The translations under genes and the position numbers were made by a program. Positions 1 to 64,000 of a stretch of DNA of 64,000 nt are shown here, piece after piece. Where the stretch lies: positions 551,001 through 615,000 of the forward strand of contig JAXHNP010000006.1 in the NCBI GenBank assembly GCA_034520365.1. Reading direction: 5' to 3'. The notes below the pieces were generated by a model that did not search any database, was not told the origin of the DNA, and saw only the letters and a program-made list of their open reading frames with translations. How positions within the stretch are numbered: position 1 is the stretch's first letter; every line of letters starts with the position of its first letter. Source of the DNA: Desulfobacterales bacterium. GTDB lineage: Bacteria; Desulfobacterota; Desulfobacteria; Desulfobacterales; Desulfosalsimonadaceae.

Positions 1-456
1 GGTATTCTGATTATTTTAGGCTCTGCCCTGGCGCTGACCAACTACCTCGTTGACGCGCAGGTGCCCATGCACATCCTTGAGACCATGCAGAGCTTAATTA
101 AGTCCAAATGGGTGTTTTTAATCGGCCTAAATATTTTTCTGCTGATCGTGGGCTGCCTCATGGATATTTATTCCGCGCTTTTGGTGGTGGTGCCCCTGAT
201 TCTGCCCATTGCCATCAGCTACGATATCCATCCCATCCATTTGGGCATCATCTTTCTCACCAATCTGGAGATCGGCTACTCCACGCCGCCGGTGGGGATG
301 AACCTCTTCATTTCATGCTTCCGCTTCAATAAATCCGTGCTGTCGCTTTATATGGCGGCGATTCCGTTTCTGCTGATCCTGCTGGTGGGATTGATGATTA
401 TCACCTATGTGCCGGAGCTGAGTCTGGGGTTGATCTCAATTTTAGGAATTCGCTAG
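1..456 (+). CDS. TRAP transporter large permease, C-terminal part (cut by window start)
   Basis: The reading frame is open from base 1 and ends with TAG at 454-456, so only the last ~151 residues are present. They are very hydrophobic, with about four membrane segments, and carry the DctM-type signature region (GCLMDIYSALLVVVPLILP, then HPIHLGIIFLTNLEIGYSTPPVG). DctM subunits are the membrane channel of sodium-driven tripartite (TRAP) uptake systems for organic acids. The substrate-binding and small-permease subunits would lie upstream, outside the window. An internal ATG at 61 is not a real start because the frame continues upstream with typical DctM sequence. Confidence 0.9.
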   Translation, partial: GILIILGSALALTNYLVDAQVPMHILETMQSLIKSKWVFLIGLNIFLLIVGCLMDIYSALLVVVPLILPIAISYDIHPIHLGIIFLTNLEIGYSTPPVGMNLFISCFRFNKSVLSLYMAAIPFLLILLVGLMIITYVPELSLGLISILGIR

Positions 457-469
457 CTTATAGTTCATG

Positions 470-614
470 GACTCGTAAAAAGTCGATTCCGGGACGGCAA
501 AGAAAAAAGTTCAAGATCGCGGCGCGCAAATCCCGAGGAATGCAGCGTACTTACTCGTACGTGAAATTTCGAGGGATGCAGCGCAACAAAGATATTGGAC
601 TTTTTACGAAGCCG
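470..614 (+). repeat. Family H repeat, copy 1 (MITE-like)
   Basis: About 145 bp that recur in inverted orientation at 1944-2091 with only scattered mismatches. The ends are imperfect inverted repeats (GACTCGTAAAAAGTC at the left, GACTTTTTACGAAGCC at the right). No coding capacity of its own. Its right edge touches the TGA stop of the nitrilase gene at 615-617. Confidence 0.8.
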
Positions 615-1424
615 TCATAGGTGGTAAAGCTCCGGCCGCCGGTTCGGCAGAAAATAGCGCATCCGGTGGCCTCTCACATTGGACAGGTCCCTTTCCTTCA
701 GATCAGTTACGATCATATGCTCCGCCGCGCCGGCATAAGATTCCATGACCCCGCCTGCCGGACCGATCACTACACCCGCCCCCGGAAATGACAGTCCGCG
801 GCCGTTTTCCCCGGTCTGGTTGCAGGCGATGATGAAAATGCTGTTGTCAAAGGCGCGGGCCGGCAGATGCCGCATCCAGGAGCTGAGCTTGGTATCGGGC
901 TTATCCCCGGGCGAGGCATGCGGGATAAATATGGCATCACCGCCTTTAAGCGCCATAGACGTGGCAAGTTCCGGAAAATGGCTGTCATAGCAGAGCTGTA
1001 TACCGAAACGGAAATCCCCGGCTGAAAATATCGGGATGTCCTGGTCGGGGGTATAAACCGCTTTCTCCGGGGGACCGAGGTGAAGCTTCCGGTATTTGCC
1101 GGCAAGGCCCTCCGGCCCAATGACCAATTGCGCGGCATATATACTGCCTTTGGCATCGGTTTCCGCCAGACCGGCCAGGATGGTGAGACTGTGCTCGCGG
1201 GCAAGATCCTCTAAATACCGGCTGGCCGGCCCGGGCACCGGCTGGGCAAATTCCTTGATATCAGCATGAATGTGGTAGCCGGTGACCTGCATCTCCGGAA
1301 AGCAGACGATGGCTGCCCCTTCTGCGGCGGCTTTTTCCACCCAGCGGGAAATTTTTGAGAGGTTTTCTTCCGTGCGGCCGACCCGGGCGTTGGAGATAAT
1401 GACAGCGATGCGGATGTCTTGCAT
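615..1424 (-). CDS. Carbon-nitrogen hydrolase (nitrilase superfamily)
   Basis: 269 residues, the usual length for a single-domain nitrilase/omega-amidase-type amidohydrolase. The catalytic triad is visible: Glu44 in FPEMQVTGY, Lys113 in YRKLHLG and the nucleophile Cys145 in IQLCYDSHFPEL. Such enzymes hydrolyse small amides or N-carbamoyl compounds in the cytoplasm; the substrate here cannot be told. The ATG directly follows the TAA stop of the upstream AhbA/B-type gene (TAAATG), so the two are probably cotranscribed. The stop codon abuts a family H repeat. Confidence 0.88.
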   Translation of the reverse strand: MQDIRIAVIISNARVGRTEENLSKISRWVEKAAAEGAAIVCFPEMQVTGYHIHADIKEFAQPVPGPASRYLEDLAREHSLTILAGLAETDAKGSIYAAQLVIGPEGLAGKYRKLHLGPPEKAVYTPDQDIPIFSAGDFRFGIQLCYDSHFPELATSMALKGGDAIFIPHASPGDKPDTKLSSWMRHLPARAFDNSIFIIACNQTGENGRGLSFPGAGVVIGPAGGVMESYAGAAEHMIVTDLKERDLSNVRGHRMRYFLPNRRPELYHL

Positions 1425-1883
1425 TTATAAATTAAACTGCGCTTTTATCTTGAAGACCCTGGTCGCCGGCAGGCTGATGAGGCTGGTCACGCCGGTTTTT
1501 TCAGCGATTTCAGCCAGGCTCTGGTCAATCTCATCCATAGACGGGGCGATCATGGTAAACCAGATATTATAGGTGTTGTCCCGCACATAGTTGTGCGTTA
1601 CCCCCCGGTATTCATTGACGATCCCGGCGAATTCGTCGATTTTTTCCTCCGGTACCCGGCCGGCGCACAGGGTGCTCACAAATCCGAGCTTGCCGGGCAC
1701 GAAGTTGCCGCCGATCCGGCGGATTATGCCTGAGTCCTTGAGGCTGCGGATACGCTTGATCACCTCGGCCTCACTCAGTCCAAGTTCCCGGCCGATGGCT
1801 TCATAGGGCTGCCCGGTGATCGGAAAGTCAGACTGGATGTGGTTGAGTATTCTTTTATCGGTTTCGTCTATGGCTGGCGTCAT
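1425..1883 (-). CDS. Siroheme decarboxylase subunit, AhbA/AhbB family (Lrp/AsnC-like)
   Basis: The protein has an AsnC-type winged helix (DETDKRILNHIQSDFPI, then a recognition helix region ending IRRIGGNF) followed by a RAM-like domain with GVTHNYVRDNTYNIWFT and LPATRVFKIK. This pattern is typical of AhbA/AhbB, the paired subunits that decarboxylate siroheme to didecarboxysiroheme in the alternative heme pathway of sulfate reducers and archaea. Only one subunit is present here; a partner would have to be elsewhere. The start is uncertain: I chose the ATG giving MTPAIDETDKR at 1883; ATG 1937 would add 18 residues, and the frame stays open into the family H repeat up to 1997. None of these starts has a clear Shine-Dalgarno sequence. 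Confidence 0.8.
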   Translation of the reverse strand: MTPAIDETDKRILNHIQSDFPITGQPYEAIGRELGLSEAEVIKRIRSLKDSGIIRRIGGNFVPGKLGFVSTLCAGRVPEEKIDEFAGIVNEYRGVTHNYVRDNTYNIWFTMIAPSMDEIDQSLAEIAEKTGVTSLISLPATRVFKIKAQFNL

Positions 1884-1943
1884 TCTTGTAATGTCGATGA
1901 GCCCGGTTTTTTGCCAGGATTTAACTGAGATTTTCATTGTTGA

Positions 1944-2091
1944 CGGCTTCGCAAAAAGTCCAATATCTTTGTTGCGCTGCATCCCTCGGAATTTCACGTA
2001 CGATTAAGTACGCTGCATTCCTCGGGATTTGCGCGCCGCGATCTTGAACTTTTTTCTTTGCCGTCCCAGAATCGAGTTTTTACGAGTCTGT
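1944..2091 (-). repeat. Family H repeat, copy 2, with target duplication
   Basis: Inverted copy of the repeat at 470-614. It is bracketed by a 9 bp direct repeat, CATTGTTGA, at 1935-1943 and 2092-2100, as expected for insertion with target-site duplication. The left duplication contains the ATG at 1937, one of the possible starts of the AhbA/B-type gene, so the insertion separated that gene from its former upstream region near the dsrC terminator. Confidence 0.75.
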
Positions 2092-2104
2092 CATTGTTGA
2101 AATA

Positions 2105-2138
2105 AAAAAAGCCCTGCCGGTCAGCACAGGGCTTTTTT
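2105..2138 (-). terminator. Rho-independent terminator of dsrC (works on both strands)
   Basis: Stem GCCCTG (2111-2116) / CAGGGC (2127-2132) with a 10-base loop, flanked by A-runs and T-runs that extend the pairing and give a U-tract on either strand. It lies about 40 bases beyond the dsrC stop. Confidence 0.85.
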
Positions 2139-2176
2139 AAAGCGCGTCAAAAAATAAGCATTGTAGGGCTTGCGGA

Positions 2177-2494
2177 TTAGACGCAGCCGGTCGGTTTCGG
2201 CAATCCCGCCATCTTGCATGCACCTTTTCCTGGTCCGGACGGAAACAGTTCATAGATGTATTTGAGTTTGTAGCCGGTCAGCTTGGAAAGAACGCGCACC
2301 ATCGGTGCAATACCGTTTTTCTTGTAATAGTCCTGCAGCACGTTGATGACTTTCCAGTGCTCATCGGTCAGCTCATCGATACCTTCCTGCTGTTTGACAT
2401 GCCGGACCCATGCTTCGTTCCAGTTTTCGAAACTATCGATAAACCCGTCTTCGTCTACGTTAAATGTATTTCCTTCAAATTCAACTGTTGGCAT
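2177..2494 (-). CDS. dsrC: DsrC, dissimilatory sulfite reductase sulfur-carrier protein
   Basis: 105 residues, the normal DsrC/TusE size. The flexible C-terminal arm carries both redox cysteines, Cys93 and the penultimate Cys104 (CKMAGLPKPTGCV), which distinguishes true DsrC from TusE-only relatives. DsrC accepts sulfur from DsrAB as a trisulfide that is then reduced by membrane complexes such as DsrMKJOP, or possibly by soluble HdrA-type systems. It has a strong ribosome site (AAAGGAGG) 8 bases before the ATG, its own promoter-like region and a terminator, so it is probably monocistronic, as is common for this very abundant protein. The Hdr/Flx operon lies directly upstream on the same strand. 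Confidence 0.95.
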   Translation of the reverse strand: MPTVEFEGNTFNVDEDGFIDSFENWNEAWVRHVKQQEGIDELTDEHWKVINVLQDYYKKNGIAPMVRVLSKLTGYKLKYIYELFPSGPGKGACKMAGLPKPTGCV

Positions 2495-2574
2495 TGAAAC
2501 ATCCTCCTTTAAATTGGTTTATGCTTTGACTTTTCACGTGTTAATTTTACCAGTTTTTTTTATCAAAATATTCA

Positions 2575-2601
2575 AGTATATGAAAAAAAAAATGTTGTCA
2601 A
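2575..2601 (-). promoter_or_regulatory. Candidate sigma70 promoter of dsrC
   Basis: On the minus strand TTGACA (2596-2601) and TATACT (2575-2580) are separated by 15 bases that include a run of ten T. The hexamers are near-consensus but the spacer is short. It would give a ~75 nt leader before dsrC. Confidence 0.45.
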
Positions 2602-2641
2602 TATCAAAATTTTTGCCGCGGCATGCCCTGCGGCATTGTCA

Positions 2642-2741
2642 CACGGTCAATTGATTCCGTCTGTTTTTCTGGCAGGCGCGGTGGCCTGCCATAAGATGTG
2701 TCTGGGGCTAAACCGTCGTAGGGTCGGCCACCGTGCCGACC
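2642..2741. repeat. Family A repeat, degenerate copy
   Basis: Begins CACGGTCAATTGATTCCG, a worn version of the family A left end, followed by the two GC-rich palindromes GGCAGGCGCGGTGGCCTGCC (2671) and GGTCGGCCACCGTGCCGACC (2722-2741). The right terminal repeat is missing. It fills the gap between dsrC and flxA. Confidence 0.6.
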
Positions 2742-2763
2742 TTATATGCCTTGCCCTCATCCG

Positions 2764-3609
2764 CTAATACTCCCGCGGCATCTGATTCAGGGTGTCCAGG
2801 GTAAATACCGGCCCGTCTTTGCAGACAAACTCCTTGCCGATGTTACAGTGACCGCACATGCCGATACCGCATTTCATACGGTTTTCTAAAGACATGAAAA
2901 TTTGATTGTGCTTATACCCGAGGTTATCCAATACCGGCTGGGTAAACTTAATCATGATGGGCGGGCCGCAGACAATGGCATAGGTATTGTCATCCGCCTT
3001 GGGGGCTTCCTGTTCGGTGACCGCGGGCACAAACCCGGTGTGATGCTTCCAGTTCGGGTCATCTGTCCCGTCGACGGTGATATGCATATTCAAGTCGTCG
3101 CGCTTGGTCCACGCCTCCAGTTCCTCCTTGTAGAGCAGCATACCCGGGGAGCGGGCCCCGTAAACCACATGGATATCCTTGAACTTGTCGCGGTTGGCCG
3201 GATCGAGCATGTAAACGATCGATGCGCGCAGCGTGGTAAAGGCAAAGCCGCCGCCTATGATCACCACGTTCTTGCCCTCCAGGATATCCCAGGGAAAGGC
3301 GTTGCCCAGCGGGCCCCGTACGCCCATGATGTCGCCTTCCTTCATGGAATGCAGATAGCTTGTCACTTTACCGGTTTTAAACACGGTAAACTTCACAAAT
3401 CCCTTTTCCGTGGGCGAGGAGGCGATGCCGATCGGGATCTCCCCCAGGCCGGGGATGGAGAGTTCGGCGAACTGGCCGGCCCGATAGGCGAAACGCTTCT
3501 CGTCGTCGGGGTCAAGGAATACGAATTTGAATGTTTTTAAACTTTTATCTTCGGTTTCGGTGATGATCTCATCGATCCGAACCGGATATGGATAGTATGG
3601 ATTCTGCAA
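2764..3609 (-). CDS. flxA: FlxA-like FAD/NAD(P)-binding oxidoreductase subunit
   Basis: About 281 residues of the ferredoxin-reductase/AsrB type: an N-terminal FAD-binding barrel (FAYRAGQFAELSIPG), a nucleotide-binding domain (VVIIGGGFAFTTLRA; IVCGPPIMIKFT) and a C-terminal [2Fe-2S] cysteine set in RMKCGIGMCGHCNIG plus FVCKDGP. In Desulfovibrio the homologous FlxA is the NADH-reactive subunit of FlxABCD-HdrABC. It is the last gene of the operon, 15 bases after flxB. I chose TTG at 3609 because AAGGGGG lies six bases upstream; a TTG at 3615 is the alternative but would sit directly on that site. Confidence 0.85.
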   Translation of the reverse strand: MQNPYYPYPVRIDEIITETEDKSLKTFKFVFLDPDDEKRFAYRAGQFAELSIPGLGEIPIGIASSPTEKGFVKFTVFKTGKVTSYLHSMKEGDIMGVRGPLGNAFPWDILEGKNVVIIGGGFAFTTLRASIVYMLDPANRDKFKDIHVVYGARSPGMLLYKEELEAWTKRDDLNMHITVDGTDDPNWKHHTGFVPAVTEQEAPKADDNTYAIVCGPPIMIKFTQPVLDNLGYKHNQIFMSLENRMKCGIGMCGHCNIGKEFVCKDGPVFTLDTLNQMPREY

Positions 3610-3624
3610 AATCAACCCCCTTGG

Positions 3625-4698
3625 CTATACTGTAGTGACTTCACACATGGCGGATTCCGGGTCATAGCTGTTCATCATGTTGCATACCCGGCGGATATCG
3701 ATATTTACCGGGCAGGATTGGACGCAGCGGCCGCAGCCAACGCACTGGATGCCCTTTTCATATTTATCCACATAGTATTTCAGCTTATGCATGAACCGTT
3801 GGCGGACCCGGTCGAGTTTGGTGCCCCGGGGATTATGACCGGAGGCATGGAGCGTAAACAGCGGGTACATGCAGGAGTCCCAGTTCCGCAGCCGAACGCC
3901 GGATTTGCCGCTGGTCTCATCCTGGATGTCAAAGCACCAGCAGGTCGGGCAGACATAGGTGCAGGTGCCGCAGTTAATACATGAAAAGGCAATTTCCTCC
4001 CAGAACGGGGCCCCATAGAGATCCAGCATTTTCTGCTTTTTGAGGTTGTCTGTGCCGATCGTAGAGGTGACTTTGGATTCAGCATCCGCCTTCAGCTTTT
4101 CGATCCGGGACTCCGCGGACGTATCCGCCTCGCTGGTCCAGCCGGCCGCCTCGAAAAGTTTTTCCCCTTTTTCGGAGAGCAGTTTGGCCAGGTAATGCTC
4201 CCCGTCATCCACGACCAGGGCATCCAGGCACTGTTCATCATAGGGACCGGTGCCGGCGCTGGTGCAGAAGCAGGTGGTGCAGGGGGCATTGCAGGCCATG
4301 CCGATAAAGGTGCTTTTCTCATATTCCGCCAGCCAGTATGGGTCCTGGTAATCCTCTGCGTCGAAGTTTCGTTTGACCAGATGAAATGAATAGGCATCGC
4401 AGGGCCGAATTCCGATAACCGCTTTGGGCGTCTTATCTTTTTTATCTTCCTTTAAGATGCCGTAGTCGTCGCTGTTTTTGTCCAAAGAGTACCGGAACAG
4501 GATTTCGGACTGGGGGTAAACAACGGACTTGGGCGAACGCCGGGTATTCTGGAAATCAAAGTCCGCCGCATCCCCTTTACCAAGGGCCTTGAAATCATGG
4601 AAGGACTCGTATTTGACCGGCGCATATACGCGATACGCGTCCTTTAATTTCTCGATGCCCGCCATCCATTGGCTTTTATCAATTTGAACGATCTTCAT
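3625..4698 (-). CDS. flxB: FlxB-like iron-sulfur subunit (AsrA/HdrC-like 4Fe-4S dicluster protein)
   Basis: 357 residues. The N-terminal part resembles anaerobic sulfite reductase subunit A (IGIRPCDAYSFHLVKRNF; GMACNAPCTTCFC), and two [4Fe-4S] motifs follow in the C-terminal part (CINCGTCTYVCP and CVGCGRCVQSCPVNID). The family relays electrons between the FAD/NADH subunit and HdrA. It lies between flxC (59 bases upstream) and flxA (15 bases downstream) on the same strand. Its ribosome site (AAAGG) is weak, so translation may depend on the upstream genes. Confidence 0.85.
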   Translation of the reverse strand: MKIVQIDKSQWMAGIEKLKDAYRVYAPVKYESFHDFKALGKGDAADFDFQNTRRSPKSVVYPQSEILFRYSLDKNSDDYGILKEDKKDKTPKAVIGIRPCDAYSFHLVKRNFDAEDYQDPYWLAEYEKSTFIGMACNAPCTTCFCTSAGTGPYDEQCLDALVVDDGEHYLAKLLSEKGEKLFEAAGWTSEADTSAESRIEKLKADAESKVTSTIGTDNLKKQKMLDLYGAPFWEEIAFSCINCGTCTYVCPTCWCFDIQDETSGKSGVRLRNWDSCMYPLFTLHASGHNPRGTKLDRVRQRFMHKLKYYVDKYEKGIQCVGCGRCVQSCPVNIDIRRVCNMMNSYDPESAMCEVTTV

Positions 4699-4757
4699 TG
4701 TGTATAGCCTTTATCCAAATGCAAATTTAACAGGTTTTAACGCTCAACAAGCCGGAG

Positions 4758-5705
4758 TTATTTGATAAACTCCTCCGGATCATTGGGCCGATACGTATCC
4801 AGCGGCGGGCGCTCGTCAGCGGTTAAGCCGGCTTCCCACCCGTAGAGCTCATAGCAGTCTTTGTTGAGTTTTTTGGTAAATTCCCGGATTTTGATGTCCA
4901 TGGGGCATGCCCGTTCGCATGCGCCGCAGTCCGTGCAGCGGCCGGCACAATGATAGGCCCGCAGCCAGTGAAAGGTCCGGACATCCATGGGGTCCTGGCC
5001 CTTGCCCACCCACTGCGGATTGGATTCATCCACAAAGCAGAGCGGGCAGTAGCAGAGCGGGCAGGCGTTGCGGCAGGCGTAGCAGCGGATACAGGTGGAA
5101 ATGAGATCCTCAAAGTAGTCCCATTTTTCATCCGGGCTTTTGCCCTCGATTTCCCGGACCGAGGCGAACATGTCCGTATCCGTCTGCTCTTCCACCGGCT
5201 CGGCAATCATCTCATCGTATATCACGGGATTGCGGTGGCTGCAGTCAGCACAGTTCTGCTGCAGAACATCCGCCTTGTTGAAGCTCTGGGCGCCGCCCGC
5301 GGTTTTTACCGTGATGGTGTCCCCGTCTTCTTCCACGTCTGTTATTTCTGCGTCTACCATTTTGGGGAGCTTATGCCGGTCCACCATGCCGGTGCAGGGC
5401 ACGCCGATGATATAGACCTGATCCCGGCTGATTTTGTTTTCCACGATATGGTTGGCGATATTTCTGGAGTCGCAGCCCTTGGCCACCACGCCCACCTTTT
5501 CCTCGCGGTCCGTGAGGTAGTTGGCCAGATTCAGCCCGCAGTGGCTGTCCCATATAAACTGTTCAGCGTCGCCGGCGGCCTTGGCGTAATGCGGCTGGTT
5601 CATCATGGGCACGCTTCCTTTGCGGAAACCGATGACAAAATCGACCGTGCCGTCATTTAAAAGCCGTTTGGCGGCTTCTTGTATCTTATCCGTGTATGTC
5701 GTCAT
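4758..5705 (-). CDS. flxC: FlxC-like iron-sulfur subunit (FrhB/FdhB-like N-terminus)
   Basis: 315 residues. The N-terminal half has coenzyme F420 hydrogenase/dehydrogenase beta-type features (VVAKGCDSRNIANHI; IIGVPCTGM; NCADCSHRNP) and the C-terminal half two [4Fe-4S] motifs (CIRCYACRNACPLCYC and CTDCGACERACPMDI). It belongs to the FlxABCD set as an electron-transfer subunit. Its ATG starts two bases after the flxD stop, indicating translational coupling. Confidence 0.83.
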   Translation of the reverse strand: MTTYTDKIQEAAKRLLNDGTVDFVIGFRKGSVPMMNQPHYAKAAGDAEQFIWDSHCGLNLANYLTDREEKVGVVAKGCDSRNIANHIVENKISRDQVYIIGVPCTGMVDRHKLPKMVDAEITDVEEDGDTITVKTAGGAQSFNKADVLQQNCADCSHRNPVIYDEMIAEPVEEQTDTDMFASVREIEGKSPDEKWDYFEDLISTCIRCYACRNACPLCYCPLCFVDESNPQWVGKGQDPMDVRTFHWLRAYHCAGRCTDCGACERACPMDIKIREFTKKLNKDCYELYGWEAGLTADERPPLDTYRPNDPEEFIK

Positions 5706-5707
5706 CT

Positions 5708-6145
5708 CTATTCAACCCTGGGTTCGGTTTTCACGTATTTTTTTTCCGGATTCAGTGACTTGACTTCTTCGGTGATATTTTTGACCACGTCAACAAATTT
5801 TGTGGACTCTGCCGAGGAGATCCAGGAAAACTGGACCCGGCCGGGCTCGATCCCCGTATGTTCCAACAGGTTCTTTAGAAGCGCGAATTTTCTTCTGGCA
5901 TAGTAATTACCTTCCAGGTAATGGCATTCACCGGGATGTCACCCGGAGGTCCACACGGCATCCGCCCCCTGACGAAGCCCCGCCAGGATGAATTTGGGGC
6001 TCATGCGGCCGGTGCAGGGGATCCGGATGACCCGGATATTCGGGGGATATTCCAGGCGGCTCACGCCGGCCAGGTCAGCGGCCCCGTAGCTGCACCAGTT
6101 GCATAAAAAACTCAATATTTTTGGTTCTTTATCAGACATCTGCAT
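5708..6145 (-). CDS. flxD: FlxD/MvhD-type hydrogenase iron-sulfur subunit; selenoprotein (UGA read as Sec69)
   Basis: The frame starts at ATG 6145 (AAGGAG ribosome site) and meets TGA at 5939-5941, but continues in the same frame with perfect MvhD-family sequence to TAG at 5708. Around the TGA the protein reads WTSG-U-HPGECHYLEGNYYARR; the family has cysteine at this place (CGCHPGDCHY). Reading UGA as selenocysteine gives 145 residues, the usual MvhD length. A hairpin directly after the UGA (5906-5922) fits a bacterial SECIS. MvhD/FlxD carries a [2Fe-2S] cluster and passes electrons to HdrA. A selenocysteine form, VhuD, is known in methanogens. The N-terminal motif LSFLCNWCSYGAADLAG is intact. 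Confidence 0.92.
5906..5922 (-). promoter_or_regulatory. Candidate SECIS hairpin in flxD
   Basis: Perfect 6 bp stem AUUACC/GGUAAU with loop UGGAA, beginning 16 bases after the UGA at 5939-5941. Size and distance fit bacterial SECIS elements, which lie inside the coding sequence just 3' of the UGA. Confidence 0.7.
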
Positions 6146-6202
6146 TGATCTCCTTAGATTAACTCCCCGGCGGGAAAGACCCGCCGGAGCCCTGTTGTTG
6201 GA

Positions 6203-9200
6203 TTAAATCGCCGCATTCATTTCAAAAATCTGGGACATGATCTGATCGGTATCAAACCCTTTCAGATGAATCGCGCCGGATCGGCAGGACGCCACGCAGA
6301 GGCCGCAGCCCTTGCAAAGCGCCGGGTTGACCTGGGCCCTCCCGGCAAACCGGCCCTCTTCAGTAAAGGACGGCGCCGAATAGGGGCATATCGAAACACA
6401 GACTCCGCATTCCGCGCAAATCGACGGGTCGACTTCTGCCACCGTGCCGCTGCTGAAAAGTTTATCCTGGGAGAGCAGGGTGACCGCCCGGGATGCCGCA
6501 GCTTTGGCCTGGGCGATGGATTCGTCGATAGGCTTCGGATAATGCGCCATGCCGCAGAGGAACACGCCGTCGGTGGAGAATTCCGCCGGCCCAAGCTTTG
6601 CGTGGCGTTCAATAAAGAAGCCGTCTTCATTCATGGGCACCTTGAAGAAATTGGCCAGCCGGGTGTCCCCGTAGGGGATAATGGCGGTGGCCAGTGTGAC
6701 GAGATCCACATTTAATTCAATCGGCCGGTTCAGGATGTGGTCGGTGACGGTGACGGCCACGCCGTCGTCTTTGACTTCAACTTTCGGCTTGTCATCCAGG
6801 GAGAACCGGATAAAAATAACCCCTTCCTCCCGGGCCTGTTTGTATAGGTATTCTTTTTCCCCGTATGTCCGGATATCCCGGTACAGGATATAGACGTTCA
6901 TCTCGGGGTTTCGTTTCTTTAAGGCAATGGCATTTTCAATGGAATGCGTGCAGCAGACCCGGGAGCAGTACATGCGGCCGGGCTCTCTGGAGCCCACACA
7001 CTGAATAAACACTGCCCCGTTGACTTTATCCAGCATGGGATCATTGTCATTGAACTTCCGGTCCAGCTCAAGGGCGGTCAGTATCCGTTCATCGGTGCCG
7101 TAGCTGTATTCCTCCGGGGTATAGGGGGCGGCTCCGGTAGCCAGCATGACCACGCCATGCTCCAGCAATTCCGCCTCCTTGCCGGATTTGGATAGTTTGG
7201 ACTCGAAGTTGCCCACAAACCCGTCGACTTTTTCAAGCGAGGTATTCAGGTGCACCTTAAGCTTGTCATGGCTGTTAATGGCGTCCACCATTTCCTTAAG
7301 CTTCTCCTGAACCAGCTCGCCCTTGGCCGTATGGTAGAGGTTTATTGCCTGCCCGCCCAGATGGTCGGTCTGCTCGATCAGGTGGGTTTCAAACCCCTGG
7401 TCGGCAAGGCTTTTTGCCGCTGCCATGCCGGAGATGCCGCCGCCCACGACCATGGCGGTCTGGTTGATCGGCAGTTCGGTTTCTTTCAAAGGCTCCATCC
7501 GGGCCACTTTGGCTACCGCCATCCGGACCAGATCCTTGGCCTTTTCCGTGGCCATCTCCGGATTGTTTTTATGCACCCAGGAATCCTGGTTCCGGATATT
7601 GGTCATTTCAAAGAGGTATTTATTCAGGCCCGCATCCGTCAGGGTCTCCTGAAAGAGCGGCTCATGGGTTTTAGGCGTGCAGGCTGCCACCACGATCCGG
7701 TTTAAACCCTTTTCCTTGATCAGCTCCGCCATCTTATCCTGGGTGTCCTGGGAGCAGGAGAAGAGGTTGTTCGTGGTAAACTCCACATATGGCAGGGTGG
7801 ATGCATATTCCACAACCTTTTCCACATCCACGACACCGGCGATGTTGATGCCGCATGAGCAGACAAAGACCCCGATCTTGGGCCGATCACCCTTGACGTC
7901 GGTTTCCGGCGGGATCTCGCGCTCCTTGATCTGCGTGTTCCGGGCGGATGCCAGAAGTTCAGAGGAGGCTGCGGCCGCCGCACTGGAGTCAATCACAGAC
8001 TGGGGGATGTCCTTGGGGCCCTGGAAGGCGCCGCAGGCAAAGATGCCCGGAACCGAAGTGGCCACCGGGTTGAATGTGTCGGTTTTGGCGAAATTGCCCG
8101 GTGTCAGATCAACGCCCAGCTTCTTTGAAAGCTCGATCAGCTGCGGCGGGGTCTGAAGCCCCACTGAGAGCACGATCATGCCAAAAGTCTCGGTCTGAAT
8201 CTCGCCGTTTTCATCTGCATACCGAAGCTCCAGATCGCCGGTATCGCCCACCGGCGTTATGGTATGCACCCGGCTTCGCACAAACCGTACGCCGCTTTTG
8301 TTCTTGGCGCCGTCATAGAATTTTTCAAAATCCTTGCCCGGGGTCCGCATATCCATAAAAAATATGGAGCAGTCAAGATCATCCCCGATATGCTCCTTGG
8401 CGATAACCGCCTCCTTGATGGCATACATACAGCACACCGAGGAGCAGTAGGAGTTGTCGCACTTGTTCATATCCCGGGAGCCCACGCACTGGAACCAGGC
8501 AATCTTTTTGGGCTCCTCTTTGTCCGAGGGCCGCACCACATGTCCCATGGTGGGGCCGGAGGCAGACAGCAGCCGCTCAAATTCCATGGAGGTGACGACA
8601 TTCGGCAGATTGGCGTACTGGTAGTTGTCAAACCCCGAGGGGTCGAATGCCTCAAACCCGGGCGCCAGAATCACCGAGCCCACGTTCAGGTTCAGGTGTT
8701 TTTCCGTATCCTTGAAATTTACGGCATCCACCGGGCATTTCTTTTCACATACCCCGCATTTGCCCTTTTGCAGATAAATACAGGTATCCGGATCGATCCG
8801 GTATTTCAGGGGCACCGCCTGGGGGTAGTCCACATAAATGGCTTTTCGCTTGTCAAGCCCGGCGTTGTATTCGCTGGGGACCTTTTTGGGACACTTTTCA
8901 GCGCACGCGCCGCAGGCGATACATTTGTCCAGGTCCACGTATCTCGGCTGCTGAAGCAGCTGTACCTCGAAATTACCAGCTTCGCCCGAGATACCCTCAA
9001 TTTCTGCCAATGTTACGATTTCAATGTTTAAGTGCCGGCCGACCTCGACCAGTTTCGGTGAAATAATTCACATGGCGCAGTCATTGGTGGGAAAGGTCTT
9101 GTCCAGCTGCGCCATAACGCCGCCGATGGACGCCCCCTTTTCCACCAAATACACGTAGTATCCGGAATCCGCTAAATCCAGGGCAGACTGCATGCCGGCG

Positions 9201-9247
9201 ATCCCGCCGCCGACAACCATTACAGATCCACTCAAATTGTTTGCCAT
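6203..9247 (-). CDS. hdrA: Long HdrA-type electron-bifurcating flavoprotein; selenoprotein (UGA read as Sec60)
   Basis: A naive reading stops at TGA 9068-9070, but the frame continues unbroken for another 955 residues. Across the TGA the protein reads [21 protein letters not shown], where HdrA relatives have Cys, so the UGA is very probably selenocysteine, giving 1014 residues. Order of parts: Rossmann GGGIAG near residue 11; Sec60; [4Fe-4S] Cys109/112/115/119; a second cluster around Cys156-171; the HdrA CVGSRD...CC motif (~254-273); a second FAD module with GGGISG near 602 and its own CVGSREP...CC motif; two C-terminal ferredoxin clusters. This is a double-HdrA fusion. ATG 9247 is preferred over GTG 9259 because AAGGAG lies 11 bases before it. 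First gene of the flx operon; no HdrB or HdrC adjoins. Confidence 0.93.
9035..9052 (-). promoter_or_regulatory. Candidate SECIS hairpin in hdrA
   Basis: On the minus strand CUGGUC (9052-9047) pairs with GGCCGG (9040-9035) around the loop GAGGUC. It begins 15 bases after the UGA. The loop contains GGUC, as does the apical loop of the classic E. coli fdhF SECIS. Confidence 0.75.
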
Positions 9248-9379
9248 GATAAAACTCACTCCTTATAAATAAGGTTGGCAGGTTCGACGTAAAATCCGTC
9301 AAACCTTTAATTGATCATTTCCCGCTAAGGAGGCTAAAGATAACCATCTCGATCAGTTATGCAAATGTTAAGTCAAAAG

Positions 9380-9531
9380 CACGGTAAATTTGTTCTATCT
9401 ATTTTTCAGGCGGGCACGGTGGCCCGCCCTACGCGACAATGCCGACATTTTGTAGGGTCGGCCACCGTGCCGACCTTACATGCGAACAACCCCATGGTTA
9501 TGGGGTTGTTCGCCAGAACAAATTCATCGTG
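9380..9531. mobile_element. Family A MITE with 10 bp target duplication
   Basis: 152 bp with terminal inverted repeats CACGGTAAATTTGTTCT and AGAACAAATTCATCGTG, enclosing GC-rich palindromes (GCGGGCACGGTGGCCCGC; GGTCGGCCACCGTGCCGACC) and the palindrome AACAACCCCATGGTTATGGG. It is bracketed by the exact 10 bp duplication AAGTCAAAAG (9370-9379 and 9532-9541). No ORF, so it would need a transposase in trans. The rest of the 9248-9654 gap holds only the hdrA leader and the miaA upstream region. Confidence 0.88.
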
Positions 9532-9654
9532 AAGTCAAAAGGTCTTGATATCTGTTATGGATTATGTTGTCAATAAAATTTTGAGTTATCTCTCAGTTTT
9601 GGAATTTTTAACCGGTTTGAATTATAAGGTTTTTTAAACGCGGGGGCGTGACGG

Positions 9655-10593
9655 GTGCCTGAATCAGCCAAACCGAAAATTGTTGTCCTGGCCGGGCCCA
9701 CGGGCATCGGCAAAACCTCGCTGTCGCTTGAGATTGCCGAGCGGTTTAACGGCGCCATTGTGGGCGCCGATTCCATGCAGGTTTTCCGGCATATGGATAT
9801 CGGCAGCGCCAAACCGGAACATAGCGAGCAGCAGCAGGCGCCCCATTATATGATCGATGTGGCAGATCCGGATGAACCGTTTGATGCGGCCGCCTATGCC
9901 CGGATGGCCCGCGCCGGCATCGACCAGATCCTTGATCAGGGCCGTCTCCCCGTGGTGGTGGGCGGTACGGGGTTTTATATCAAAGCCTTGCTCCATGGCC
10001 TGTTTCCGGCAAAACCCGCGGATGCCGCGGTACGGGACCGGCTGCATAAAGAAGCGGCCGAAAAAGGCATCCACTGGCTCTATGATCGCCTCAGGCAGGC
10101 CGATCCCGCGGCAGCGGAGCGGATCCATCCCAATGACACCTATCGGGTCATCCGGGCACTGGAAGTCTGTGAACTCACCGGCCGTCCCATGTCCGCCTAT
10201 CAGGCGGCTCACGGGTTTTCCGAGCAGCCCTTTGCCCCCCTTAAATTCTGCCTGTATATGGAGCGGGAGGCGCTTTATGAGCGGATCAACCGCCGGGTGG
10301 CGGCCATGGTGGCCGCCGGGTTGTTGGAAGAGGTAAAGTCGCTTTTGGAACGCGGCTATTCAGGGGATTTAAAACCCATGCAGTCTTTGGGATACCGTCA
10401 TATGCTAAGCTATCTTTACGGTCAGATGGACTGGGCGGCGGCCGTGGATCAGCTTAAAAAAGATACCCGCCGCTACGCCAAGCGGCAGCTCACATGGTTC
10501 CGCAAGGACCCGGAGATGATATGGAAGACGCCGGATGAAAAATCATCGATTTTTGAATGGATTGCTCAATTTATTCATTCAAATATCGGGTAA
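9655..10593 (+). CDS. miaA: tRNA dimethylallyltransferase
   Basis: 312 residues, the normal MiaA size. P-loop GPTGIGKT (residues 14-21), the DSMQVFRHMDIGSAKP motif, YMIDVADPDEPFDAAAYA, VVVGGTGFYIKALLHG and a C-terminal ARRYAKRQLTWFRKDPE-type motif are all present. MiaA transfers a dimethylallyl group to N6 of A37 in tRNAs that read codons starting with U. Start is GTG at 9655, after a G-rich stretch. It is followed by a 157-base gap and nfnA. Confidence 0.95.
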   Translation: MPESAKPKIVVLAGPTGIGKTSLSLEIAERFNGAIVGADSMQVFRHMDIGSAKPEHSEQQQAPHYMIDVADPDEPFDAAAYARMARAGIDQILDQGRLPVVVGGTGFYIKALLHGLFPAKPADAAVRDRLHKEAAEKGIHWLYDRLRQADPAAAERIHPNDTYRVIRALEVCELTGRPMSAYQAAHGFSEQPFAPLKFCLYMEREALYERINRRVAAMVAAGLLEEVKSLLERGYSGDLKPMQSLGYRHMLSYLYGQMDWAAAVDQLKKDTRRYAKRQLTWFRKDPEMIWKTPDEKSSIFEWIAQFIHSNIG

Positions 10594-10750
10594 TCGTTGT
10601 TATATTTTTTTTAAAACTTGATTCGGGCAAGTAGCGGGGATATATCAAGTTTTTCCGTAACCGTTCACGGTTTTCGGTTCACGGTTGACGGTTTACAGCT
10701 GTAAACTGAGAACTTTGAGCGGTTGCCAATCTATATGACGGAGGCTTGCT
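10594..10750. repeat. Intergenic gap with family D repeat
   Basis: At 10660-10715 the sequence is made of GTTCACGG / GTTGACGG / TTTACAG units (family D). The ribosome site of nfnA (GGAGG) lies at the right end. Confidence 0.5.
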
Positions 10751-11584
10751 ATGTTTAAAATCGTAGATCGCAAGGAAATGGCCGACGGCACCATTATTAT
10801 GAATGAGATCGAAGCGCCGCGGATTGCGGCCAAAGCCAGGCCCGGCCAGTTTGTTATCCTCAAGGCCAATGAGACCGGAGAGCGGATTCCGTTGACCATC
10901 TCGGATTTGGATACGGAAAAAGGCACCATTGAAGTTATCTACATGGTAATCGGCAAGTCCACCGCACTTTTTAAGGAACTGGGCGTGGGCGACGGCTATC
11001 AGGATGTCATCGGTCCGCTCGGCAAACCCACAGATATTGAGAAGCTGGGGCATGTGGTCTGCGTGGGCGGCGGCACCGGTGTTGCGGTGCTGTTTCCCAT
11101 CACCCGGGGCTTTAAAAACGCCGGCAATAAAGTGACCAGCATTATCGGCGCCCGGACCAAGGATTTGCTGATCCTGGAGGACAAAATGAAGGCGGCTTCT
11201 GATGAGCTGCGCGTTTGCACGGATGATGGCTCCTACGGCACCAAAGGCTTTGTTACGGAAGCGTTAAAGGATGTTTTGGAAAATACAAAGGTGGATCTCG
11301 TGGTGGCCATCGGGCCGGTGCCCATGATGAAGTTTGTTTCCAAACTGACCCAGGAGTATAATGTCAAGACCCTGGTGAGTCTTAACCCGATCATGATTGA
11401 CGGCACCGGCATGTGCGGCTGCTGCCGGGTCTCTGTGGGCGATGAGACCAAGTTCGCCTGTGTGGACGGGCCCGAATTTGACGGCCACCAGGTGGATTTT
11501 GACGGTTTGATGCAGCGCCTTCGGGCCTACGAGGAAGAAGAGAAAAAGGCATATGATGAATACTGCGCGGCAGTGGGTCAATAG
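10751..11584 (+). CDS. nfnA: NfnA, small subunit of NADH-dependent ferredoxin:NADP+ oxidoreductase
   Basis: 277 residues. FAD-binding domain with ARPGQFVILKANETGERIPLTI, nucleotide-binding motif CVGGGTGVAVLFPI, and a C-terminal [2Fe-2S] site GTGMCGCCRVSVG...FACVDGPEFDG. With NfnB it forms the soluble bifurcating transhydrogenase that couples NADH, reduced ferredoxin and NADP+. The start is ATG with a GGAGG site seven bases upstream. Followed after 38 bases by nfnB. The protein family is also annotated as sulfide dehydrogenase subunit beta; the pairing with the GltD-like partner supports NfnA. Confidence 0.93.
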   Translation: MFKIVDRKEMADGTIIMNEIEAPRIAAKARPGQFVILKANETGERIPLTISDLDTEKGTIEVIYMVIGKSTALFKELGVGDGYQDVIGPLGKPTDIEKLGHVVCVGGGTGVAVLFPITRGFKNAGNKVTSIIGARTKDLLILEDKMKAASDELRVCTDDGSYGTKGFVTEALKDVLENTKVDLVVAIGPVPMMKFVSKLTQEYNVKTLVSLNPIMIDGTGMCGCCRVSVGDETKFACVDGPEFDGHQVDFDGLMQRLRAYEEEEKKAYDEYCAAVGQ

Positions 11585-11622
11585 GAGATCGGCCACGCAC
11601 CAGTTGTTGATGGAGGATACTC

Positions 11623-13035
11623 ATGGCTGAAAAAGCAGCAAAAAAAGAGAAAACCCCCCGCCAGCCGATGCCTGAGCAGGCACCGGAGGTCAGGCGGAGA
11701 AATTTTGATGAAGTGCCGACGGGTTATTCAGCGGAAACGGCAATGACCGAAGCCCAGCGATGCCTGCACTGCAAAAAGCCGGCCTGTGTATCCGGCTGTC
11801 CCGTTGAGATCGATATCCCCAGCTTTGTCGGCTTGGTTTCAGAGGGGAAATTCAGTGAAGCCATACGTAAAATCTGGGAGAAAAACAGCCTGCCGGCAAT
11901 ATGCGGCCGGGTATGCCCCCAGGAGATCCAATGCGAGGGTGAATGCGTATTGGGGAAAAAGGGCGAGCCTTTGGCGATCGGCAATCTGGAGCGGTTTGTG
12001 GCCGATTATGAACGGGCGCACGGCAGCGGGGAAGCCCTGCAGACCATGGAGCCTACCGGAAAGAAGGTGGCGGTTGTCGGGTCCGGGCCTTCCGGTTTAA
12101 CGGTTGCCAGCGATCTTTTGTTAAAGGGGCATGAAGTTACCCTTTTTGAAGCATTCCACAAAACCGGCGGGGTTTTGGTGTACGGGATTCCCGAATTCCG
12201 GCTGCCGAAAGATATCGTGGCCTCAGAAATCAATTTTTTGGAAAAACTGGGGCTTAAAATCGAATGCGACGAGGTGGTGGGAAAAACCGTGACCCTGGAT
12301 GAGCTTTTTGAAGAAGGCTATGACGCCGTATACATCGGCGTGGGCGCCGGTCTCCCCAAGTTTCTGAACATCCCCGGGGAAAACCTGGTGGGGATTTATT
12401 CCGCCAATGAATACCTGACCCGGGCCAACCTGATGAAGGGCTACCGCTTCCCCGAGTATGACACCCCGCTTGCCAAGGGGAAAAACGTGGTGGTGCTGGG
12501 GGCCGGCAACGTGGCCATGGATTCGGCGAGGACCGCCATGCGGCTGGGCGCGGATAAGGTTCGGATCGTCTACCGCCGCTCAAGGGATGAGATGCCCGCC
12601 CGGGCCGCGGAGATCCATCATGCCGAGGAAGAGGGCATTGAAATGTATCTCTTGACCAATCCCACGAAGTTTATCGGGGATGAAAACGGCCGGGTCACCA
12701 GCATGGAATGCATACAGATGGAGCTTGGCGAACCGGATGAGTCGGGCCGCCGCCGGCCGGTGCCGATCGAAGGCTCTGAATTTATTCTGGATTGTGATCT
12801 GGCGGTGGTGGCCGTGGGGGCCGGTGCCAATCCGGTGCTGACCCAGTCAGACCCGGAGATTGCGCTAACCAAGCGCGGCTATATTATTGCGGATGAGGAA
12901 ACCGGAAAAACCACCAAACCGGGCGTATGGGCCGGCGGGGATATCGTGACCGGCCAGGCCACCGTGATTCTGGCCATGGGCGCGGGCCGCGCGGCCGCGG
13001 ATTCCATTCACAAGTATTTGACCTGGGGCTGGTAG
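11623..13035 (+). CDS. nfnB: NfnB, large subunit of NADH-dependent ferredoxin:NADP+ oxidoreductase (GltD-like)
   Basis: 470 residues. The N-terminal domain has two cysteine sets for [4Fe-4S] clusters (CLHCKKPACVSGCP and CGRVCPQEIQCEGECV); then come an FAD Rossmann motif (VVGSGPSGLTVASDLL), the GGVLVYGIPEFRLPK loop, an NADP site (VVLGAGNVAMDSARTA with RIVYRRSRDEMPAR) and the closing GGDIVTGQATVILAMGAGR motif. It resembles glutamate synthase small subunit, but the preceding nfnA and the absence of gltB point to Nfn. The ribosome site GGAGG lies 7 bases before the ATG. Confidence 0.93.
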   Translation: MAEKAAKKEKTPRQPMPEQAPEVRRRNFDEVPTGYSAETAMTEAQRCLHCKKPACVSGCPVEIDIPSFVGLVSEGKFSEAIRKIWEKNSLPAICGRVCPQEIQCEGECVLGKKGEPLAIGNLERFVADYERAHGSGEALQTMEPTGKKVAVVGSGPSGLTVASDLLLKGHEVTLFEAFHKTGGVLVYGIPEFRLPKDIVASEINFLEKLGLKIECDEVVGKTVTLDELFEEGYDAVYIGVGAGLPKFLNIPGENLVGIYSANEYLTRANLMKGYRFPEYDTPLAKGKNVVVLGAGNVAMDSARTAMRLGADKVRIVYRRSRDEMPARAAEIHHAEEEGIEMYLLTNPTKFIGDENGRVTSMECIQMELGEPDESGRRRPVPIEGSEFILDCDLAVVAVGAGANPVLTQSDPEIALTKRGYIIADEETGKTTKPGVWAGGDIVTGQATVILAMGAGRAAADSIHKYLTWGW

Positions 13036-13132
13036 GCGCTCGGCTGGCGGCGGATGCGCTGGCGCTTATCCGCCCTACGGCCTTTACACCCTAAACCCTA
13101 AACCTTACACCTTAGACCTTAGACCCTAAACC
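13036..13132. repeat. GGCGGAT palindrome and CCCTAAA-type run (family E)
   Basis: GGCGGATGCGCTGGCGCTTA...CCGCC is palindromic (~13046-13075) and recurs at about 40264 and three times after 41280. It is followed by a telomere-like run of CCCTAAA/CCTTACA/CCTTAGA heptamers up to 13132. The run overlaps the last codons of the response regulator. Confidence 0.6.
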
Positions 13133-13786
13133 CTCCTCGTCCAGCACGCCGATTTTCATGGCGTAGCGGACCAGGCTGGCGATGTTAAAAATTTCCAGTT
13201 TCTCCATGAGGTTGGATCGGTGCTTGGCAACGGTTTTCGGGCTGATATAAAGCAGTTGGGCGATCTCATCTGTGGTATTGCCGGCAATCAGCATCCGGAA
13301 CACTTCCTTTTCGCGCCGGGTAAGGAGGTTGTATTTGTCGTGGACCGGGCCTTCATCGGTTTGTTTAATGAAATGATCGATAATATCGGTTTTGATTTCC
13401 GGGCTCAAATAGTAGCCGCCCTGATGAATTGCCTGAATCGCCTCACCGAGTTCTTGAAAATCAGATGTTTTGAGGATGTAGCCCCGGGCACCGCCATGAA
13501 GCGCCTGTCGCACATGGGACTGCTTGATGCTGTTGCTCACCACGATTACGCTGGTTTGCGCCGAGGCCTCTTTGATGAGCTGAATGGTATCAAATCGCGT
13601 CAGGATCGGCAGGGTTAAATCCAGCAGCACGATATCCGGTTTATCGGATTTAACGCGCTCCAATGCTTCCTGACTGTTGGCGGCTTCCCCGACGACTTCA
13701 AACTGACTTTCCCGATCCAGCAGCGCCTTCAACCCCTCTCTTACCATTAGATGATGATCAGCGAGCAAAATTTTGATGGTGTCCAT
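13112..13786 (-). CDS. NarL/FixJ-family response regulator
   Basis: 224 residues. Receiver domain with acidic pocket (LLADHH, Asp10) and phosphoacceptor Asp56 in IVLLDLTLP, followed by a LuxR-type helix-turn-helix (LTRREKEVFRMLIAGNTTDEIAQLLYISPKTVAKH). No histidine kinase is adjacent, so it is an orphan regulator whose signal is unknown. The canonical threonine/serine position reads VIVVSNSIK and the switch lysine is in YILKTSD. The final residues GLGSKV and the stop are encoded by the family E heptamer run, suggesting that the repeat replaced the original 3' end. Confidence 0.9.
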   Translation of the reverse strand: MDTIKILLADHHLMVREGLKALLDRESQFEVVGEAANSQEALERVKSDKPDIVLLDLTLPILTRFDTIQLIKEASAQTSVIVVSNSIKQSHVRQALHGGARGYILKTSDFQELGEAIQAIHQGGYYLSPEIKTDIIDHFIKQTDEGPVHDKYNLLTRREKEVFRMLIAGNTTDEIAQLLYISPKTVAKHRSNLMEKLEIFNIASLVRYAMKIGVLDEEGLGSKV

Positions 13787-13814
13787 AGTCTGTCAACCTT
13801 TACGGGTTAATATG

Positions 13815-13934
13815 CACGGTAAATTTGTGCTATTTTTCCGGCAGGCACGGTGGCCTGCCCTACGAGAGAATACGCCCTTCTGTAGGGTCGGCCACCGTGC
13901 CGACCTTAGCCGGAACAGAGTCACCGTGGGTTTA
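13815..13934. mobile_element. Family A MITE with 10 bp target duplication
   Basis: Starts CACGGTAAATTTGTGCT and ends with a worn right end (GGAACAGAGTCACCGTG) plus six bases, with both GC palindromes between. GGTTAATATG occurs directly before it (13805-13814) and after it (13935-13944). The remaining bases of the 13787-14075 gap show nothing further. Confidence 0.75.
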
Positions 13935-14075
13935 GGTTAATATGCTCCCGCGGAAAAATCAGATGTTCATGCATAGACCGGAATTTCAGCGCGGCAATAT
14001 TTATGCATAAACATGTTAAATCGGAAAGTAAATAAGCATAACACGTATTTTAAGGGAGTTATTAACGACCCCCCA

Positions 14076-15002
14076 TCATGACAGCCGGTTCCAGAAGTTT
14101 CTGGCCGTATCGCTCATGGTTTTTTCCTCCGGTCCGGCTGAAGCATTACTGCCGCCGGATCCGCCGCCGGTAAGACGCGCAATCCGTTTTTCAATGGGCG
14201 GATGAGTGGAAAACAGATGCATCAGGCTTTGGCCGGAAAGCGGGTTGCTGATAAACATGTGCGCCGTAGCCGGTTCTGCCTGCATGGGTATCTTTTTGGA
14301 ATAGGCCCCCAGTTTATCCAGCGCCCGCGCCAGCCCTTCGGAGTTGCCGGTGATCTGGGCGGACGTGCTGTCTGCTAAATATTCGCGGGATCGCGAAATG
14401 GCCATCTGAATCAGCATGGCCGCCAGCGGGGCAATAATGGACATCGCCAAGAGCCCGATAATGCCGCCCCCTTCTTCGTTGTCTCCGCCGCCCATGCCCC
14501 CGAATATGGCCGACCAACGGGCAAAGGTGGCAAGCATCATCACCGCCCCCGCCATAGTCGCGGCAATGGTTTGAATCAGCATGTCCCGGTTTTTAACGTG
14601 GCCCAGTTCATGGGCGATAACCCCGGCCAGTTCATCCCGGTTCATATACCGAAGCAGTCCCTCCGTGACCGCAACCACTGCATTTTGGGGGTTCCGTCCG
14701 GTGGCAAACGCGTTCGGCGACTGCTGCGGGATAATATAGAGCGTGGGCATGGGGAGATCGGCCTTAGCGGCCAGGTTTTCCACAAGGCCATAGAGATCCG
14801 GGGCATCCTGCCGGGTAACCGGCTGGGCCCGGTACATTTTAAGGACCATCTTGTCCGAATAGTAGTAGGAAAAGAAATTAATGCCGCCGGCAAACAGCAG
14901 GGCGATAATCATCCCCCCGGTGCCGCCGATCATTTGGCCAACCCACATGATAAGGACGGTAAGCACCGTCATCAGCGTTAATGTTCGAATTCGGCTACCC
15001 AT
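14076..15002 (-). CDS. htpX: HtpX-type M48 membrane metalloprotease
   Basis: 308 residues. Two N-terminal membrane segments (about 8-25 and 30-47), the zinc site HELGH (131-135) in GVIAHELGHVKNRD, two further hydrophobic segments, and SREYLADSTSAQITG with the third zinc ligand. HtpX degrades misfolded inner-membrane proteins together with FtsH. The C-terminal ~30 residues are a low-complexity GGGSGGSNASAGPEEK linker and a short tail. The gene is monocistronic, with a GGGAGC ribosome site. Confidence 0.93.
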   Translation of the reverse strand: MGSRIRTLTLMTVLTVLIMWVGQMIGGTGGMIIALLFAGGINFFSYYYSDKMVLKMYRAQPVTRQDAPDLYGLVENLAAKADLPMPTLYIIPQQSPNAFATGRNPQNAVVAVTEGLLRYMNRDELAGVIAHELGHVKNRDMLIQTIAATMAGAVMMLATFARWSAIFGGMGGGDNEEGGGIIGLLAMSIIAPLAAMLIQMAISRSREYLADSTSAQITGNSEGLARALDKLGAYSKKIPMQAEPATAHMFISNPLSGQSLMHLFSTHPPIEKRIARLTGGGSGGSNASAGPEEKTMSDTARNFWNRLS

Positions 15003-15086
15003 AAATTACGCTCCCGATATAAATTTAGGTTTTAACGATCAGTCATTGAGCCGGGCACAATGACATTAATTTCGACCATCTGCTGC

Positions 15087-15168
15087 TGTCATTTCGAGGA
15101 ACGACAGTGACGAGAAATCTTAAAAAATCATCTAATTATAAAATTTCTCGCTGGCGCTCGAAATGACA
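15087..15168. repeat. Family B palindrome
   Basis: TGTCATTTCGAGGAACGACA...GAGAAATCTT faces AAATTTCTCGCTGGCGCTCG...ATGACA, an inverted repeat with an AT-rich loop. It lies in the 15003-15300 gap between htpX and the lactonase gene; nothing else is recognisable there. Confidence 0.7.
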
Positions 15169-15300
15169 ACCGAGCCAATTTTTACTTTTATGTTAACGTC
15201 ATTGAAGCTGAGTCACTTTGTTACCGCGTTTACGCTATATAAGATAGGACAGTTTTGGCGGAAAGCAAGAGGGGGGGCGTTATTATGGGGTCTGCGCGGT

Positions 15301-16398
15301 TTAGAGCCCGGCCCTGGATTTGGGCAGCCGGGGAATAAAATCTGTGGTCAGGCTGCCGATGTAGAGGTACCTATCGGTTTCAGTGACACTGGTGTTCAAC
15401 GGTACCGCCGGATTCGGATGCTGGAGGTTTTGGACGACCCGGCCGTTCTCGTCAATGGCCATCACATGCCCATAGTGGGCGGGCTTGGGCCGAAGCGGCA
15501 CCGGGATCCGCTGAATCATTTTCCGGATCAGCGGCTTGTCCGAGAGCTTGTCCAGCAGGGGATTGCGGGGGGAAACAAACGCCACCCAGAACCGGCCGTC
15601 CCTGCCGGCGGCGATGTTATCCGGAAATCCGGGCAGGGCTTCAATCAGGGGTTCAACCGTTCCTTTGTCGGGGCCGGTCAGCCAGTAGCGAAGTACCCGA
15701 TAGGTGCCGGTCTCATTGACCAGCACATACCGCTGGTCCGGGCTGACTGCCACGCCATTGGCAAAATTGATGCCGTCAGCAAGGGTTTTGGTGTTTCCGG
15801 TGGCCGGCTCATAAACCAGGAGGCGGCCGTGTCCGCCGTGTTCCATGATATCCACTAGACTGGTCGCCAGTGTGCCCCCGAAATCCGCCGGCGAAAATTT
15901 GGCGGAGGCGTCTGAAAAATAGATTTTTCCGTCTTTTGCCACATCCACATCATCCGCATATCGGATGGGCCGGCCATCCGCCTCGGTGGCAAGGACGGTG
16001 ATCTCTCCGGATGGCGCCACGGACAGCAGGCCGCGATAGCCGTCCGCCACAATCAGGCTGCCGGCTGCGTCAAATTCAATGCCCAGGGGCCGGCCGCCGG
16101 TATCCGCCCATTTTTCCGGTTCTGCCGAAGCGTTTTCCAGTCGGACGATGATCCCCTCATGGGTGGGGGCATAGATACGGCCCTGTTTATCAACGGCGAT
16201 ATCCTCCGGTCCATGGAGGCCTGCCAGGGGAAGCTTTTCAATGCCGGAGAGCCGGGTATTGGATTTAAAATCGCCCGTATATCCCGGATTCGGCGGAGTC
16301 TCCCAGGCTTTGGGGTCAATGGGCACCGGCCAGGTCAGCAGGTAAACCACCAGCAGCGCGATTAAAATTCCCATTGCAGCGAGTAATTTTTTTAGCAC
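15301..16398 (-). CDS. SMP-30/gluconolactonase (strictosidine synthase-like) beta-propeller, membrane-anchored
   Basis: 365 residues. A hydrophobic N-terminal segment (about residues 5-23) looks like an uncleaved anchor or signal peptide. The remainder shows the six-bladed propeller features of the SMP-30/strictosidine synthase superfamily: GPEDIAVDKQGRIYAPT, PLGIEFDAAGSLIVAD, YADDVDVAKDGKIYFSDAS, FANGVAVSPDQRYVLVNET and GFPDNIAAGRDGRFWVA. Such proteins are calcium-dependent lactonases or related hydrolases. The periplasmic substrate cannot be predicted. Confidence 0.85.
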   Translation of the reverse strand: MLKKLLAAMGILIALLVVYLLTWPVPIDPKAWETPPNPGYTGDFKSNTRLSGIEKLPLAGLHGPEDIAVDKQGRIYAPTHEGIIVRLENASAEPEKWADTGGRPLGIEFDAAGSLIVADGYRGLLSVAPSGEITVLATEADGRPIRYADDVDVAKDGKIYFSDASAKFSPADFGGTLATSLVDIMEHGGHGRLLVYEPATGNTKTLADGINFANGVAVSPDQRYVLVNETGTYRVLRYWLTGPDKGTVEPLIEALPGFPDNIAAGRDGRFWVAFVSPRNPLLDKLSDKPLIRKMIQRIPVPLRPKPAHYGHVMAIDENGRVVQNLQHPNPAVPLNTSVTETDRYLYIGSLTTDFIPRLPKSRAGL

Positions 16399-16612
16399 AG
16401 TGGATATCCCTTTTCAGGCGGGCACGGTGGCCCGCCCTACGAATGGGAAAAAACCTGATCCATCGTAGGGTCGGCCACCGGGCCGACCATAAATTCTTGA
16501 TTTCATTAACCTAATACCTAATACCTAATACCTAATACCTAATACCCAAAACCTAATATCCGTGAAGTGACTTGGAAAAAGCAATCAATCTCTCGCGGCC
16601 CCAAAAAACAAA
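16399..16612. repeat. Family A fragment and CCTAATA run (family E)
   Basis: 16411-16489 holds the two GC palindromes of family A without intact ends. 16508-16560 is a run of ACCTAATA/ACCTAATACC units. Confidence 0.6.
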
Positions 16613-18451
16613 TTACGCGGCGGAATCTTTTTTCATGGCCTCATACGACCAGTCGCCCCAGACCTGTTCGATGATTTTTAAGAGGAGCGGATAGACGATT
16701 TCCTGGGCCACTTTCCCATAGAGCAGATCCAGGTGATTGGCGTTTTCAATCACAAAATCGATCACCTGGCTTCTGGTGTCCGCAATATCAATCCGCTCAA
16801 TATCCCGATAGGATTCAATATGATAGATTTTCTTGCGCTTATGCGGGTATGATTTGCTGTAATACACATTATCCGGCGGCGCCAGCGGGTCCTTATCCCC
16901 CCAGATATGAAACAGGGGGATATCCTTTGAAAAGTAGTTGAGATGGGTGGAATAGTTGAACCGGCTCTGGTCCATGCGCTTGAACCCTTCGCCGTTGTAG
17001 ATGGCTTTGAGAAACTGAAATCCCAGTCCCAACGGCACGGATTCAATGGCATTATGGATGTATTGTTTGGTGAAGAAGTTATTGTCGGAAATATGGTTCT
17101 CCGGGCACATGAGGAAATTGAGATCGCCCACATTGGTTTTCACCAGCTGATTCGTGGCCTGGCTCAACCCCGGCATATTGGACAAAAACATCATGGCCTC
17201 TTTAACCGGCACCTGCTGCAGCCGGAAGATGCGGGACAGATGGTTTAGCCACAACATGGTCGGGAAAATAACATGGGAATGCCGGTTGAAGAATTTGGGA
17301 GACCCCATGGAGATGATGCCGCGGACCTGCTTCAGATTTTCGGCGGCCACGTCCGCCGCCGGCAGCAGCTGGTTGAGCAGGGCTTTCTGCTCGGCGGTGA
17401 GATCGTCGATATGGTTTAAATGCCGCCGAAGGCTCCAGTTCAGCACCATGTTTTCGGCGATAATCCCCCCCATGCTATGGCCAACCAGAACCGAGGGTTT
17501 TTTCTTGCTGCGCTGATAAATAAATTGCAGCACCGTGGGCAGATCATAGTCAATCAGCGTGTCCACGGTATACCAGGGGTCGAATTTGCCCTGGTTGATG
17601 CCCATGCCGCGGGGATCGAATAAATAGACCCAATGCCCTTTATCCGCCATATCCTTGGCCAAAGACTGTTTGTTGGAGAGGTCATAGCAGTTGCTGTTAT
17701 TAACAAAGCCCGGGATCATGAGTACGGACGGCCGGTTGTCGCCGGAGGTAACATCTTCAATGCTCACAAGCCGGCGGAATTTGATTTCCTTGCCTTCCTC
17801 GGTATAATCCCGGTAAAAAACGAATTCATAATCCCCCCGGCCGTTTTGGGTGTTTTCCTCGATTTCGCTGTCAAAATAGGCCGGCAGGCGGTTGTTTTTA
17901 AGGGTTTCCTTAAGGATGCGCCGACTGGTGGCCTCCTCCAGAATGGCTGAGAAAAAATAGCCGGGTATTTTACACCGGTTTATTGCCAGGTATTTCAGCT
18001 GGCTGCGGGTCAGGATGATAACGTTTTCGGTAAGCTGCAGATTGCCGGCTTCCAATTCGGTGATCAATATGTCTTTAATCCCGCTTCGCGGCACTCTGAT
18101 CCCCGTGACCTGGAGGAATATATGATACAGGGTCAGCGCCAGTTTGCCGGCCGCCCGGGCGCGGATTTCCTCACGGGATTTAAGCAGCTCCTGGGATACG
18201 GGAAGCCCCAGCCGCAGCTGGCCCTCATAGATTTTGCTGTAAAAGTCATAGGTAAAGTTAATCCATCGGGTGAACAGATCGTTGGCCACAAACCGCACCG
18301 CGGATTTTCGGATGCGCTGGACCTGGCTGGAAACGATATTTATTGAAAACTCCAAGTTAAAATTATTCAGGGAAGGCGGCCTGGCGACAGGCTGTTTATT
18401 CGGATGCGTCGCCTCTGTTATTTCTTTATTCATCTGTTTTTTCTTATCCAT
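16613..18451 (-). CDS. Large alpha/beta hydrolase related to PHA synthase/lipase
   Basis: 612 residues. The middle has the alpha/beta-hydrolase core: oxyanion region VLMIPGFVNN, LFDPRGMG, nucleophile elbow GHSMGG (Ser326), a catalytic Asp in HIWGDKDPLAPP and a His in ENANHLDLLYG. The N-terminal ~220 residues resemble the extension of polyhydroxyalkanoate synthases, but those use Cys in G-x-C-x-G, whereas this protein has Ser. It is therefore more likely a hydrolase (PHA depolymerase- or lipase-like) than a polymerase. No phasin or phaB/phaA gene is nearby. ATG at 18451; an ATG six codons downstream is also possible. Confidence 0.8.
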   Translation of the reverse strand: MDKKKQMNKEITEATHPNKQPVARPPSLNNFNLEFSINIVSSQVQRIRKSAVRFVANDLFTRWINFTYDFYSKIYEGQLRLGLPVSQELLKSREEIRARAAGKLALTLYHIFLQVTGIRVPRSGIKDILITELEAGNLQLTENVIILTRSQLKYLAINRCKIPGYFFSAILEEATSRRILKETLKNNRLPAYFDSEIEENTQNGRGDYEFVFYRDYTEEGKEIKFRRLVSIEDVTSGDNRPSVLMIPGFVNNSNCYDLSNKQSLAKDMADKGHWVYLFDPRGMGINQGKFDPWYTVDTLIDYDLPTVLQFIYQRSKKKPSVLVGHSMGGIIAENMVLNWSLRRHLNHIDDLTAEQKALLNQLLPAADVAAENLKQVRGIISMGSPKFFNRHSHVIFPTMLWLNHLSRIFRLQQVPVKEAMMFLSNMPGLSQATNQLVKTNVGDLNFLMCPENHISDNNFFTKQYIHNAIESVPLGLGFQFLKAIYNGEGFKRMDQSRFNYSTHLNYFSKDIPLFHIWGDKDPLAPPDNVYYSKSYPHKRKKIYHIESYRDIERIDIADTRSQVIDFVIENANHLDLLYGKVAQEIVYPLLLKIIEQVWGDWSYEAMKKDSAA

Positions 18452-18936
18452 TGGGTTGTTTATCCTGAATTGCTGGGCAACTAATATGCCAAATATTTTC
18501 TGAATCTTATTTTAAGCCTGTTTAACAAGATTTACAACAAAAATCAATATCCATGTTACGTAAAGGGTAAATTGTAGCAGTTGGGGCTGCTTCCTCAATA
18601 GAAAAAACTTTACGTAAAGTGCTTAATATGTAAGTTAAAACCCATTGCCATTAACTTAAGAGTGGAAACGGGCTTGGTTGTAATATCGAGCGGCAGCGAG
18701 AAATTTTACAATTGCAAGATTTCTCGTCACTGTCGTTCCTCGAAATGACAGCGGCGGAAGGCTGAAGTTAACGATATTGATATGGTTAAAGGGCAAAGGA
18801 ATAAATCTCATATACTCAGTGCCTTAGTACCTTAGTACCTTAGTGCCTCAGTGCCTCAGTGCCTCAGTGCCTCAGTGCCTTTATCACCTTATGACCCCGC
18901 TTGCAGCCGGGGGAACAATCTTAAGGAGAAGATTAT
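18452..18936. repeat. Gap with family B palindrome and CCTTAGTA/CCTCAGTG run
   Basis: 18682-18750 is a worn family B palindrome. 18818-18885 is a run of a decamer-like unit alternating CCTTAGTA and CCTCAGTG (family E). TTACGTAAAG occurs twice near 18554 and 18610, a possible inverted site. The ribosome site AAGGAG of glpK is at the right end. Confidence 0.6.
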
Positions 18937-20439
18937 ATGACAAAGCCAGCCTATGTGGGGGCGGTGGACCAGGGAACCACCAGCACCCGGTTTTTCGTAT
19001 TTGATCATCACGGAAAAATTGTATCCCGCGCCCAGCTGGAACACCGGCAGATTTACCCAAAGCCCGGGTGGGTGGAACATGACCCCATAGAGATCCGGGA
19101 CCGGGCCTATGAGGTGATCCGGCAGGGGCTTAACGCCGCGGACATCAAACCGGGCCAGCTTTCGGCCGTGGGCATTACCAACCAGCGGGAGACCACTGTG
19201 CTCTGGGATCCCAAAACCGGCAAGCCCTATTATAACGCGATCGTGTGGCTGGATACCCGCACCGAGGCCATATGCCAAAGACTGGCGGCTGACGGGGATA
19301 TGGGATGCTTCCGGGATCGGGTGGGCCTGCCGCTGTCCACCTATTTCTCAGGGCCCAAGATCAAGTGGCTGATTGAGCATGTGGACGGGCTTAAATCCGC
19401 CATGGAAAGGGGCGAAGTCCTGTTCGGCAATATGGATGCCTGGCTCATGTGGTGGCTGTCCGGCGGGCCGGACGGCGGCATCCATATTACGGATGTCTCC
19501 AACGCGAGCCGGACCATGCTCATGAATATCGAGACCCTGGCCTGGGATCCGGAAATGCTTTCCGCCATGGATCTCTCCGATAGGATCCTGCCTGAGATCC
19601 GGTCCTCCAGTGAAGTCTACGGCCATACCGCGCCGGACGGGGTGTTTGGCGAAAAAATTCCGCTGGCCGGAATTCTGGGGGATCAGCAGGCCGCGCTTTT
19701 CGGCCAGGCCTGTTTTACGCCGGGAGAGGCCAAGAATACCTATGGTACCGGCTGTTTCCTTTTAATGAACACCGGCGGGCAGATGGTGCATTCCACCCAC
19801 GGGCTGCTGACCACGCCGGCCTATCGGATCGGTGACAAGCCCCCGGTGTATGCGCTGGAAGGCTCGATTGCCATCGCCGGCTCCCTGATCCAGTGGGTGC
19901 GGGACAATCTGGGGCTGATTACCGCCTCAGAAGAGATCGAGTCCCTGGCGCAGACCGTGGATGACAATGGGGGCATCTATTTCGTGCCCGCGTTTTCCGG
20001 CCTCTTTGCCCCGCACTGGCGAAGCGATGCCCGGGGCGTGATCACGGGGCTTACCCATTACATCAACAAGGGCCATATCGCCCGCGCCGCCCTGGAGGCC
20101 AGCGCGTTTCAGGCCCGGGAGATTTTTGAGGCCATGGAAAAGGATTCCGGCATCCAGCTGAAAGCCTTGAAAGTGGATGGCGGGATGGTGGCCAATAACC
20201 TCTTGATGCAGTTTCAGTCCGATATTCTGGGCCTGCCGGTGATATGCCCGAAAAACGGGGAGACCACTGTGCTGGGTGCGGCCTATGCCGCAGGGCTTGC
20301 CGTGGGATTCTGGTCGGATCTTCAGGAATTGCGCAGGCACTGGGAAATCGCCCGCCAGTGGGACAGCCGAATGGGCGAAGACGAGCGCCGGCGGCTTTAT
20401 GAGGGCTGGATGAAGGCGGTCTATAAAAGCTATGCCTGA
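18937..20439 (+). CDS. glpK: Glycerol kinase
   Basis: 500 residues, standard GlpK length. FGGY-family signatures are clear: [15 protein letters not shown] (ATP phosphate loop), [24 protein letters not shown], the glycerol-binding region [39 protein letters not shown] and [21 protein letters not shown]. It phosphorylates glycerol to glycerol-3-phosphate. No glycerol facilitator or dehydrogenase gene adjoins. ATG is preceded by AAGGAGAAG. Confidence 0.96.
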
Positions 20440-20603
20440 GGCCCGGCCATCCCCCTAACTTTATAGAATTCCACAAAATATAACCTCTGCGTCAATTTTT
20501 TAGATTTGACAGCAGAGGGCATTCCTGTTATTGATTTCGGATCTTATAAACACTATTACTTATTAAGTAGAACAATTTTTATTTATATGAACACCGTTTC
20601 ACC

Positions 20604-20852
20604 ATGCCGGATAATACGGAAAAGTTTCAAATCAATGCGGCCGGGCCTTTTTATGTAGCCAGGGTCTGCATCGGGTGCACCCTGTGCGGCGGCATTGCCC
20701 CCGATAATTTTCAGGAAAATATGGATCAAAACCTATCCATCTCGCACAGCTATGTATACAAGCAGCCGCAAGATGCCGCGGAGTTCGAGTTGTGCGAAGA
20801 GGCCATGTATACATGCCCGGCCAATGCCATACGAAATGACGGCTCCGAATGA
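20604..20852 (+). CDS. Small single-cluster [4Fe-4S] ferredoxin
   Basis: 82 residues. Cys22, Cys25 and Cys28 (CIGCTLC) with Cys71 (TCP) form one [4Fe-4S] site; Cys64 is extra. The short loop between the third cysteine and CP is typical of mono-cluster ferredoxins of Desulfovibrio type (often annotated ferredoxin I/III). The start ATG has no strong ribosome site. It follows glpK by 164 bases, which is probably a separate transcription unit. Electron partners are unknown. Confidence 0.85.
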   Translation: MPDNTEKFQINAAGPFYVARVCIGCTLCGGIAPDNFQENMDQNLSISHSYVYKQPQDAAEFELCEEAMYTCPANAIRNDGSE

Positions 20853-20860
20853 TTCCATAC

Positions 20861-20924
20861 TGTCATTTCGAGCGCCAGCGAGAAATCTTAAGATTCCTCG
20901 TCGCTCGCGCTCCTCGGAATGACA
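20861..20924. repeat. Family B palindrome
   Basis: TGTCATTTCGAGCGCCAGCG...AATCTTAAGATT...CTCGGAATGACA, almost symmetrical around CTTAAG. It begins nine bases after the ferredoxin stop. Confidence 0.75.
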
Positions 20925-20994
20925 GGGCGGAAAGTTATGCCGTTAATGACATTAGGGTGCAATGATAGAAACCTTAAATAAGGAGGGGGCGACA

Positions 20995-23109
20995 GTGAAG
21001 CAGATCGTGAGTATCAGCCTGGGATCCAGTTCGGATGATTATGAATTCGAGACCGAATTCCTCGGGCAGCAGTTTAATATTAAGCGCCTCGGCACCGACG
21101 GGGACCCCGATGTGGCGGCTGAATACCTTAAGGATTGGGACACGCAGGCGGATGCCCTCGGCCTGGGCGGTGTGAATTTTGGCTATGCTATGGGCTCCAA
21201 TCGGCTGGTGGAGCAGCAGAAACGAAAAATCAATAAACTGCGGGCTCAGATCAACTCCCCGCTGACCACGGGGGAATCTTTGCGCCGGGTGTCTTTTGAA
21301 TGGGCGATCCGGCATCTGCAGTTCAAATTCGGCAACAACTATTTCAACCACCGCAAGACGCTTTTCATGTCCGGCCTGATCAACTACAACATCGCCAAGG
21401 TGCTTTCCGAATACACGGATAATCTGAGCTTTGCCGATCCGGTGTTTGAAAACGGAATCCCCAAGCTCTTAAACTCCATGGATGACCTGCATACCTATGC
21501 CAAAGGCGTCCACGATGTGCTGGAGTGGGTGCCCACCAAACGGCTGTCCATCTCCGCGGTGCCGCTTAAAAAATGGAATGACTATGTGGTCTGCAAGGCC
21601 ATACAGAATTCTCAGGTGCTGGTGGTGCCGTCCAACAATTTCTATGAGTACCTGGCGCATTGCTCGCTGGAGGAGCTGGGCGGTAAGATCGTGATAACCG
21701 CCACCGCCTATCCGGAGCGGGTCAAATTTTTACAGGAACGCGGCGTGGATGTGGTGTTTGACTGCACGCCCAAGATCCTTGAGCAGGTGGTGGGCTTTAA
21801 TGTGCTGGAGGCCATGATCGCTGCGGCATTGGATATGTCGCTGGATAAAATCACGGATGACGATTTGCTCGAGGTGATCAGCGAGCAGCACATGGACCCG
21901 CGGGTGATTTATCCCCAGGGGGAATTCCGGCGGGTCAACCGCTTTGCCTTTGTGATCCATCCGCTCTCCCAGGAGCAGCTAAGAAAAGATCCGAATATCG
22001 AACTGGCGGCAAGATACGCCCCTTCGTTTTTTATGGACACCGTGGAAAAGGCCATGGCCTATTCACCCGCATTCGTCTATACAAAGATGAGCGGCATCAA
22101 ATCCCCCACCGGCGTTGAAGCCGAGGGGTGGCTGATCACGGTGGGCGGAACGCCCAAGCAGATGCTCGCGCACACGCCGGAATTTACTTATAAGCGGCTC
22201 TTGCAGGCCGCCAGGCTGGCCAAGCGCATGGGCGCGCAGATTATGGGGCTGGGCGCTTTCACCAAGGTGGTGGGCGATGCCGGCATTACGGTGGCCAAAA
22301 AGGCCGATATTCCCATTACCACGGGAAACAGCTACAGCGCATCGGGCGCTTTGTGGGCGGCCGCGGATGCCGGACGCCGTATGGGGCTTCTCGAAGTGGA
22401 TCAGCGGAGCAAGAAACTTCACGGCAAAGCCATGGTAGTGGGCGCCACCGGCTCCATCGGCTCCGTCTGCTGCCGGCTTCTCGCCATGGCCTTTAAAGAG
22501 GTTTATATGGTGGATATCCGCCATTCCAAACTTTTGGCTTTGAAAGAGTCCATCCAGGAAGAGACCCCGGATGTGAAGGTGGAGATTTCCACCCGGGCGG
22601 ACAAGTTTCTTGAGGACATGGATGTGATTGTAACCGCCACCTCCGCGGGCGGCGGCAAAAGCGTCATTGATATCATGCAGGTCAAACCCGGCTGCATTAT
22701 TACGGACGTGGCCCGGCCCCTGGATCTTTCCGCCGAGGATGTGGCCAAGCGGCCGGATGTTCTGGTCATCGAGTCGGGCGAAATCCTGCTGCCCGGAGAG
22801 AATGTGGAGATGCGCGATATTGGCCTTCCGCCCAAGGTGGCCTATGCCTGTCTGGCCGAGACCATCGTGCTGGCGCTTGAGGGCCGGTTTGAAACCTATA
22901 CCATCGGCCGCGAGATCGAATGGCAGAAGGTAAAAGAGATTTATAAGCTGGGCTTAAAGCACGGCATGCGCCTGGCGGCCATCTCCGGGGTAAACGGCGT
23001 GTATTCGGATGCGGATATCGCCGAGGTCGCGCGCCTGGCCAAGGCCGCCCGAAAGGGCCATGACCCGGTGAAGATGAAGCAGGCCGCAGCCGGCGGAATG
23101 GATGAATAG
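20995..23109 (+). CDS. Long acyl-ACP-reductase-like dehydrogenase with unknown N-terminal half
   Basis: 704 residues from GTG 20995, chosen because AGGAGG lies nine bases upstream; ATG 20962 would add 11 residues and lacks a site. The C-terminal half (about 395-690) resembles cyanobacterial long-chain fatty acyl-ACP reductase and related predicted dehydrogenases: KRLLQAARLAKRMGAQIMGLG, AFTKVVGDAGITVA, ITTGNSYSASGALWAA, and a Rossmann motif VVGATGSIGSVCCRLLA. The N-terminal ~380 residues I do not recognise. The enzyme may reduce an acyl thioester or oxidise an amino/hydroxy acid; the substrate is unknown. First of three overlapping genes with a ParA-like ATPase and a small protein. Confidence 0.7.
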   Translation: MKQIVSISLGSSSDDYEFETEFLGQQFNIKRLGTDGDPDVAAEYLKDWDTQADALGLGGVNFGYAMGSNRLVEQQKRKINKLRAQINSPLTTGESLRRVSFEWAIRHLQFKFGNNYFNHRKTLFMSGLINYNIAKVLSEYTDNLSFADPVFENGIPKLLNSMDDLHTYAKGVHDVLEWVPTKRLSISAVPLKKWNDYVVCKAIQNSQVLVVPSNNFYEYLAHCSLEELGGKIVITATAYPERVKFLQERGVDVVFDCTPKILEQVVGFNVLEAMIAAALDMSLDKITDDDLLEVISEQHMDPRVIYPQGEFRRVNRFAFVIHPLSQEQLRKDPNIELAARYAPSFFMDTVEKAMAYSPAFVYTKMSGIKSPTGVEAEGWLITVGGTPKQMLAHTPEFTYKRLLQAARLAKRMGAQIMGLGAFTKVVGDAGITVAKKADIPITTGNSYSASGALWAAADAGRRMGLLEVDQRSKKLHGKAMVVGATGSIGSVCCRLLAMAFKEVYMVDIRHSKLLALKESIQEETPDVKVEISTRADKFLEDMDVIVTATSAGGGKSVIDIMQVKPGCIITDVARPLDLSAEDVAKRPDVLVIESGEILLPGENVEMRDIGLPPKVAYACLAETIVLALEGRFETYTIGREIEWQKVKEIYKLGLKHGMRLAAISGVNGVYSDADIAEVARLAKAARKGHDPVKMKQAAAGGMDE

Positions 23110-23836
23110 CGGAATGATCATCGGTTTTGTGCAGACAAAAGGGGGCACCGGCAAAAGTACGCTGGCTGTGAACACGGCATTTTCCCGGACCATGCACCGG
23201 GTGTTTGAAAGTATCGCCCTGGTGGAGCTCGATTCCCAGGGAACGCTTAAAAACTGGTGGGATGAGCGCCAGGAGTCGGGGTATAATTCCGGGCATGTAT
23301 CCTTTCACCATATTTCGAGCAGCCAGAAGGAGGTGTTCCAGCAGGGGATTAAGGCGATTTCCGCCCACAATGACCTGATGATCATGGATATTCCGGGCGA
23401 GGGCACGGGCAAACTCCATACCCGGTTTGCCTGCGCATTCTGTGACCTGGTGATTATTCCGCTCCGGACCTCGACCAACGATGAGACCGCATTTATGAAT
23501 AATCTGTATCCGATTGTTCAGCAGATTATCAAGGCGGTGCCCGAGAAGCGGGCGCATTTTTATGTGCTGCCGGTATTTGTGCATCCCCGGGTAAGCCCCC
23601 AAAAATGTTTTGAGTATTTTGATGAGATCCTGCCCATGTACATATCCTGCCTGGATGCGGTGTATCCCAGCCGGGCGGTGTATGAGAATTTTAACCGGCA
23701 GGGCCTGAATTTACACGAATATTCAAAACTTGTGGAAAACAACAAAAAAAACCGCCAGCAGGTGGAAAACGCCATCGCGGATATTGAAAATATCGCTCAG
23801 ACAATTGTTAAAACAGGGAGAAAGATACATGGGTGA
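23102..23836 (+). CDS. ParA/MinD-like ATPase
   Basis: 244 residues. Deviant Walker A KGGTGKST (13-20) in GFVQTKGGTGKSTLAVNTA, a Walker A' region VELDSQGTLKNWW, and Walker B LMIMDIPGEGTGKL. This is the chromosomal ParA/Soj type without a ParB partner nearby. It overlaps the preceding dehydrogenase by 8 bases and the next gene by 8 bases, so all three are translationally coupled. Such orphan ParA proteins often position an enzyme assembly or another protein on the nucleoid or membrane; that role here is inference. Confidence 0.88.
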   Translation: MNSGMIIGFVQTKGGTGKSTLAVNTAFSRTMHRVFESIALVELDSQGTLKNWWDERQESGYNSGHVSFHHISSSQKEVFQQGIKAISAHNDLMIMDIPGEGTGKLHTRFACAFCDLVIIPLRTSTNDETAFMNNLYPIVQQIIKAVPEKRAHFYVLPVFVHPRVSPQKCFEYFDEILPMYISCLDAVYPSRAVYENFNRQGLNLHEYSKLVENNKKNRQQVENAIADIENIAQTIVKTGRKIHG

Positions 23837-24215
23837 CGCCAGCCAGAATGAAGAAAAGGTGGATCGCGCATTTGAGGTGGTTGAAGGCATGGAAAACAAG
23901 GGCGGGGAAGAAAATCCCGGCAACGGCAAGGCAAAATCCGCAAAATCCGGCCCTTCGCCTCAAAAAGGGCCGCGCCGATCCGGGGTTCGGGTGCATTTTT
24001 CCATGGATGCCCTGGTGTCTGAATCCGATACCCAGGCCAGCAGCGACAGCAAGCTGCGGCCCGGGGCGGCCAAACTTTTAAATATTGATTTTACGCTGCC
24101 CTATATCTGGCGGATTCCCGTTTTCGGCAAAACCGCCTTAAAGATGGTCCGGCGCCTCCAGCGGGATGAGTACCCGGATTCGATAAAAGATATCCTGCGG
24201 TCGCTGCGGAAGTGA
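23829..24215 (+). CDS. Small protein of unknown function, partner of ParA-like ATPase
   Basis: 128 residues from the ATG at 23829, preceded by AGGGAG; the frame is open upstream but only as an overlap with the ATPase gene. Residues 1-60 are polar and low in complexity (NKGGEENPGNGKAKSAKSGPSP), while residues 80-128 look folded (PGAAKLLNIDFTLPYIWRIPVFGKTALKMVRRLQRDEYPDSIKDILRSLRK). No known domain recognised. Its basic C-terminus and position suggest an adaptor for the ATPase. Confidence 0.7.
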   Translation: MGDASQNEEKVDRAFEVVEGMENKGGEENPGNGKAKSAKSGPSPQKGPRRSGVRVHFSMDALVSESDTQASSDSKLRPGAAKLLNIDFTLPYIWRIPVFGKTALKMVRRLQRDEYPDSIKDILRSLRK

Positions 24216-24261
24216 ATTAAGGGTTCACGGTTCGTAAAGGGGGATTTAGGGGGATTTTTTA

Positions 24262-24555
24262 TCACTCTTTTTTGAACTTAAACACGATCTCATCCTCGCC
24301 GACCAGGGACAATTCCTGGCGGATGATGTATTCCAGGTAGGCGGGGTCGTTTTTCAGGCGGTTGACGCGGCGGTAAAGGGCGCGGTTCTCTTTTTCAATA
24401 ACCCGGTTTTCCGCCTGAATCTTTTCCAGCCGTGCTTTTTTCCGGTTGAGCGCAATCAGGCCGTTATCCCCGAACAGGATCGCCCCCAGATACGCCGCGA
24501 GAATTAGAATTGCGGCGGCCAGTCCGATCTTTAGCTGCCATGGCTTAAATGTCAT
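24262..24555 (-). CDS. FtsB/DivIC-like septum formation protein
   Basis: 97 residues: short N-terminus, one membrane segment (about 8-27, LKIGLAAAILILAAYLGAILFG), then a coiled coil (LNRKKARLEKIQAENRVIEKENR) and the RLKNDPAYLEYIIRQEL motif typical of FtsB/DivIC. Such proteins bridge FtsL and FtsQ in the divisome. The true ATG at 24555 overlaps the murJ stop (ATGA); a longer frame reaching 24756 only shadows murJ. Confidence 0.85.
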   Translation of the reverse strand: MTFKPWQLKIGLAAAILILAAYLGAILFGDNGLIALNRKKARLEKIQAENRVIEKENRALYRRVNRLKNDPAYLEYIIRQELSLVGEDEIVFKFKKE

Positions 24556-26114
24556 GCCAGGGGCTCCTTTTTTATCATTCGGGTGATATCTTTTAGTTCC
24601 GGGCATCGCAGGGCATATGCGCAAATCCCGTAAATGCTTATGCCCAGGATGACGCCCAGGGCTGTCCCCCCGAGCAGTTGATATAGGGATGCGCCCGGGG
24701 GCAGGGGGAACAGATAGAGTAAATAGCCCAATGCCCCGCCCATCACTAACGCACATATCACGGATTTTGCGACGGATTCAATTATTGTTTTCCCGTTTAG
24801 TTCCCCCAGCCGGCGGCGAAGCACCCATACCAGCAGACAGAAGTTTAGCATGGAGGCAAGAGACGTGGCCAGGGCCAGCCCCCCGTGGCTTAACGGCCCC
24901 ATTAACAAGAGGCTCAGCAGGATATTGGCGATAATCGAGATGGAGGCCATTTTGACGGGTGTTACCGTATCCTGCAGCGAATAAAAGGTGGATACCACAA
25001 CCCGCACGGCAGAAAACGCCCAGAGCCCGGCGCTGTAAAAGATCAGCGCATAGGCGGTGAGCCGGGTGCTGTCCGCGCCGAACTCCCCGCGCTGGAAAAG
25101 AAGCGCCACAATCGGCTCGCGCAAAACAATCAAGCCGATCATGGCCGGCAGGGTGATGAAAAAGATCAGGCGGATCGCATAGCTGAAAGTGTCGGCAAGG
25201 GCGGTAAAATCATTTGCCGCGGCCTGGCGTGAGAGGCTCGGCAGCACGGCCACGGACATGGAAATGGCAAAGATCCCCAGGGGAAACTGCACCAGCCGGT
25301 CCGCATAGTAGAGGTAGGAGACGCTGCCTTCGGGCAGGAGCGAGGCGAGCAGCGTGCCGATCAGGATGTTGATCTGATAGACTGCGGCGCCGAAGACCGC
25401 CGGCCCCATGAGTCTGCCGATACGCTTGACTCCGGGGTGATAGATCGGGGCCTTCTGCCAGAACCGGAAGCCTTTTTTGATTAAAAACGGGACCTGCAAA
25501 AGTATCTGCAAAAAACCGCCGATCAATACGCCGATCGCAAGGCCCGCAACCGGGGTCTCCATGTGCGGGGCGATAAACAGGACCGAGCCGATGATAGCCA
25601 CATTCAAAAATACCGGGGCAAGGGCCGGGGCGGCAAAATGGCCGAGCGCATTTAGAATGCCCATGGAAAGGGCCACCAGGCAGATAAAAAAGATATAGGG
25701 AAACATGATCCGCGTAAGGTTTACGGTGAGACTGAATTTGTCGCCGCTAAATCCCGGGGCCACCCCCCGGACGATCCAGGGGGCGGCCAGGATGCCGGCA
25801 ATGGTCAGCAGCACCAGCAGGATGGAGAGGACCCGAAGGGTGGACCGGGCCATTTTAAAGGCCTCCGCCCGGCCGTCCCGGTTCAGGTATTCGGTGAAGA
25901 CCGGGACGAAGGCAATGGAGAGCGAGCCTTCCGCTAACAGCCGCCGCAGGAGGTTTGGAATCCGGAAGGCCACAAAAAATGCGTCAGATAAAAGACCGGC
26001 CCCGAAAAACCAGGCTATGACCATGTCCCGGATAAACCCCATGATCCGGCTCAAGAGCGTGGCAATGCCGATCACGCCTGCGGCTTTGGTGAGTTTTTTC
26101 TTTTCGGAGCTCAT
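24552..26114 (-). CDS. murJ: MurJ lipid II flippase
   Basis: 520 residues with about 14 membrane segments and the MVIN signatures GIATLLSRIMGFIRDMVIAWFFG, DAFFVAFRIPNLLRRLLAEGSLSIAFVPVF and YADRLVQFPLGIFAISMSVAVLPSLS. It flips undecaprenyl-linked peptidoglycan precursor to the periplasm. Cotranscribed with the downstream FtsB-like gene through an ATGA overlap, linking wall synthesis and division. Confidence 0.95.
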   Translation of the reverse strand: MSSEKKKLTKAAGVIGIATLLSRIMGFIRDMVIAWFFGAGLLSDAFFVAFRIPNLLRRLLAEGSLSIAFVPVFTEYLNRDGRAEAFKMARSTLRVLSILLVLLTIAGILAAPWIVRGVAPGFSGDKFSLTVNLTRIMFPYIFFICLVALSMGILNALGHFAAPALAPVFLNVAIIGSVLFIAPHMETPVAGLAIGVLIGGFLQILLQVPFLIKKGFRFWQKAPIYHPGVKRIGRLMGPAVFGAAVYQINILIGTLLASLLPEGSVSYLYYADRLVQFPLGIFAISMSVAVLPSLSRQAAANDFTALADTFSYAIRLIFFITLPAMIGLIVLREPIVALLFQRGEFGADSTRLTAYALIFYSAGLWAFSAVRVVVSTFYSLQDTVTPVKMASISIIANILLSLLLMGPLSHGGLALATSLASMLNFCLLVWVLRRRLGELNGKTIIESVAKSVICALVMGGALGYLLYLFPLPPGASLYQLLGGTALGVILGISIYGICAYALRCPELKDITRMIKKEPLA

Positions 26115-26185
26115 AGAAGATTCAGATCAAGAATGCCGTAGGTTAATGTTCCAATGAATCCGGTTTGGGCTGACAGGCGCTGCAC

Positions 26186-26402
26186 CATGGTCAATTTGTT
26201 CTATCTGTTTTTCAGGCGGGCACGGTGGCCCCGCTCTATTTTTAAGGCGGGCACGGTGGCCCCGCCCTACGAATTGCTCTGTTTTTCAGGCGGGCACGGT
26301 GGCCCCGCCTACTACGAATTGTGTAGGGTCGGCCACCGTGCCGACCTTACATGCGATGAACCCCATAGTTATGGGGTTTATCGCCAGAACAAATTTACCG
26401 TG
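26186..26402. mobile_element. Family A MITE, expanded, with 10 bp target duplication
   Basis: Left end CATGGTCAATTTGTTCT, right end AGAACAAATTTACCGTG. Flanked by GGCGCTGCAC (26176-26185) and GGCGCTACAC (26403-26412), a 10 bp duplication with one change. It is longer than its relatives because the GGCGGGCACGGTGGCC block is present three times in tandem (26215-26310). The element fills most of the gap between murJ and rpsT. Confidence 0.85.
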
Positions 26403-26429
26403 GGCGCTACACAATTTTTACAATTTTTA

Positions 26430-26458
26430 TTGACATGATCCATGGAATCGGGTATCTG
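26430..26458 (+). promoter_or_regulatory. Candidate sigma70 promoter of rpsT
   Basis: TTGACA (26430-26435), 17-base spacer, TATCTG (26453-26458). Followed by a ~40 nt leader with ribosome site AAAAGGAG before the TTG start. The -35 box is only 28 bases beyond the end of the family A element. Confidence 0.5.
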
Positions 26459-26502
26459 TCCAATTTATCTCTATCGAAAAAAATCAAAAAGGAGTGATAC
26501 TA

Positions 26503-26772
26503 TTGGCACATCATAAGTCAGCGATCAAGCGGATTCGGCAGAATGAAAACCGTCGGCTGCAGAACCGGGCGGTCAAAACCCGGATGAAAACCGCTACCAA
26601 AAAACTCGCGAGCGCGGAAAAAAGCGGGGACATCGAGGCCCTGGCCAATGAATTGAACCGCACGAAATCCGTGATTGATAAGGCCGCGAAAAAAGGGGTC
26701 ATTCATAAGAAAACCGCCGCCCGCAGAAAATCCCGGCTGGCCCGGCGCATTAATCAGCTCTCCGCCGCTTAA
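26503..26772 (+). CDS. rpsT: 30S ribosomal protein S20
   Basis: 89 residues, basic, starting MAHHKSAIKRIRQNENRRLQNRAVKTRMKT-like and ending with RRKSRLARRINQ, the normal S20 pattern. Binds 16S rRNA at the base of the small subunit. I use TTG at 26503 because it gives the family's MA(N/H)HKSA start and has GGAG eight bases upstream; GTG 26494 would lie inside the ribosome site. A TTG start for S20 is also used in E. coli, where it limits expression. The stop overlaps that of convergent lptE. Confidence 0.94.
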   Translation: MAHHKSAIKRIRQNENRRLQNRAVKTRMKTATKKLASAEKSGDIEALANELNRTKSVIDKAAKKGVIHKKTAARRKSRLARRINQLSAA

Positions 26773-27281
26773 AACCGATCCGTTAACCGGTAATAAATCC
26801 GCTCTGCCACACGTTCGGAAAGAACGGCAATAGCGGATTTTTTATTTTGTTCGGTCCGCCATTTCTCGGGGGCGACTTCATAGGCGTCGCTGGCGGAAAT
26901 ATCGTTGGCGGACCAGATTTTTTTGCCCCCGGGATCCCGCAGCTCCACATCCAGAAACAGCGTGATGCGCCGCTCCGCCGCCTGCGTGGGGCTTTTATGG
27001 GCAATGGTGCGGATTCTGGCATTTTTGATGGTGCCGGTTAAAAGCGCTTCCGCCTCGCTTCTGTCAACAATCCGGATATTTTTAAACCGGGTGAACTGGT
27101 TGACCAGGTCATTGGTCAACAGGGTTTCAATGCCCGTCTCCCCGCTTCTGTTCTCGAATATACCGATGCTTACCGTCTTTATGCCTTCCGGCAGATCCCC
27201 CCCGCCGGAAAAGTGATAGCCGCAGGCGGCTGTCAGCAGTAAAGCTGAAGAAAGGGCAATAAGTATTATTCGGGGCAGCAT
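26769..27281 (-). CDS. lptE: LPS-assembly lipoprotein LptE
   Basis: 170 residues. Signal peptide with lipobox LTAAC (Cys20) followed by GYHFSG, typical of LptE. Then IKTVSIGIFENRSGETGIETLLTNDLVNQFTR and LDVELRDPGGKKIW. LptE plugs the LptD barrel that inserts lipopolysaccharide in the outer membrane. It is convergent with rpsT and the two TAA stops interlock (26769-26772), leaving no room for a terminator between them. Confidence 0.88.
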   Translation of the reverse strand: MLPRIILIALSSALLLTAACGYHFSGGGDLPEGIKTVSIGIFENRSGETGIETLLTNDLVNQFTRFKNIRIVDRSEAEALLTGTIKNARIRTIAHKSPTQAAERRITLFLDVELRDPGGKKIWSANDISASDAYEVAPEKWRTEQNKKSAIAVLSERVAERIYYRLTDRF

Positions 27282-27378
27282 AAATGTTATAAGCTTATTT
27301 TATTCGGGTTGTTTTGGTAACCAGTTTAATAGTTTTTGCTCTATATCTGATCATCGCGTTGATTTCATCTTTCCGCTA

Positions 27379-27481
27379 TGTCATTCGAGGCGCGGCACAA
27401 GTTTTCCGCTATGTCATTCCGAGGCGCGTGAGCGCCGAGGAATCTTGAAAAAAAGATTTCTCGCTGTCGCTCGAAATGACA
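27379..27481. repeat. Family B: empty palindrome plus half-unit
   Basis: 27379-27411 is one ~34 bp half-unit. 27412-27481 is a full palindrome: left half ending GAGGAATCTT at 27446, short centre GAAA, right half AAAAGATTTCTCGCTGTCGC...ATGACA from 27451. The same left and right halves, and about 45 bp of further right flank to ~27528, recur around the GIY-YIG gene at 27772-28173. This copy is thus the empty version of that locus. Confidence 0.85.
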
Positions 27482-27636
27482 GAGCGTTTAGTTATTGGCG
27501 GAGATAAAAAGTGATAAACGGCCGGCAATAATGATTCCCCGTAATTCATTGCCGTAGTATAGGGCATTGTGTATTGCCATTCCATAAGCCGTCAGGCTGC
27601 CGCTTTGTAATTTCCTATGCCTCAATCTTTCCGCCC

Positions 27637-27806
27637 TGTCATTCCAAGGCGTGGCATAAGTTTTCCCTATGTCATTATCGAGGCGTGGCACAAGTTTCCC
27701 GCTATGTCATTCCAAGACGTGGCATAAGTTTTCCCTATGTCATTCCGAGGCGCGGCACAAGTTTTCCGCTATGTCATTCCGAGGCGCGTGAGCGCCGAGG
27801 AATCTT
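27637..27806. repeat. Family B tandem array, ~34 bp period
   Basis: TGTCATT starts at 27637, 27670, 27705, 27738 and 27772, i.e. every 33-35 bases. The unit reads TGTCATTCCGAGGCGCGGCA followed by CAAGTTTTCCGCTA with variation. There are no unique spacers, so it is not a CRISPR array. The last unit becomes the left half of the palindrome that ends directly at the stop of the GIY-YIG gene. Confidence 0.8.
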
Positions 27807-28097
27807 CTATAATTCAAAGCTCAAATCCTTCCATTCCGGATTCGTTTGGCTCACCAGTTGATCCTTTTTGCTTCTTCGCCACCCCTTTATTTCCTTTTCC
27901 CTGGCAATCGCAGATCTTACCTCTTTTACCGTTTCAAAATAGACCAGTTTGAAAACATTATATTTTTGGGTAAAGCCATCGGCTGATTTGTTTTGGTGCT
28001 GATAAATGCGTTTTTTCAAATCGCTGGTTATGCCTGTGTACATGACCCTATTGTTCCAGTTGGTGAGTATGTAAACATAAAACTGTTTTTCGTTCAA
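27807..28097 (-). CDS. Single-domain GIY-YIG endonuclease, nested in a family B palindrome
   Basis: 96 residues of the UPF0213/YhbQ-like GIY-YIG group: YVYILTN (YVY 7-9), MYTGITSDLKKRIYQH (YTG 20-22, Arg30, His34), acidic AREKEIKGW (Glu67/Glu69) and NPEW near the end. The start is TTG at 28097 (alternatives few; MNEKQFYVYI fits the family), the stop TAG at 27807. The stop immediately follows the left palindrome half (ends 27806), and two bases of the start codon belong to the right half, so the gene exactly occupies the loop of the repeat. Physiological role of this family is unclear; a link to repeat movement is inference from this position. Confidence 0.9.
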   Translation of the reverse strand: MNEKQFYVYILTNWNNRVMYTGITSDLKKRIYQHQNKSADGFTQKYNVFKLVYFETVKEVRSAIAREKEIKGWRRSKKDQLVSQTNPEWKDLSFEL

Positions 28098-28218
28098 AAG
28101 ATTTCTCGCTGTCGCTCGAAATGACAGAGCGTTTAGTTATTGGCGGAGATAAAAAGTGATAAACAGCCGGCGATAATCATATCCGAGTACGAGTACGATT
28201 ACGAGTACGAATCAGGGC
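28098..28218. repeat. Right half of GIY-YIG-bearing palindrome, duplicated flank and GAGTAC run
   Basis: 28096-28173 matches 27451-27528 almost exactly (right half plus GAGCGTTTAGTTATTGGCGG and the following ~25 bases). 28183-28212 is a short run of GAGTAC/GATTAC hexamers. The leuS stop follows at 28250. Confidence 0.75.
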
Positions 28219-28249
28219 GTTATGTCATGAAAAAGTGCCGCTGCGGCGG

Positions 28250-30841
28250 TCATACCACCACATTCACCAGCTTATCCTTAACCACGATAATCTTTTTGAT
28301 GTCTTTGCCTTCGGTGAAGCGCCGGACGTTTTCATCGGCCAGGGCGTGCTCCTTGATAGCCTCCTCATCGGCATCCGCGGCGATTTCAAACCGGCCCCGG
28401 AGCTTGCCGTTTACCTGAACCACCATCTGCTTGGTGTCTGATACCAGGGCATCCTCGCGAAACTCCGGCCACCAGGCGGCAGACAGGGTGCCGGGCGCAT
28501 AACCCATGGCCGCCCAGAGCTCTTCCGTGATATGCGGCACCACAGGCGCCAGCAAAAGCACCACCGTTTCCACCGCATGCCGCATGACGCCGGCGGCCTG
28601 TTCCTTCTTCAGATCCAGGTCAGCCGTGTACATGGCGTTTACCAGCTCCATCACCGCACTGATCGCGGTGTTGAAGTGAAACCGCTCCTCGATGTCCGTG
28701 GTGACCTTTTGAATGGTCTGGTGGGTTTTGGCGAAAAGTTTTTTGGATGCCTGATCCAAATCCGCCAAATCGCCGTCAAACGGCTTGACTGTTTCAATAT
28801 CGGCCTGAAGATCCTTAATCAGCCGCCAGACCCGGTTTAAAAACCGGAATCCGCCTTCAACCCCCTGCTCGCTCCACTCAAGGCTCCGCTCCGGCGGGGC
28901 GGCAAACAGGCAGAAGAGCCGCACCGTGTCCGCGCCGTATTCTTCCAGCAGCACATTGGGGTCGATCACGTTTTTTTTGGATTTGGACATCTTCTCCACC
29001 CGGCCCACTTCGGCCAGGCTCCCGCACATCCGGCAATAGGGCTGATCATTCCGGAAATCGGTCTCCTCCGGATAGAGAAACCCGTGCTCCGGGCATTTTA
29101 CGGTCTCCTTGCAGACCATGCCCTGGGTCAGAAGCCGGGTGAAGGGCTCCTTGAAATCCACCAGCCTCATGTCTTTTAACACCCGGGTAAAATAGCGGGA
29201 GTAGAGCAGGTGCATCACCGCATGCTCCACCCCGCCGATGTACTGATCCACCGGCATCCAGTAGCCCACCGCTTCAGGGTCGAACATGCCTGCGTCATGA
29301 TGCGGGCTGCAGTAGCGCTCAAAATACCAGGAGGACTCCACAAACGTATCCATGGTATCGGTCTCGCGCCGGGCCGGCGCCCCGCACCTGGGGCAGGTGG
29401 TGTTGACAAAGGAATCCGTGGTGGCAAGGGGCGATCCGCCGCCTTCAAGCAGATCCACGTCTTCGGGAAGGACCACCGGCAGATCCGCCTCTGATACCGG
29501 CACCGCGCCACAGGCGTCGCAGTGGATGATCGGAATGGGCGCGCCCCAGTATCGCTGCCGGGAGATGCCCCAGTCCCGTATCCGATAGGAGATCGCTTTT
29601 TTTCCGATGCTATGCTTTTCAAAGTAGTCGGTAATGGCATCCTTGGCTGCACCGCTCTCCATACCGGTAAAGTCGCCGGAGTTGACCAGCAGGCCTTCGT
29701 CCGCATAGGCTTCGGTCTGCGCCACCTGTTCAACCGGCGTATCCCTGGGGCAGATAACCGGCACGATCTCTAAGTCGTATTTTTGGGCAAAATCAAAATC
29801 GCGCTGGTCATGGGCGGGAACAGACATAACCGCCCCTGTGCCGTATTCCATTAAGGCAAAGTTGGCGATATAGACGGGCATGCGCCGGCCGGTCATGGGG
29901 TTTTTGCACCAGGCGCCGATAAACAAGCCCTCCTTTTCATAGTTTTCAAGCAGCCGGTCAGAGCGGCTTTGAAGCGCCATGCGCTCGACAAACGAATCCA
30001 CCTCTTCTTCTCGGCCGGTTCCCCGGGACAGGGGTTTGACCAGCGGATGCTCCGGGGCCAGGCACATGAACGTAGCACCGAAAATCGTGTCCGGCCGGGT
30101 GGTAAACACATCGATTGATTCATCTGAATCTTCGACCGCAAACCGGATTTCCGCACCGACACTTTTGCCGATCCAGTTTCTCTGCATGGTGGTCACTTTT
30201 TCCGGCCAGCCGGGCAGCTTGTCGCAGTATTGCAGCAGATCCTCGGCATAGTCGGTGATTTTAAAAAACCACTGGGTGAGCTTCTTCTGCCGCACGGGCT
30301 TGCCGCAGCGCCAGCATTCGCCGGCTTCCACCTGCTCATTGGCAAGTACGGTCTGGCAGGTTTCGCACCAGTTGACATGGGATTCGCCCTGATAGGCCAT
30401 CCCATTTTCAAACATTTTGAGAAACAGCCACTGCTCCCATTTGTAATATTGCGGCGCACAGGTGGCGATCTCCCGGTCCCAGTCATAGCTGTATCCCAGG
30501 CGCTTTAACTGCTCGCGCATGGCGTCGATGTTGGCATAGGTCCATTTCGCCGGGTGGGTGTTGTTGGCGATGGCCGCGTTTTCCGCCGGCATGCCGAAGG
30601 CATCCCAGCCCATGGGGTGGAGCACGTTAAACCCGCGCATGCGCTTGTACCGGGCGATGACATCGCCGATGGTGTAGTTTCGGACGTGGCCCATATGGAT
30701 TTTGCCGGAGGGGTAGGGAAACATCTCCAGCAGATAATATTTTTCCCGGGACGGGTCTTCGCGGGCCTTGAACTGTTTGTTATCATCCCAGACAGACTGC
30801 CATTTCGGCTCTATTTGTTTCGGATCGTATCGTGTTTCCAT
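28250..30841 (-). CDS. leuS: Leucyl-tRNA synthetase
   Basis: 863 residues. HIGH-type motif HMGH (49-52) in [22 protein letters not shown]1 editing domain with [21 protein letters not shown] and [19 protein letters not shown], zinc-type [25 protein letters not shown], and KMSKS in [15 protein letters not shown]-terminal anticodon and LeuRS-specific domains are complete. ATG 30841 lacks a clear ribosome site. Confidence 0.97.
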
Positions 30842-31239
30842 GGGTTGACTCTTGGTTAAAGGTTTAGGGTTTAGGGTTCAGGGTTTAAGGTTGACGGTTC
30901 AGTATCCCGATATTGCCGGCCTTGTCAAATTGCCTCAGCCCCCCTTTGAAAAAGGCGCCTGCCTCAGCCCCCCTTTGAAAAAGGGGGGATTGGGGGGATT
31001 TAAATTTGAAAAAGGTTGAAACTTCTTTTAAATCCCCCTAAATCCCCCTTTCAAAAGGGGGACTTAAAGGAATGGGCCATTTTTATATACATCAGCCAAG
31101 TCAGTTTTTATAAGGATTGGCCGTGTCAACTCTCTTAAAAGAATGCAAAAATTTTAAAAATTTGGAACACTCAATTTAGGTGCCATTTGGTTTCATGCCA
31201 TAAAGCAATTGAAATATCAAGACGGATGGCTTTGCAGTC
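30842..31239. repeat. Gap with families E and F
   Basis: 30860-30902 is a GGTTTAGGGTTTAGGGTTCAG run (family E). 30933-31072 holds CAGCCCCCCTTTGAAAAAGG twice and its inverted complement (AAATCCCCCTAAATCCCCC, then CAAAAGGGGGACTT), which together can form a long stem (family F). 31073-31229 shows nothing recognisable. Confidence 0.6.
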
Positions 31240-31386
31240 CATGGCTAATTTGTTCTAACCGCAAAGTCCATAACCACGGTCCTGTTAACGGACAGACAGT
31301 CGGCACGGTGGCCGACTCTACGACGCATGTCGCCGTAGGGCAGGCCACCGTGCCTGCCTAAAAAAAGACAGAACAAATTTACCGTG
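31240..31386. mobile_element. Family A MITE with perfect 10 bp target duplication
   Basis: 147 bp, ends CATGGCTAATTTGTTCT and AGAACAAATTTACCGTG, internal palindromes AGTCGGCACGGTGGCCGACT and GCAGGCCACCGTGCCTGC. Bracketed by CTTTGCAGTC at 31230-31239 and 31387-31396 without mismatch, so this is probably a recent insertion. Confidence 0.9.
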
Positions 31387-31500
31387 CTTTGCAGTCCAAA
31401 ACAAGCCTGCAACCTGCTTAAATTAGAAATTATTTGACTTGTTTGGCCTTATTTCATATGAAGGTAAGCATTCAAACACAGGAGGTCATTATTTTATCCA

Positions 31501-32961
31501 ATGAGTGCTAAAATACTTGTCAATGCGGTGGATCCGGAAGAATGCCGGATCGCCAAAGTAAAAAGTAACCGGCTGGAGGAGTTTCATATTGAAACCACCG
31601 CCCGCGAAATCACCCAGGGCAATATCTATAAGGGGGTGGTGGCCCGGGTGGAGCCGAGCCTGCAGGCCGTATTCGTGGATTACGGCGCAGAAAAGCACGG
31701 CTTCCTGCAGAAGCAGGAGATCCATCCGGACTATTATAAGGATGATCCATCCGGGAATCAGTCCCTTAAAAATATTGTCCAAAGCGGCCAGGAGATGCTG
31801 GTGCAGGTCACCAATGATCCGTTCATGCATAAAGGGGCCATGCTCACCACCTTTATTTCTCTGCCCGGCCGGCATACGGTTTTAATGCCGGGCACCAAAA
31901 ACCGCGGGGTTTCAAGAAAAATCAGCGACGAGGCGGAGCGCAAGCGCTTAAAGGAAATAGTGGCCAAGCTGAAGATCCCGGACGAGTACGGCATTATTAT
32001 CCGCACCGCCGGCCAGAACTGCACCAAGACGGCGATTGATAATGATTGCCGCTATCTCATGCGCCTTTGGAAAAACATCAACAAGCAGGCGGTGAATGCC
32101 GATCCGCCGGCGCTTCTCTACAAGGACCGGACCCTGGTACAGCGGGCCATCCGGGATTATTTTACCTCGGAAGTCACGGAAATTCTGGTGGATGATGAAA
32201 CCGTATATAATGAAATCCGGGACTTCATCAACATGGTCTCACCGCAGCACAAGAAAATCGTCAAGCGCTACACCGCGGATAAGCCGATTTTTACCAAGCA
32301 TCAGCTGGAAGACCAGATCACCTCGATTTTTGAAAACCGGGTCCGCTTAAAATCCGGCGGCACCATCGTGATTGAGCAGACCGAGGCCCTGGTCTCCATT
32401 GATGTCAATTCCGGCAAAGCCACCCAGAAGCGCTCCATTGAGGAGACCGCCCTGGCTACCAACATGGAGGCTGCGGAAGAGATCGCCCGGCAGCTGCGGC
32501 TTCGGGATTTTGGCGGTTTGATTGTTATTGACTTTATTGACATGCGGGAGCAGAAGAATAAGCAAAAAGTCGAGCAGCAGATGAAGGCCCAGCTTAAGGA
32601 GGACAAGGCGCGCAACAAGGTGGGCCGGATCACCCGCTTCGGCCTGATGGAGATGTCCCGGCAGCGAATCCGGCCCTCCATCCGGTTTATTAATTTTGAG
32701 CGCTGTCCGCATTGTCAGGGACGCGGCGTGATTCAGTCCGTGGAATCCCTGGGGCTCAGTTTTCTGCGCCGCCTTCGGCTGGAGACGCTTAAGACAGAGA
32801 TCACCAATGCCAAAGGATATGTTCCCCCGGAAGTGGCCAACTACCTGCTCAACCGGAAAAAGAAAGAGATTCTGGACCTTGAAATGCGGCGGGATATTAA
32901 CATCACCATAGGGGCGGATAAAACCATGGTCCCCGGCGACAGCCGGATTGAGTGGGAGTGA
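31501..32961 (+). CDS. rng: Ribonuclease G (RNase E/G family)
   Basis: 486 residues, RNase G size without the RNase E scaffold tail. S1 domain (about 38-120: GNIYKGVVARVEPSLQAVFVDYG), RNase H-like and DNase I-like parts with catalytic aspartates in VSIDVNSGKAT and LIVIDFIDM, and the zinc-link CPHCQGRG. It processes rRNA and initiates mRNA decay. ATG 31501 is 15 bases after AGGAGG, an unusually long distance; no in-frame start lies closer. Confidence 0.94.
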   Translation: MSAKILVNAVDPEECRIAKVKSNRLEEFHIETTAREITQGNIYKGVVARVEPSLQAVFVDYGAEKHGFLQKQEIHPDYYKDDPSGNQSLKNIVQSGQEMLVQVTNDPFMHKGAMLTTFISLPGRHTVLMPGTKNRGVSRKISDEAERKRLKEIVAKLKIPDEYGIIIRTAGQNCTKTAIDNDCRYLMRLWKNINKQAVNADPPALLYKDRTLVQRAIRDYFTSEVTEILVDDETVYNEIRDFINMVSPQHKKIVKRYTADKPIFTKHQLEDQITSIFENRVRLKSGGTIVIEQTEALVSIDVNSGKATQKRSIEETALATNMEAAEEIARQLRLRDFGGLIVIDFIDMREQKNKQKVEQQMKAQLKEDKARNKVGRITRFGLMEMSRQRIRPSIRFINFERCPHCQGRGVIQSVESLGLSFLRRLRLETLKTEITNAKGYVPPEVANYLLNRKKKEILDLEMRRDINITIGADKTMVPGDSRIEWE

Positions 32962-33297
32962 TTGGGTGTTAATTGGGTGTTAGGTATTGGGTATTAGGTA
33001 TTAGGAAAAACAGCAGGAAGGCTGAAGCCTTCCCCTACATTGATTTCGGGTTTGCATAAAACTTATTCGAGATTCTTTTGATGTTCTTTTAAAGAGCGGT
33101 TTATTGCGCCGAGACAGAGTTTCTGCAGAAAGCAACTAAAAAAGGTGCTCAAAATCTATCCATACTGTCATTTCGAGCGTTAGCGAGAAATCTTTAAATA
33201 AGATTCCTCGGCACTATCGTTCCTCGGAATGACAATGGCGAAATGATCGGGAATAACGAAATATATTATTGAGTTCCTTGGAATCTAAGGAGGAGAA
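32962..33297. repeat. Gap with GGTATTAGG run and family B palindrome
   Basis: 32962-33005 is a GGGTGTTAGGTATT-type run (family E). 33166-33234 is a family B palindrome. AAGGAGGAG just before 33298 is the yajC ribosome site. Nothing else seen. Confidence 0.6.
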
Positions 33298-33654
33298 ATG
33301 TTTGATTTTGATTTCATAGGCCTGGCCCATGCCATGGGGCAGGGCGGTGCAGGTGCCGAAGGCGCTCAGGGCGGCGGTTTTGCCGCGCTGGTGCCGATCA
33401 TCCTGATGTTCGTGATTTTTTATTTTCTTTTGATCCGGCCCCAGCAGAAAAAGGCCAAGGCGCATCAGGAAATGGTTAATAACCTGAAAAAGGGCGACCG
33501 GATAATTACCAGCGGCGGCGTCTACGGCCGGATCACCAACATTGATGATCAAAACGCAACGGTGGAGATCGCGGAGAAGGTCCGCATCAAGATCACCCGC
33601 GGCAGCGTGGCCTCGCTCGCCCAGGAAGCCCCACAGGCCAAAAAAGAGGAATAA
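33298..33654 (+). CDS. yajC: Preprotein translocase accessory subunit YajC
   Basis: 118 residues. One membrane segment (about 27-46, LVPIILMFVIFYFLLIRPQQKK), then the YajC domain LKKGDRIITSGGVYGRITNIDDQ...VRIKITRGSVASL. It associates with SecDF. The ~25-residue glycine/alanine-rich N-terminus is normal for the family. secD follows, but only after a 409-base repeat-filled gap. Confidence 0.93.
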   Translation: MFDFDFIGLAHAMGQGGAGAEGAQGGGFAALVPIILMFVIFYFLLIRPQQKKAKAHQEMVNNLKKGDRIITSGGVYGRITNIDDQNATVEIAEKVRIKITRGSVASLAQEAPQAKKEE

Positions 33655-34063
33655 GCAAGGCAAAAATTTGTTCCATATGATTTTTCGGCAGGCACAGTGG
33701 CCTGCCCTACGGCAATTATGCCGGAATTTTGTAGGGTCGGCCACCGGGCCGACCAACTGAACTTGATTTGTAAAATTTAACCTGCTAAAAGGCATTGAGA
33801 TCTGAGGCACTGAGCATTGAGATAATATAATAAGGATTTATTTTTTGGACTCTTACATCTCAATATCATTAATATCAACTTGGCGCCCTGTCATTCCGAG
33901 GAGCGACAGCGACGAGGAATCTTGAAAGAAAGATTTCTCGCTGGCGCTCGAAATGACCAACAGGCCGATCTCTCGGGTTAATGGCATTGCCTTATAGTTG
34001 AAGCCTAATACCTAAAAACCTAACACCTAAAACCTTATTTTAATATTACAAGAGGAATCCGGT
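33655..34063. repeat. Gap with families A, B and E
   Basis: 33663-33754 is a family A fragment (worn left end AAAATTTGTTCC and both palindromes; no right end). 33889-33957 is a family B palindrome. 33999-34037 is a CCTAATACCTAAAAACC run (family E). The repeats separate yajC from secD, which are usually nearly adjacent. Confidence 0.65.
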
Positions 34064-35644
34064 TTGAAAAATGTTTCCTGGCGATTGCTGATTGTTTTCG
34101 GGGTTCTGATAATCGCCGCCGTATTGGTGGCCCCCACATTCAAACCCGGCTGGTGGCCGCATAGACAGATTAACCTGGGCCTTGACCTAAAGGGCGGCAT
34201 GCACCTGGTGCTTGAGGTTGAGACGGAAAAGGCGGTGGAAAGCACCGTGGACCGCATCCGTGAGGAGCTGCGCTCTTTGCTGCGCAAGGAGCGGATTCGG
34301 CACCAGGGCATCAAGCCGGCGGGCGAGACCGGGCTTTCGGTGACCATCATGGACCGGGATGAAATTGAGGGTATTCGCAAGATTTTAAGCAACGAGTATG
34401 CGGATGTTGAAGTAAAATCCACCTCTCCGGTGGAAGCCGGTCTTGAGGTTAAAATCGGGCTGACAGACGAATGGGTGCAGGAGATCAAGAAGCAGGCCAC
34501 GGAGCAGGCCCTTGAAACCATCCGAAACCGCATTGACGAGTTCGGCGTCAGTGAGCCGGATATCCGAATCCAGGGCCAGCGCCGGATTCTGGTTCAGCTG
34601 CCGGGTATCAAGGATACCGCGCGGGCCAAGGAGTTGATCGGCAAGACCGCGCAGCTTGAGTTTAAGCTCCTGGATGAGGAACATGACCTGGGGGCCGCCT
34701 TAAACGGCAACGTGCCGCCGGGAAGCGAGATCCTCTACCAGGCGGAGACAGCCAGCCAGAGCCCAGTCGACGCCAAGCCGCAGCCGTATCTTGTAAAAGA
34801 ACAGACCCTTTTGACCGGCGCCCATTTGACCGATGCCCGGGTTCAGATCGATCAGCAGTTCAACGAGCCCTTTGTCTCCATTGAATTCGATCGCAAGGGC
34901 GCCCGGACTTTTGAGCGTATCACCGGGGAGAACGTCAAGCGGCGGCTGGCCATTGTGCTCGATGATAAGGTCTATTCCGCACCGGTCATCCAGGAGCGGA
35001 TACCGGGCGGCACGGCCCGGATCACCGGCAACTTTACCACCCAGGAGGCCCATGACCTGGCGATTGTGCTGCGGGCCGGCGCCCTTCCGGCGCCTGTAAA
35101 GATCATCGAGGAGCGCACCGTGGGGCCCAGCCTTGGGCATGACTCCATCCGCGCGGGCCTTCTCTCCATGATCGCGGGCGGCATCCTGGTTGTTCTTTTT
35201 ATGGTGATCTATTACAAGGGAGCCGGCTTAATCGCCGATTTTGCCCTGATTTTAAATATCCTGCTGATTGCCGGCGGATTGGCCGCGTTCGGCGCCACCC
35301 TGACCCTTCCCGGTATCGCGGGGATTATTCTGACCATCGGTATGGCGGTGGATGCCAACGTGATCATATTCGAGCGCATCCGCGAGGAAATGCGGCTGGG
35401 CAAAACACCCGGCGCCTCCATTGCCGCCGGATTCGATCGGGCGGGCCTGACCGTGTTGGATGCTAATGTCACCACCCTGATTGCGGCACTCGTGCTCTTT
35501 CAGTTCGGCACCGGGCCGGTCAAGGGCTTTGCTGTTACCCTGAGCCTGGGGGTTTTGGCCAGCCTGTTTACCGCCCTGATTATTTCACGGCTGATTTTTG
35601 ACTATATTTATACCACCAGGCGGGTTCGGAGCCTGAGTATTTAA
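34064..35644 (+). CDS. secD: Protein-export membrane protein SecD
   Basis: 526 residues. N-terminal membrane segment, NLGLDLKGGMHLVLEVE (D1 motif), large periplasmic P1 domain with FGVSEPDIRIQGQRRILVQLPGI, ITGNFTTQEAHDLAIVLRAGALPAPV, then five membrane segments with LPGIAGIILTIGMAVDANVIIFERIREE. SecDF uses the proton gradient to pull proteins through SecYEG. TTG start at 34064 with GAGG nine bases upstream. secF follows after 16 bases. Confidence 0.96.
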   Translation: MKNVSWRLLIVFGVLIIAAVLVAPTFKPGWWPHRQINLGLDLKGGMHLVLEVETEKAVESTVDRIREELRSLLRKERIRHQGIKPAGETGLSVTIMDRDEIEGIRKILSNEYADVEVKSTSPVEAGLEVKIGLTDEWVQEIKKQATEQALETIRNRIDEFGVSEPDIRIQGQRRILVQLPGIKDTARAKELIGKTAQLEFKLLDEEHDLGAALNGNVPPGSEILYQAETASQSPVDAKPQPYLVKEQTLLTGAHLTDARVQIDQQFNEPFVSIEFDRKGARTFERITGENVKRRLAIVLDDKVYSAPVIQERIPGGTARITGNFTTQEAHDLAIVLRAGALPAPVKIIEERTVGPSLGHDSIRAGLLSMIAGGILVVLFMVIYYKGAGLIADFALILNILLIAGGLAAFGATLTLPGIAGIILTIGMAVDANVIIFERIREEMRLGKTPGASIAAGFDRAGLTVLDANVTTLIAALVLFQFGTGPVKGFAVTLSLGVLASLFTALIISRLIFDYIYTTRRVRSLSI

Positions 35645-35660
35645 TTCGAAGGATTCATTC

Positions 35661-36725
35661 ATGGAAATTATAAAGCCCGGCACAAAAATCGACTTCATCG
35701 GCAGGCGGCAGATGGCCTATGGGTTTTCCGCCATTCTGATTCTTTTAAGCCTTGTATCCTTGATTTATCATGGCGGCCCCAAGTACGGGATTGATTTTGC
35801 CGGCGGCACCATCGTACAGATTCAATGCACGGAGGAGACCCGGATATCGGATATCCGGGCCGGCCTGGATGCCGTGGGCATGGGCGATGCCACGGTGCAG
35901 CGATTCGGTGCGGAGGCCAAAGGCGAGTATCTGATCCGCACGGACCAGTCATTAATTACAGGCGAGGGGTTTTCCGAAGAAGTCCGCTCTGCTGTGGCTG
36001 ATGCCACCGGCATGGATGTGGTGGTGGAACGGGTGGAAATGGTCGGCCCCCAGGTGGGCGCAGATCTTCGGGAAAAAGCCCTGCTGGCCTTATTTTATGC
36101 CCTGCTGTTTATCACCATTTATATATCCGGCCGATTTGAGCTTAAATGGGTGTTAAGCGGGGTGATGGCGGCGGCGCTTATCGGCGCGGTCTATTTGTTT
36201 TCCCTGTTCGGCGTAAGCATTCCGCTGTTGATTGTGGTGGCCCTGGCGGTGGCCTTAATCATGTTCTGGCAGCTGCGGCTTAAATTTGCCATGGGCGCGA
36301 TTGTTGCGCTCATGCACGATGTGTTCATCACCATCGGGGTTTTTTCCGTGGCTGGCATTGAATTTTCGCTGCCCATCGTGGCGGCGTTGCTGACCATCAT
36401 CGGCTATTCCTTGAATGACACCATTGTGGTCTTCGACCGCATCCGTGAAAATATCAATAAACACGCCAGAAAGCCCCTGGAGACCGTGATCAACCAGAGC
36501 ATCAATGAGACCTTAAGCCGCACCATCATGACCTCTGTCACCACGCTGATCGTGCTGATCTGCCTGTTTCTGCTGGGCGGGGCGATTATCCATGATTTTG
36601 CCCTGGCCATGATCATCGGCGTGGTTGTGGGGACTTATTCCTCCATCTATGTCTCCAGTCCGACCCTGCTCGTGCTCCAGGAGGCACCGGGCAAAGGCGC
36701 GGCCGAGGCCATGGGGCAGGCATAA
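35661..36725 (+). CDS. secF: Protein-export membrane protein SecF
   Basis: 354 residues. YGIDFAGGTIVQIQ, a periplasmic domain, QVGADLREKALLALFYAL and the cytoplasmic-side motif ALLTIIGYSLNDTIVVFDRIREN, then TLSRTIMTSVTTLIVL. Six membrane segments. Partner of SecD, in the same operon; dprA follows after 11 bases. Confidence 0.96.
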   Translation: MEIIKPGTKIDFIGRRQMAYGFSAILILLSLVSLIYHGGPKYGIDFAGGTIVQIQCTEETRISDIRAGLDAVGMGDATVQRFGAEAKGEYLIRTDQSLITGEGFSEEVRSAVADATGMDVVVERVEMVGPQVGADLREKALLALFYALLFITIYISGRFELKWVLSGVMAAALIGAVYLFSLFGVSIPLLIVVALAVALIMFWQLRLKFAMGAIVALMHDVFITIGVFSVAGIEFSLPIVAALLTIIGYSLNDTIVVFDRIRENINKHARKPLETVINQSINETLSRTIMTSVTTLIVLICLFLLGGAIIHDFALAMIIGVVVGTYSSIYVSSPTLLVLQEAPGKGAAEAMGQA

Positions 36726-36736
36726 ACCTTTCTCTT

Positions 36737-37834
36737 ATGCAAAACCTCCGTCATTGGGTGGCATTAAAATATATCCCAGGTGTCGGGGACTATTTGTATA
36801 AAAACCTGCTGGACCGGTTTGAAACGCCCGGCCGGGTGTTTCAGGCGTCCAAACAGGAGCTTATGGCGGTGGACGGCGTATCCGGCCGCCTGGCAGGCGA
36901 TATCCTCTCCGGCCCGCCCGCGGCAGCGGTCAGCCGGGAGCTCTCCCTTATCCAGAAGTCCGGCTGCCGGGTTATTACCTTTTCAGATGAGGAATACCCG
37001 CCGCTTCTCAAAGAGACCCCGGATCCCCCGCCATATCTCTATGTTAAGGGCCAGATGGGCAGCTGCACGCAGTGCATCGCCATGGTGGGCTCGCGCAAGG
37101 CCACCCGGTACGGCATATCAATGGCCAGAAAACTGTCTGCGGAGCTGGCAGAGGCCGGTTTTACCGTGGTCAGCGGCATGGCCCGCGGCATTGACACGGC
37201 CGCCCATGAAGGGGCGCTTTCCATTCATGGGGAGACCATTGCGGTGCTGGGCAGCGGCTTATCAGTTATCTATCCCCGGGAGAACCGTCAGCTCGCCGCC
37301 CGGATCAGCGAATCCGGGGCCGTTATCTCCGAATTTCCCCTTGATGAAGCGCCCAATGCCTATAATTTTCCCAAAAGAAACCGGATTATCGCCGGCATGA
37401 GCCTGGGCACCGTGGTGGTTGAGGCGGCCAGCCGGAGCGGCTCGCTGATAACAGCGAGGCTTTCCGGCGAGCAAAGCCGGGAGGTATTCGCCGTACCGGG
37501 CAATATAAATTCCAAAACCAGCACGGGCGCGCATAATCTGTTAAAGCAGGGGGCCAAGCTCGTGGAGACGGCCCAGGACATTATTGAAGAATTTCCCTTT
37601 CTTTTCTTGAAATCTGATATGAATCGCGGTAATGACCACACCGTTAAGCCGGTACAGAATTTAACCGAAGCGGAAAGCCGGGTCTATGAGCTGCTGGAGC
37701 CTTATCCCGTACATATTGATGAGCTCTCCCGGCGGCTTGAGATGGATGCCGGCCGGCTCTCCGGCATTCTGATGGCCCTTGAAATAAAAGGCCTGGTCTC
37801 CCAGACGCCGGGTAAGTATTTTGCAACAGTTTAG
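36737..37834 (+). CDS. dprA: DNA-processing protein DprA
   Basis: 365 residues. N-terminal helix-hairpin-helix/SAM part, the Rossmann-like core with VGSRKATRYGISMARKLS, VVSGMARGIDTAAHEGAL, IAVLGSGLSVIYPREN, FPKRNRIIAGMSLGTVVVEA and EVFAVPGNINSKTSTGAHNLL, and a C-terminal winged helix (ELSRRLEMDAGRLSGILMALEIKGLV). DprA loads RecA on incoming single-stranded DNA in natural transformation. Probably cotranscribed with secDF. Confidence 0.95.
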   Translation: MQNLRHWVALKYIPGVGDYLYKNLLDRFETPGRVFQASKQELMAVDGVSGRLAGDILSGPPAAAVSRELSLIQKSGCRVITFSDEEYPPLLKETPDPPPYLYVKGQMGSCTQCIAMVGSRKATRYGISMARKLSAELAEAGFTVVSGMARGIDTAAHEGALSIHGETIAVLGSGLSVIYPRENRQLAARISESGAVISEFPLDEAPNAYNFPKRNRIIAGMSLGTVVVEAASRSGSLITARLSGEQSREVFAVPGNINSKTSTGAHNLLKQGAKLVETAQDIIEEFPFLFLKSDMNRGNDHTVKPVQNLTEAESRVYELLEPYPVHIDELSRRLEMDAGRLSGILMALEIKGLVSQTPGKYFATV

Positions 37835-37918
37835 CGAAGCTATAATAATGATTCATTCCTTTTTCCTTCCCCCTTTGAAAAAGGGGGATCGAGGGGGATT
37901 TTTAATGGAGTACACATC
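37835..37918. repeat. Family F repeat before topA
   Basis: CCCCCTTTGAAAAAGGGGGA (37869-37888) and GAGGGGGATTTTT follow, a small inverted repeat of family F. TGGAG before the GTG is the topA ribosome site. Confidence 0.5.
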
Positions 37919-40198
37919 GTGAGCAAACCGCTGGTTATCGTTGAATCGCCGACCAAGGAGCGGACCCTTAAAAAATACCTTGGCAATCAGTACAAGGTGG
38001 CCTCCACCGTGGGGCATATAAAGGACCTGCCGCAGAAGGAGTTCGGCATTGAGGTGGAAAACCGCTTTCAGCCCAAGTACGTGACCGTGCCGGGCAAGCA
38101 GAAAGTGATCAAGGCCTTAAAGACCGCGGCCGAAAACTCGGACGAGGTCTATCTCGCCCCTGACCCGGACCGCGAAGGCGAGGCCATTGCCTGGCACACG
38201 GCCAATATCTTAAAGCGAAAAAACGGCCCCACATTTCACCGGGTGCTGTTTCACGAGCTCACCAAAAAAGGGGTGCAGGAAGCCCTTTCCAAAACCGAAT
38301 CCTTAAACGAGAACAAGTACAAAGCCCAGCAGACCCGCCGGATCCTGGACCGGCTGGTGGGGTATGAAATTTCGCCCATCCTCTGGAAAAAGGTCAAATA
38401 CGGGCTTTCCGCCGGCCGGGTGCAGTCCGTGGCCGTGCGCATGATCTGCGAGCGCGAGCGCGAGATCCAGGTCTTTGAGCCGGTGGAATACTGGTCCATC
38501 ACCGCGCACCTGGAAGGGGACAACCCCCCGCCGTTTGCCGCCAAGCTGTCAAAGAAAAGCGGCAAAAAAATTACCATCTCCAATGAGCAGGAATCCAACG
38601 CGGTTTTAGATGAAATCAAGCAGGCGGATTTTATTGTTGATAAGATTGTCAAAAAAACCGTCAAGCGAAACCCCTATCCGCCGTTTATCACCAGCAAACT
38701 CCAGCAGGATGCCATCCGCAGGCTCCGGTTTACCGCCAAAAAAACCATGACCGTGGCCCAGCAGCTCTATGAGGGCGTGGACCTGGGCCAGGGCGAATAC
38801 GTGGGCCTGATCACCTATATGCGGACCGACTCCACCCGGATTTCCGCTGAAGCCGCAAACGAGGCCCTGGATCATATCCGGCAGACATTCGGCAGTGACT
38901 ATGCCCTGGACAAGCCCCGGTTTTTTAGAAATAAAAACAAGGCCCAGGATGCGCATGAGGCGATCCGGCCGACATCGGTATACAACACCCCGGAAAAGGT
39001 GGCCCCGTATCTGTCCAAGGATCAACTCGCCCTCTACAAGCTGATCTGGAAGCGGTTTGTGGCCTCCCAGATGGCCCAGGCACTGATCGATCAGCAGACC
39101 ATCAATATCAATGCGGGCAGCTACCTGTTTACCGCCAGCGGCTCAACTATTAAGTTTCCGGGGTTCCTGGCGCTTTACCAGTCTGCCGAAGATGAATCGG
39201 ACGCCAAAGGCAGAAACGGCGAGAAAAACGAGCTGCCCGAGCTTGCCGAGGGCATGAAGCTTGCGGTCAAGCAGATTGAGCCCAAACAGCATTTTACCAC
39301 CCCGCCGCCCCGCTACTCCGAGGCGTCGCTGGTCAAGGCCCTTGAGGAAAACGGCATCGGCCGGCCCAGCACCTATGCGGCGATTTTATCAAATATCCAG
39401 GACAAGGGCTATGTGGCGCTTGAAAAAGGCTACTTTCATCCCAGCGAACTGGGCTGCATTGTGAGCGACCTGTTGGTGGAGAATTTTCCGGATATTTTTA
39501 ACGTGGATTTTACCGCCCAGATGGAAAACGACCTGGACCGGGTGGAGGCTGCCGAGGTGGAGGCCTTTGATGTGTTAAACCGGTTTTACCAGGTGTTTGA
39601 AAGCCGGGTCACCAAGGCGGCCGAGCAGATGCAGAGCGTTAAGGGCGTTGGCGTGCCCACGGATTTGAACTGCCCGGTCTGCGGCAAGCGCCTTTACATC
39701 AAGGTGGGCAAAAACGGTCCGTTTCTGGCGTGCGAAGGATATCCGGACTGCACCTATTCCCGGAACTATACCCGGGATGAAAAGGGCCACATCCATCCCA
39801 TCGAGCCCGACCATGAGGCGGCCGAAGGCGAGGTCTGCGACAAGTGCGGCCGCCAGATGGTGGTAAAACAGGGCAAATACGGCGATTTTCTGGCGTGCAG
39901 CGGATACCCGGATTGCAAAAACACCCGCTCCATCAACGGCAGCGCCAAAAACGCCCCCTCCACCGGGGTTAAATGCCCCCAGGAAGGCTGCGACGGCGAA
40001 CTGGTGGAGCGAAAATCCAAGCGCGGCAAAGTATTTTACGGCTGCAGCCGCTTCCCGGACTGCACCTATGCCCTCTGGGACAAGCCCATCCCCAAACCAT
40101 GCCCCCGATGCGGCGCCCTGTTCTTAGTTGAAAAAACCACCAAAAAGGCAGGGACCGTGCTCAAATGTATTAATGAGGCGTGCGGGTATAAGGAATAA
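37919..40198 (+). CDS. topA: DNA topoisomerase I
   Basis: 759 residues. Toprim domain (LVIVESPTKERTLKKYLG; DPDREGEAIAWH), the catalytic tyrosine in GLITYMRTDSTRIS, and SAGRVQSVAVRMICEREREI. The C-terminus holds four zinc-ribbon modules (CPVCGKRLYIKVG...C; CDKCGRQMVVKQG...C; CPQEGCDGELVERKS...C; CPRCGALF...C). It relaxes negative supercoils. Start GTG with GGAG nine bases upstream. Placement next to dprA is common in bacteria. Confidence 0.97.
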   Translation: MSKPLVIVESPTKERTLKKYLGNQYKVASTVGHIKDLPQKEFGIEVENRFQPKYVTVPGKQKVIKALKTAAENSDEVYLAPDPDREGEAIAWHTANILKRKNGPTFHRVLFHELTKKGVQEALSKTESLNENKYKAQQTRRILDRLVGYEISPILWKKVKYGLSAGRVQSVAVRMICEREREIQVFEPVEYWSITAHLEGDNPPPFAAKLSKKSGKKITISNEQESNAVLDEIKQADFIVDKIVKKTVKRNPYPPFITSKLQQDAIRRLRFTAKKTMTVAQQLYEGVDLGQGEYVGLITYMRTDSTRISAEAANEALDHIRQTFGSDYALDKPRFFRNKNKAQDAHEAIRPTSVYNTPEKVAPYLSKDQLALYKLIWKRFVASQMAQALIDQQTININAGSYLFTASGSTIKFPGFLALYQSAEDESDAKGRNGEKNELPELAEGMKLAVKQIEPKQHFTTPPPRYSEASLVKALEENGIGRPSTYAAILSNIQDKGYVALEKGYFHPSELGCIVSDLLVENFPDIFNVDFTAQMENDLDRVEAAEVEAFDVLNRFYQVFESRVTKAAEQMQSVKGVGVPTDLNCPVCGKRLYIKVGKNGPFLACEGYPDCTYSRNYTRDEKGHIHPIEPDHEAAEGEVCDKCGRQMVVKQGKYGDFLACSGYPDCKNTRSINGSAKNAPSTGVKCPQEGCDGELVERKSKRGKVFYGCSRFPDCTYALWDKPIPKPCPRCGALFLVEKTTKKAGTVLKCINEACGYKE

Positions 40199-40356
40199 GG
40201 TGTAAGGTTTAGGGTGTAGGGTGTAAGGTGTTAGTTTATGTAAGGGAAGGCTTACCCTCTGTAGGGTGGATAAGCGCCAGCGCATCCGCCAATATGAGGC
40301 TGTATAATATTCCAGACTCCTTGACAAAAACATAGGGGTAGGGCACCTATAAAAAT
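40199..40356. repeat. Gap with GGTGTAAGG run and GGCGGAT palindrome
   Basis: 40199-40232 is a GGTGTAAGGTTTAGGGTGTA run (family E). About 40264-40293 is GTGGATAAGCGCCAGCGCATCCGCC, an inverted copy of the palindrome seen at 13046. Confidence 0.55.
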
Positions 40357-40791
40357 ATGAACCCCCCACTTTTAAACAAAGATAAAGAAAATATTATCGC
40401 TGCCGTTAAGCAGGAAATGGCTGAAAATGATAATGTGGCCGCCGCATATATTTTCGGCTCAATACTGGAGCCGGGCATTTTTAATGATATTGATATCCTG
40501 ATCCTTCCCGAGAAAAACGCATTAAATGACATCTTCCTGATATATGAGATTTCCGCCAATTTAGCTGAAAAGATCCACATATCATCAGATGATATAGATA
40601 TGGTACTGCTGGATCTTGAAAAAACCGATCCCCTTATTCTTGGCGAGGCTTTAAAAAAGGGTCAGCTGATAAAAAATCAGAACCCCGATTATTTATCGGA
40701 CAAGCTGGAAGAAGTCTCTTCCTTTTTTTTAATAAATGAAGCAGTTTTATATAGAAGGCAGGAATTGCTTCGGGAGCAATTAGAAGAATAA
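40357..40791 (+). CDS. mntA: MntA-type nucleotidyltransferase antitoxin
   Basis: 144 residues. Minimal nucleotidyltransferase motif GSILEPGIFNDIDIL (Gly34-Ser35, Asp44, Asp46). In HepT/MntA modules this protein AMPylates the HepT toxin on its tyrosine and so silences it. It is followed after 6 bases by hepT. The codon usage is AT-richer than the neighbouring housekeeping genes, consistent with horizontal transfer. Confidence 0.85.
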   Translation: MNPPLLNKDKENIIAAVKQEMAENDNVAAAYIFGSILEPGIFNDIDILILPEKNALNDIFLIYEISANLAEKIHISSDDIDMVLLDLEKTDPLILGEALKKGQLIKNQNPDYLSDKLEEVSSFFLINEAVLYRRQELLREQLEE

Positions 40792-40797
40792 ACGGTT

Positions 40798-41223
40798 ATG
40801 GCCATCGATAAAGATAAGCTTTTGAAATATCTTAATGATATTGAGCGGCAAACGGCTGTTATCGAAACGGCTTTAAACAGGTCCAACCAAGATTTGCTTG
40901 CAGATACTTTAAAATTGAACGGCTTGAAATATGCGATTTTGACAAATGCTGAGGCAATCGGCAGCTGCCTTCAACATATCCTCGCCAAAAAATATTTTAT
41001 AGCGATTACCGGCTATTCCGAGATAATAAAAAAGGCCGGTGAAAAAGAAATCATATCGCCGGATTTACTGAATAGATTGGTGCCCTTTATTCATTTCAGG
41101 AATATGCTTGTCCATCATTATTGGCGGGTGGAGGATGAAACCTTTTTGGAAAATCTCCGGCAGGGGGTAGATGATTTTCCCAGGTTTTGCCAAGAAATTA
41201 AGGAAATTGTAAAAAGCCTTTGA
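40798..41223 (+). CDS. hepT: HepT-type ribonuclease toxin
   Basis: 141 residues, all-helical HEPN fold. The RX4HXY active-site motif is RNMLVHHY (Arg101, His106, Tyr108). HepT cleaves RNA until AMPylated by MntA. The pair is an autonomous toxin-antitoxin module, possibly with phage-defence value. A long tandem repeat follows directly. Confidence 0.88.
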   Translation: MAIDKDKLLKYLNDIERQTAVIETALNRSNQDLLADTLKLNGLKYAILTNAEAIGSCLQHILAKKYFIAITGYSEIIKKAGEKEIISPDLLNRLVPFIHFRNMLVHHYWRVEDETFLENLRQGVDDFPRFCQEIKEIVKSL

Positions 41224-41254
41224 TAGGGCCGGCCATTTCTTGGGATGACAACAG

Positions 41255-41798
41255 CCCTGAACCTTACCCTTACACCCTTGGCGGATGCGCTGTCGCTTAT
41301 CCGCCCTACACCGTTATATGAGGCCGGCACGGTGGCCGGCCCTACGAGGCGAGGCGGCGGCACAGGCGGCGTAGGGCAGGCCACCGCGCCTGCCTAAAAG
41401 GCTCATGTTCAAGATTCCTCGTCGCTGCCGCTCCTCGGAATGACAATAGCCCTGAATCTTACACCTTATACCTTACACCCTTGGCGGATGCGCTGTCGCT
41501 TATCCGCCCTACACCGTTATATGAGGCCGGCACGGTGGCCGGCCCTACGAGGTGAGGGGCGGTACGGGCGGCGTAGGGCAGGCCACCGCGCCTGCCTTAA
41601 AGGCTCATATTCAAGATTCCTCGTCGCTGCCGCTCCTCGGAATGACAATAGCCCTGAATCTTACACCTTATACCTTACACCCTTGGCGGATGCGCTGTCG
41701 CTTATCCGCCCTACACCGTTATATGAGGCCGGCACGGTGGCCGGCCCTACGAGGTGAGGGGCGGTACGGGCGGCGTAGGGCAGGCCACCGCGCCTGCC
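41255..41798. repeat. Tandem repeat, ~202 bp unit, about 2.6 copies
   Basis: Successive copies are seen from the shared GCGGATGCGCTGTCGCTTAT at about 41281, 41484 and 41686 (period 203, 202). Each unit is itself composite: an ACACCTTATACC run, the GGCGGAT palindrome, family A palindromes (GGCCGGCACGGTGGCCGGCC; GCAGGCCACCGCGCCTGC) and a family B half ending GGAATGACAATAGCC. Copies 2 and 3 are almost identical, so the duplication is recent. Apparent ORFs here are artefacts of the repeat. Confidence 0.85.
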
Positions 41799-42947
41799 TT
41801 AAAGGCTATCCAGATACGCCAGATCCTTATTCTGGGTCTTTTTGGTGCCGATGGCCAGCACCTCCACGCGGTTCTGGCTGGTTTTGCGGAAGTAAAGCCG
41901 GCCCCGGTAGGCGAAGATCACCTCAAATACCGTGGCTTTGCCTTTTTTGCTGAACACTTTGCGCTTAATATTGACAAGCGACGGATCATCATTTAGCTGG
42001 TGGATCAGCTCCTCGGCTTTCAAGCCTATATCCTCATCCAAATCCGAAAGCCCGTCCAAAGCCCGATCCGTAATATCAATGTTTTTATAAAGCACTTTAA
42101 TGCGCCGGCCAAGCTTGTCAGCCACCTTCTCCTTCTGATGGTTCTGGGCCTGGCGGTCTTTTTCCAGTTCCTCGATTTTTTCTTTTAACTGGTTGATCTC
42201 CTCTACCTGTTCATTTTGCCTGGCCAGGTTTTCCTGCAGCCTTTCCTCCAGATTTTCAATTTCTTCAAAAAACTCTTCTTCCTCTTTTTCCGCTTTTTGC
42301 TTGGTCGATTCCAGGGATTTCTGGATCTCCTGATATTCGGATAAAAGCGCTTCCCGCTCATCCGCCAGCGACTGGGCGCGCTCCTTGTGGGAGTGCTCAA
42401 GATCCGCAAGCCGCTTAAGCTCCTCGGCTCGTTCGGCCTCCTCCCGTCTGTCGGATTTAAGGGCCCGGCGGTAATACGTATACAGCGTGGCCAGAAAAAT
42501 CAGTATGTAGAAAAGCAGCAGGCTGACGGAAATAAGCGAATAGGGCGGGATTGATGCCGTGACCTCAAGGTTTAGGCCGTTGTTTAAAATCTCAAAGTTC
42601 TGCCCAGCCAGTTTAACCGGATCGGTGGGGAGGTTGTCAATGGTGGCGCTCTGATAGGCCGGGGGGTAAAGAATATTTCCCTGGTTGGTTCTTACCGTGA
42701 CCTCAAGCCGGCCGCCAAGATCCGGAAAAACGCTTTCCTTTTTGTACTGATCAATGGATTCCTGGACAGCATCGGAGATCGGGGTGATGCCGTTTAAGAC
42801 ATCGTTTATTTCCGAGAGGTAAACATTTTTGATATCCCGTTCATACCATTGGCTCAAATACCCCTGCAAAAAGTGGCTTGAGAGCAGATAGAGCACCGGC
42901 GGCATCAGAATGCAGAAAAGGAGTATTTTAAATGACAGATATTTCAT
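41799..42947 (-). CDS. Membrane-anchored coiled-coil protein with RelE-like C-terminal segment
   Basis: 382 residues. Membrane segment at 5-27, a ~110-residue periplasmic region, a second membrane segment (about 138-160), a long highly charged coiled coil (about 165-280), and a small C-terminal domain KRKVFSKKGKATVFEVIFAY...RLYFRKTSQNRVEVLAIGTKKTQNKDLAYL. The last part looks like a RelE/ParE-type toxin fold (strand-rich, FRKT and VLAIG elements), but this is only a visual resemblance. The topology resembles a sensor without kinase. It follows the TPR lipoprotein gene by 26 bases. Its stop codon lies at the edge of the 202 bp tandem repeat. Confidence 0.65.
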   Translation of the reverse strand: MKYLSFKILLFCILMPPVLYLLSSHFLQGYLSQWYERDIKNVYLSEINDVLNGITPISDAVQESIDQYKKESVFPDLGGRLEVTVRTNQGNILYPPAYQSATIDNLPTDPVKLAGQNFEILNNGLNLEVTASIPPYSLISVSLLLFYILIFLATLYTYYRRALKSDRREEAERAEELKRLADLEHSHKERAQSLADEREALLSEYQEIQKSLESTKQKAEKEEEEFFEEIENLEERLQENLARQNEQVEEINQLKEKIEELEKDRQAQNHQKEKVADKLGRRIKVLYKNIDITDRALDGLSDLDEDIGLKAEELIHQLNDDPSLVNIKRKVFSKKGKATVFEVIFAYRGRLYFRKTSQNRVEVLAIGTKKTQNKDLAYLDSL

Positions 42948-42973
42948 TAAATCGCCTTAAACCGGGAATTTTG

Positions 42974-45277
42974 CTATAGCGTAGAAAGAATCCGGCGCGC
43001 CTGCTCAGCTTCACCGAAGTCCGGGTCCATTTTGATGGCCGTTTTCAAGGCGTTTTCAGCTTGTCGGGTGTCCCCCTTTTTGTGATAGGCGACGCCTAAA
43101 TGATAGTAAATTGTCGGATTGTCCGGCAGTTTTTCAATGCTTTGGGTCAACTCGCGGATTGCATTGTCATAGAGGCCCATTTTGACGTAGACCCAGCCCA
43201 GGGTGTCCTGGATGCGCGGATCGTCGGGCAGCTTTTGTTTGGCTTTTTCCGCCAGCCGCATGGCCTCATTGAGATTTTTCTCATTTTCCGCCAAAAGATA
43301 GGCCAGGTTGTTGGCGGCCGGCACAAATTCCGGGTTTTTTTCAAGCGCCTTGCGGTAATGGCGCTCCGCCATGTCGGTTTTATCCTGGGCCGCAAAAATG
43401 ATCCCCAGCATCATGTGCGGTATATCATCGCGGCCGCCTTTTTCAACGGCTTGCTGATACTGCCTGATGGCTTCCTCGGTCCGGTTTTCGGATAAATAGA
43501 GCCGGGCCAGGGAATAGTAGGCCGGCAGATAATTCGGGTATTCGATAATTGCCGCTTTAAAGGCTTTTTCCGCCGGCCTGGTATTGTTTTTGGCCAGCTG
43601 GAGCTTGCCCTTCAGGTTATATATCACCGCCCGGTCCCGGGGGCTGTTTTCCATTTTTTTTAGGCGCAGGTCGCATTTTTGAATGGCGGTTTCAATCTGA
43701 TCCGTTTTAAGGAGAATGGAGATCAGGTGAATGAATACATCGATATTATCCGGGTCCTTGGCCAGGGCGGTTTCAAAATTGGCTTTGGCGGCATCAAGGT
43801 TTTTTTCCTGCTGATGGATAAGGCCCAGCCGGTAATATGCCTCGGGTTTGTCCGGCGCCATATTCACCAGGGAGGTAAAATAGGATTTGGCCTGCTGGAT
43901 TTGGTTTTCCCGCAGATAGATCTCGCCCATCATCCGGAGGGCGGTGTAGTGGTTCGGGGAGACGGAGAGCACGGCGTTTACGGCCTCTTTGGCGGGTTTT
44001 ACGCTGTTTTCCCGCAGATAGAGCCGGGCCAGCAGAAGCTTGGCCTCATCATACTGGACATCATTTCGGCTCACCTTGCCAAATGAGACTTTGGCTTTTT
44101 CCGTCTCCTCATTCTGCAGGTGGGCCAGGCCCTTGAGGTAATAAAGGTGCGAGACACCCGGATATTTTTCCATCAGCGATGTCAAATAGTCTTCTGCCCC
44201 ATCCGCCTGGTTTTCGGCCAGAAGGAGGCGTGCTTTCAGGATTTTGGCATCAATAAAATCCGGGTGCTGGCTGATGATGCGGTTAATATATTCGCGGGCC
44301 TTGTCAAAATTGTTGTTATCCAGATGAAAGCGGGCGATCTGGAGCTGAATGCCCGCATTCTGCGGCTGGATTTCAAGGGCCTTGTGATACATGGCCAGGG
44401 CTTTGTTTCTCAGGTTCCGCGCGGAATAATAATTCGCGGATTCAATATAGGGCCTGGGGCTCTGCGGATTGGCCTGAACCGCCTGGAGAAAGGCATCCTC
44501 GGATTTCTCCCACTGGTTGGCCTGCGCATAGACCCGGCCAAGCAAAAGGTGGACCTCGGAGCTTTCCGGATTGTGCTGGATCGCCTGGTGCAGCATATCT
44601 TCGGCTTTTTTGAACTCCTGGTTATGCAGATAGAACCCGCACAAGGCGACAATAATTTTGATGGAATCCGGATGCTTTTCTGCCGCGGTTTTAAGATACT
44701 GTTCCGCCTGTTCCGGCTTGCCCTGCTTGATCAAAAGCCCGGCAAGCGAGAGATAGGCCTGGGCGGAGCGGGGGTTTTGCTCCAGCATCTGCTTGTAAAT
44801 CTCCTCGGATTTCTGGAGATTGTTTTGCATCTGGTAGATCCGGGCCAGCATATACTTGGTTGAAAGATCGCCGTTTTTGTTTTTTAACGCGTTATTTAAC
44901 AGGTGTTCCGCCCGTTCCACGTCCTTTTGCAGCATGGAAAGAAATGCAAGCTTTAGCTGCACCTGGGTGAGCTCCGGGGCGAGTTCCACGGCCTTTGAGA
45001 GCGCCTCAACCGCCTTTGACACCTCGCCGAGCTTTAAGTAAACCTCGCCCAGATTGGCGTATCCGCCGGCAAATTCGGGATCAATTTCAATGACTTTTTG
45101 CAGGGCTTCCTTGGCGGCCGTATAATTTTGTTCTTCATAGAGGGTTTTTGCCTGCTCATAGTATTTGAGCTTGTCCTCGGGCTGGGAGGAGCAGCCGATA
45201 AGCAAAACCAGGACGCAGCCGAAGGAGAGCAGGCTGAGCAGGTGTTTGGAATTTTTAAAAGGAAAAAGGGCACTCAT
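42974..45277 (-). CDS. TPR-repeat lipoprotein
   Basis: 767 residues. Signal peptide with lipobox LLIGC followed by SSQPEDKLKYYEQ, then about twenty TPR units filling the rest of the protein (e.g. YANLGEVYLKLGEVSKAVEALSKAVEL; AYLSLAGLLIKQGKPEQAEQYL). It resembles the large TPR lipoproteins found with exopolysaccharide/PEP-CTERM systems (PrsT-like), but no exosortase or polysaccharide gene is adjacent. Probably an outer-membrane-attached protein-interaction scaffold. Operon with the gene before (CopG antitoxin, 25 bases) and after. Confidence 0.85.
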   Translation of the reverse strand: MSALFPFKNSKHLLSLLSFGCVLVLLIGCSSQPEDKLKYYEQAKTLYEEQNYTAAKEALQKVIEIDPEFAGGYANLGEVYLKLGEVSKAVEALSKAVELAPELTQVQLKLAFLSMLQKDVERAEHLLNNALKNKNGDLSTKYMLARIYQMQNNLQKSEEIYKQMLEQNPRSAQAYLSLAGLLIKQGKPEQAEQYLKTAAEKHPDSIKIIVALCGFYLHNQEFKKAEDMLHQAIQHNPESSEVHLLLGRVYAQANQWEKSEDAFLQAVQANPQSPRPYIESANYYSARNLRNKALAMYHKALEIQPQNAGIQLQIARFHLDNNNFDKAREYINRIISQHPDFIDAKILKARLLLAENQADGAEDYLTSLMEKYPGVSHLYYLKGLAHLQNEETEKAKVSFGKVSRNDVQYDEAKLLLARLYLRENSVKPAKEAVNAVLSVSPNHYTALRMMGEIYLRENQIQQAKSYFTSLVNMAPDKPEAYYRLGLIHQQEKNLDAAKANFETALAKDPDNIDVFIHLISILLKTDQIETAIQKCDLRLKKMENSPRDRAVIYNLKGKLQLAKNNTRPAEKAFKAAIIEYPNYLPAYYSLARLYLSENRTEEAIRQYQQAVEKGGRDDIPHMMLGIIFAAQDKTDMAERHYRKALEKNPEFVPAANNLAYLLAENEKNLNEAMRLAEKAKQKLPDDPRIQDTLGWVYVKMGLYDNAIRELTQSIEKLPDNPTIYYHLGVAYHKKGDTRQAENALKTAIKMDPDFGEAEQARRILSTL

Positions 45278-45302
45278 TTAAAAAGGTCCTTAAAGAGTTT
45301 AT

Positions 45303-45554
45303 TTATGCGGCATTTAACTTTTCAATAATCCATTGCCGTATTAAGTCGTATTTTTTCAGGCCTTTTTGGTGAGCCAATTTTTCTATGCATTCGAGTTCAT
45401 TTTGATCCAGATGGATATGAATGTTTTGGCCTTGGATGAATACAAATTCGGTAACTTCTTCAAGCAAATCTTCAAAATCAGTTATGTCGTGTTTATCCCA
45501 AAAACGAGCCAGTTCACTTATGGAATCGGTTTTAGGTAATTCTTGCTTTTTCAT
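45303..45554 (-). CDS. CopG/BrnA-like antitoxin
   Basis: 83 residues from ATG 45554 (GGAG seven bases upstream); ATG 45566 is a possible earlier start. The N-terminal half has the ELARFWDKHDITDFEDLLEEV signature common to BrnA/CopG-family antitoxins, and the C-terminal ribbon-helix-helix reads IHIHLDQNELECIEKLAHQKGLKKYDLIRQWIIEKL. The expected BrnT or RelE-like toxin is not adjacent; the next gene downstream is the TPR lipoprotein, 25 bases away. Confidence 0.8.
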   Translation of the reverse strand: MKKQELPKTDSISELARFWDKHDITDFEDLLEEVTEFVFIQGQNIHIHLDQNELECIEKLAHQKGLKKYDLIRQWIIEKLNAA

Positions 45555-46048
45555 TTGTTTCTCCATTTTTGGTCTCGAGGAGGCCGGGCGCATCCATACC
45601 CGGCTGTCATTCTGGGCGACAATTTGCCGCTGCTGTCATTCCGAGCGGCAGCGAGGAATCTTAAGATTCCTCGTCGCTGTCGCTCCTCGGAATGACAGTG
45701 GCAAAGGTTGTCGCTCCGCGGAATGACATGGCCGAAAGCGTTCGGGTTTCGGTCGGCGCGGTGGCCGACCCTACGATGGTTTGGCATCATGCACAGCCTG
45801 TGTAGGGCGGGCCACCGTGCCCGCCGTAAAAAGCTCCATGCACAGTCTGTGTAGGGCGGGCCACCGTGCCCGCCGTAAAAAGCTTGCAGGCCGGGTATCC
45901 ATACCCGGCTGTCATCCTATAAAAAAGACCGCATCCTTTAAGTCCCCCTTTATTATTGCAAAGGGGGATTTAATTGACTTCCTCCCCATATTAAGATACA
46001 AATCCGCTTAAAACAAGGATAACTCTCAACAAACCAAAGGATCAAATC
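45555..46048. repeat. Gap with families A, B and F
   Basis: 45634-45697 is a family B palindrome. 45789-45830 and 45841-45882 are two direct copies of CTGTGTAGGGCGGGCCACCG plus TGCCCGCCGTAAAAAGCT (family A core). GGCCGGGTATCCATACCCGGCTGTCAT (~45889) and its near-inverse at 45584-45612 are an additional pair. 45939-45972 is a family F fragment. Confidence 0.65.
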
Positions 46049-46705
46049 ATGCCGTCAGCAGACCGTTACCGGATTATGGGCCATATCTATGACCTGCTGG
46101 CCAGCCTCTACAGCGGCTGGCAGATTCCCCGCTGCAAGGAGGCCATGCTGGACCGTCTGAAGCCTGAGGATGAGGTCCTGTTTGCCGGGGTGGGGCGCGG
46201 CCGCGAAGCCAGAAAGGCCGCGGAAAAAGGCGCCCGGGTGACCGTGGTGGACCTTTCCGAAACCATGATAGACAAATGCAAAAACACCCTTGACGCTTGC
46301 CGCTTCAGCCATCCGGTCCAATACCTCCATGATGATATATTCAATGTGTCGCCGGATCATAAACAATACGATTATGTATTTGCCAATTTTTTCCTCAATG
46401 TGTTCAAGCGGGAGCAGATGGATCAGGTGGTGGGGCATCTTTCAGGTCTGGCAAAGCCGGGCGGTTATGTGGTCGTTGGGGATTTCGCGTTTCCGGAGGG
46501 CAATGTGTTTGCCCGGGCATTTAAGCATTTGTACTGGTATATTGCGGTCACCCTGTTTTTTCTCATCACCCGAAACGCGTTTCATAACATCTACAATTAT
46601 CCTGAATATCTCAAAAAGCATGGGCTGCAGATAGCTGAGATCAAGTATTTTAAGGTGCTGGGTTTGAAGCTTTACTGGTCGGTGCTGGCAAAGAAGCCGA
46701 GGTAA
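46049..46705 (+). CDS. Class I SAM-dependent methyltransferase
   Basis: 218 residues. Motif I reads VLFAGVGRGREARKAAEKGARVTVVDLSETMID, with motif post-I acidic residue in VVDLS; later DYVFANFFLNVF and LAKPGGYVVVGDF (motif III). The AdoMet fold is complete, but the substrate is unknown; the C-terminal hydrophobic stretch (WYIAVTLFFLITRNAFHNIYNY) suggests a lipid or quinone-like substrate. It is a single gene between repeat blocks. Confidence 0.85.
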   Translation: MPSADRYRIMGHIYDLLASLYSGWQIPRCKEAMLDRLKPEDEVLFAGVGRGREARKAAEKGARVTVVDLSETMIDKCKNTLDACRFSHPVQYLHDDIFNVSPDHKQYDYVFANFFLNVFKREQMDQVVGHLSGLAKPGGYVVVGDFAFPEGNVFARAFKHLYWYIAVTLFFLITRNAFHNIYNYPEYLKKHGLQIAEIKYFKVLGLKLYWSVLAKKPR

Positions 46706-47165
46706 AGTTCACAGTTCACAGTTCACGGTTCACAGTCAATAGTTAAGAAATTTCAAATTTCAAATAATAAACAAATCTCAAATTCCAAGCACCAAATATC
46801 AAACAAATCTCAAATAACAAATTCCAAATATCAAACAAGACCCCCTCGGCCGCTGTCATTCCGAGCGGATAGCGAGGAATCTTGAGTGTTAGCGAGGGAT
46901 TTTAAGATTCCTCGTCGCTGTCGCTCCTCGGAATGACAGTAGCAAAGGTTGTTGCTCCTCGGAATGACAGGGGCAAAACCCTGAAGGGTCGGCACGGTGG
47001 CCGACCTTCGGCCGCTGTCATTCCGAGCGGATAGCGAGGAATCTTAAGATTCCTCGTCGCTGTCGCTCCTCGGAATGACATTAGCAAAGGCTGTCGCTCC
47101 TCGGAATGGCAGGGGCAAAACCCTGAAGGGTCGGCACGGTGGCCGACCCTACGACTCTGAACTTT
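46706..47165. repeat. Gap filled with families D, C, B and A
   Basis: 46706-46740: GTTCACAGTTCACGG run (D). 46745-46848: CAAATTTCAAATAATAAACA... (C, left arm only). 46854-46938 and 47016-47080: two family B palindromes, each preceded by CGGCCGCTGTCATTCCGAGC. Between and after them AACCCTGAAGGGTCGGCACG with GGTGGCCGACC occurs twice (46976, 47118), so a ~140 bp block is duplicated in tandem. Confidence 0.7.
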
Positions 47166-49187
47166 TTACCTTAGCCCGTTTATGAAACACCCGCTACTAC
47201 TGCTGCTTCCGCTGCTCTGTCCGCCGTCGTCCTTTTTGTCCTCCAGTGCCGGGTTTAGGGCGATCAGGCCCGGCGGGCCGTCTGCCAGGAATAAAAACGC
47301 GGTGTCATCCACTGAATAGCCGCTGAAAATATCCGATGTATACCCGTTGGTGTCAAAACCCCATTCATCGATTTTAACTGGCTGGGCCGGATCGGATATA
47401 TCCACTGTCGTCAGGCCCTTTTCCCCGCTTGCCACATAGGCCACGCTGGCGGTGATGGATATATTTTCCGCATACCCGCCGGTATTAAGCGTTGCGGCAA
47501 TGTCCGGGGATCTCTTGTCGTCAATGTTGACCACAGTCAGCCCGGCCGGCCCGTCCGCCACATAGGCGAATTCATTTTTAATGCGCACGCCTTCGGCAGC
47601 CCCCGGCGTTTGTATAGCCCCTACCAGGCGCGGCGCCGCAGGCTCAGAAACATTGATGATCACCAGGCCGTTATCCCCGTCCGCCACATAGGCAAAATCA
47701 CCGGATACAAACACACTGCCCGCATATCCGGCTGTATCAATAACGGCGATTTCTTGAGGTGCATCCGGATCACTCACGTCAATAATTGCCAGTCCTTCTT
47801 CGCCGGCTGCCACATAGACCCGGCCGCCATCTGCAAAAACCCCTTCAGCCCTGCCGGCTGTATCAATCTGTGCCCGAATTTCAGGCGCGGATTTATCAAT
47901 GACAGATATCACCTGCACGCCGGAGTCCCCGTCCGCCACATAGGCGGTTTCCCCGAATACGGAAACATCCCGGGCCGACCCCGGGGTTTTAACAAATCCC
48001 GCCAGGCTAAATTGAATCACATTGTTGGTTACCGGCAGCTGAAATATCCGCAGGCCTTCGTTTTCCGGGGTGTCGCTCACCGTATCATCCACCACATACG
48101 CGTACTCCCCGGAAACATCCATGGCCGCGGCATCGGCCGGGGTGTCGTATGCAGCCAGCCGCGTCATATTTGCCGGGTCAGCCACGTCGATCTTCTGGAG
48201 CCCGATCTGATCATCGGTAATAAAGGCCGCATCCCCGTTGGCATTTAAAGCGATGCTTTTGGCGCCGGTGGCGGTATATTCCCATGCCGGCTCATGAACC
48301 GGCTCGCTAATATCACTGATATCCAGCACATGCAGACCCGCCTGATCAAAGCCCACATATGCGGTGTCTCCAAAAATCCGGGTTGCCCGGTTTGCCAGGC
48401 CCTGAACTTGATAGACGCTCTCTTCGGTCGGCTTGTTCGGATCCGATATGTTGACAATTTCAAGGCCCCCGGACTCCAGTGAAGCAAACAAAATATCACC
48501 CGTCACATAAACATCCCGGGCATTGGCCAGGGCCAGCAGTTTAAGGGGGTCCGGGTTTTCCGGATCAGACACATCGCTGATGTGCACCCCGTTAATCACA
48601 TCCGCCACATAAAGCGAATCATTGAAAACAAATGTATCCACCGCATAGGTGAAGCCAAAGGCGCCGGGCAGGTCAATGCTGCTTAAAAATTTTGTATCCG
48701 CGGGATCTGAGACATCCACAATCGTGACCCCGGCAATGCCCGAGGCCATATAGGCAATTTTTTCGTCAACATGCACGCTGAACAGGTCAATGGTTCTTTC
48801 CGTATCCTTATAGGCGCCGGCTTTGAACGGGTTTTCCGGGTCAGTCACATCAATGATCCACAGGCCGTCAGATCGGCATGCCGCATAAATCAGATGGTCC
48901 GGTTTTGAATAAAAAAGGCCGCCGATCTGGCCGGTATCGGTTACTTTTAACCCGGTGATCCGGTTTAAATCTTCATCCAGCACCACCAGCTGTTCGCCCT
49001 CGCCAAGAAAGATCAGCCCCCGGTCATTGTCCACTGCCGTGGCCTTGGTGGAATGAAAGGGCCACTGCCCGGCCAGCTCAATGGTGCGGGTCTGATCCGG
49101 CGTTTCTTCCTCCTGGGCTGCTGCCGGCGACAAAATCAGAAAAGCGGCAAACAAGAGAATGAATATGGTATAAATTGAATTTTTCAC
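47166..49187 (-). CDS. Secreted LVIVD-repeat beta-propeller protein
   Basis: 673 residues. Signal peptide (MKNSIYTIFILLFAAFLILSPAAA), then about fourteen ~42-residue LVIVD-type repeats (VYVAAGEEGLAIIDVSDPDAPQ; AYVADGDNGLVIINVSEPAAP), forming beta-propellers. The tail is GGQSSGSSSSSGCFINGLR; the SSGCFI start is like the CFI-box C-terminal motif (GCFIATAAYG) of Deltaproteobacteria but is cut short. GTG start overlapping the upstream stop (GTGA). Function is not known; likely an extracellular or envelope scaffold. Confidence 0.8.
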   Translation of the reverse strand: MKNSIYTIFILLFAAFLILSPAAAQEEETPDQTRTIELAGQWPFHSTKATAVDNDRGLIFLGEGEQLVVLDEDLNRITGLKVTDTGQIGGLFYSKPDHLIYAACRSDGLWIIDVTDPENPFKAGAYKDTERTIDLFSVHVDEKIAYMASGIAGVTIVDVSDPADTKFLSSIDLPGAFGFTYAVDTFVFNDSLYVADVINGVHISDVSDPENPDPLKLLALANARDVYVTGDILFASLESGGLEIVNISDPNKPTEESVYQVQGLANRATRIFGDTAYVGFDQAGLHVLDISDISEPVHEPAWEYTATGAKSIALNANGDAAFITDDQIGLQKIDVADPANMTRLAAYDTPADAAAMDVSGEYAYVVDDTVSDTPENEGLRIFQLPVTNNVIQFSLAGFVKTPGSARDVSVFGETAYVADGDSGVQVISVIDKSAPEIRAQIDTAGRAEGVFADGGRVYVAAGEEGLAIIDVSDPDAPQEIAVIDTAGYAGSVFVSGDFAYVADGDNGLVIINVSEPAAPRLVGAIQTPGAAEGVRIKNEFAYVADGPAGLTVVNIDDKRSPDIAATLNTGGYAENISITASVAYVASGEKGLTTVDISDPAQPVKIDEWGFDTNGYTSDIFSGYSVDDTAFLFLADGPPGLIALNPALEDKKDDGGQSSGSSSSSGCFINGLR

Positions 49188-50896
49188 AGGTCTTCCAAGT
49201 CCGACAAATCGGTTTCCAGTTTGACGTTTTCCGGGATTTCCACCTCGATCAACAGAAATTCCGGCCCGGGTTCGCGCATGCCGATGGTGTGAAACTTTCG
49301 GTCATCATCGAATACAATGGGTGTGTCTTTAAAAAACCCGCCGTATTGGGTGGGCAAAATATGTTCGTTGACAACCAGAAAGAATTCTTTTTTTTCGCCA
49401 TGCGCTGCAATATAGGCGACATTATTGCTGTCCGGGCTGAAATACGGATCATCCATGATATTAAATTTTTCTTTTTTACAATACTCTTTTCCGTCCACCA
49501 CCATGACATTCTGATCAAAATCAATCAGTGCATTATAGGCAAGGTGGTTTGAATCTTTGGAAAAATGGTATTTAGCGATTGCCGGATAAAAATTACCTTT
49601 TTTTTCCCCGTCAAATATGGTGGTCCAGCCTTTTATTTTCGGCGGCCGGGCCCGATACACAGTGTGTTTGGAGTCCGGGCTGAAATAAGGTTCCCCCACA
49701 GACAGAAAAGTTGGATGGGGCTCGCCGTCCACAACGATTTTCCCCCCGACTTCTTCCAGGGCCCCATAGGCATAACGGGAGGAGTCGAGACTGAACTTAA
49801 AGGCATCCACCCCTTTTTTATGGGCTTGTCCAAACTCGCCGTCAATAATGCAATGCCAATGGTCTTCTTTTTTTGCAATATAGGCGTACCGCGACGAATC
49901 CAGGCTGAAGTAAAATTTATAAATTTGCCGAAACGCCGGACTTTTATTTGAATTGACCACTATGTGAAAGTTTTTTCCGTCACGAAAGGCGTACGCCAGT
50001 TTTTTGGAATTTGGTGAAAACGTCGGCAAGCCATAAAATTCATGGGCGTCAAGCTCCTGGCCGTTTAACACCAGGACCATTTCTTCGTCTTCAGCCTTGA
50101 CCGCCACATAGGCCAGGTGTTTGGAGTTGGGGCTGAATATCAGATCAAAAATATGATCATAGGCACGATGCTTTTTCCCGTTTACCACAACACTCCATTT
50201 TTCCCGCCCGCCTTTATTGCTAACCCTTCCTTTGTAGGCCAGGTTTTTGGAATTCGAACTGTAGGTGAGTTCCTTGATCCTTTGAAAACCATGCTCCTGG
50301 ACCTTATTATCCCGTACCACCCGGCAGGCTTCGTCTTCAAAGGCCACATAGGCGATGTGCTGGGAGTTTGGGCTAAAAAGGATGTTGTCCTCGTCATTCA
50401 TTGGGATGCCGGTAACCCATTTGTCCGGCTTGCCGTCAATAATCAGGGCTTGTTTCTCGCCCTCAGCCGCCCGGTAGGCATACCGTTTGCCATCCGGGCT
50501 GAACCGGAAGTTATCGGCATTGTCATACCGGCCGTCTGTTTCCCAGTCCACGACCACTGATGCCTTAGCATTTTTTCCTTTGTATGCGATATATGCGTGC
50601 CGCCCGCTGGCACTAAATCTGGGGAAACCCGGCCGAACAGCATGATAAACCGGGCTCGTTCGATTGTCCAGACGGATAATGTTATGGGTTTTCTGCTTGT
50701 AAGCCGCATATGTAATTTGCCTGAAATCCGTGCTGTATTTTACCGAATCTCCAATAATTGTAAAATCTTCAGGTACAGCCCCGAGGGAGGTAATGGTTTC
50801 CTTGAATTGGATGTCTTCTTCTTCAGCAAATGACTGGGCAGCGATAAGAAGGCTTAAACAAACGGCGAAGATGGTAGTAAGTTTTTTGGTTATCAT
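49184..50896 (-). CDS. Secreted WD40/TolB-like beta-propeller protein
   Basis: 570 residues. Signal peptide (residues 1-24, ending QSFA), then about a dozen repeats with (F/Y)SPNSKHLAYVA or FSLDSSRYAYIA cores, each followed by a VVVDG(K/E) hairpin. The pattern resembles TolB/WD40-like PD40 repeats. Its stop overlaps the GTG of the LVIVD-repeat gene by four bases, so two secreted propellers are coupled. No catalytic motif seen. Confidence 0.8.
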   Translation of the reverse strand: MITKKLTTIFAVCLSLLIAAQSFAEEEDIQFKETITSLGAVPEDFTIIGDSVKYSTDFRQITYAAYKQKTHNIIRLDNRTSPVYHAVRPGFPRFSASGRHAYIAYKGKNAKASVVVDWETDGRYDNADNFRFSPDGKRYAYRAAEGEKQALIIDGKPDKWVTGIPMNDEDNILFSPNSQHIAYVAFEDEACRVVRDNKVQEHGFQRIKELTYSSNSKNLAYKGRVSNKGGREKWSVVVNGKKHRAYDHIFDLIFSPNSKHLAYVAVKAEDEEMVLVLNGQELDAHEFYGLPTFSPNSKKLAYAFRDGKNFHIVVNSNKSPAFRQIYKFYFSLDSSRYAYIAKKEDHWHCIIDGEFGQAHKKGVDAFKFSLDSSRYAYGALEEVGGKIVVDGEPHPTFLSVGEPYFSPDSKHTVYRARPPKIKGWTTIFDGEKKGNFYPAIAKYHFSKDSNHLAYNALIDFDQNVMVVDGKEYCKKEKFNIMDDPYFSPDSNNVAYIAAHGEKKEFFLVVNEHILPTQYGGFFKDTPIVFDDDRKFHTIGMREPGPEFLLIEVEIPENVKLETDLSDLEDL

Positions 50897-51399
50897 AAAT
50901 AATAGTTCACAGTTTAAGGTTCAGGGTTTAAGGTTCAGGGTTCACGGTTCACAGTTCACAGTTCACAGTTCACGGTTCACGGTTAAATTACAAATTTCAA
51001 ACAATAACTAAATCTCAATGACCCAAATTTCAAGCGCATGTTCCCCATTGCCCTTGTTTGATATTTGGTGCTTGTAATTTGGTGCTTGGAATTTGAGATC
51101 TGTTTGTCATTTGGTGCTTGGAGTTTGGTGCTTGTTTGTCATTTGATGCTTGTAATTTGGGATTTGTTTGTTTTTTGGTGCTTGAAATTTGAGATTTAGC
51201 AATAACAAGGCTGTCATTTCGAGCGGCAGCGAGAAATCTTAAGATTCCTCGTCGCTGTCGCTCCTCGGAATGACAGGGGCAAAAAGCTATCGCACCCATC
51301 CCCCTTTTCCACTATTGCCAAATGGCACAATAATAAAAGAGGGACTTAAATGAGTTTGTCTGTTTCAAAGAGGGACTTAAAGGACTCTGTATTTATTAA
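50897..51399. repeat. Gap filled with families D, C, B and F
   Basis: 50903-50983: GGTTCAGGGTTTAAGG and GTTCACAGTTCACAG units (D). 50988-51200: ATTTGGTGCTTGTTTGTCATT-type arms (C). 51212-51275: family B palindrome with AATCTTAAGATT centre. 51296-51390: AAGAGGGACTTAAA occurs twice (F-like). Confidence 0.65.
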
Positions 51400-53211
51400 T
51401 TATTCCGTCTCTTCATGGTTTTCTTCATGATCATCTCCATGCTCCTCATGGCCCTCCTCATCATGGCCTGAAGAAAATGGATTCAACAACCCCACAATCT
51501 TGTGGATCACTTCATGCTGGTGATGCATCAGTTCCTTCTGCATTTCGATAAAATCGGCAAACGGCATGCGCATGGTGAGTGAGGCCATATATAACCCAAA
51601 CTTCTGTTCCACGTCAAGCCCGGCATAGGGGTTATATACGGGCTTGAAAAAATCCGTGGAGTTTAAGTTATCCGAGGTATTGTTGGGGATTTTGTTTGAC
51701 GGCTGATACAAAAACCCCAGCCCCACATCGATTTCATGCTTGTTCGGTAAAGTCAGCCCCACGCCGGCGCCGAAAAAATGAAGATCCGGGAACACATTGG
51801 CCATGACATCGCGCAGATGATCCTGCACTGATGTCGGCCGGTAGGAGTAGCCCCCGCGAAGCGCAAGCTTTTCAGTTAACTGGTATTCCATCCCGACACT
51901 TGCATGAATGCTATCCTCAAACTCGTTTCTGATCACCAGGTCCTGGTCGCCTTCGGTATAGCCGAGGAGCTTAACCGTTCGCAAAAGCTGTATGCGCTGG
52001 TCCATGTGGATGCGCTGCTCCTCCTGGACCGACCAGTCCGCCCAGTGAAGATCCAGCATTAAGCGCAGACGCTTGGTGGGTTTTAGCATAAATCCGGCCT
52101 GAAGGCGCTGGGGAAGGGTGAGGTCAACCGTGGCCGTACCGGTTTGAAAAGGCACTCCGGTTGTCGGCAGATCCAGCATCCCGGCAATCATCAGGGTCAA
52201 AGGGCTGGAGCCGTTCCAGGCCATAAATCGCTGCCAGATTTCGGAATAGTTAAATGTAAACCCGCCTGACATTTCGATTTCAATCGGGCTTTGATATGTT
52301 GCGCCAAAAGAAAACCATTCCTTTGGCTGCCACAGGAGCCCAAGGTTGTAGTTGGGTGAAAAATCATCCCGCACATTAAATTCAAACGAGGCAACCTGGT
52401 CATAAGGGCCGACCCCGCCGCCGAACCAGGGCGGGGGCAGGGTAAGATCAGATACAATGGGGATATAGAGTTTTTCCGTGGCATTGCCCAGCGTCCGGGT
52501 CAGCGCCACCAGTTCGTTCGGAGACCGCTGGGTCACCCGGGCGCCCATGGCGGTCTGCCCCATGCCCACGGTCATGCCGAGCGAAAGGGTCGGTGTGGCC
52601 TGAAAACTAACCGCCGGTGCGGCATAAATCAGGTGCTGCTGGTAAAGGGTCCGGCCGCCCCATCTGACCGGGCTGTCGCTTTTAAAGTTAAATCCGCCGC
52701 CAAACGGGACATAGTTGCCGATGGCAAAAGTCCACCTGGAACCCTCTGACCGCGAGGCCAGCCCGGCGGTTGGCCCCACAAGAAAATTGATGGTATCATC
52801 ATATATGGGCAGGTACATAACCCCGCTGCTGTTGGTATCCTCCTCCCCGGCCACCGGGTCATGAATCTGGCCTTCCTGCGGCCCCCAGGTGTCAAAGAAA
52901 CCCTCGAAATCCTCGTCCGCCTCGAATTTTATGGTATTTCGGATCCAGGGAATCACAAAGCCCTGCTCAAAGGTTTTGCCCTCAGGCAGTTCCGAGAGCC
53001 CGGCGGGGTTGTAGTGAACCGACATCAGGCCCGGGGGATAGGCGGTTACCGTATTGGCCAGGGAGATGGCCTTGGAGGTAATGGCGATCTGTTCGGTAAA
53101 AGTGGCATGGGAGGGTTTGGGCAGGCAGAGGAGGCATGATAAAACCGCTATAAATGCTATTATGCATAACCTTGAATATATATGGTGCCGCAAGCTGATT
53201 TCTCCCTGCAT
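51400..53211 (-). CDS. FadL/OMPP1-family outer-membrane transporter with His/Glu-rich tail
   Basis: 603 residues. Signal peptide to about residue 36, then the FadL N-terminus ITSKAISLANTVTAYPPGLMSVHYNPAGLSELPEG (NPAG motif) and many amphipathic strands ending MYASLTMRMPF. FadL-type barrels take up long-chain fatty acids or aromatic hydrocarbons. The last ~40 residues are unusual: HQHEVIHKIVG...SSGHDEEGHEEHGDDHEENHE, a probable metal-binding tail. It is the last gene of the envelope island upstream of the propeller genes. Confidence 0.88.
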   Translation of the reverse strand: MQGEISLRHHIYSRLCIIAFIAVLSCLLCLPKPSHATFTEQIAITSKAISLANTVTAYPPGLMSVHYNPAGLSELPEGKTFEQGFVIPWIRNTIKFEADEDFEGFFDTWGPQEGQIHDPVAGEEDTNSSGVMYLPIYDDTINFLVGPTAGLASRSEGSRWTFAIGNYVPFGGGFNFKSDSPVRWGGRTLYQQHLIYAAPAVSFQATPTLSLGMTVGMGQTAMGARVTQRSPNELVALTRTLGNATEKLYIPIVSDLTLPPPWFGGGVGPYDQVASFEFNVRDDFSPNYNLGLLWQPKEWFSFGATYQSPIEIEMSGGFTFNYSEIWQRFMAWNGSSPLTLMIAGMLDLPTTGVPFQTGTATVDLTLPQRLQAGFMLKPTKRLRLMLDLHWADWSVQEEQRIHMDQRIQLLRTVKLLGYTEGDQDLVIRNEFEDSIHASVGMEYQLTEKLALRGGYSYRPTSVQDHLRDVMANVFPDLHFFGAGVGLTLPNKHEIDVGLGFLYQPSNKIPNNTSDNLNSTDFFKPVYNPYAGLDVEQKFGLYMASLTMRMPFADFIEMQKELMHHQHEVIHKIVGLLNPFSSGHDEEGHEEHGDDHEENHEETE

Positions 53212-53505
53212 TATTCCTTTGCCTAAACTGACCCTGAACTCAATGTCATTAACTTTAGCCTTCCGCCACTGTCATTTCGAGGAACGACAGTGACGAGAAA
53301 TCTTAAAAATGCATGCAATGAAAAGATTTCTCGCTGGCGCTCGAAATGACCAATGCGTTCATACGTAATTGGTTTGGAATTTTGGTCATTGAAATTTGGT
53401 GCTTGTTTGTAATTTGTAATTTGCGATTTGGTGCTTAATTGTGAACCGTCAACCGTGAACTGTGAACTGTGAACCGTGAACTCTGAACCCTACACCCACA
53501 CCTTC
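53212..53505. repeat. Gap with families B, C (arm) and D
   Basis: 53270-53350: family B palindrome with a 26-base loop containing GCATGC. 53380-53440: GAAATTTGGTGCTTGTTTG arm (C). 53443-53500: GAACCGTCAACCGTGAACTG and further GTGAACTGTGAACC units (D), running up to the end of the next gene. Confidence 0.65.
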
Positions 53506-55032
53506 CTACAATTCAAACTCGATGGGCGTGCTAAGAGAGAATGAAAAACTGCCGGTATTGGTAATAGGAATGCCGAAACTGAAATTCAGGTTCTGCGTGC
53601 GGCTCAGCCGGTAGCCCACGCCCAGGCTCATGCTGGCAGATGCGCTGGTACCCGATTCCGCAACAGCGGCATTTTTATATTTGTATTCGGTCTCAAAGCT
53701 GTAGGAATAGTTGATACTCATATTCAGGTTCAGCTTATAGGACAGGGCATAGCCCATGCCCGCGCCAATGCCAAAGCCCATGCCCGGATCCACCTCATCC
53801 AGAATTCCCTCGTTTCGTTTCTGGTTGATGTCTTCCACAGGAAACCTGTAAGTGGCGCTGAGGCTTGAGAACACCACCACCGGATCGGTTACCTGGCTGA
53901 CTGAAACCCCGAGGTTGGAGGAGTACATCCCGCTGCTGGTGGAAAGCTCTACACCCGGATCAATTTCATAGGGGCTTCTGCCCACCGGCACATTAAACCC
54001 GCCGTTTACAATGATGGTGGGCAGGTCTCTGCTGCTTTTTACAGGCTGATATCGCCAGTTAATGGACAGATCTCCCAGGTCCGTTACCTCCTCTGAGTCC
54101 ACTGTCCCCACCCGGTGATACCTGTAGACGAAGGGGATGCCGGTGCCTAAGGTAAAGTTGTCTTTCAGGCCGTATGAGACGTTAAAGGAGTTGCGTATGG
54201 TATGGTTGGCCACATCCTCTACGCGCACGGATTCTTTGATGGCATTATATTCGGAATAGGTATAGCCGAACCCGTATGAGAATCTGATATTTCCCTCTCC
54301 GGTCAGGGTGTATTCCCGGCCGGCGGCCTCAAGAATGTCTTCCTGTTCCTCCTTTGCCTCTTCCTCGGTCATCTGCAGGTCATCCCGGACTTTTTCGGCT
54401 TCTTTCAACTGATTTAATTCGGATTCGAGCCGGTCAATCCGCTCCAGCAGACCCTCCTCACCGCCGGCCGATCCATCGGTCCGGCCTTTCTTCCGCTCGG
54501 CTTCCAGTATTTTTTGCGTCTCTGATTTCTGCGCCATTTGAGCGGCTTCTTCTGCACGTTCTTTAGATTCGGCGATCTCCAGTGAATCATAGCGGGCAAT
54601 CAGGCCGGGGGTGTCAACGGAATCTTTCAGTTCATCCAGTTTTTCCGCGGCGTTTTGGTAGGAACTGAACTCTCCGATGCGCACCGCATGGATGGTCTGG
54701 CCCTGGGCGTTTACCCCCTGGAAAATATAGGGGTCATATCCTTTGGTTTTAAGTTCAATGACCTGTTCATCTGCCGCGCCCTGGCTTTTAAACGTGCCGA
54801 ACTGGATGGCAAACTGATTTTCCGGGGATACGTGGGCGGGTTGATCCGGCTGCTGGTCCTTTCCTTCTTCTTCAGAAGGTTCCTGCTGGTCTTTGGACTG
54901 GCTGTCCTCTGTCTCACTGTCTTCTATCGAGGAGCTTTTCAGTATATCTTCAATACTTTGACAAAACCCTGGGTTTATTGTCATGCCGGTAATGGAGCCA
55001 AAGCAGAACAGCATTATCACAAGCTTTCTCAC
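53506..55032 (-). CDS. SPOR-domain/coiled-coil/beta-barrel outer-membrane protein
   Basis: 508 residues. Signal peptide (1-24); a Glu/Gln/Ser-rich linker (35-85); a SPOR domain (about 88-165, FAIQFGTFKSQGAADEQVIELKTKGYDPYIF...VRIGEFSSYQNAAEKLDEL) that would bind peptidoglycan or a partner; a coiled coil (about 175-250, ERIDRLESELNQLKEAEKV); and a C-terminal ~260-residue barrel (YTLTGEGNIRFSYGFGYTYSEYN ... NLNFSFGIPITNTGSFSFSLSTPIEFEL) resembling meta-pathway-type transporters/porins. 44 bases after the C39 peptidase gene and likely cotranscribed. Confidence 0.75.
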   Translation of the reverse strand: MRKLVIMLFCFGSITGMTINPGFCQSIEDILKSSSIEDSETEDSQSKDQQEPSEEEGKDQQPDQPAHVSPENQFAIQFGTFKSQGAADEQVIELKTKGYDPYIFQGVNAQGQTIHAVRIGEFSSYQNAAEKLDELKDSVDTPGLIARYDSLEIAESKERAEEAAQMAQKSETQKILEAERKKGRTDGSAGGEEGLLERIDRLESELNQLKEAEKVRDDLQMTEEEAKEEQEDILEAAGREYTLTGEGNIRFSYGFGYTYSEYNAIKESVRVEDVANHTIRNSFNVSYGLKDNFTLGTGIPFVYRYHRVGTVDSEEVTDLGDLSINWRYQPVKSSRDLPTIIVNGGFNVPVGRSPYEIDPGVELSTSSGMYSSNLGVSVSQVTDPVVVFSSLSATYRFPVEDINQKRNEGILDEVDPGMGFGIGAGMGYALSYKLNLNMSINYSYSFETEYKYKNAAVAESGTSASASMSLGVGYRLSRTQNLNFSFGIPITNTGSFSFSLSTPIEFEL

Positions 55033-55076
55033 AAGCCACTCCCCAATAGTTTCGGGTTTATCAAAAGTTTAGCCCA

Positions 55077-55841
55077 TCAGCGGGAATAGTATTTCTGATA
55101 TTCTTCAGGCAGGGTGAAGAAAAAATCCCGCTCATGCTGGGCCGGATAACCGATTTCCGGCCCGTAGTTCGTAATCAGGTCGTCAATCACGCTTTCATGG
55201 ATGTATCTTAAATCATCATTGGTTAACTCAAGGGCGCTGTAGGTGTTCGCCCCTTCCGGATAGACCATGAAAACCACATTCTCATACCACATATCTTCAA
55301 ACGCGGCAAGCGTGTAACTGGTATTGCCGCGGAAAGGGTCGGCCAGAAAAATGTGGCCCCCGTGAAACCCCTTGAAAACCGTAAAATGCCGGTATCCCAT
55401 AAATTCTATTGGCACAATACAGGGGTGCTTCATCTCGGCGATATCATACATGTCCTCAATGGTGGCCTTGTAGCCCACACCCTTATACCCGAGTTTATTG
55501 ACAAAGCGCTTCATATCCAGCAGGGAAAACGCCCGGCGCTTGGCTATTTTCTGGGCATCGCCGTACTCCATCAGCCCATAGATGACCTGGGCTTCGGTCA
55601 AGTTTTCCCCCAGAAAATGGTTTAACAGCGTGGCCAGGGCAGCGGAGCCGCAGCTGTAATCATACTCCTGCTTGACAAGGCTTTTGTTCTGGAGCTCCTC
55701 CAGCGGCCTGATTTGAAAATCGGCTGTTACCGGATACTGTCCACCCACATCTACGGTGAATTCATTTTTTGGGTTTTCCTTCATTGGATGAAACCCGGCG
55801 AACAGGCAAACGGAAATTATGAATGCGGCGACGATATGCAT
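55077..55841 (-). CDS. C39-type cysteine peptidase, secreted
   Basis: 254 residues. N-terminal signal-like segment (MHIVAAFIISVCLFAGF). C39 core with nucleophile Cys64 in QEYDYSCGSAALATLLNHFLG, His152 in GYRHFTVFKGF and Asp168 in HIFLADPFRG. C39 peptidases usually cut double-glycine leaders (GG/GA) as part of ABC exporters; here the domain is free-standing, without membrane or ATPase domains. Three genes just upstream encode small secreted proteins with a conserved TGQAG motif that could be its targets (inference). The ~55-residue C-terminal extension is unfamiliar. Confidence 0.85.
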   Translation of the reverse strand: MHIVAAFIISVCLFAGFHPMKENPKNEFTVDVGGQYPVTADFQIRPLEELQNKSLVKQEYDYSCGSAALATLLNHFLGENLTEAQVIYGLMEYGDAQKIAKRRAFSLLDMKRFVNKLGYKGVGYKATIEDMYDIAEMKHPCIVPIEFMGYRHFTVFKGFHGGHIFLADPFRGNTSYTLAAFEDMWYENVVFMVYPEGANTYSALELTNDDLRYIHESVIDDLITNYGPEIGYPAQHERDFFFTLPEEYQKYYSR

Positions 55842-56338
55842 AAGAAAAGTTCAGAGTTCAGGGTTCAAAGTTCACAGTTCAGGGTTAATCCTTTAGTCTC
55901 CTTCTCCCCCTGGGAGAAGGTCGGGATGAGGGTAAAAACAGCTTAAATTCAACCAATCGCATCACCCTGAACATATGTTATTTCATGAAACAATATTTAC
56001 TGTACTTATATGAAGTCAGGACTTTTGTCAAATTGAAATTTGATGGAAGGCGGGGCAGTCAATATTTTAAAATCAGGGGTTTACGTAAACGTCAATGACA
56101 GGCGGGCAGGATAAGGTAGCTGAAAGAGGCAAATTCCAAATAACAAGCATCAAATAACAAACAAGCACCAAATTATAAGCACCAAATGACAAACAAATCT
56201 CAAATTACAAATCCCAAATAACAAGCACCAAATAACAAACAAAACCCCTTCGGCCTTGGCTTGTCTTTGTTTGAGATTTTGGTCATTGTGATTTGGTTAT
56301 TGTTTGAAATTTGTAATTTGGGATTTGGTGCTTGATCA
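55842..56338. repeat. Gap with families D and C
   Basis: 55850-55885: AGTTCAGGGTTCAAAGTTCACAG (D). 56128-56337: complete family C inverted repeat: CAAATAACAAGC.../ core AACAAAACCCCTTCGGCC / GGTCATTGTGATTTGG...GGTGCTTG. 55940-56127 contains no recognisable element. Confidence 0.65.
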
Positions 56339-57313
56339 CTACGGAATCAAATACGCATCAAACCGATACGCCTTAATCCCGTCAATCGCGCCTGGGCCGA
56401 AATCCGTTCCGCCGAAGTGGGAATTTTCAAAACGGATGGAGCCTTCAAACGGAAGCCGCAGCCGGTAGGCGCCAAGCGGGTAGTCGCCGAAATCAAAATC
56501 GGCAAAATCAAAATCACTGACCCCGGCGTCGATTTGGGCGGGCCGGGAATGCTGGTCCTTGGGTTCCGAGCTGTCTATGTCGCCGAACATATCGCCGATC
56601 TGAAATTCGCCGATATCAGATGTCCAAGTCGTGGGGTCTGCCGGGTCATCGCCGGCTGTGCCAAAGCCGAAGCTCTGGCCGATGTGGATGTTTTCAAAAG
56701 CGACCCTCAACCAGTTATTGTTTGAATCCGTCCCATAGAAATAGGCTGCGGTGTCAATGTGCATTTCAAAATCATGCTCCATATCCACACCGCTTTCGCC
56801 ATGGGGCGCCAAGAAGGTCTTCCATGAGGGCTGCCGGATTTGACCGATGCCCACGAAGCCCAGGTTGTAGGCGGTATTTCCGTCAGAAAAAAGCAATCCG
56901 TCAGACAGATAAGAAACTTCCTGGTCCCAGTTCGGCGCTGCCATGCCGATCATTCCCTTGTTGATAGAATCCGGCGTCGTCTTCTCATCCCAATCATCAA
57001 GCGAGGCCACGCTATTGACGCCGGTATCCAGGAAAATCAATCCGGTGGACATATCCGCGGTACCGAAGTTGTATTTCATGACGTCGGACTGCAGGTTGAG
57101 AAGCCCAAAGTAGCCGCTGTCTGATGCGTTATACCGGTATTGTTCGATGTTTTGAAATATCTGGACGTTCTTTACGGCGATCGTAATGCCTGCCTGCCCG
57201 GTTACATCCTCCATTTCCGCGTTGTTAAGCGGCTGGAGGGTAGCGGCGGCAGCCCAGGGGATTAGCAGGATGCAGGCAAGGGATGCTAGGAATATGGAGA
57301 AGTTTTTTGGCAT
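56339..57313 (-). CDS. TGQAG-motif secreted protein 3
   Basis: 324 residues from ATG 57313; the frame extends to 57346 but those residues (MNCELRTVNPF) are encoded by the family D repeat. Signal peptide to about residue 24, then LNNAEMEDVTGQAGITIAVKNVQIFQNIEQ with TGQAG at 38-42. Distantly related to the next two proteins, with a longer C-terminal part (GSIRFENSHFGGTDFGPGAIDGIKAYRFDAYLIP). Similar TGQAG proteins (DUF6160-like) are known from Gammaproteobacteria; function unknown. No good ribosome site: the family D repeat sits directly upstream. Confidence 0.78.
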   Translation of the reverse strand: MPKNFSIFLASLACILLIPWAAAATLQPLNNAEMEDVTGQAGITIAVKNVQIFQNIEQYRYNASDSGYFGLLNLQSDVMKYNFGTADMSTGLIFLDTGVNSVASLDDWDEKTTPDSINKGMIGMAAPNWDQEVSYLSDGLLFSDGNTAYNLGFVGIGQIRQPSWKTFLAPHGESGVDMEHDFEMHIDTAAYFYGTDSNNNWLRVAFENIHIGQSFGFGTAGDDPADPTTWTSDIGEFQIGDMFGDIDSSEPKDQHSRPAQIDAGVSDFDFADFDFGDYPLGAYRLRLPFEGSIRFENSHFGGTDFGPGAIDGIKAYRFDAYLIP

Positions 57314-57675
57314 AAATGGGTTCACGGTTCGAAGTTCACAGTTCACAGTTCAGGGTTCACGGTTCATGGTTCAAGGCTTAAAAAACTTTGTGCCTTAGGT
57401 GGTGAAAATTTCAAATTTCAAATTTCAAATCCCAAATAACAAACAAATCTCAAATTCCAAGCATCAAATATCAAACAAAACCATTTGTTGTTAAACTCTT
57501 TGGGCATTCCGAGGAGCGCAAGCGGCGTCCCCACCGTCATTCCGAGGAGCCAAGCGACGAGGAATCTTAAGATTTCTCGCTGTCGGCTCGAAATGACAGC
57601 AGCGGAAAAGAATCTCTTTTCCGCTGCTGTGTTATCTCAACAAAATCGAGATGTCATACGGTTAAGCGCAATTTT
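57314..57675. repeat. Gap with families D, C and B
   Basis: 57318-57375: GTTCACAGTTCACAGTTCAGG run (D). 57408-57482: CAAATTTCAAATTTCAAATC... (C, left arm). 57537-57599: family B palindrome, followed by a separate hairpin at 57597-57629. Confidence 0.65.
57597..57629 (-). terminator. Strong hairpin downstream of TGQAG protein 2
   Basis: Perfect 15 bp stem CAGCAGCGGAAAAGA / TCTTTTCCGCTGCTG with a three-base loop, 47 bases after the stop at 57676. There is no U-run, so it may be an mRNA 3' stabiliser or a factor-assisted terminator rather than a classical one. Confidence 0.55.
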
Positions 57676-58494
57676 TCAGTGCGGTGCAATTTCGATCCAG
57701 CCGCTCAAGGTGGTAAAGGTGATGCCTGTCATTTCAATCGTACCAAAATCGGCACCGTTTTCCAACCCGATGATATCGTTGTTACCATCCTGATCATTTA
57801 CTGCTTCGCCAGCCGCCAAGTTGTTACTGTTGTAGCCTTCAAGATTGTAAAAAGCCGGCGTGAGGTTCATCGAAGGAATGTATACTTCCATGGTCGGAAT
57901 ACCGATCAAAACACCGCCCATGTAAGCATCACCGCCATTCCCATTATTTTGAAGCTGTTCCGAAAGCACCGGAAGCTGGGAGGTGGCATCAATGGTCAGC
58001 GCGCTATACATATTATTAGTTGGCGCCGTGTAATTGTCCAGTCCTAATGTAGCCGTGGCCACGTTGCCTGAATAACTCCCGTCTATAGCGCAGGTATCAA
58101 GTGTGGAGGTCTGGCCGTAATCCCAGTTCAACTCCAGGTCACCGGTGGTAAGCGAACCAAAGTTCACATTATCGGTGCCGGAAGTGCCGTCCGGATTGGC
58201 CGAATTTGTAATCGCGTTGATTTCCAGAACGTCGAGCTGGAAGTTCTGAAGACCAACCGCGCCGCCGGGCCCCTCGGCAGTGCCGAAGCCTTCAAACGTA
58301 CCAAAGCCATCACAATCGATCCAGGCAATGCGCTCGATGTTTAAGAATAGCTGGATGTCGTCGAACATGATGGACACACCGGCCTGACCGGTCATCTCGT
58401 CCATGCTGCCGTCGTTCATCAGGTCATACTGGATGCCGAATGCGGCGGCGGGTAATACCATTAACATGGCTAGAACTAATACAAGTTTTTTCAT
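57676..58494 (-). CDS. TGQAG-motif secreted protein 2
   Basis: 272 residues. Signal peptide MKKLVLVLAMLMVLPAAAFG, then DLMNDGSMDEMTGQAGVSIMFDDIQLFLNIERIAWID with TGQAG at 35-39. It shares with protein 1 a conserved order: GGAVGLQNFQLDVLEINAITN, LNWDYGQT, LGLDNY, ITIDATSQLP, GGVLIGIPTMEVYIPSM and C-terminal GWIEIAPH. The whole is Asn/Asp/Gly-rich and beta-like, as in a surface or fibre protein. Ribosome site AAGGAGG. Paralogue of the gene upstream. Confidence 0.82.
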   Translation of the reverse strand: MKKLVLVLAMLMVLPAAAFGIQYDLMNDGSMDEMTGQAGVSIMFDDIQLFLNIERIAWIDCDGFGTFEGFGTAEGPGGAVGLQNFQLDVLEINAITNSANPDGTSGTDNVNFGSLTTGDLELNWDYGQTSTLDTCAIDGSYSGNVATATLGLDNYTAPTNNMYSALTIDATSQLPVLSEQLQNNGNGGDAYMGGVLIGIPTMEVYIPSMNLTPAFYNLEGYNSNNLAAGEAVNDQDGNNDIIGLENGADFGTIEMTGITFTTLSGWIEIAPH

Positions 58495-58570
58495 CCCTTA
58501 CCTCCTTATTTCCGTTTGTGATTGTTTTCGGGGGGAATCCCCGGTTTACGCTTTTTAGGCTTTCAAAGTG

Positions 58571-58610
58571 AAAAGGGAGGGAGGATTTTAAACCCTTCCC
58601 TCCCTTTTTT
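58571..58610 (-). terminator. Rho-independent terminator between the two TGQAG genes
   Basis: Stem AAAAGGGAGGGA (58571-58582) / TCCCTCCCTTTT (58597-58608). On the minus strand it ends in a T-run, on the plus strand in eight T. It lies 49 bases after the stop of protein 1, so transcription of that gene can end before protein 2, giving it higher expression. Confidence 0.85.
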
Positions 58611-58658
58611 TTAGAGTTTTAGCCCAATCGAGTCAAGCTAAATCAGCCCCTGTAATTA

Positions 58659-59528
58659 TCAGTGGGGGGCAATTTCCACCCAGCCGCTCAGCACGCTGAA
58701 GGTAAGGCCCTGAATCTCCATGGTGCCAAAGTTGGCGCCGTCTAGCAGGTCTTCCGTAAGCGTTGTACCGTCAACATCGTTGATTGCTCCATTAGCGCCT
58801 GCATCAGCAAGGTTGTAGAATGCCGGAGTCATGGTCAGGCTGGGAATGTAGGCTTCCAGGGTCGGCAGGCCGATCATGACGCCGCCGATGTTAGAGTCAC
58901 CCAGAGAAGACATGTTTGAGAAGGCTTCCGAGGCTGCGGGCAGCTGGGAAGTGGCATCAATGGTGATGGCCGAAAACTTAAAGCTTTCATTGGTGCCGTC
59001 AACGCCGGTGGCCGCAAGACTGTCATAATTGTCCAACCCCAGGGTTTGCGCACCGAAATTTCCATATGCCTGGTCAGCATCGCCGCCATCCCCATAAGCA
59101 TCGGTGCTTGTGGTGGCAATTGAGGCGCCAGCGAATTGTGTGGTTTGACTGTAGTCCCAGTTCAGGTTCAGGTTGCCGTCCTCGGTGGAGCCGAGATTCA
59201 GGTTTACCGTAGTGTTATCTCCAATCCCTACGGTGGTGTTTGTAATGGCGTTAATCTCTAAGACATCGATCTGGAAGTTGCTGATGCCGACTGCACCGCC
59301 GCTACCTGAGGCCACGCCAAAGGGATTTCCAAGACCGGATTCGAAACCGTCGCTGTCGATCCATGCCATCCGCTCGATGTTCAGGAAGAGCTGGACGTCA
59401 TCGGCGATGATTGACACACCGGCCTGACCGGTAACGTCATCCATGGCGCTGTCATTCATCATTTCCAGGCCGAAAGCCGCGCCCGGAATGATCATCAAAA
59501 AGGCTAATGCTAATGCTAGTTTTTTCAT
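58659..59528 (-). CDS. TGQAG-motif secreted protein 1
   Basis: 289 residues. Signal peptide MKKLALALAFLMIIPGAAFG, then MMNDSAMDDVTGQAGVSIIADDVQLFLNIERMAWIDSDGF with TGQAG at 33-37. Conserved blocks as in protein 2, ending FGTMEIQGLTFSVLSGWVEIAPH. It has a strong ribosome site (GGAGG), a near-consensus promoter ~250 bases upstream, a structured leader and its own terminator, all suggesting strong regulated expression. Function unknown; probably the major exported component of the C39/TGQAG cluster. Confidence 0.83.
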   Translation of the reverse strand: MKKLALALAFLMIIPGAAFGLEMMNDSAMDDVTGQAGVSIIADDVQLFLNIERMAWIDSDGFESGLGNPFGVASGSGGAVGISNFQIDVLEINAITNTTVGIGDNTTVNLNLGSTEDGNLNLNWDYSQTTQFAGASIATTSTDAYGDGGDADQAYGNFGAQTLGLDNYDSLAATGVDGTNESFKFSAITIDATSQLPAASEAFSNMSSLGDSNIGGVMIGLPTLEAYIPSLTMTPAFYNLADAGANGAINDVDGTTLTEDLLDGANFGTMEIQGLTFSVLSGWVEIAPH

Positions 59529-59614
59529 TTTTTCCTCCGTTAAAGAAGTTTGTGATTAATTGGTTTTAAGGTTTGCTTGAATAATTAAAATTAAGAGTTG
59601 CCTAACGGGTCCCA

Positions 59615-59660
59615 ATCACCTCCTTTCGGATAAAAAAATTTTTCTGCATATACAGAAAAA
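59615..59660 (-). promoter_or_regulatory. Attenuator-like hairpin and long Shine-Dalgarno-like site in leader of TGQAG protein 1
   Basis: In transcription order: stem TTTTTCTG/CAGAAAAA reading as a hairpin (59660-59639) directly followed by seven U (59638-59632), then AAAGGAGGTGAT (59626-59615), which matches the 16S rRNA anti-SD over 12 bases. It lies ~90 bases before the ATG of the gene. A very short leader peptide could start here, but spacing is poor. Confidence 0.4.
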
Positions 59661-59777
59661 TATTCAAATTCAATTGGGTTTCAAATTCCTCAAGATCTTT
59701 TGCAGATCCTGATTTTAAGTTGGATGTGAGGTTGCTAAAGTGAACTCTGTTTATCCTTATGAATAAAACTTAGCATC

Positions 59778-59805
59778 AGAATATCCGATTAAAAATGATT
59801 GTCAA
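59778..59805 (-). promoter_or_regulatory. Sigma70 promoter of TGQAG protein 1
   Basis: Minus strand TTGACA (59805-59800), 16-base spacer, TATTCT (59783-59778). It predicts transcription from about 59771, giving a ~240 nt leader before ATG 59528. Confidence 0.6.
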
Positions 59806-59824
59806 GGGAAAAATTTTGAAAAAA

Positions 59825-59973
59825 TAAATCTCAAATCTCAAGCACCAAAAAACAAACAAATCACAAATTTCAAATCCCAAATATCAAACAAAACCCTTTC
59901 GGCCGAACTTGTCTTTGTTTTGGTCATTGTGATTTGGTTATTGTTTGTAATTTGAGTCTTGAGATTTGGTGCT
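59825..59973. repeat. Family C inverted repeat
   Basis: Left arm CAAATCTCAAGCACC..., core CAAACAAAACCCTTTCGGCC, right arm TTGGTCATTGTGATTTGG...GAGATTTGGTGC. It stands between the TGQAG promoter and the toxin-antitoxin promoter. Confidence 0.75.
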
Positions 59974-59988
59974 TTTGCTAATATATGT

Positions 59989-60017
59989 TTGACATGACCA
60001 ACATTATGACTTAGAAT
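59989..60017 (+). promoter_or_regulatory. Sigma70 promoter of the phd-vapC pair
   Basis: TTGACA (59989-59994), exactly 17-base spacer, TAGAAT (60012-60017). Predicted transcription start is at or next to the ATG at 60024, so the antitoxin mRNA would be leaderless. Confidence 0.65.
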
Positions 60018-60023
60018 GTGGTT

Positions 60024-60278
60024 ATGATAAACTTAAACATAAACGAAATAAAAACACATTTCTCGAGTTTCATTGCAAAAGTAAGCAGTGGAGAAACAGT
60101 GATAGTCTGTAAACGGAATGTGCCTATTGCTGAAATAAAACCGATTGCGGTCCTGCCAAATAAAAAAAGGCCAATTGGTCTGGCCGGAAAAGATTATCCT
60201 GACTTTAAGATTAGCGACGCTTTTTTTGAACCTCTCCCAGACGATATTGTCACTGCTTTTAACGGCGAGGACGCTTGA
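60024..60278 (+). CDS. Phd/YefM-type antitoxin
   Basis: 84 residues from ATG 60024 (GTG 60018 would fall next to the -10 box). The N-terminal part MINLNINEIKTHFSSFIAKVSSGETVIVCKRNVPIAEIKPI is a Phd/YefM DNA-binding fold; the C-terminus PDFKISDAFFEPLPDDIVTAFNGE would wrap the toxin. No Shine-Dalgarno sequence is visible. The stop overlaps the vapC start by four bases. AT-rich relative to its neighbours. Confidence 0.85.
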   Translation: MINLNINEIKTHFSSFIAKVSSGETVIVCKRNVPIAEIKPIAVLPNKKRPIGLAGKDYPDFKISDAFFEPLPDDIVTAFNGEDA

Positions 60279-60661
60279 AGCTCTTACTCGATACCTGCAC
60301 TTTTCTATGGTTGATAACTGGTAGTGAAAAACTGTCAACTATCGCAATTGATTCTTTTACCGAATCGAAAAATGAGGTCTATCTGAGTTCGGTCTCTGCG
60401 TGGGAAATCAATGTTAAATATCGTTTGGGCAAATTGTCTCTTCCGCTTTCACCTGATAAATTCATTCCTAAAGAGCGCAAAAGACACATGATCGCCCGCT
60501 TAGACTTATCGGAACAAGATACCTTTCACCTACTTAAGTTATCCTCTCCTCACAAAGATCCTTTTGACCGGATTCTTGTGTGTCAGGCTATCGAACATTC
60601 TCTAACAATTCTTACCCCCGACCCCCTTGTTACACAATACCCAATTCGTTCTCTCTGGTAA
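60275..60661 (+). CDS. vapC: VapC-type PIN-domain ribonuclease toxin
   Basis: 128 residues. PIN acidic residues Asp6 (LLLDTCTFLW), Glu44 (VSAWEINVKYRLGKL), Asp95/Asp98 (HKDPFDRILVCQA) and a late Asp in ILTPDP. VapC toxins cut tRNA or rRNA. TTG start inside the antitoxin stop region (GCTTGA), typical translational coupling. Its TAA stop is formed by the first bases of the following family C repeat, and family C also flanks the module on the left. Confidence 0.88.
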   Translation: MKLLLDTCTFLWLITGSEKLSTIAIDSFTESKNEVYLSSVSAWEINVKYRLGKLSLPLSPDKFIPKERKRHMIARLDLSEQDTFHLLKLSSPHKDPFDRILVCQAIEHSLTILTPDPLVTQYPIRSLW

Positions 60662-60900
60662 CAAACAAATCACAAATTCCAAGCACCAAAAAACAAACAA
60701 AACCCTTTCGGCCGAACCTGTCTTTGTTTGGAATTTTGGCCATTGAGATTTGGTGCTTGTTTGTAATTTGTAATTTGTAATTTGGGATTTGGGATTTGGT
60801 GCTTAATCCCTTGGTGCTTGTTTGTAATTTGAGATTTGTGATTTGGAATTTAACCCTGAACTGTGAACCCTGAACCGTGAACCGTGAACCCTGATCCGAC
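60659..60900. repeat. Family C inverted repeat and family D run
   Basis: 60659-60850: family C with core AACAAAACCCTTTCGGCCGA and arms CACAAATTCCAAGCACC / GGTGCTTGTTTGTAATTTG. 60853-60898: CTGAACTGTGAACCCTGAAC-type run (D) up to the next gene's stop. Confidence 0.75.
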
Positions 60901-62763
60901 CTATTCCAAAGCCCGCAGTTTCTCCAAATTCTGCCTTGCACTCTTATACCCCGGCCGGAGCCGCAGGGCGGCCTTAAAATGGTTTTTCGCAGCCTGATAA
61001 TCGCCTTTCTGGATCAATAAAACGCCTAAGTTGTTATGGGTTTCGGCAATATCCGGATGGATGGCAAGCGCCTTTTTAAAATGTTTGATGGCTTCATCAA
61101 TGCGGTTCATGCGGGCAAGGGCAGCGCCGGCATTGACATGGGCCTCGGCATTGGGCCCGCGGGTGAGTACCTGATTTAAATGATCCAGGGCGGTTTCAAA
61201 TTGGCCCTGCTGAATCAAAGCGCCGGCCAGGTTGATGCGGGCCTTGGTGTGCCGGGGGTTAATTTTAATCGCCCGGTTGTAATAGGTTATGGCCTGATTC
61301 ATCCGGCCTTTGCGCTTAAAGGCGTTTCCCAGGTTGTTTAAGGTGTCCGCATGACCCGGCTTTAGGGCCAGGGCTTTTCTGTATTGATTGATGGCGTTAT
61401 CAATTTGCCCGGCATCATAAAAGGCTGCGCCCAGATCATGGTGGGGCCGGAAATCATTGGGCGCTTTTTTGGCATTGTCCGCCCAGAAGGCAACGCGGCT
61501 CTGCCAGATCGTGTTCCGCTGATGCGCCCAAATGGAAAAGACCACGGTAATGATGCAGAGGCCGGCTAAAGCAGCTTTTGTCGGCCGGATACGGGTTAGC
61601 GCCAAGTGCACCCCGCCGGCGATCAAAAACATAAACGGCAGGTAGGTGCGGTGCTCATAGATGATTTCAATCCCGATGACCGAGGATTCGATCACCAGGT
61701 TGGCGAGAAACCACAACAGGCAGAAGGCGATCAGCCGGTGGCGCCGGGCCAGGTATAGGGTCAAACCGGCCAGGGTGATAAGCGCTACCAGGCAGATTAA
61801 GGTGGTCATCGGCTGGACCGGAGCGATGGACAGGGGGTAATCATGATCCAGGATCAGCCGGGTTGGATGGGGATAGAAAAAGAGCGTTATATAATAGATG
61901 ACCACCCGCCACTCCGTCATCACCCGCTCGGCAAGGGTAAACTCGCGGCGGGTATAAGCCCTTAGGATCCGCTCCAGGGGATCTCCCCCCAAATAGAGCA
62001 GGGCAATGGCGATAAAAACCGCTGATACGCCGATAATCCAGTAAACCTGCTTTCTGGAAAGCGAGAGCCTTAAATCCTGAAAGAAAAACCATTCATAGGC
62101 CAGAATCATGACGGGAAGCATCCCGGCGTTCTGCTTGCTGATGACCGCGCAGATACCTGCCAGCCCGCAGCCAAAAAGGGCTGCCGCGGCTTTTGGCGTG
62201 AGCCTGCCGGTATCCTGCCACCGGCTTCTGCCCCAGGCGTATAAAAACAGGCTTAAGATATAAAAAAACACCATCAGGCTTGTCATGCGCTGCACAATAT
62301 AGGTCACCGCCTGGGTGTTTACCGGCTGCACCAGCCAGATAAGGGCGGCAAAAAAGGCGATCGCCCCGGGCGCCGCCCAAGGGTTAGTGCCGATTGCCGG
62401 CGCGAACCGGGCAAGTGTCAGCCGGACCAGAAAAAACAGCACCAGCCCGCTGGCCAGGTGGATTATAATGTTGGTTAAATGATAGCTTAAAACATTATAG
62501 TGGCCCACATAGTAATTTATGGCAAAGCTGATATTGGGCAAAAGGCGGTTTTTGGGCCGGCCCTCCAGGGCAGCCTGCTTGATGTTTTCCCATGAAAGAT
62601 CCGTCATGCGGATGGCCGGGTCTTCGGTGATATAGCCGGTATCGTCAAACACAAAGGGGGAGTTGAGGGTGTTTGAATAGATGAGGAAGACAACGGCAGT
62701 TAATATAAGGATGCCGGCGGCGGTGAGGAGATGGCGATGTGGAGAGGATTGGTTCATGCTCAT
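60901..62763 (-). CDS. Membrane protein with GT-C-like N-terminus and C-terminal TPR repeats (complete copy)
   Basis: 620 residues. About ten membrane segments over residues 12-405, with an acidic periplasmic loop after the first (FVFDDTGYITEDPAIRMTDL), a layout seen in GT-C/PMT-type glycosyltransferases and the O-GlcNAc-transferase-like Tmtc family. Residues 420-620 are about six TPR units (HADTLNNLGNAFKRKGRMNQAITYYNRAIKINP). Possibly a protein O-glycosyltransferase; the acceptor is unknown. It is a close paralogue of the next gene upstream. Confidence 0.8.
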   Translation of the reverse strand: MSMNQSSPHRHLLTAAGILILTAVVFLIYSNTLNSPFVFDDTGYITEDPAIRMTDLSWENIKQAALEGRPKNRLLPNISFAINYYVGHYNVLSYHLTNIIIHLASGLVLFFLVRLTLARFAPAIGTNPWAAPGAIAFFAALIWLVQPVNTQAVTYIVQRMTSLMVFFYILSLFLYAWGRSRWQDTGRLTPKAAAALFGCGLAGICAVISKQNAGMLPVMILAYEWFFFQDLRLSLSRKQVYWIIGVSAVFIAIALLYLGGDPLERILRAYTRREFTLAERVMTEWRVVIYYITLFFYPHPTRLILDHDYPLSIAPVQPMTTLICLVALITLAGLTLYLARRHRLIAFCLLWFLANLVIESSVIGIEIIYEHRTYLPFMFLIAGGVHLALTRIRPTKAALAGLCIITVVFSIWAHQRNTIWQSRVAFWADNAKKAPNDFRPHHDLGAAFYDAGQIDNAINQYRKALALKPGHADTLNNLGNAFKRKGRMNQAITYYNRAIKINPRHTKARINLAGALIQQGQFETALDHLNQVLTRGPNAEAHVNAGAALARMNRIDEAIKHFKKALAIHPDIAETHNNLGVLLIQKGDYQAAKNHFKAALRLRPGYKSARQNLEKLRALE

Positions 62764-62981
62764 GCTTTATGCTTTAAATCACAAATTCCAAGTACCAAAT
62801 AACAAACAAATTTCAAATTTCAAGCATCAAATAACAAACAAATCACAAATTCCAAGCACCAAATATCAAACAAAACCCTTTCGGCCGAACTTGTTTGGAA
62901 TTTGTGTCATTGATATTTGGTGCTTGTTTGTAATTTGAGATTTGTGATTTGGTGCTTAACTGTGAACTGTGAACCGTGAAC
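62764..62981. repeat. Family C inverted repeat and family D run between paralogues
   Basis: 62777-62958 is family C (core CAAAACCCTTTCGGCCGAAC), and 62958-62990 is a GTGAACTGTGAACCGTGAAC run (D) that reaches into the last codons of the following gene. Confidence 0.7.
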
Positions 62982-64000
62982 TCAGAACTCAGCATTTTTT
63001 TCCATAAACGCCTTGACTTTCTTTATATTCTCCCTTGCGCTCTGATGCCCCGGCTCCATGGCCAGCGCCTTTTGATAATACTCAATCGCCTTTTTGAGGC
63101 GCCCCTTTCTGACCATGACATTTCCCAGGTTGGTATAGGTGTTTACAATAACGCGGCCGGTGGGGTTTAATTGAAGGGCCTTGTATAAGTGCTGAAGCGC
63201 CAGATCATATTTTCCCGAATGGGCCAGGTAAACGCCCATTTCCATGTTGGGCCGGGCTTTGTTGGGGGATTTAAGCAGGTGGTCCCGGGCAAAGCCGGCC
63301 CCGTCCTGCCAGGTGATATTGCGCTGATAGGTCCATACTGAAAAAATCAGGGCGATGATGCAGACTACGGCGGGGGCAAGAACTTTCGGCTGTATCAACC
63401 TGAATATCAGGCAGGCAAAAGCCAAAGGCAGCAGCATAAAGGGTAAATAGGTGCGGTGCTCGAATATGATTTCAAGGCTGATGACCGAAGATTCGATGAT
63501 CAGATTCAGAATTAGCCATAGCAGGCAGAAGGCGATCAGCCGATGGCGCGGCGCCAGGTATATGGCCAGGATGACCAGCGCCGCAATCGCCCCCAGAGCC
63601 GGCAGGGTGGTTTGCGGCTGCATCAGCGAAACCGAGAGGGGGTAGTCATGATCCAGGTTGAGACGCCCGGGAAATGGATAGAAAAAAAGCGTTATATAAT
63701 AGATGACCACCCGCCATTCCGTCATAACGCGTTCCGGCAATGTAAATTCGCGCCGCGTATAGCCGCTTAATATCCGTTCGAAAGGGTTGGCGCCCAGATA
63801 CAGAAGCACTATGGCCGAAAAAACTGCCAGGCCGGCGATAATCCAGCCGAGCTGTTTTTTGGAAAGCGATATTGACAGATCCTGAAAGAAAAACCACTCA
63901 TATAGGAGGATAAAAATCGGCAGCATCCCGGCGTTCTGCTTGCTGATGACCGCACAGATCCCGGCCAGAAGGCAGCCGGAAAATGCGATGCCGGAGTTTA
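62982..64000 (-). CDS. Membrane/TPR protein, paralogue of its neighbour (N-terminus beyond window)
   Basis: The frame is open to base 64000, so at least 339 residues; ATG 63926 is internal because the sequence before it (AGICAVISKQNAG-like) matches the paralogue. Shared blocks: YEWFFFQDL, EFTLPERVMTEWRVVIYYITLFFYP, LDHDYPLS, HRLIAFCLLW, EHRTYLPFM. It has fewer TPR units (about three) than the 60901-62763 copy. Same inferred role; tandem duplication. Confidence 0.78.
   Translation of the reverse strand, partial: NSGIAFSGCLLAGICAVISKQNAGMLPIFILLYEWFFFQDLSISLSKKQLGWIIAGLAVFSAIVLLYLGANPFERILSGYTRREFTLPERVMTEWRVVIYYITLFFYPFPGRLNLDHDYPLSVSLMQPQTTLPALGAIAALVILAIYLAPRHRLIAFCLLWLILNLIIESSVISLEIIFEHRTYLPFMLLPLAFACLIFRLIQPKVLAPAVVCIIALIFSVWTYQRNITWQDGAGFARDHLLKSPNKARPNMEMGVYLAHSGKYDLALQHLYKALQLNPTGRVIVNTYTNLGNVMVRKGRLKKAIEYYQKALAMEPGHQSARENIKKVKAFMEKNAEF

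Follow-up and report, generated by a model that had tools for sequence, protein, structure and literature searches.

A small GIY-YIG nuclease gene lies between inverted CGTC-class REP repeats in many bacterial phyla and is probably the missing partner of these repeats

A gene encoding a small GIY-YIG nuclease was found between two inverted arms of a palindromic REP repeat in the genome of a Desulfobacterales bacterium. The analysed stretch of DNA (the window) is 64,000 nucleotides long and comprises positions 551,001 to 615,000 of contig JAXHNP010000006.1 (assembly GCA_034520365.1). The bracketing of the gene by REP arms recurs across phyla and, among the GIY-YIG subfamilies tested, is restricted to one; protein clades match repeat classes, the active site is conserved under purifying selection, and the gene was gained at new sites. 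The explanation that we favour, with moderate confidence, is that the protein is the dedicated enzyme of CGTC/TGTC REPs, that arm, gene and inverted arm form the complete element, that the dimers are its gene-less derivatives and that the nuclease cuts REP hairpins. The nuclease is probably the partner that had so far been missing for an entire class of bacterial repeats.

In the 4.33-Mb host genome (G000; window within contig C6) the gene is located between lptE (26769-27281, minus strand) and leuS (28250-30841, minus strand), names that come from reading the translations. The 968-bp gap between them (27282-28249) consists mostly of repeats, and is occupied by the element in the window genome and in two others, G001 and G002. 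It contains two near-identical stretches, one without the gene (27386-27535) and one with it (27746-28180). The former carries an empty palindrome (27413-27480) composed of two units (27413-27446 and 27452-27480) and a 5-nt loop. The palindrome recurs at 27773-28125, where the loop is replaced by a GIY-YIG ORF of 96 codons (27807-28097, minus strand; PF01541 match, E 3e-18). The same two arms border the gene, both with the hairpin tag pointing outward: the long arm (GTCATTCCGAG..CGAGGAATCTT, 27773-27806, plus strand) on its 3′ side, and the short arm (GTCATTTCGAGCGACAGCGAGAAATCTTT, 28097-28125, minus strand) on its 5′ side. Immediately past the left half, and abutting that arm, comes the TAG stop codon (27807-27809; plus-strand CTA), and the TTG start codon (28095-28097) lies inside the REP tail and shares two bases with the right half. 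These coordinates and codon positions confirmed the initial annotation, which had placed the gene precisely in the loop of a palindrome with an empty copy alongside. The duplication of the flanks, also described there, was found as well; the lengths given had to be corrected, the shared stretches being slightly longer, with a left 61-mer (27386-27446 and 27746-27806) of 100% identity and a right 85-mer (27451-27535 and 28096-28180) of 96% identity.

The PF01541 matches in the 4.33-Mb genome did not include a second small GIY-YIG gene; the other match, in a 621-codon frame, is probably UvrC, judging from its length. Rfam at gathering thresholds revealed no known RNA family in the region. A phage or defence gene was considered and rejected: PADLOC gave no match, and PHROG one weak match of unknown function.

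Both arms consist of a stem that starts with ATTCC/ATTTC, a 2 × 2 GA/GA internal loop and an inner stem; the GTC tag and the tail are unpaired. Folded as DNA, the long arm gave -9.9 kcal/mol (z -3.4) and the whole empty dimer (27410-27484) -18.2 kcal/mol (z -4.1); the short arm is weak alone (-2.9 kcal/mol, z -0.5). Two classes of REP were distinguished: class P has a perfect stem, like GTCATTCCGGCGAAAGCCGGAATCCAG, and class G, the window's own, has an internal loop, like TGTCATTGCGAG...GAAGCAATCT.

Exact palindromes of the form GAGGAATCTT-N0-30-AAGATTTCTCG occur 50 times in the genome, and the backward control was not found at all; a looser pattern yielded 188 single REP units. The claim that palindromes are present at many sites of the window held: a scan for the tag-outside orientation detected ten distinct dimers (11 lines, two of them overlapping). 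Dimers without a gene are located at 20863-20922, 45636-45695, 46856-46936, 47018-47078, 51214-51273, 53272-53349 and 57537-57596, and another (33168-33232) forms the centre of a MITE-like repeat of about 208 bp (33076-33283). Several repeat the long and the short arm in the same order as in the filled element (e.g. 33891-33956). When window ORFs of at least 80 aa were scored (n=50), the GIY-YIG gene alone was bordered on each side by a tag-outward REP no more than 60 nt away; an additional, mechanical ORF showed REPs at distances of 121 and 21 nt. Given 50 exact palindromes against no backward controls, and this sole bracketed ORF, the nesting is far from chance.

The repeats resemble a class that has been described. 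According to the accessible text of Di Nocera, De Gregorio and Rocco (2013; PMC3733652), REPs are divided into a GTAG and a CGTC class. In CGTC REPs the tag may also be TGTC, the stem (8-9 bp) begins with AT, the loop is 4-5 nt long and the dimers are predominantly HH (tags outside). The class includes Neisseria dRS3 (= CGTC-1) and Rickettsia RPE-4/RPE-6, and Azospirillum lipoferum and Novosphingobium aromaticivorans are among its species. The same text states that CGTC REPs 'apparently lack a dedicated transposase', and its Table 1 lists their 'association to TPAse genes' as minus; transposases were what its authors had looked for.

Our window folds and the P-class repeats share the unpaired CGTC/TGTC tag, the AT stem start and the short tail with the CGTC REPs as given in that text, and the nuclease loci of A. 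lipoferum and N. aromaticivorans sit within inverted CGTC repeats. No gap separates the repeat from the stop codon of the nuclease gene in Novosphingobium. In Neisseria gonorrhoeae the gene is likewise found among such repeats, but there the tags point inward. Stem and loop of the P class are alike in size by eye, whereas the G class has the GA/GA loop, which is missing from the families described in the part of PMC3733652 available to us, and a longer or shorter inner stem. The accessible text gives no associated enzyme; here a GIY-YIG gene is found inside the dimer. Among the open-access papers listed by literature searches, none linked GIY-YIG proteins with REPs.

The organization is reminiscent of GTAG REPs/REPINs and their RAYT (TnpA-REP). 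Both systems have short tagged hairpins and inverted dimers, and in both one low-copy gene between two inverted repeats is accompanied by many gene-less dimers. However, the enzyme described here belongs to the GIY-YIG family (only PF01541 matches) and is not an HUH-tyrosine (IS200/IS605-like) transposase, and the tag is TGTC/CGTC, not GTAG. Because both enzyme and tag differ, membership in the RAYT family is excluded and the analogy is a functional one.

The repeat edges of homologues had been set beforehand as the refuting test for the association. REPs turned out to border about half of the homologues on both sides and the majority on one side or more, and controls were almost free of them. 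The first sample (the named set) contained the best 80 of at least 575 confirmed relatives in GTDB genomes. Inverted flanks were scored for 79 loci (one had no stop codon) and bracketing for 78 (flanks below 150 nt were dropped); filters for match length and open frame left 76, or 74 for the phylum tally. Using a scan that requires a TCAT head and misses variants such as that of Novosphingobium, we detected tag-outward REPs upstream of the gene at 53 loci and downstream of it at 56, with 39 of the 78 occupied on both sides; all of these loci are among the best 80 of at least 575. Neighbouring ORFs of at least 100 aa were bracketed on both sides in 1 of 98 cases. Doubly bracketed genes (36 of the 74 rows from these best 80 of at least 575) belong to 14 named phyla; in the same sample no such row was seen for Thermodesulfobacteriota (1 row), Nitrospirota (2) and Cloacimonadota (1).

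The second sample came from the window's phylum. A search of 297 genomes (E 1e-15) yielded 88 matches in 65 genomes. Minus two (contig edge; already counted as L022), these gave 85 loci, of which 78 were scored, the drops comprising short matches, broken frames and short flanks. REPs were present on both sides in 38 and on any side in 63 of the 78, the window's gene being one of them; the remaining 15 had no recognised tag-outward REP on either side. The figures for neighbouring ORFs were 0/20 (both sides) and 2/20 (any side).

A second phylum, reached via an Anaerolineae genome, was positive in 28 of 201 genomes; 30 of 45 matches were converted to loci and 29 were scored. Both sides were occupied in 11/29 and any side in 25/29, or in 10/27 and 23/27 distinct genes, since L279/L302 and L283/L303 each represent the same gene scored twice. 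One of these loci (L281) shares both its genome and its flank calls with L037 of the named set, and the two are probably the same gene. Control ORFs of this phylum gave 0/13 (both sides) and 1/13 (any side). Control ORFs isolated by 100 nt or more of free sequence on each side were doubly bracketed in 1 of 73 cases. Compared with these, the excess was significant for the named set (Fisher p 3e-13) and for the window's phylum (9e-13). Chance nesting was ruled out by these homologue surveys and their controls.

The inverted-flank score was obtained by aligning the upstream flank to the reverse complement of the downstream flank. A score of at least 28 was reached by 43 of the 79 loci (best 80 of at least 575) and by 1 of 527 shifted controls. 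It was also attained by 10.8% of mismatched locus pairs, which we attribute to the motif being shared. From a plasmid collection, 17 of 32 records were used after removal of near-duplicates by eye: 13 of the 17 loci scored at least 28, and the motif scan found tag-outward REPs on both sides in 5. The loci below 28 were those of Photobacterium, Aeromonas, Rhizobium tumorigenes and Sinorhizobium K101.

The REPs lie close to the gene. An upstream REP was present in 101 of 157 loci, in 46 of them no more than 20 nt from the start codon, and a downstream REP in 107 of 157, in 69 of them no more than 20 nt from the stop codon; many genes end with a stop codon that is in immediate contact with the repeat. 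Both REPs were within 60 nt in 27/76 named loci and in 30/78 loci of the window's phylum.

Three observations on individual records are added here. In plasmid AZO_p3 of A. lipoferum 4B (L255) the nuclease gene (1998-2291) has a REP dimer on each side and lies between sufB and sufC. In plasmid p1 of Planktothrix agardhii (L304) it is found (1998-2282) between an MmeI-type restriction-modification gene and the DISARM gene drmA. Two N. gonorrhoeae records of about 2.17 Mb filed as plasmids (NZ_CP119140.1 and NZ_CP119142.1) look, judging from their size, like chromosomes.

The association did not extend to the other GIY-YIG genes that were scored. A relaxed search of 18 REP-rich genomes lacking a strong match yielded 14 matches in 6 of them and none in 12. 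Eleven of these genes, which we judged to belong to other GIY-YIG subfamilies, could be scored, and 0/11 had a tag-outward REP on either side; one has a tag-inward REP upstream, and for one the available downstream sequence was limited to 27 nt. The possibility that any small gene becomes bracketed in REP-rich genomes was rejected on this result and on the 1/73 isolated ORFs.

The two arms of a gene agree in hairpin class in 73 of 77 cases. Stem letters are shared by the two arms in 42 of 77, compared with a mean of 14.8 and a maximum of 26 under permutation. Repeat class changes 7 times on the protein tree, compared with 34 times when shuffled. Within the window's phylum the repeat class requires 4 changes (shuffled 19.8, minimum 14) and the host family 42 (shuffled 48.9, minimum 45); host family is therefore also clustered, but weakly, and the tree tracks repeat class far more closely. 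For the named G-class rows the stem letters change 14 times (shuffled 27.6) and the host phylum 20 times (28.1). As the tree is based on 96 columns and most of its forks are unresolved, only clustering was used. Multi-copy genomes contain diverged paralogues (40-80% identity), and in some of these genomes the paralogues differ in REP class: G143 has one P and two G, G177 one of each, and G180 one P and one G paralogue, the P repeat being on one side only. In other genomes, G306, G189 and G190 among them, one copy has no recognised REPs.

The gene and the repeats also co-occur. With relatedness uncorrected, the gene was found in 30 of 48 genomes of the window's phylum with at least 10 REP matches and in 35 of the 249 others (p 1.4e-11); the respective numbers in the second phylum were 16 of 36 REP-rich genomes and 12 of 165 others (p 3e-7). 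The pattern used for counting covers the G class only, so gene-bearing P-class genomes count as poor. A strong gene match was absent from 18 of the 48 REP-rich genomes of the window's phylum and from 20 of the 36 of the second phylum. Some of the 18 are incomplete (67-82%); others, G252 and G337 among them, are listed as 100% complete. For 43 of the 80 named loci the REP load of the genome was counted: 21 of the 43 had at least 10 matches, 8 had 5-9 and 14 fewer than 5. One genome of the second phylum (G509) has 364 REP pattern matches and no gene at E 1e-15; it may carry either an orphan repeat population or a diverged enzyme.

A comparison of filled and empty sites among relatives, which had been proposed with the initial annotation, proved informative. 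Searching for leuS gave 31 matches and 30 loci, of which 22, from genomes of the family, were inspected. The gene is present between leuS and lptE in three of these (the window genome, G001 and G002) and absent in 19/19 others, namely G003 of the same genus and 18 further family genomes. The element was thus gained within the family at this site. A further example is G313: where this genome carries an element with the gene, G224 has a short, empty site and G198 has other sequence. Filled and empty orthologous sites, as expected of a mobile element, are thus available in two cases. Since G001 and G002 carry the filled copy alone, the empty copy next to it in the window is probably younger, the result either of duplication with gene loss or of a dimer having arrived.

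The gene lies exactly in the loop of a dimer, with a filled and an empty copy adjacent, which would fit selfish homing: the nuclease would cut the centre of an empty dimer, the filled element would be copied in by repair via the homologous arms, and the gene would move from dimer to dimer. GIY-YIG is a classical homing nuclease fold, and small free-standing GIY-YIG nucleases in a mobile context are known as homing endonucleases of the phage T4 type, a likeness shared by the protein studied here. Neighbouring gene copies in G499, G453 and G426 point in the same direction. We nevertheless regard homing as unlikely. In contrast to the free-standing homing endonucleases, a multicopy palindromic repeat brackets the gene, and one filled copy against 50 exact palindromes that remain empty does not look like efficient homing into dimers. 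In the window's phylum there are at most three copies per genome, the compared paralogues (40-80% identical) are not fresh, and G001 and G002 have a filled copy without an empty one. The initial annotation had suggested a repeat family with its own homing-type nuclease, similar in logic to REPs and RAYTs; the surveys and their controls bore out the pairing with REPs, and the homing part was weakened.

The pairs of nuclease genes just mentioned are on the same strand, 0.5-0.7 kb apart (G499:C1:576893-577823, G453:C11:13550-14336 and G426:C20:875-1853).

Some dimers are part of larger repeats. The repeat of about 208 bp with the dimer at 33168 is absent from the orthologous site in G002 and G003, and G001 has a dimer there. 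A query containing two window dimers gave 89 matches in G001 and 101 in G002, many places being matched by both dimers. In G003 (71% complete) no gene was found and the same query matched three flank places only. As the MITE-like repeats of about 208 bp are many-copied in G001/G002, part of the genus's dimer spread may come from the larger repeat, and another enzyme may be behind that part. G313 also has six copies that lack the gene, their two arms being separated by 10-15 nt; the three that were read are each flanked by longer inverted ends.

It is accordingly conceivable, on the strength of the dimers of this genus and of G313 that lie within larger MITE-like repeats, that the nuclease gene is a small passenger travelling in a REP-containing MITE moved by an unrelated transposase. 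We consider this very unlikely: a single gene subfamily is involved in many phyla, repeat class tracks protein clade, and other ORFs are seldom bracketed.

MITE-like repeats centred on dimers have ends like TTGATGGC(T/G)TCGTAAAAAG (33076-33283; L267, L270-L273; L248, L250, L252). Similar ends were seen around G-class dimers in G001/G002 and around P-class dimers in G313.

Five residues of the protein (Y9, Y20, R30, E67 and N86) are each 99-100% conserved in 158 aligned rows; we take them to be the counterparts of the catalytic residues of I-TevI. The dN/dS values of the window gene were 0.137/1.64 against G001 and 0.149/1.52 against the other congener, with dS near saturation, and 0.046/0.27 was obtained between these two congeners. 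The sequences indicate a gene under purifying selection with a conserved predicted active site. The AlphaFold (AF2) model (pLDDT 90.9, pTM 0.83) has its best structural match in UPF0213 protein BH0048 (E 4e-5, TM 0.58), and its best fold matches are GIY-YIG proteins; Slx1 and UvrC follow as weak matches (E about 0.04 or higher). The initial annotation had spoken of UPF0213-type genes; BH0048 (PDB 1zg2) is no more than the nearest solved relative (E 4e-7). It has the same fold and size, but the identity is 32%. The 11 more distant small GIY-YIG genes scored in REP-rich genomes are without REP brackets.

Purifying selection, together with the weak structural likeness to the branched-DNA nuclease Slx1 (E about 0.04), would also suit a domesticated host enzyme, which removes REP hairpins or cruciforms at replication, or autoregulates via REP hairpins in its own mRNA, the repeats not being moved. 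The single-copy state of the gene in the window genome and its co-occurrence with REP load agree with such a role. Its patchy presence (65/297 and 28/201 genomes), the weak tracking of host family by the protein tree and the gain of the gene at new sites along with its arms argue against it, and we consider it improbable.

Returning to a dedicated REP enzyme, the protein would recognise and nick the hairpin that a REP arm forms in single-stranded DNA or as part of a cruciform. Host repair might then copy or relocate the repeat. A single chromosomal gene could act in trans on many repeats, the role that RAYTs are believed to have for GTAG REPs. Several observations count against this explanation: there are REP-rich genomes without the gene, 15 of the 78 loci of the window's phylum lack a recognised tag-outward REP, dimers occur within larger MITE-like repeats, the tags point inward in N. 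gonorrhoeae, and GIY-YIG nucleases are not known to join strands. A wider proposal, which we put forward tentatively and which may well fail, is that the elements form a new class: an autonomous unit of about 360 bp, consisting of two inverted hairpins and one GIY-YIG nuclease, would spread its own repeats by hairpin cutting and host replication/repair, without a transposase, integrase or reverse transcriptase of its own, and would be the cause of most TGTC/CGTC repeats including Neisseria dRS3 and Rickettsia RPEs.

Short palindromic repeats of the CGTC class are widespread, and an enzyme is now tied to them by position, orientation, co-occurrence and clade-repeat match; their origin thus becomes directly testable with one small protein. 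The results suggest that a repeat system similar to REP/RAYT may be driven by nothing more than a nuclease, and they point to a probable role for many genes whose only annotation is 'GIY-YIG nuclease family protein' (at least 575 confirmed relatives in GTDB genomes).

A minor feature of the locus is an array of tandem units directly outside the element. The units (about 22-33 bp) consist of a truncated REP head and neighbouring spacer, and occupy 27380-27412 and 27633-27772 (plus strand, units of about 33 bp) in the window. A special tie to the nuclease was considered and rejected, as such heads are equally frequent beside gene-less dimers (19/208 versus 9/96). Tandem head units also surround the gene in L012 and L013, and in G001/G002 the units differ between the two sides of the element.
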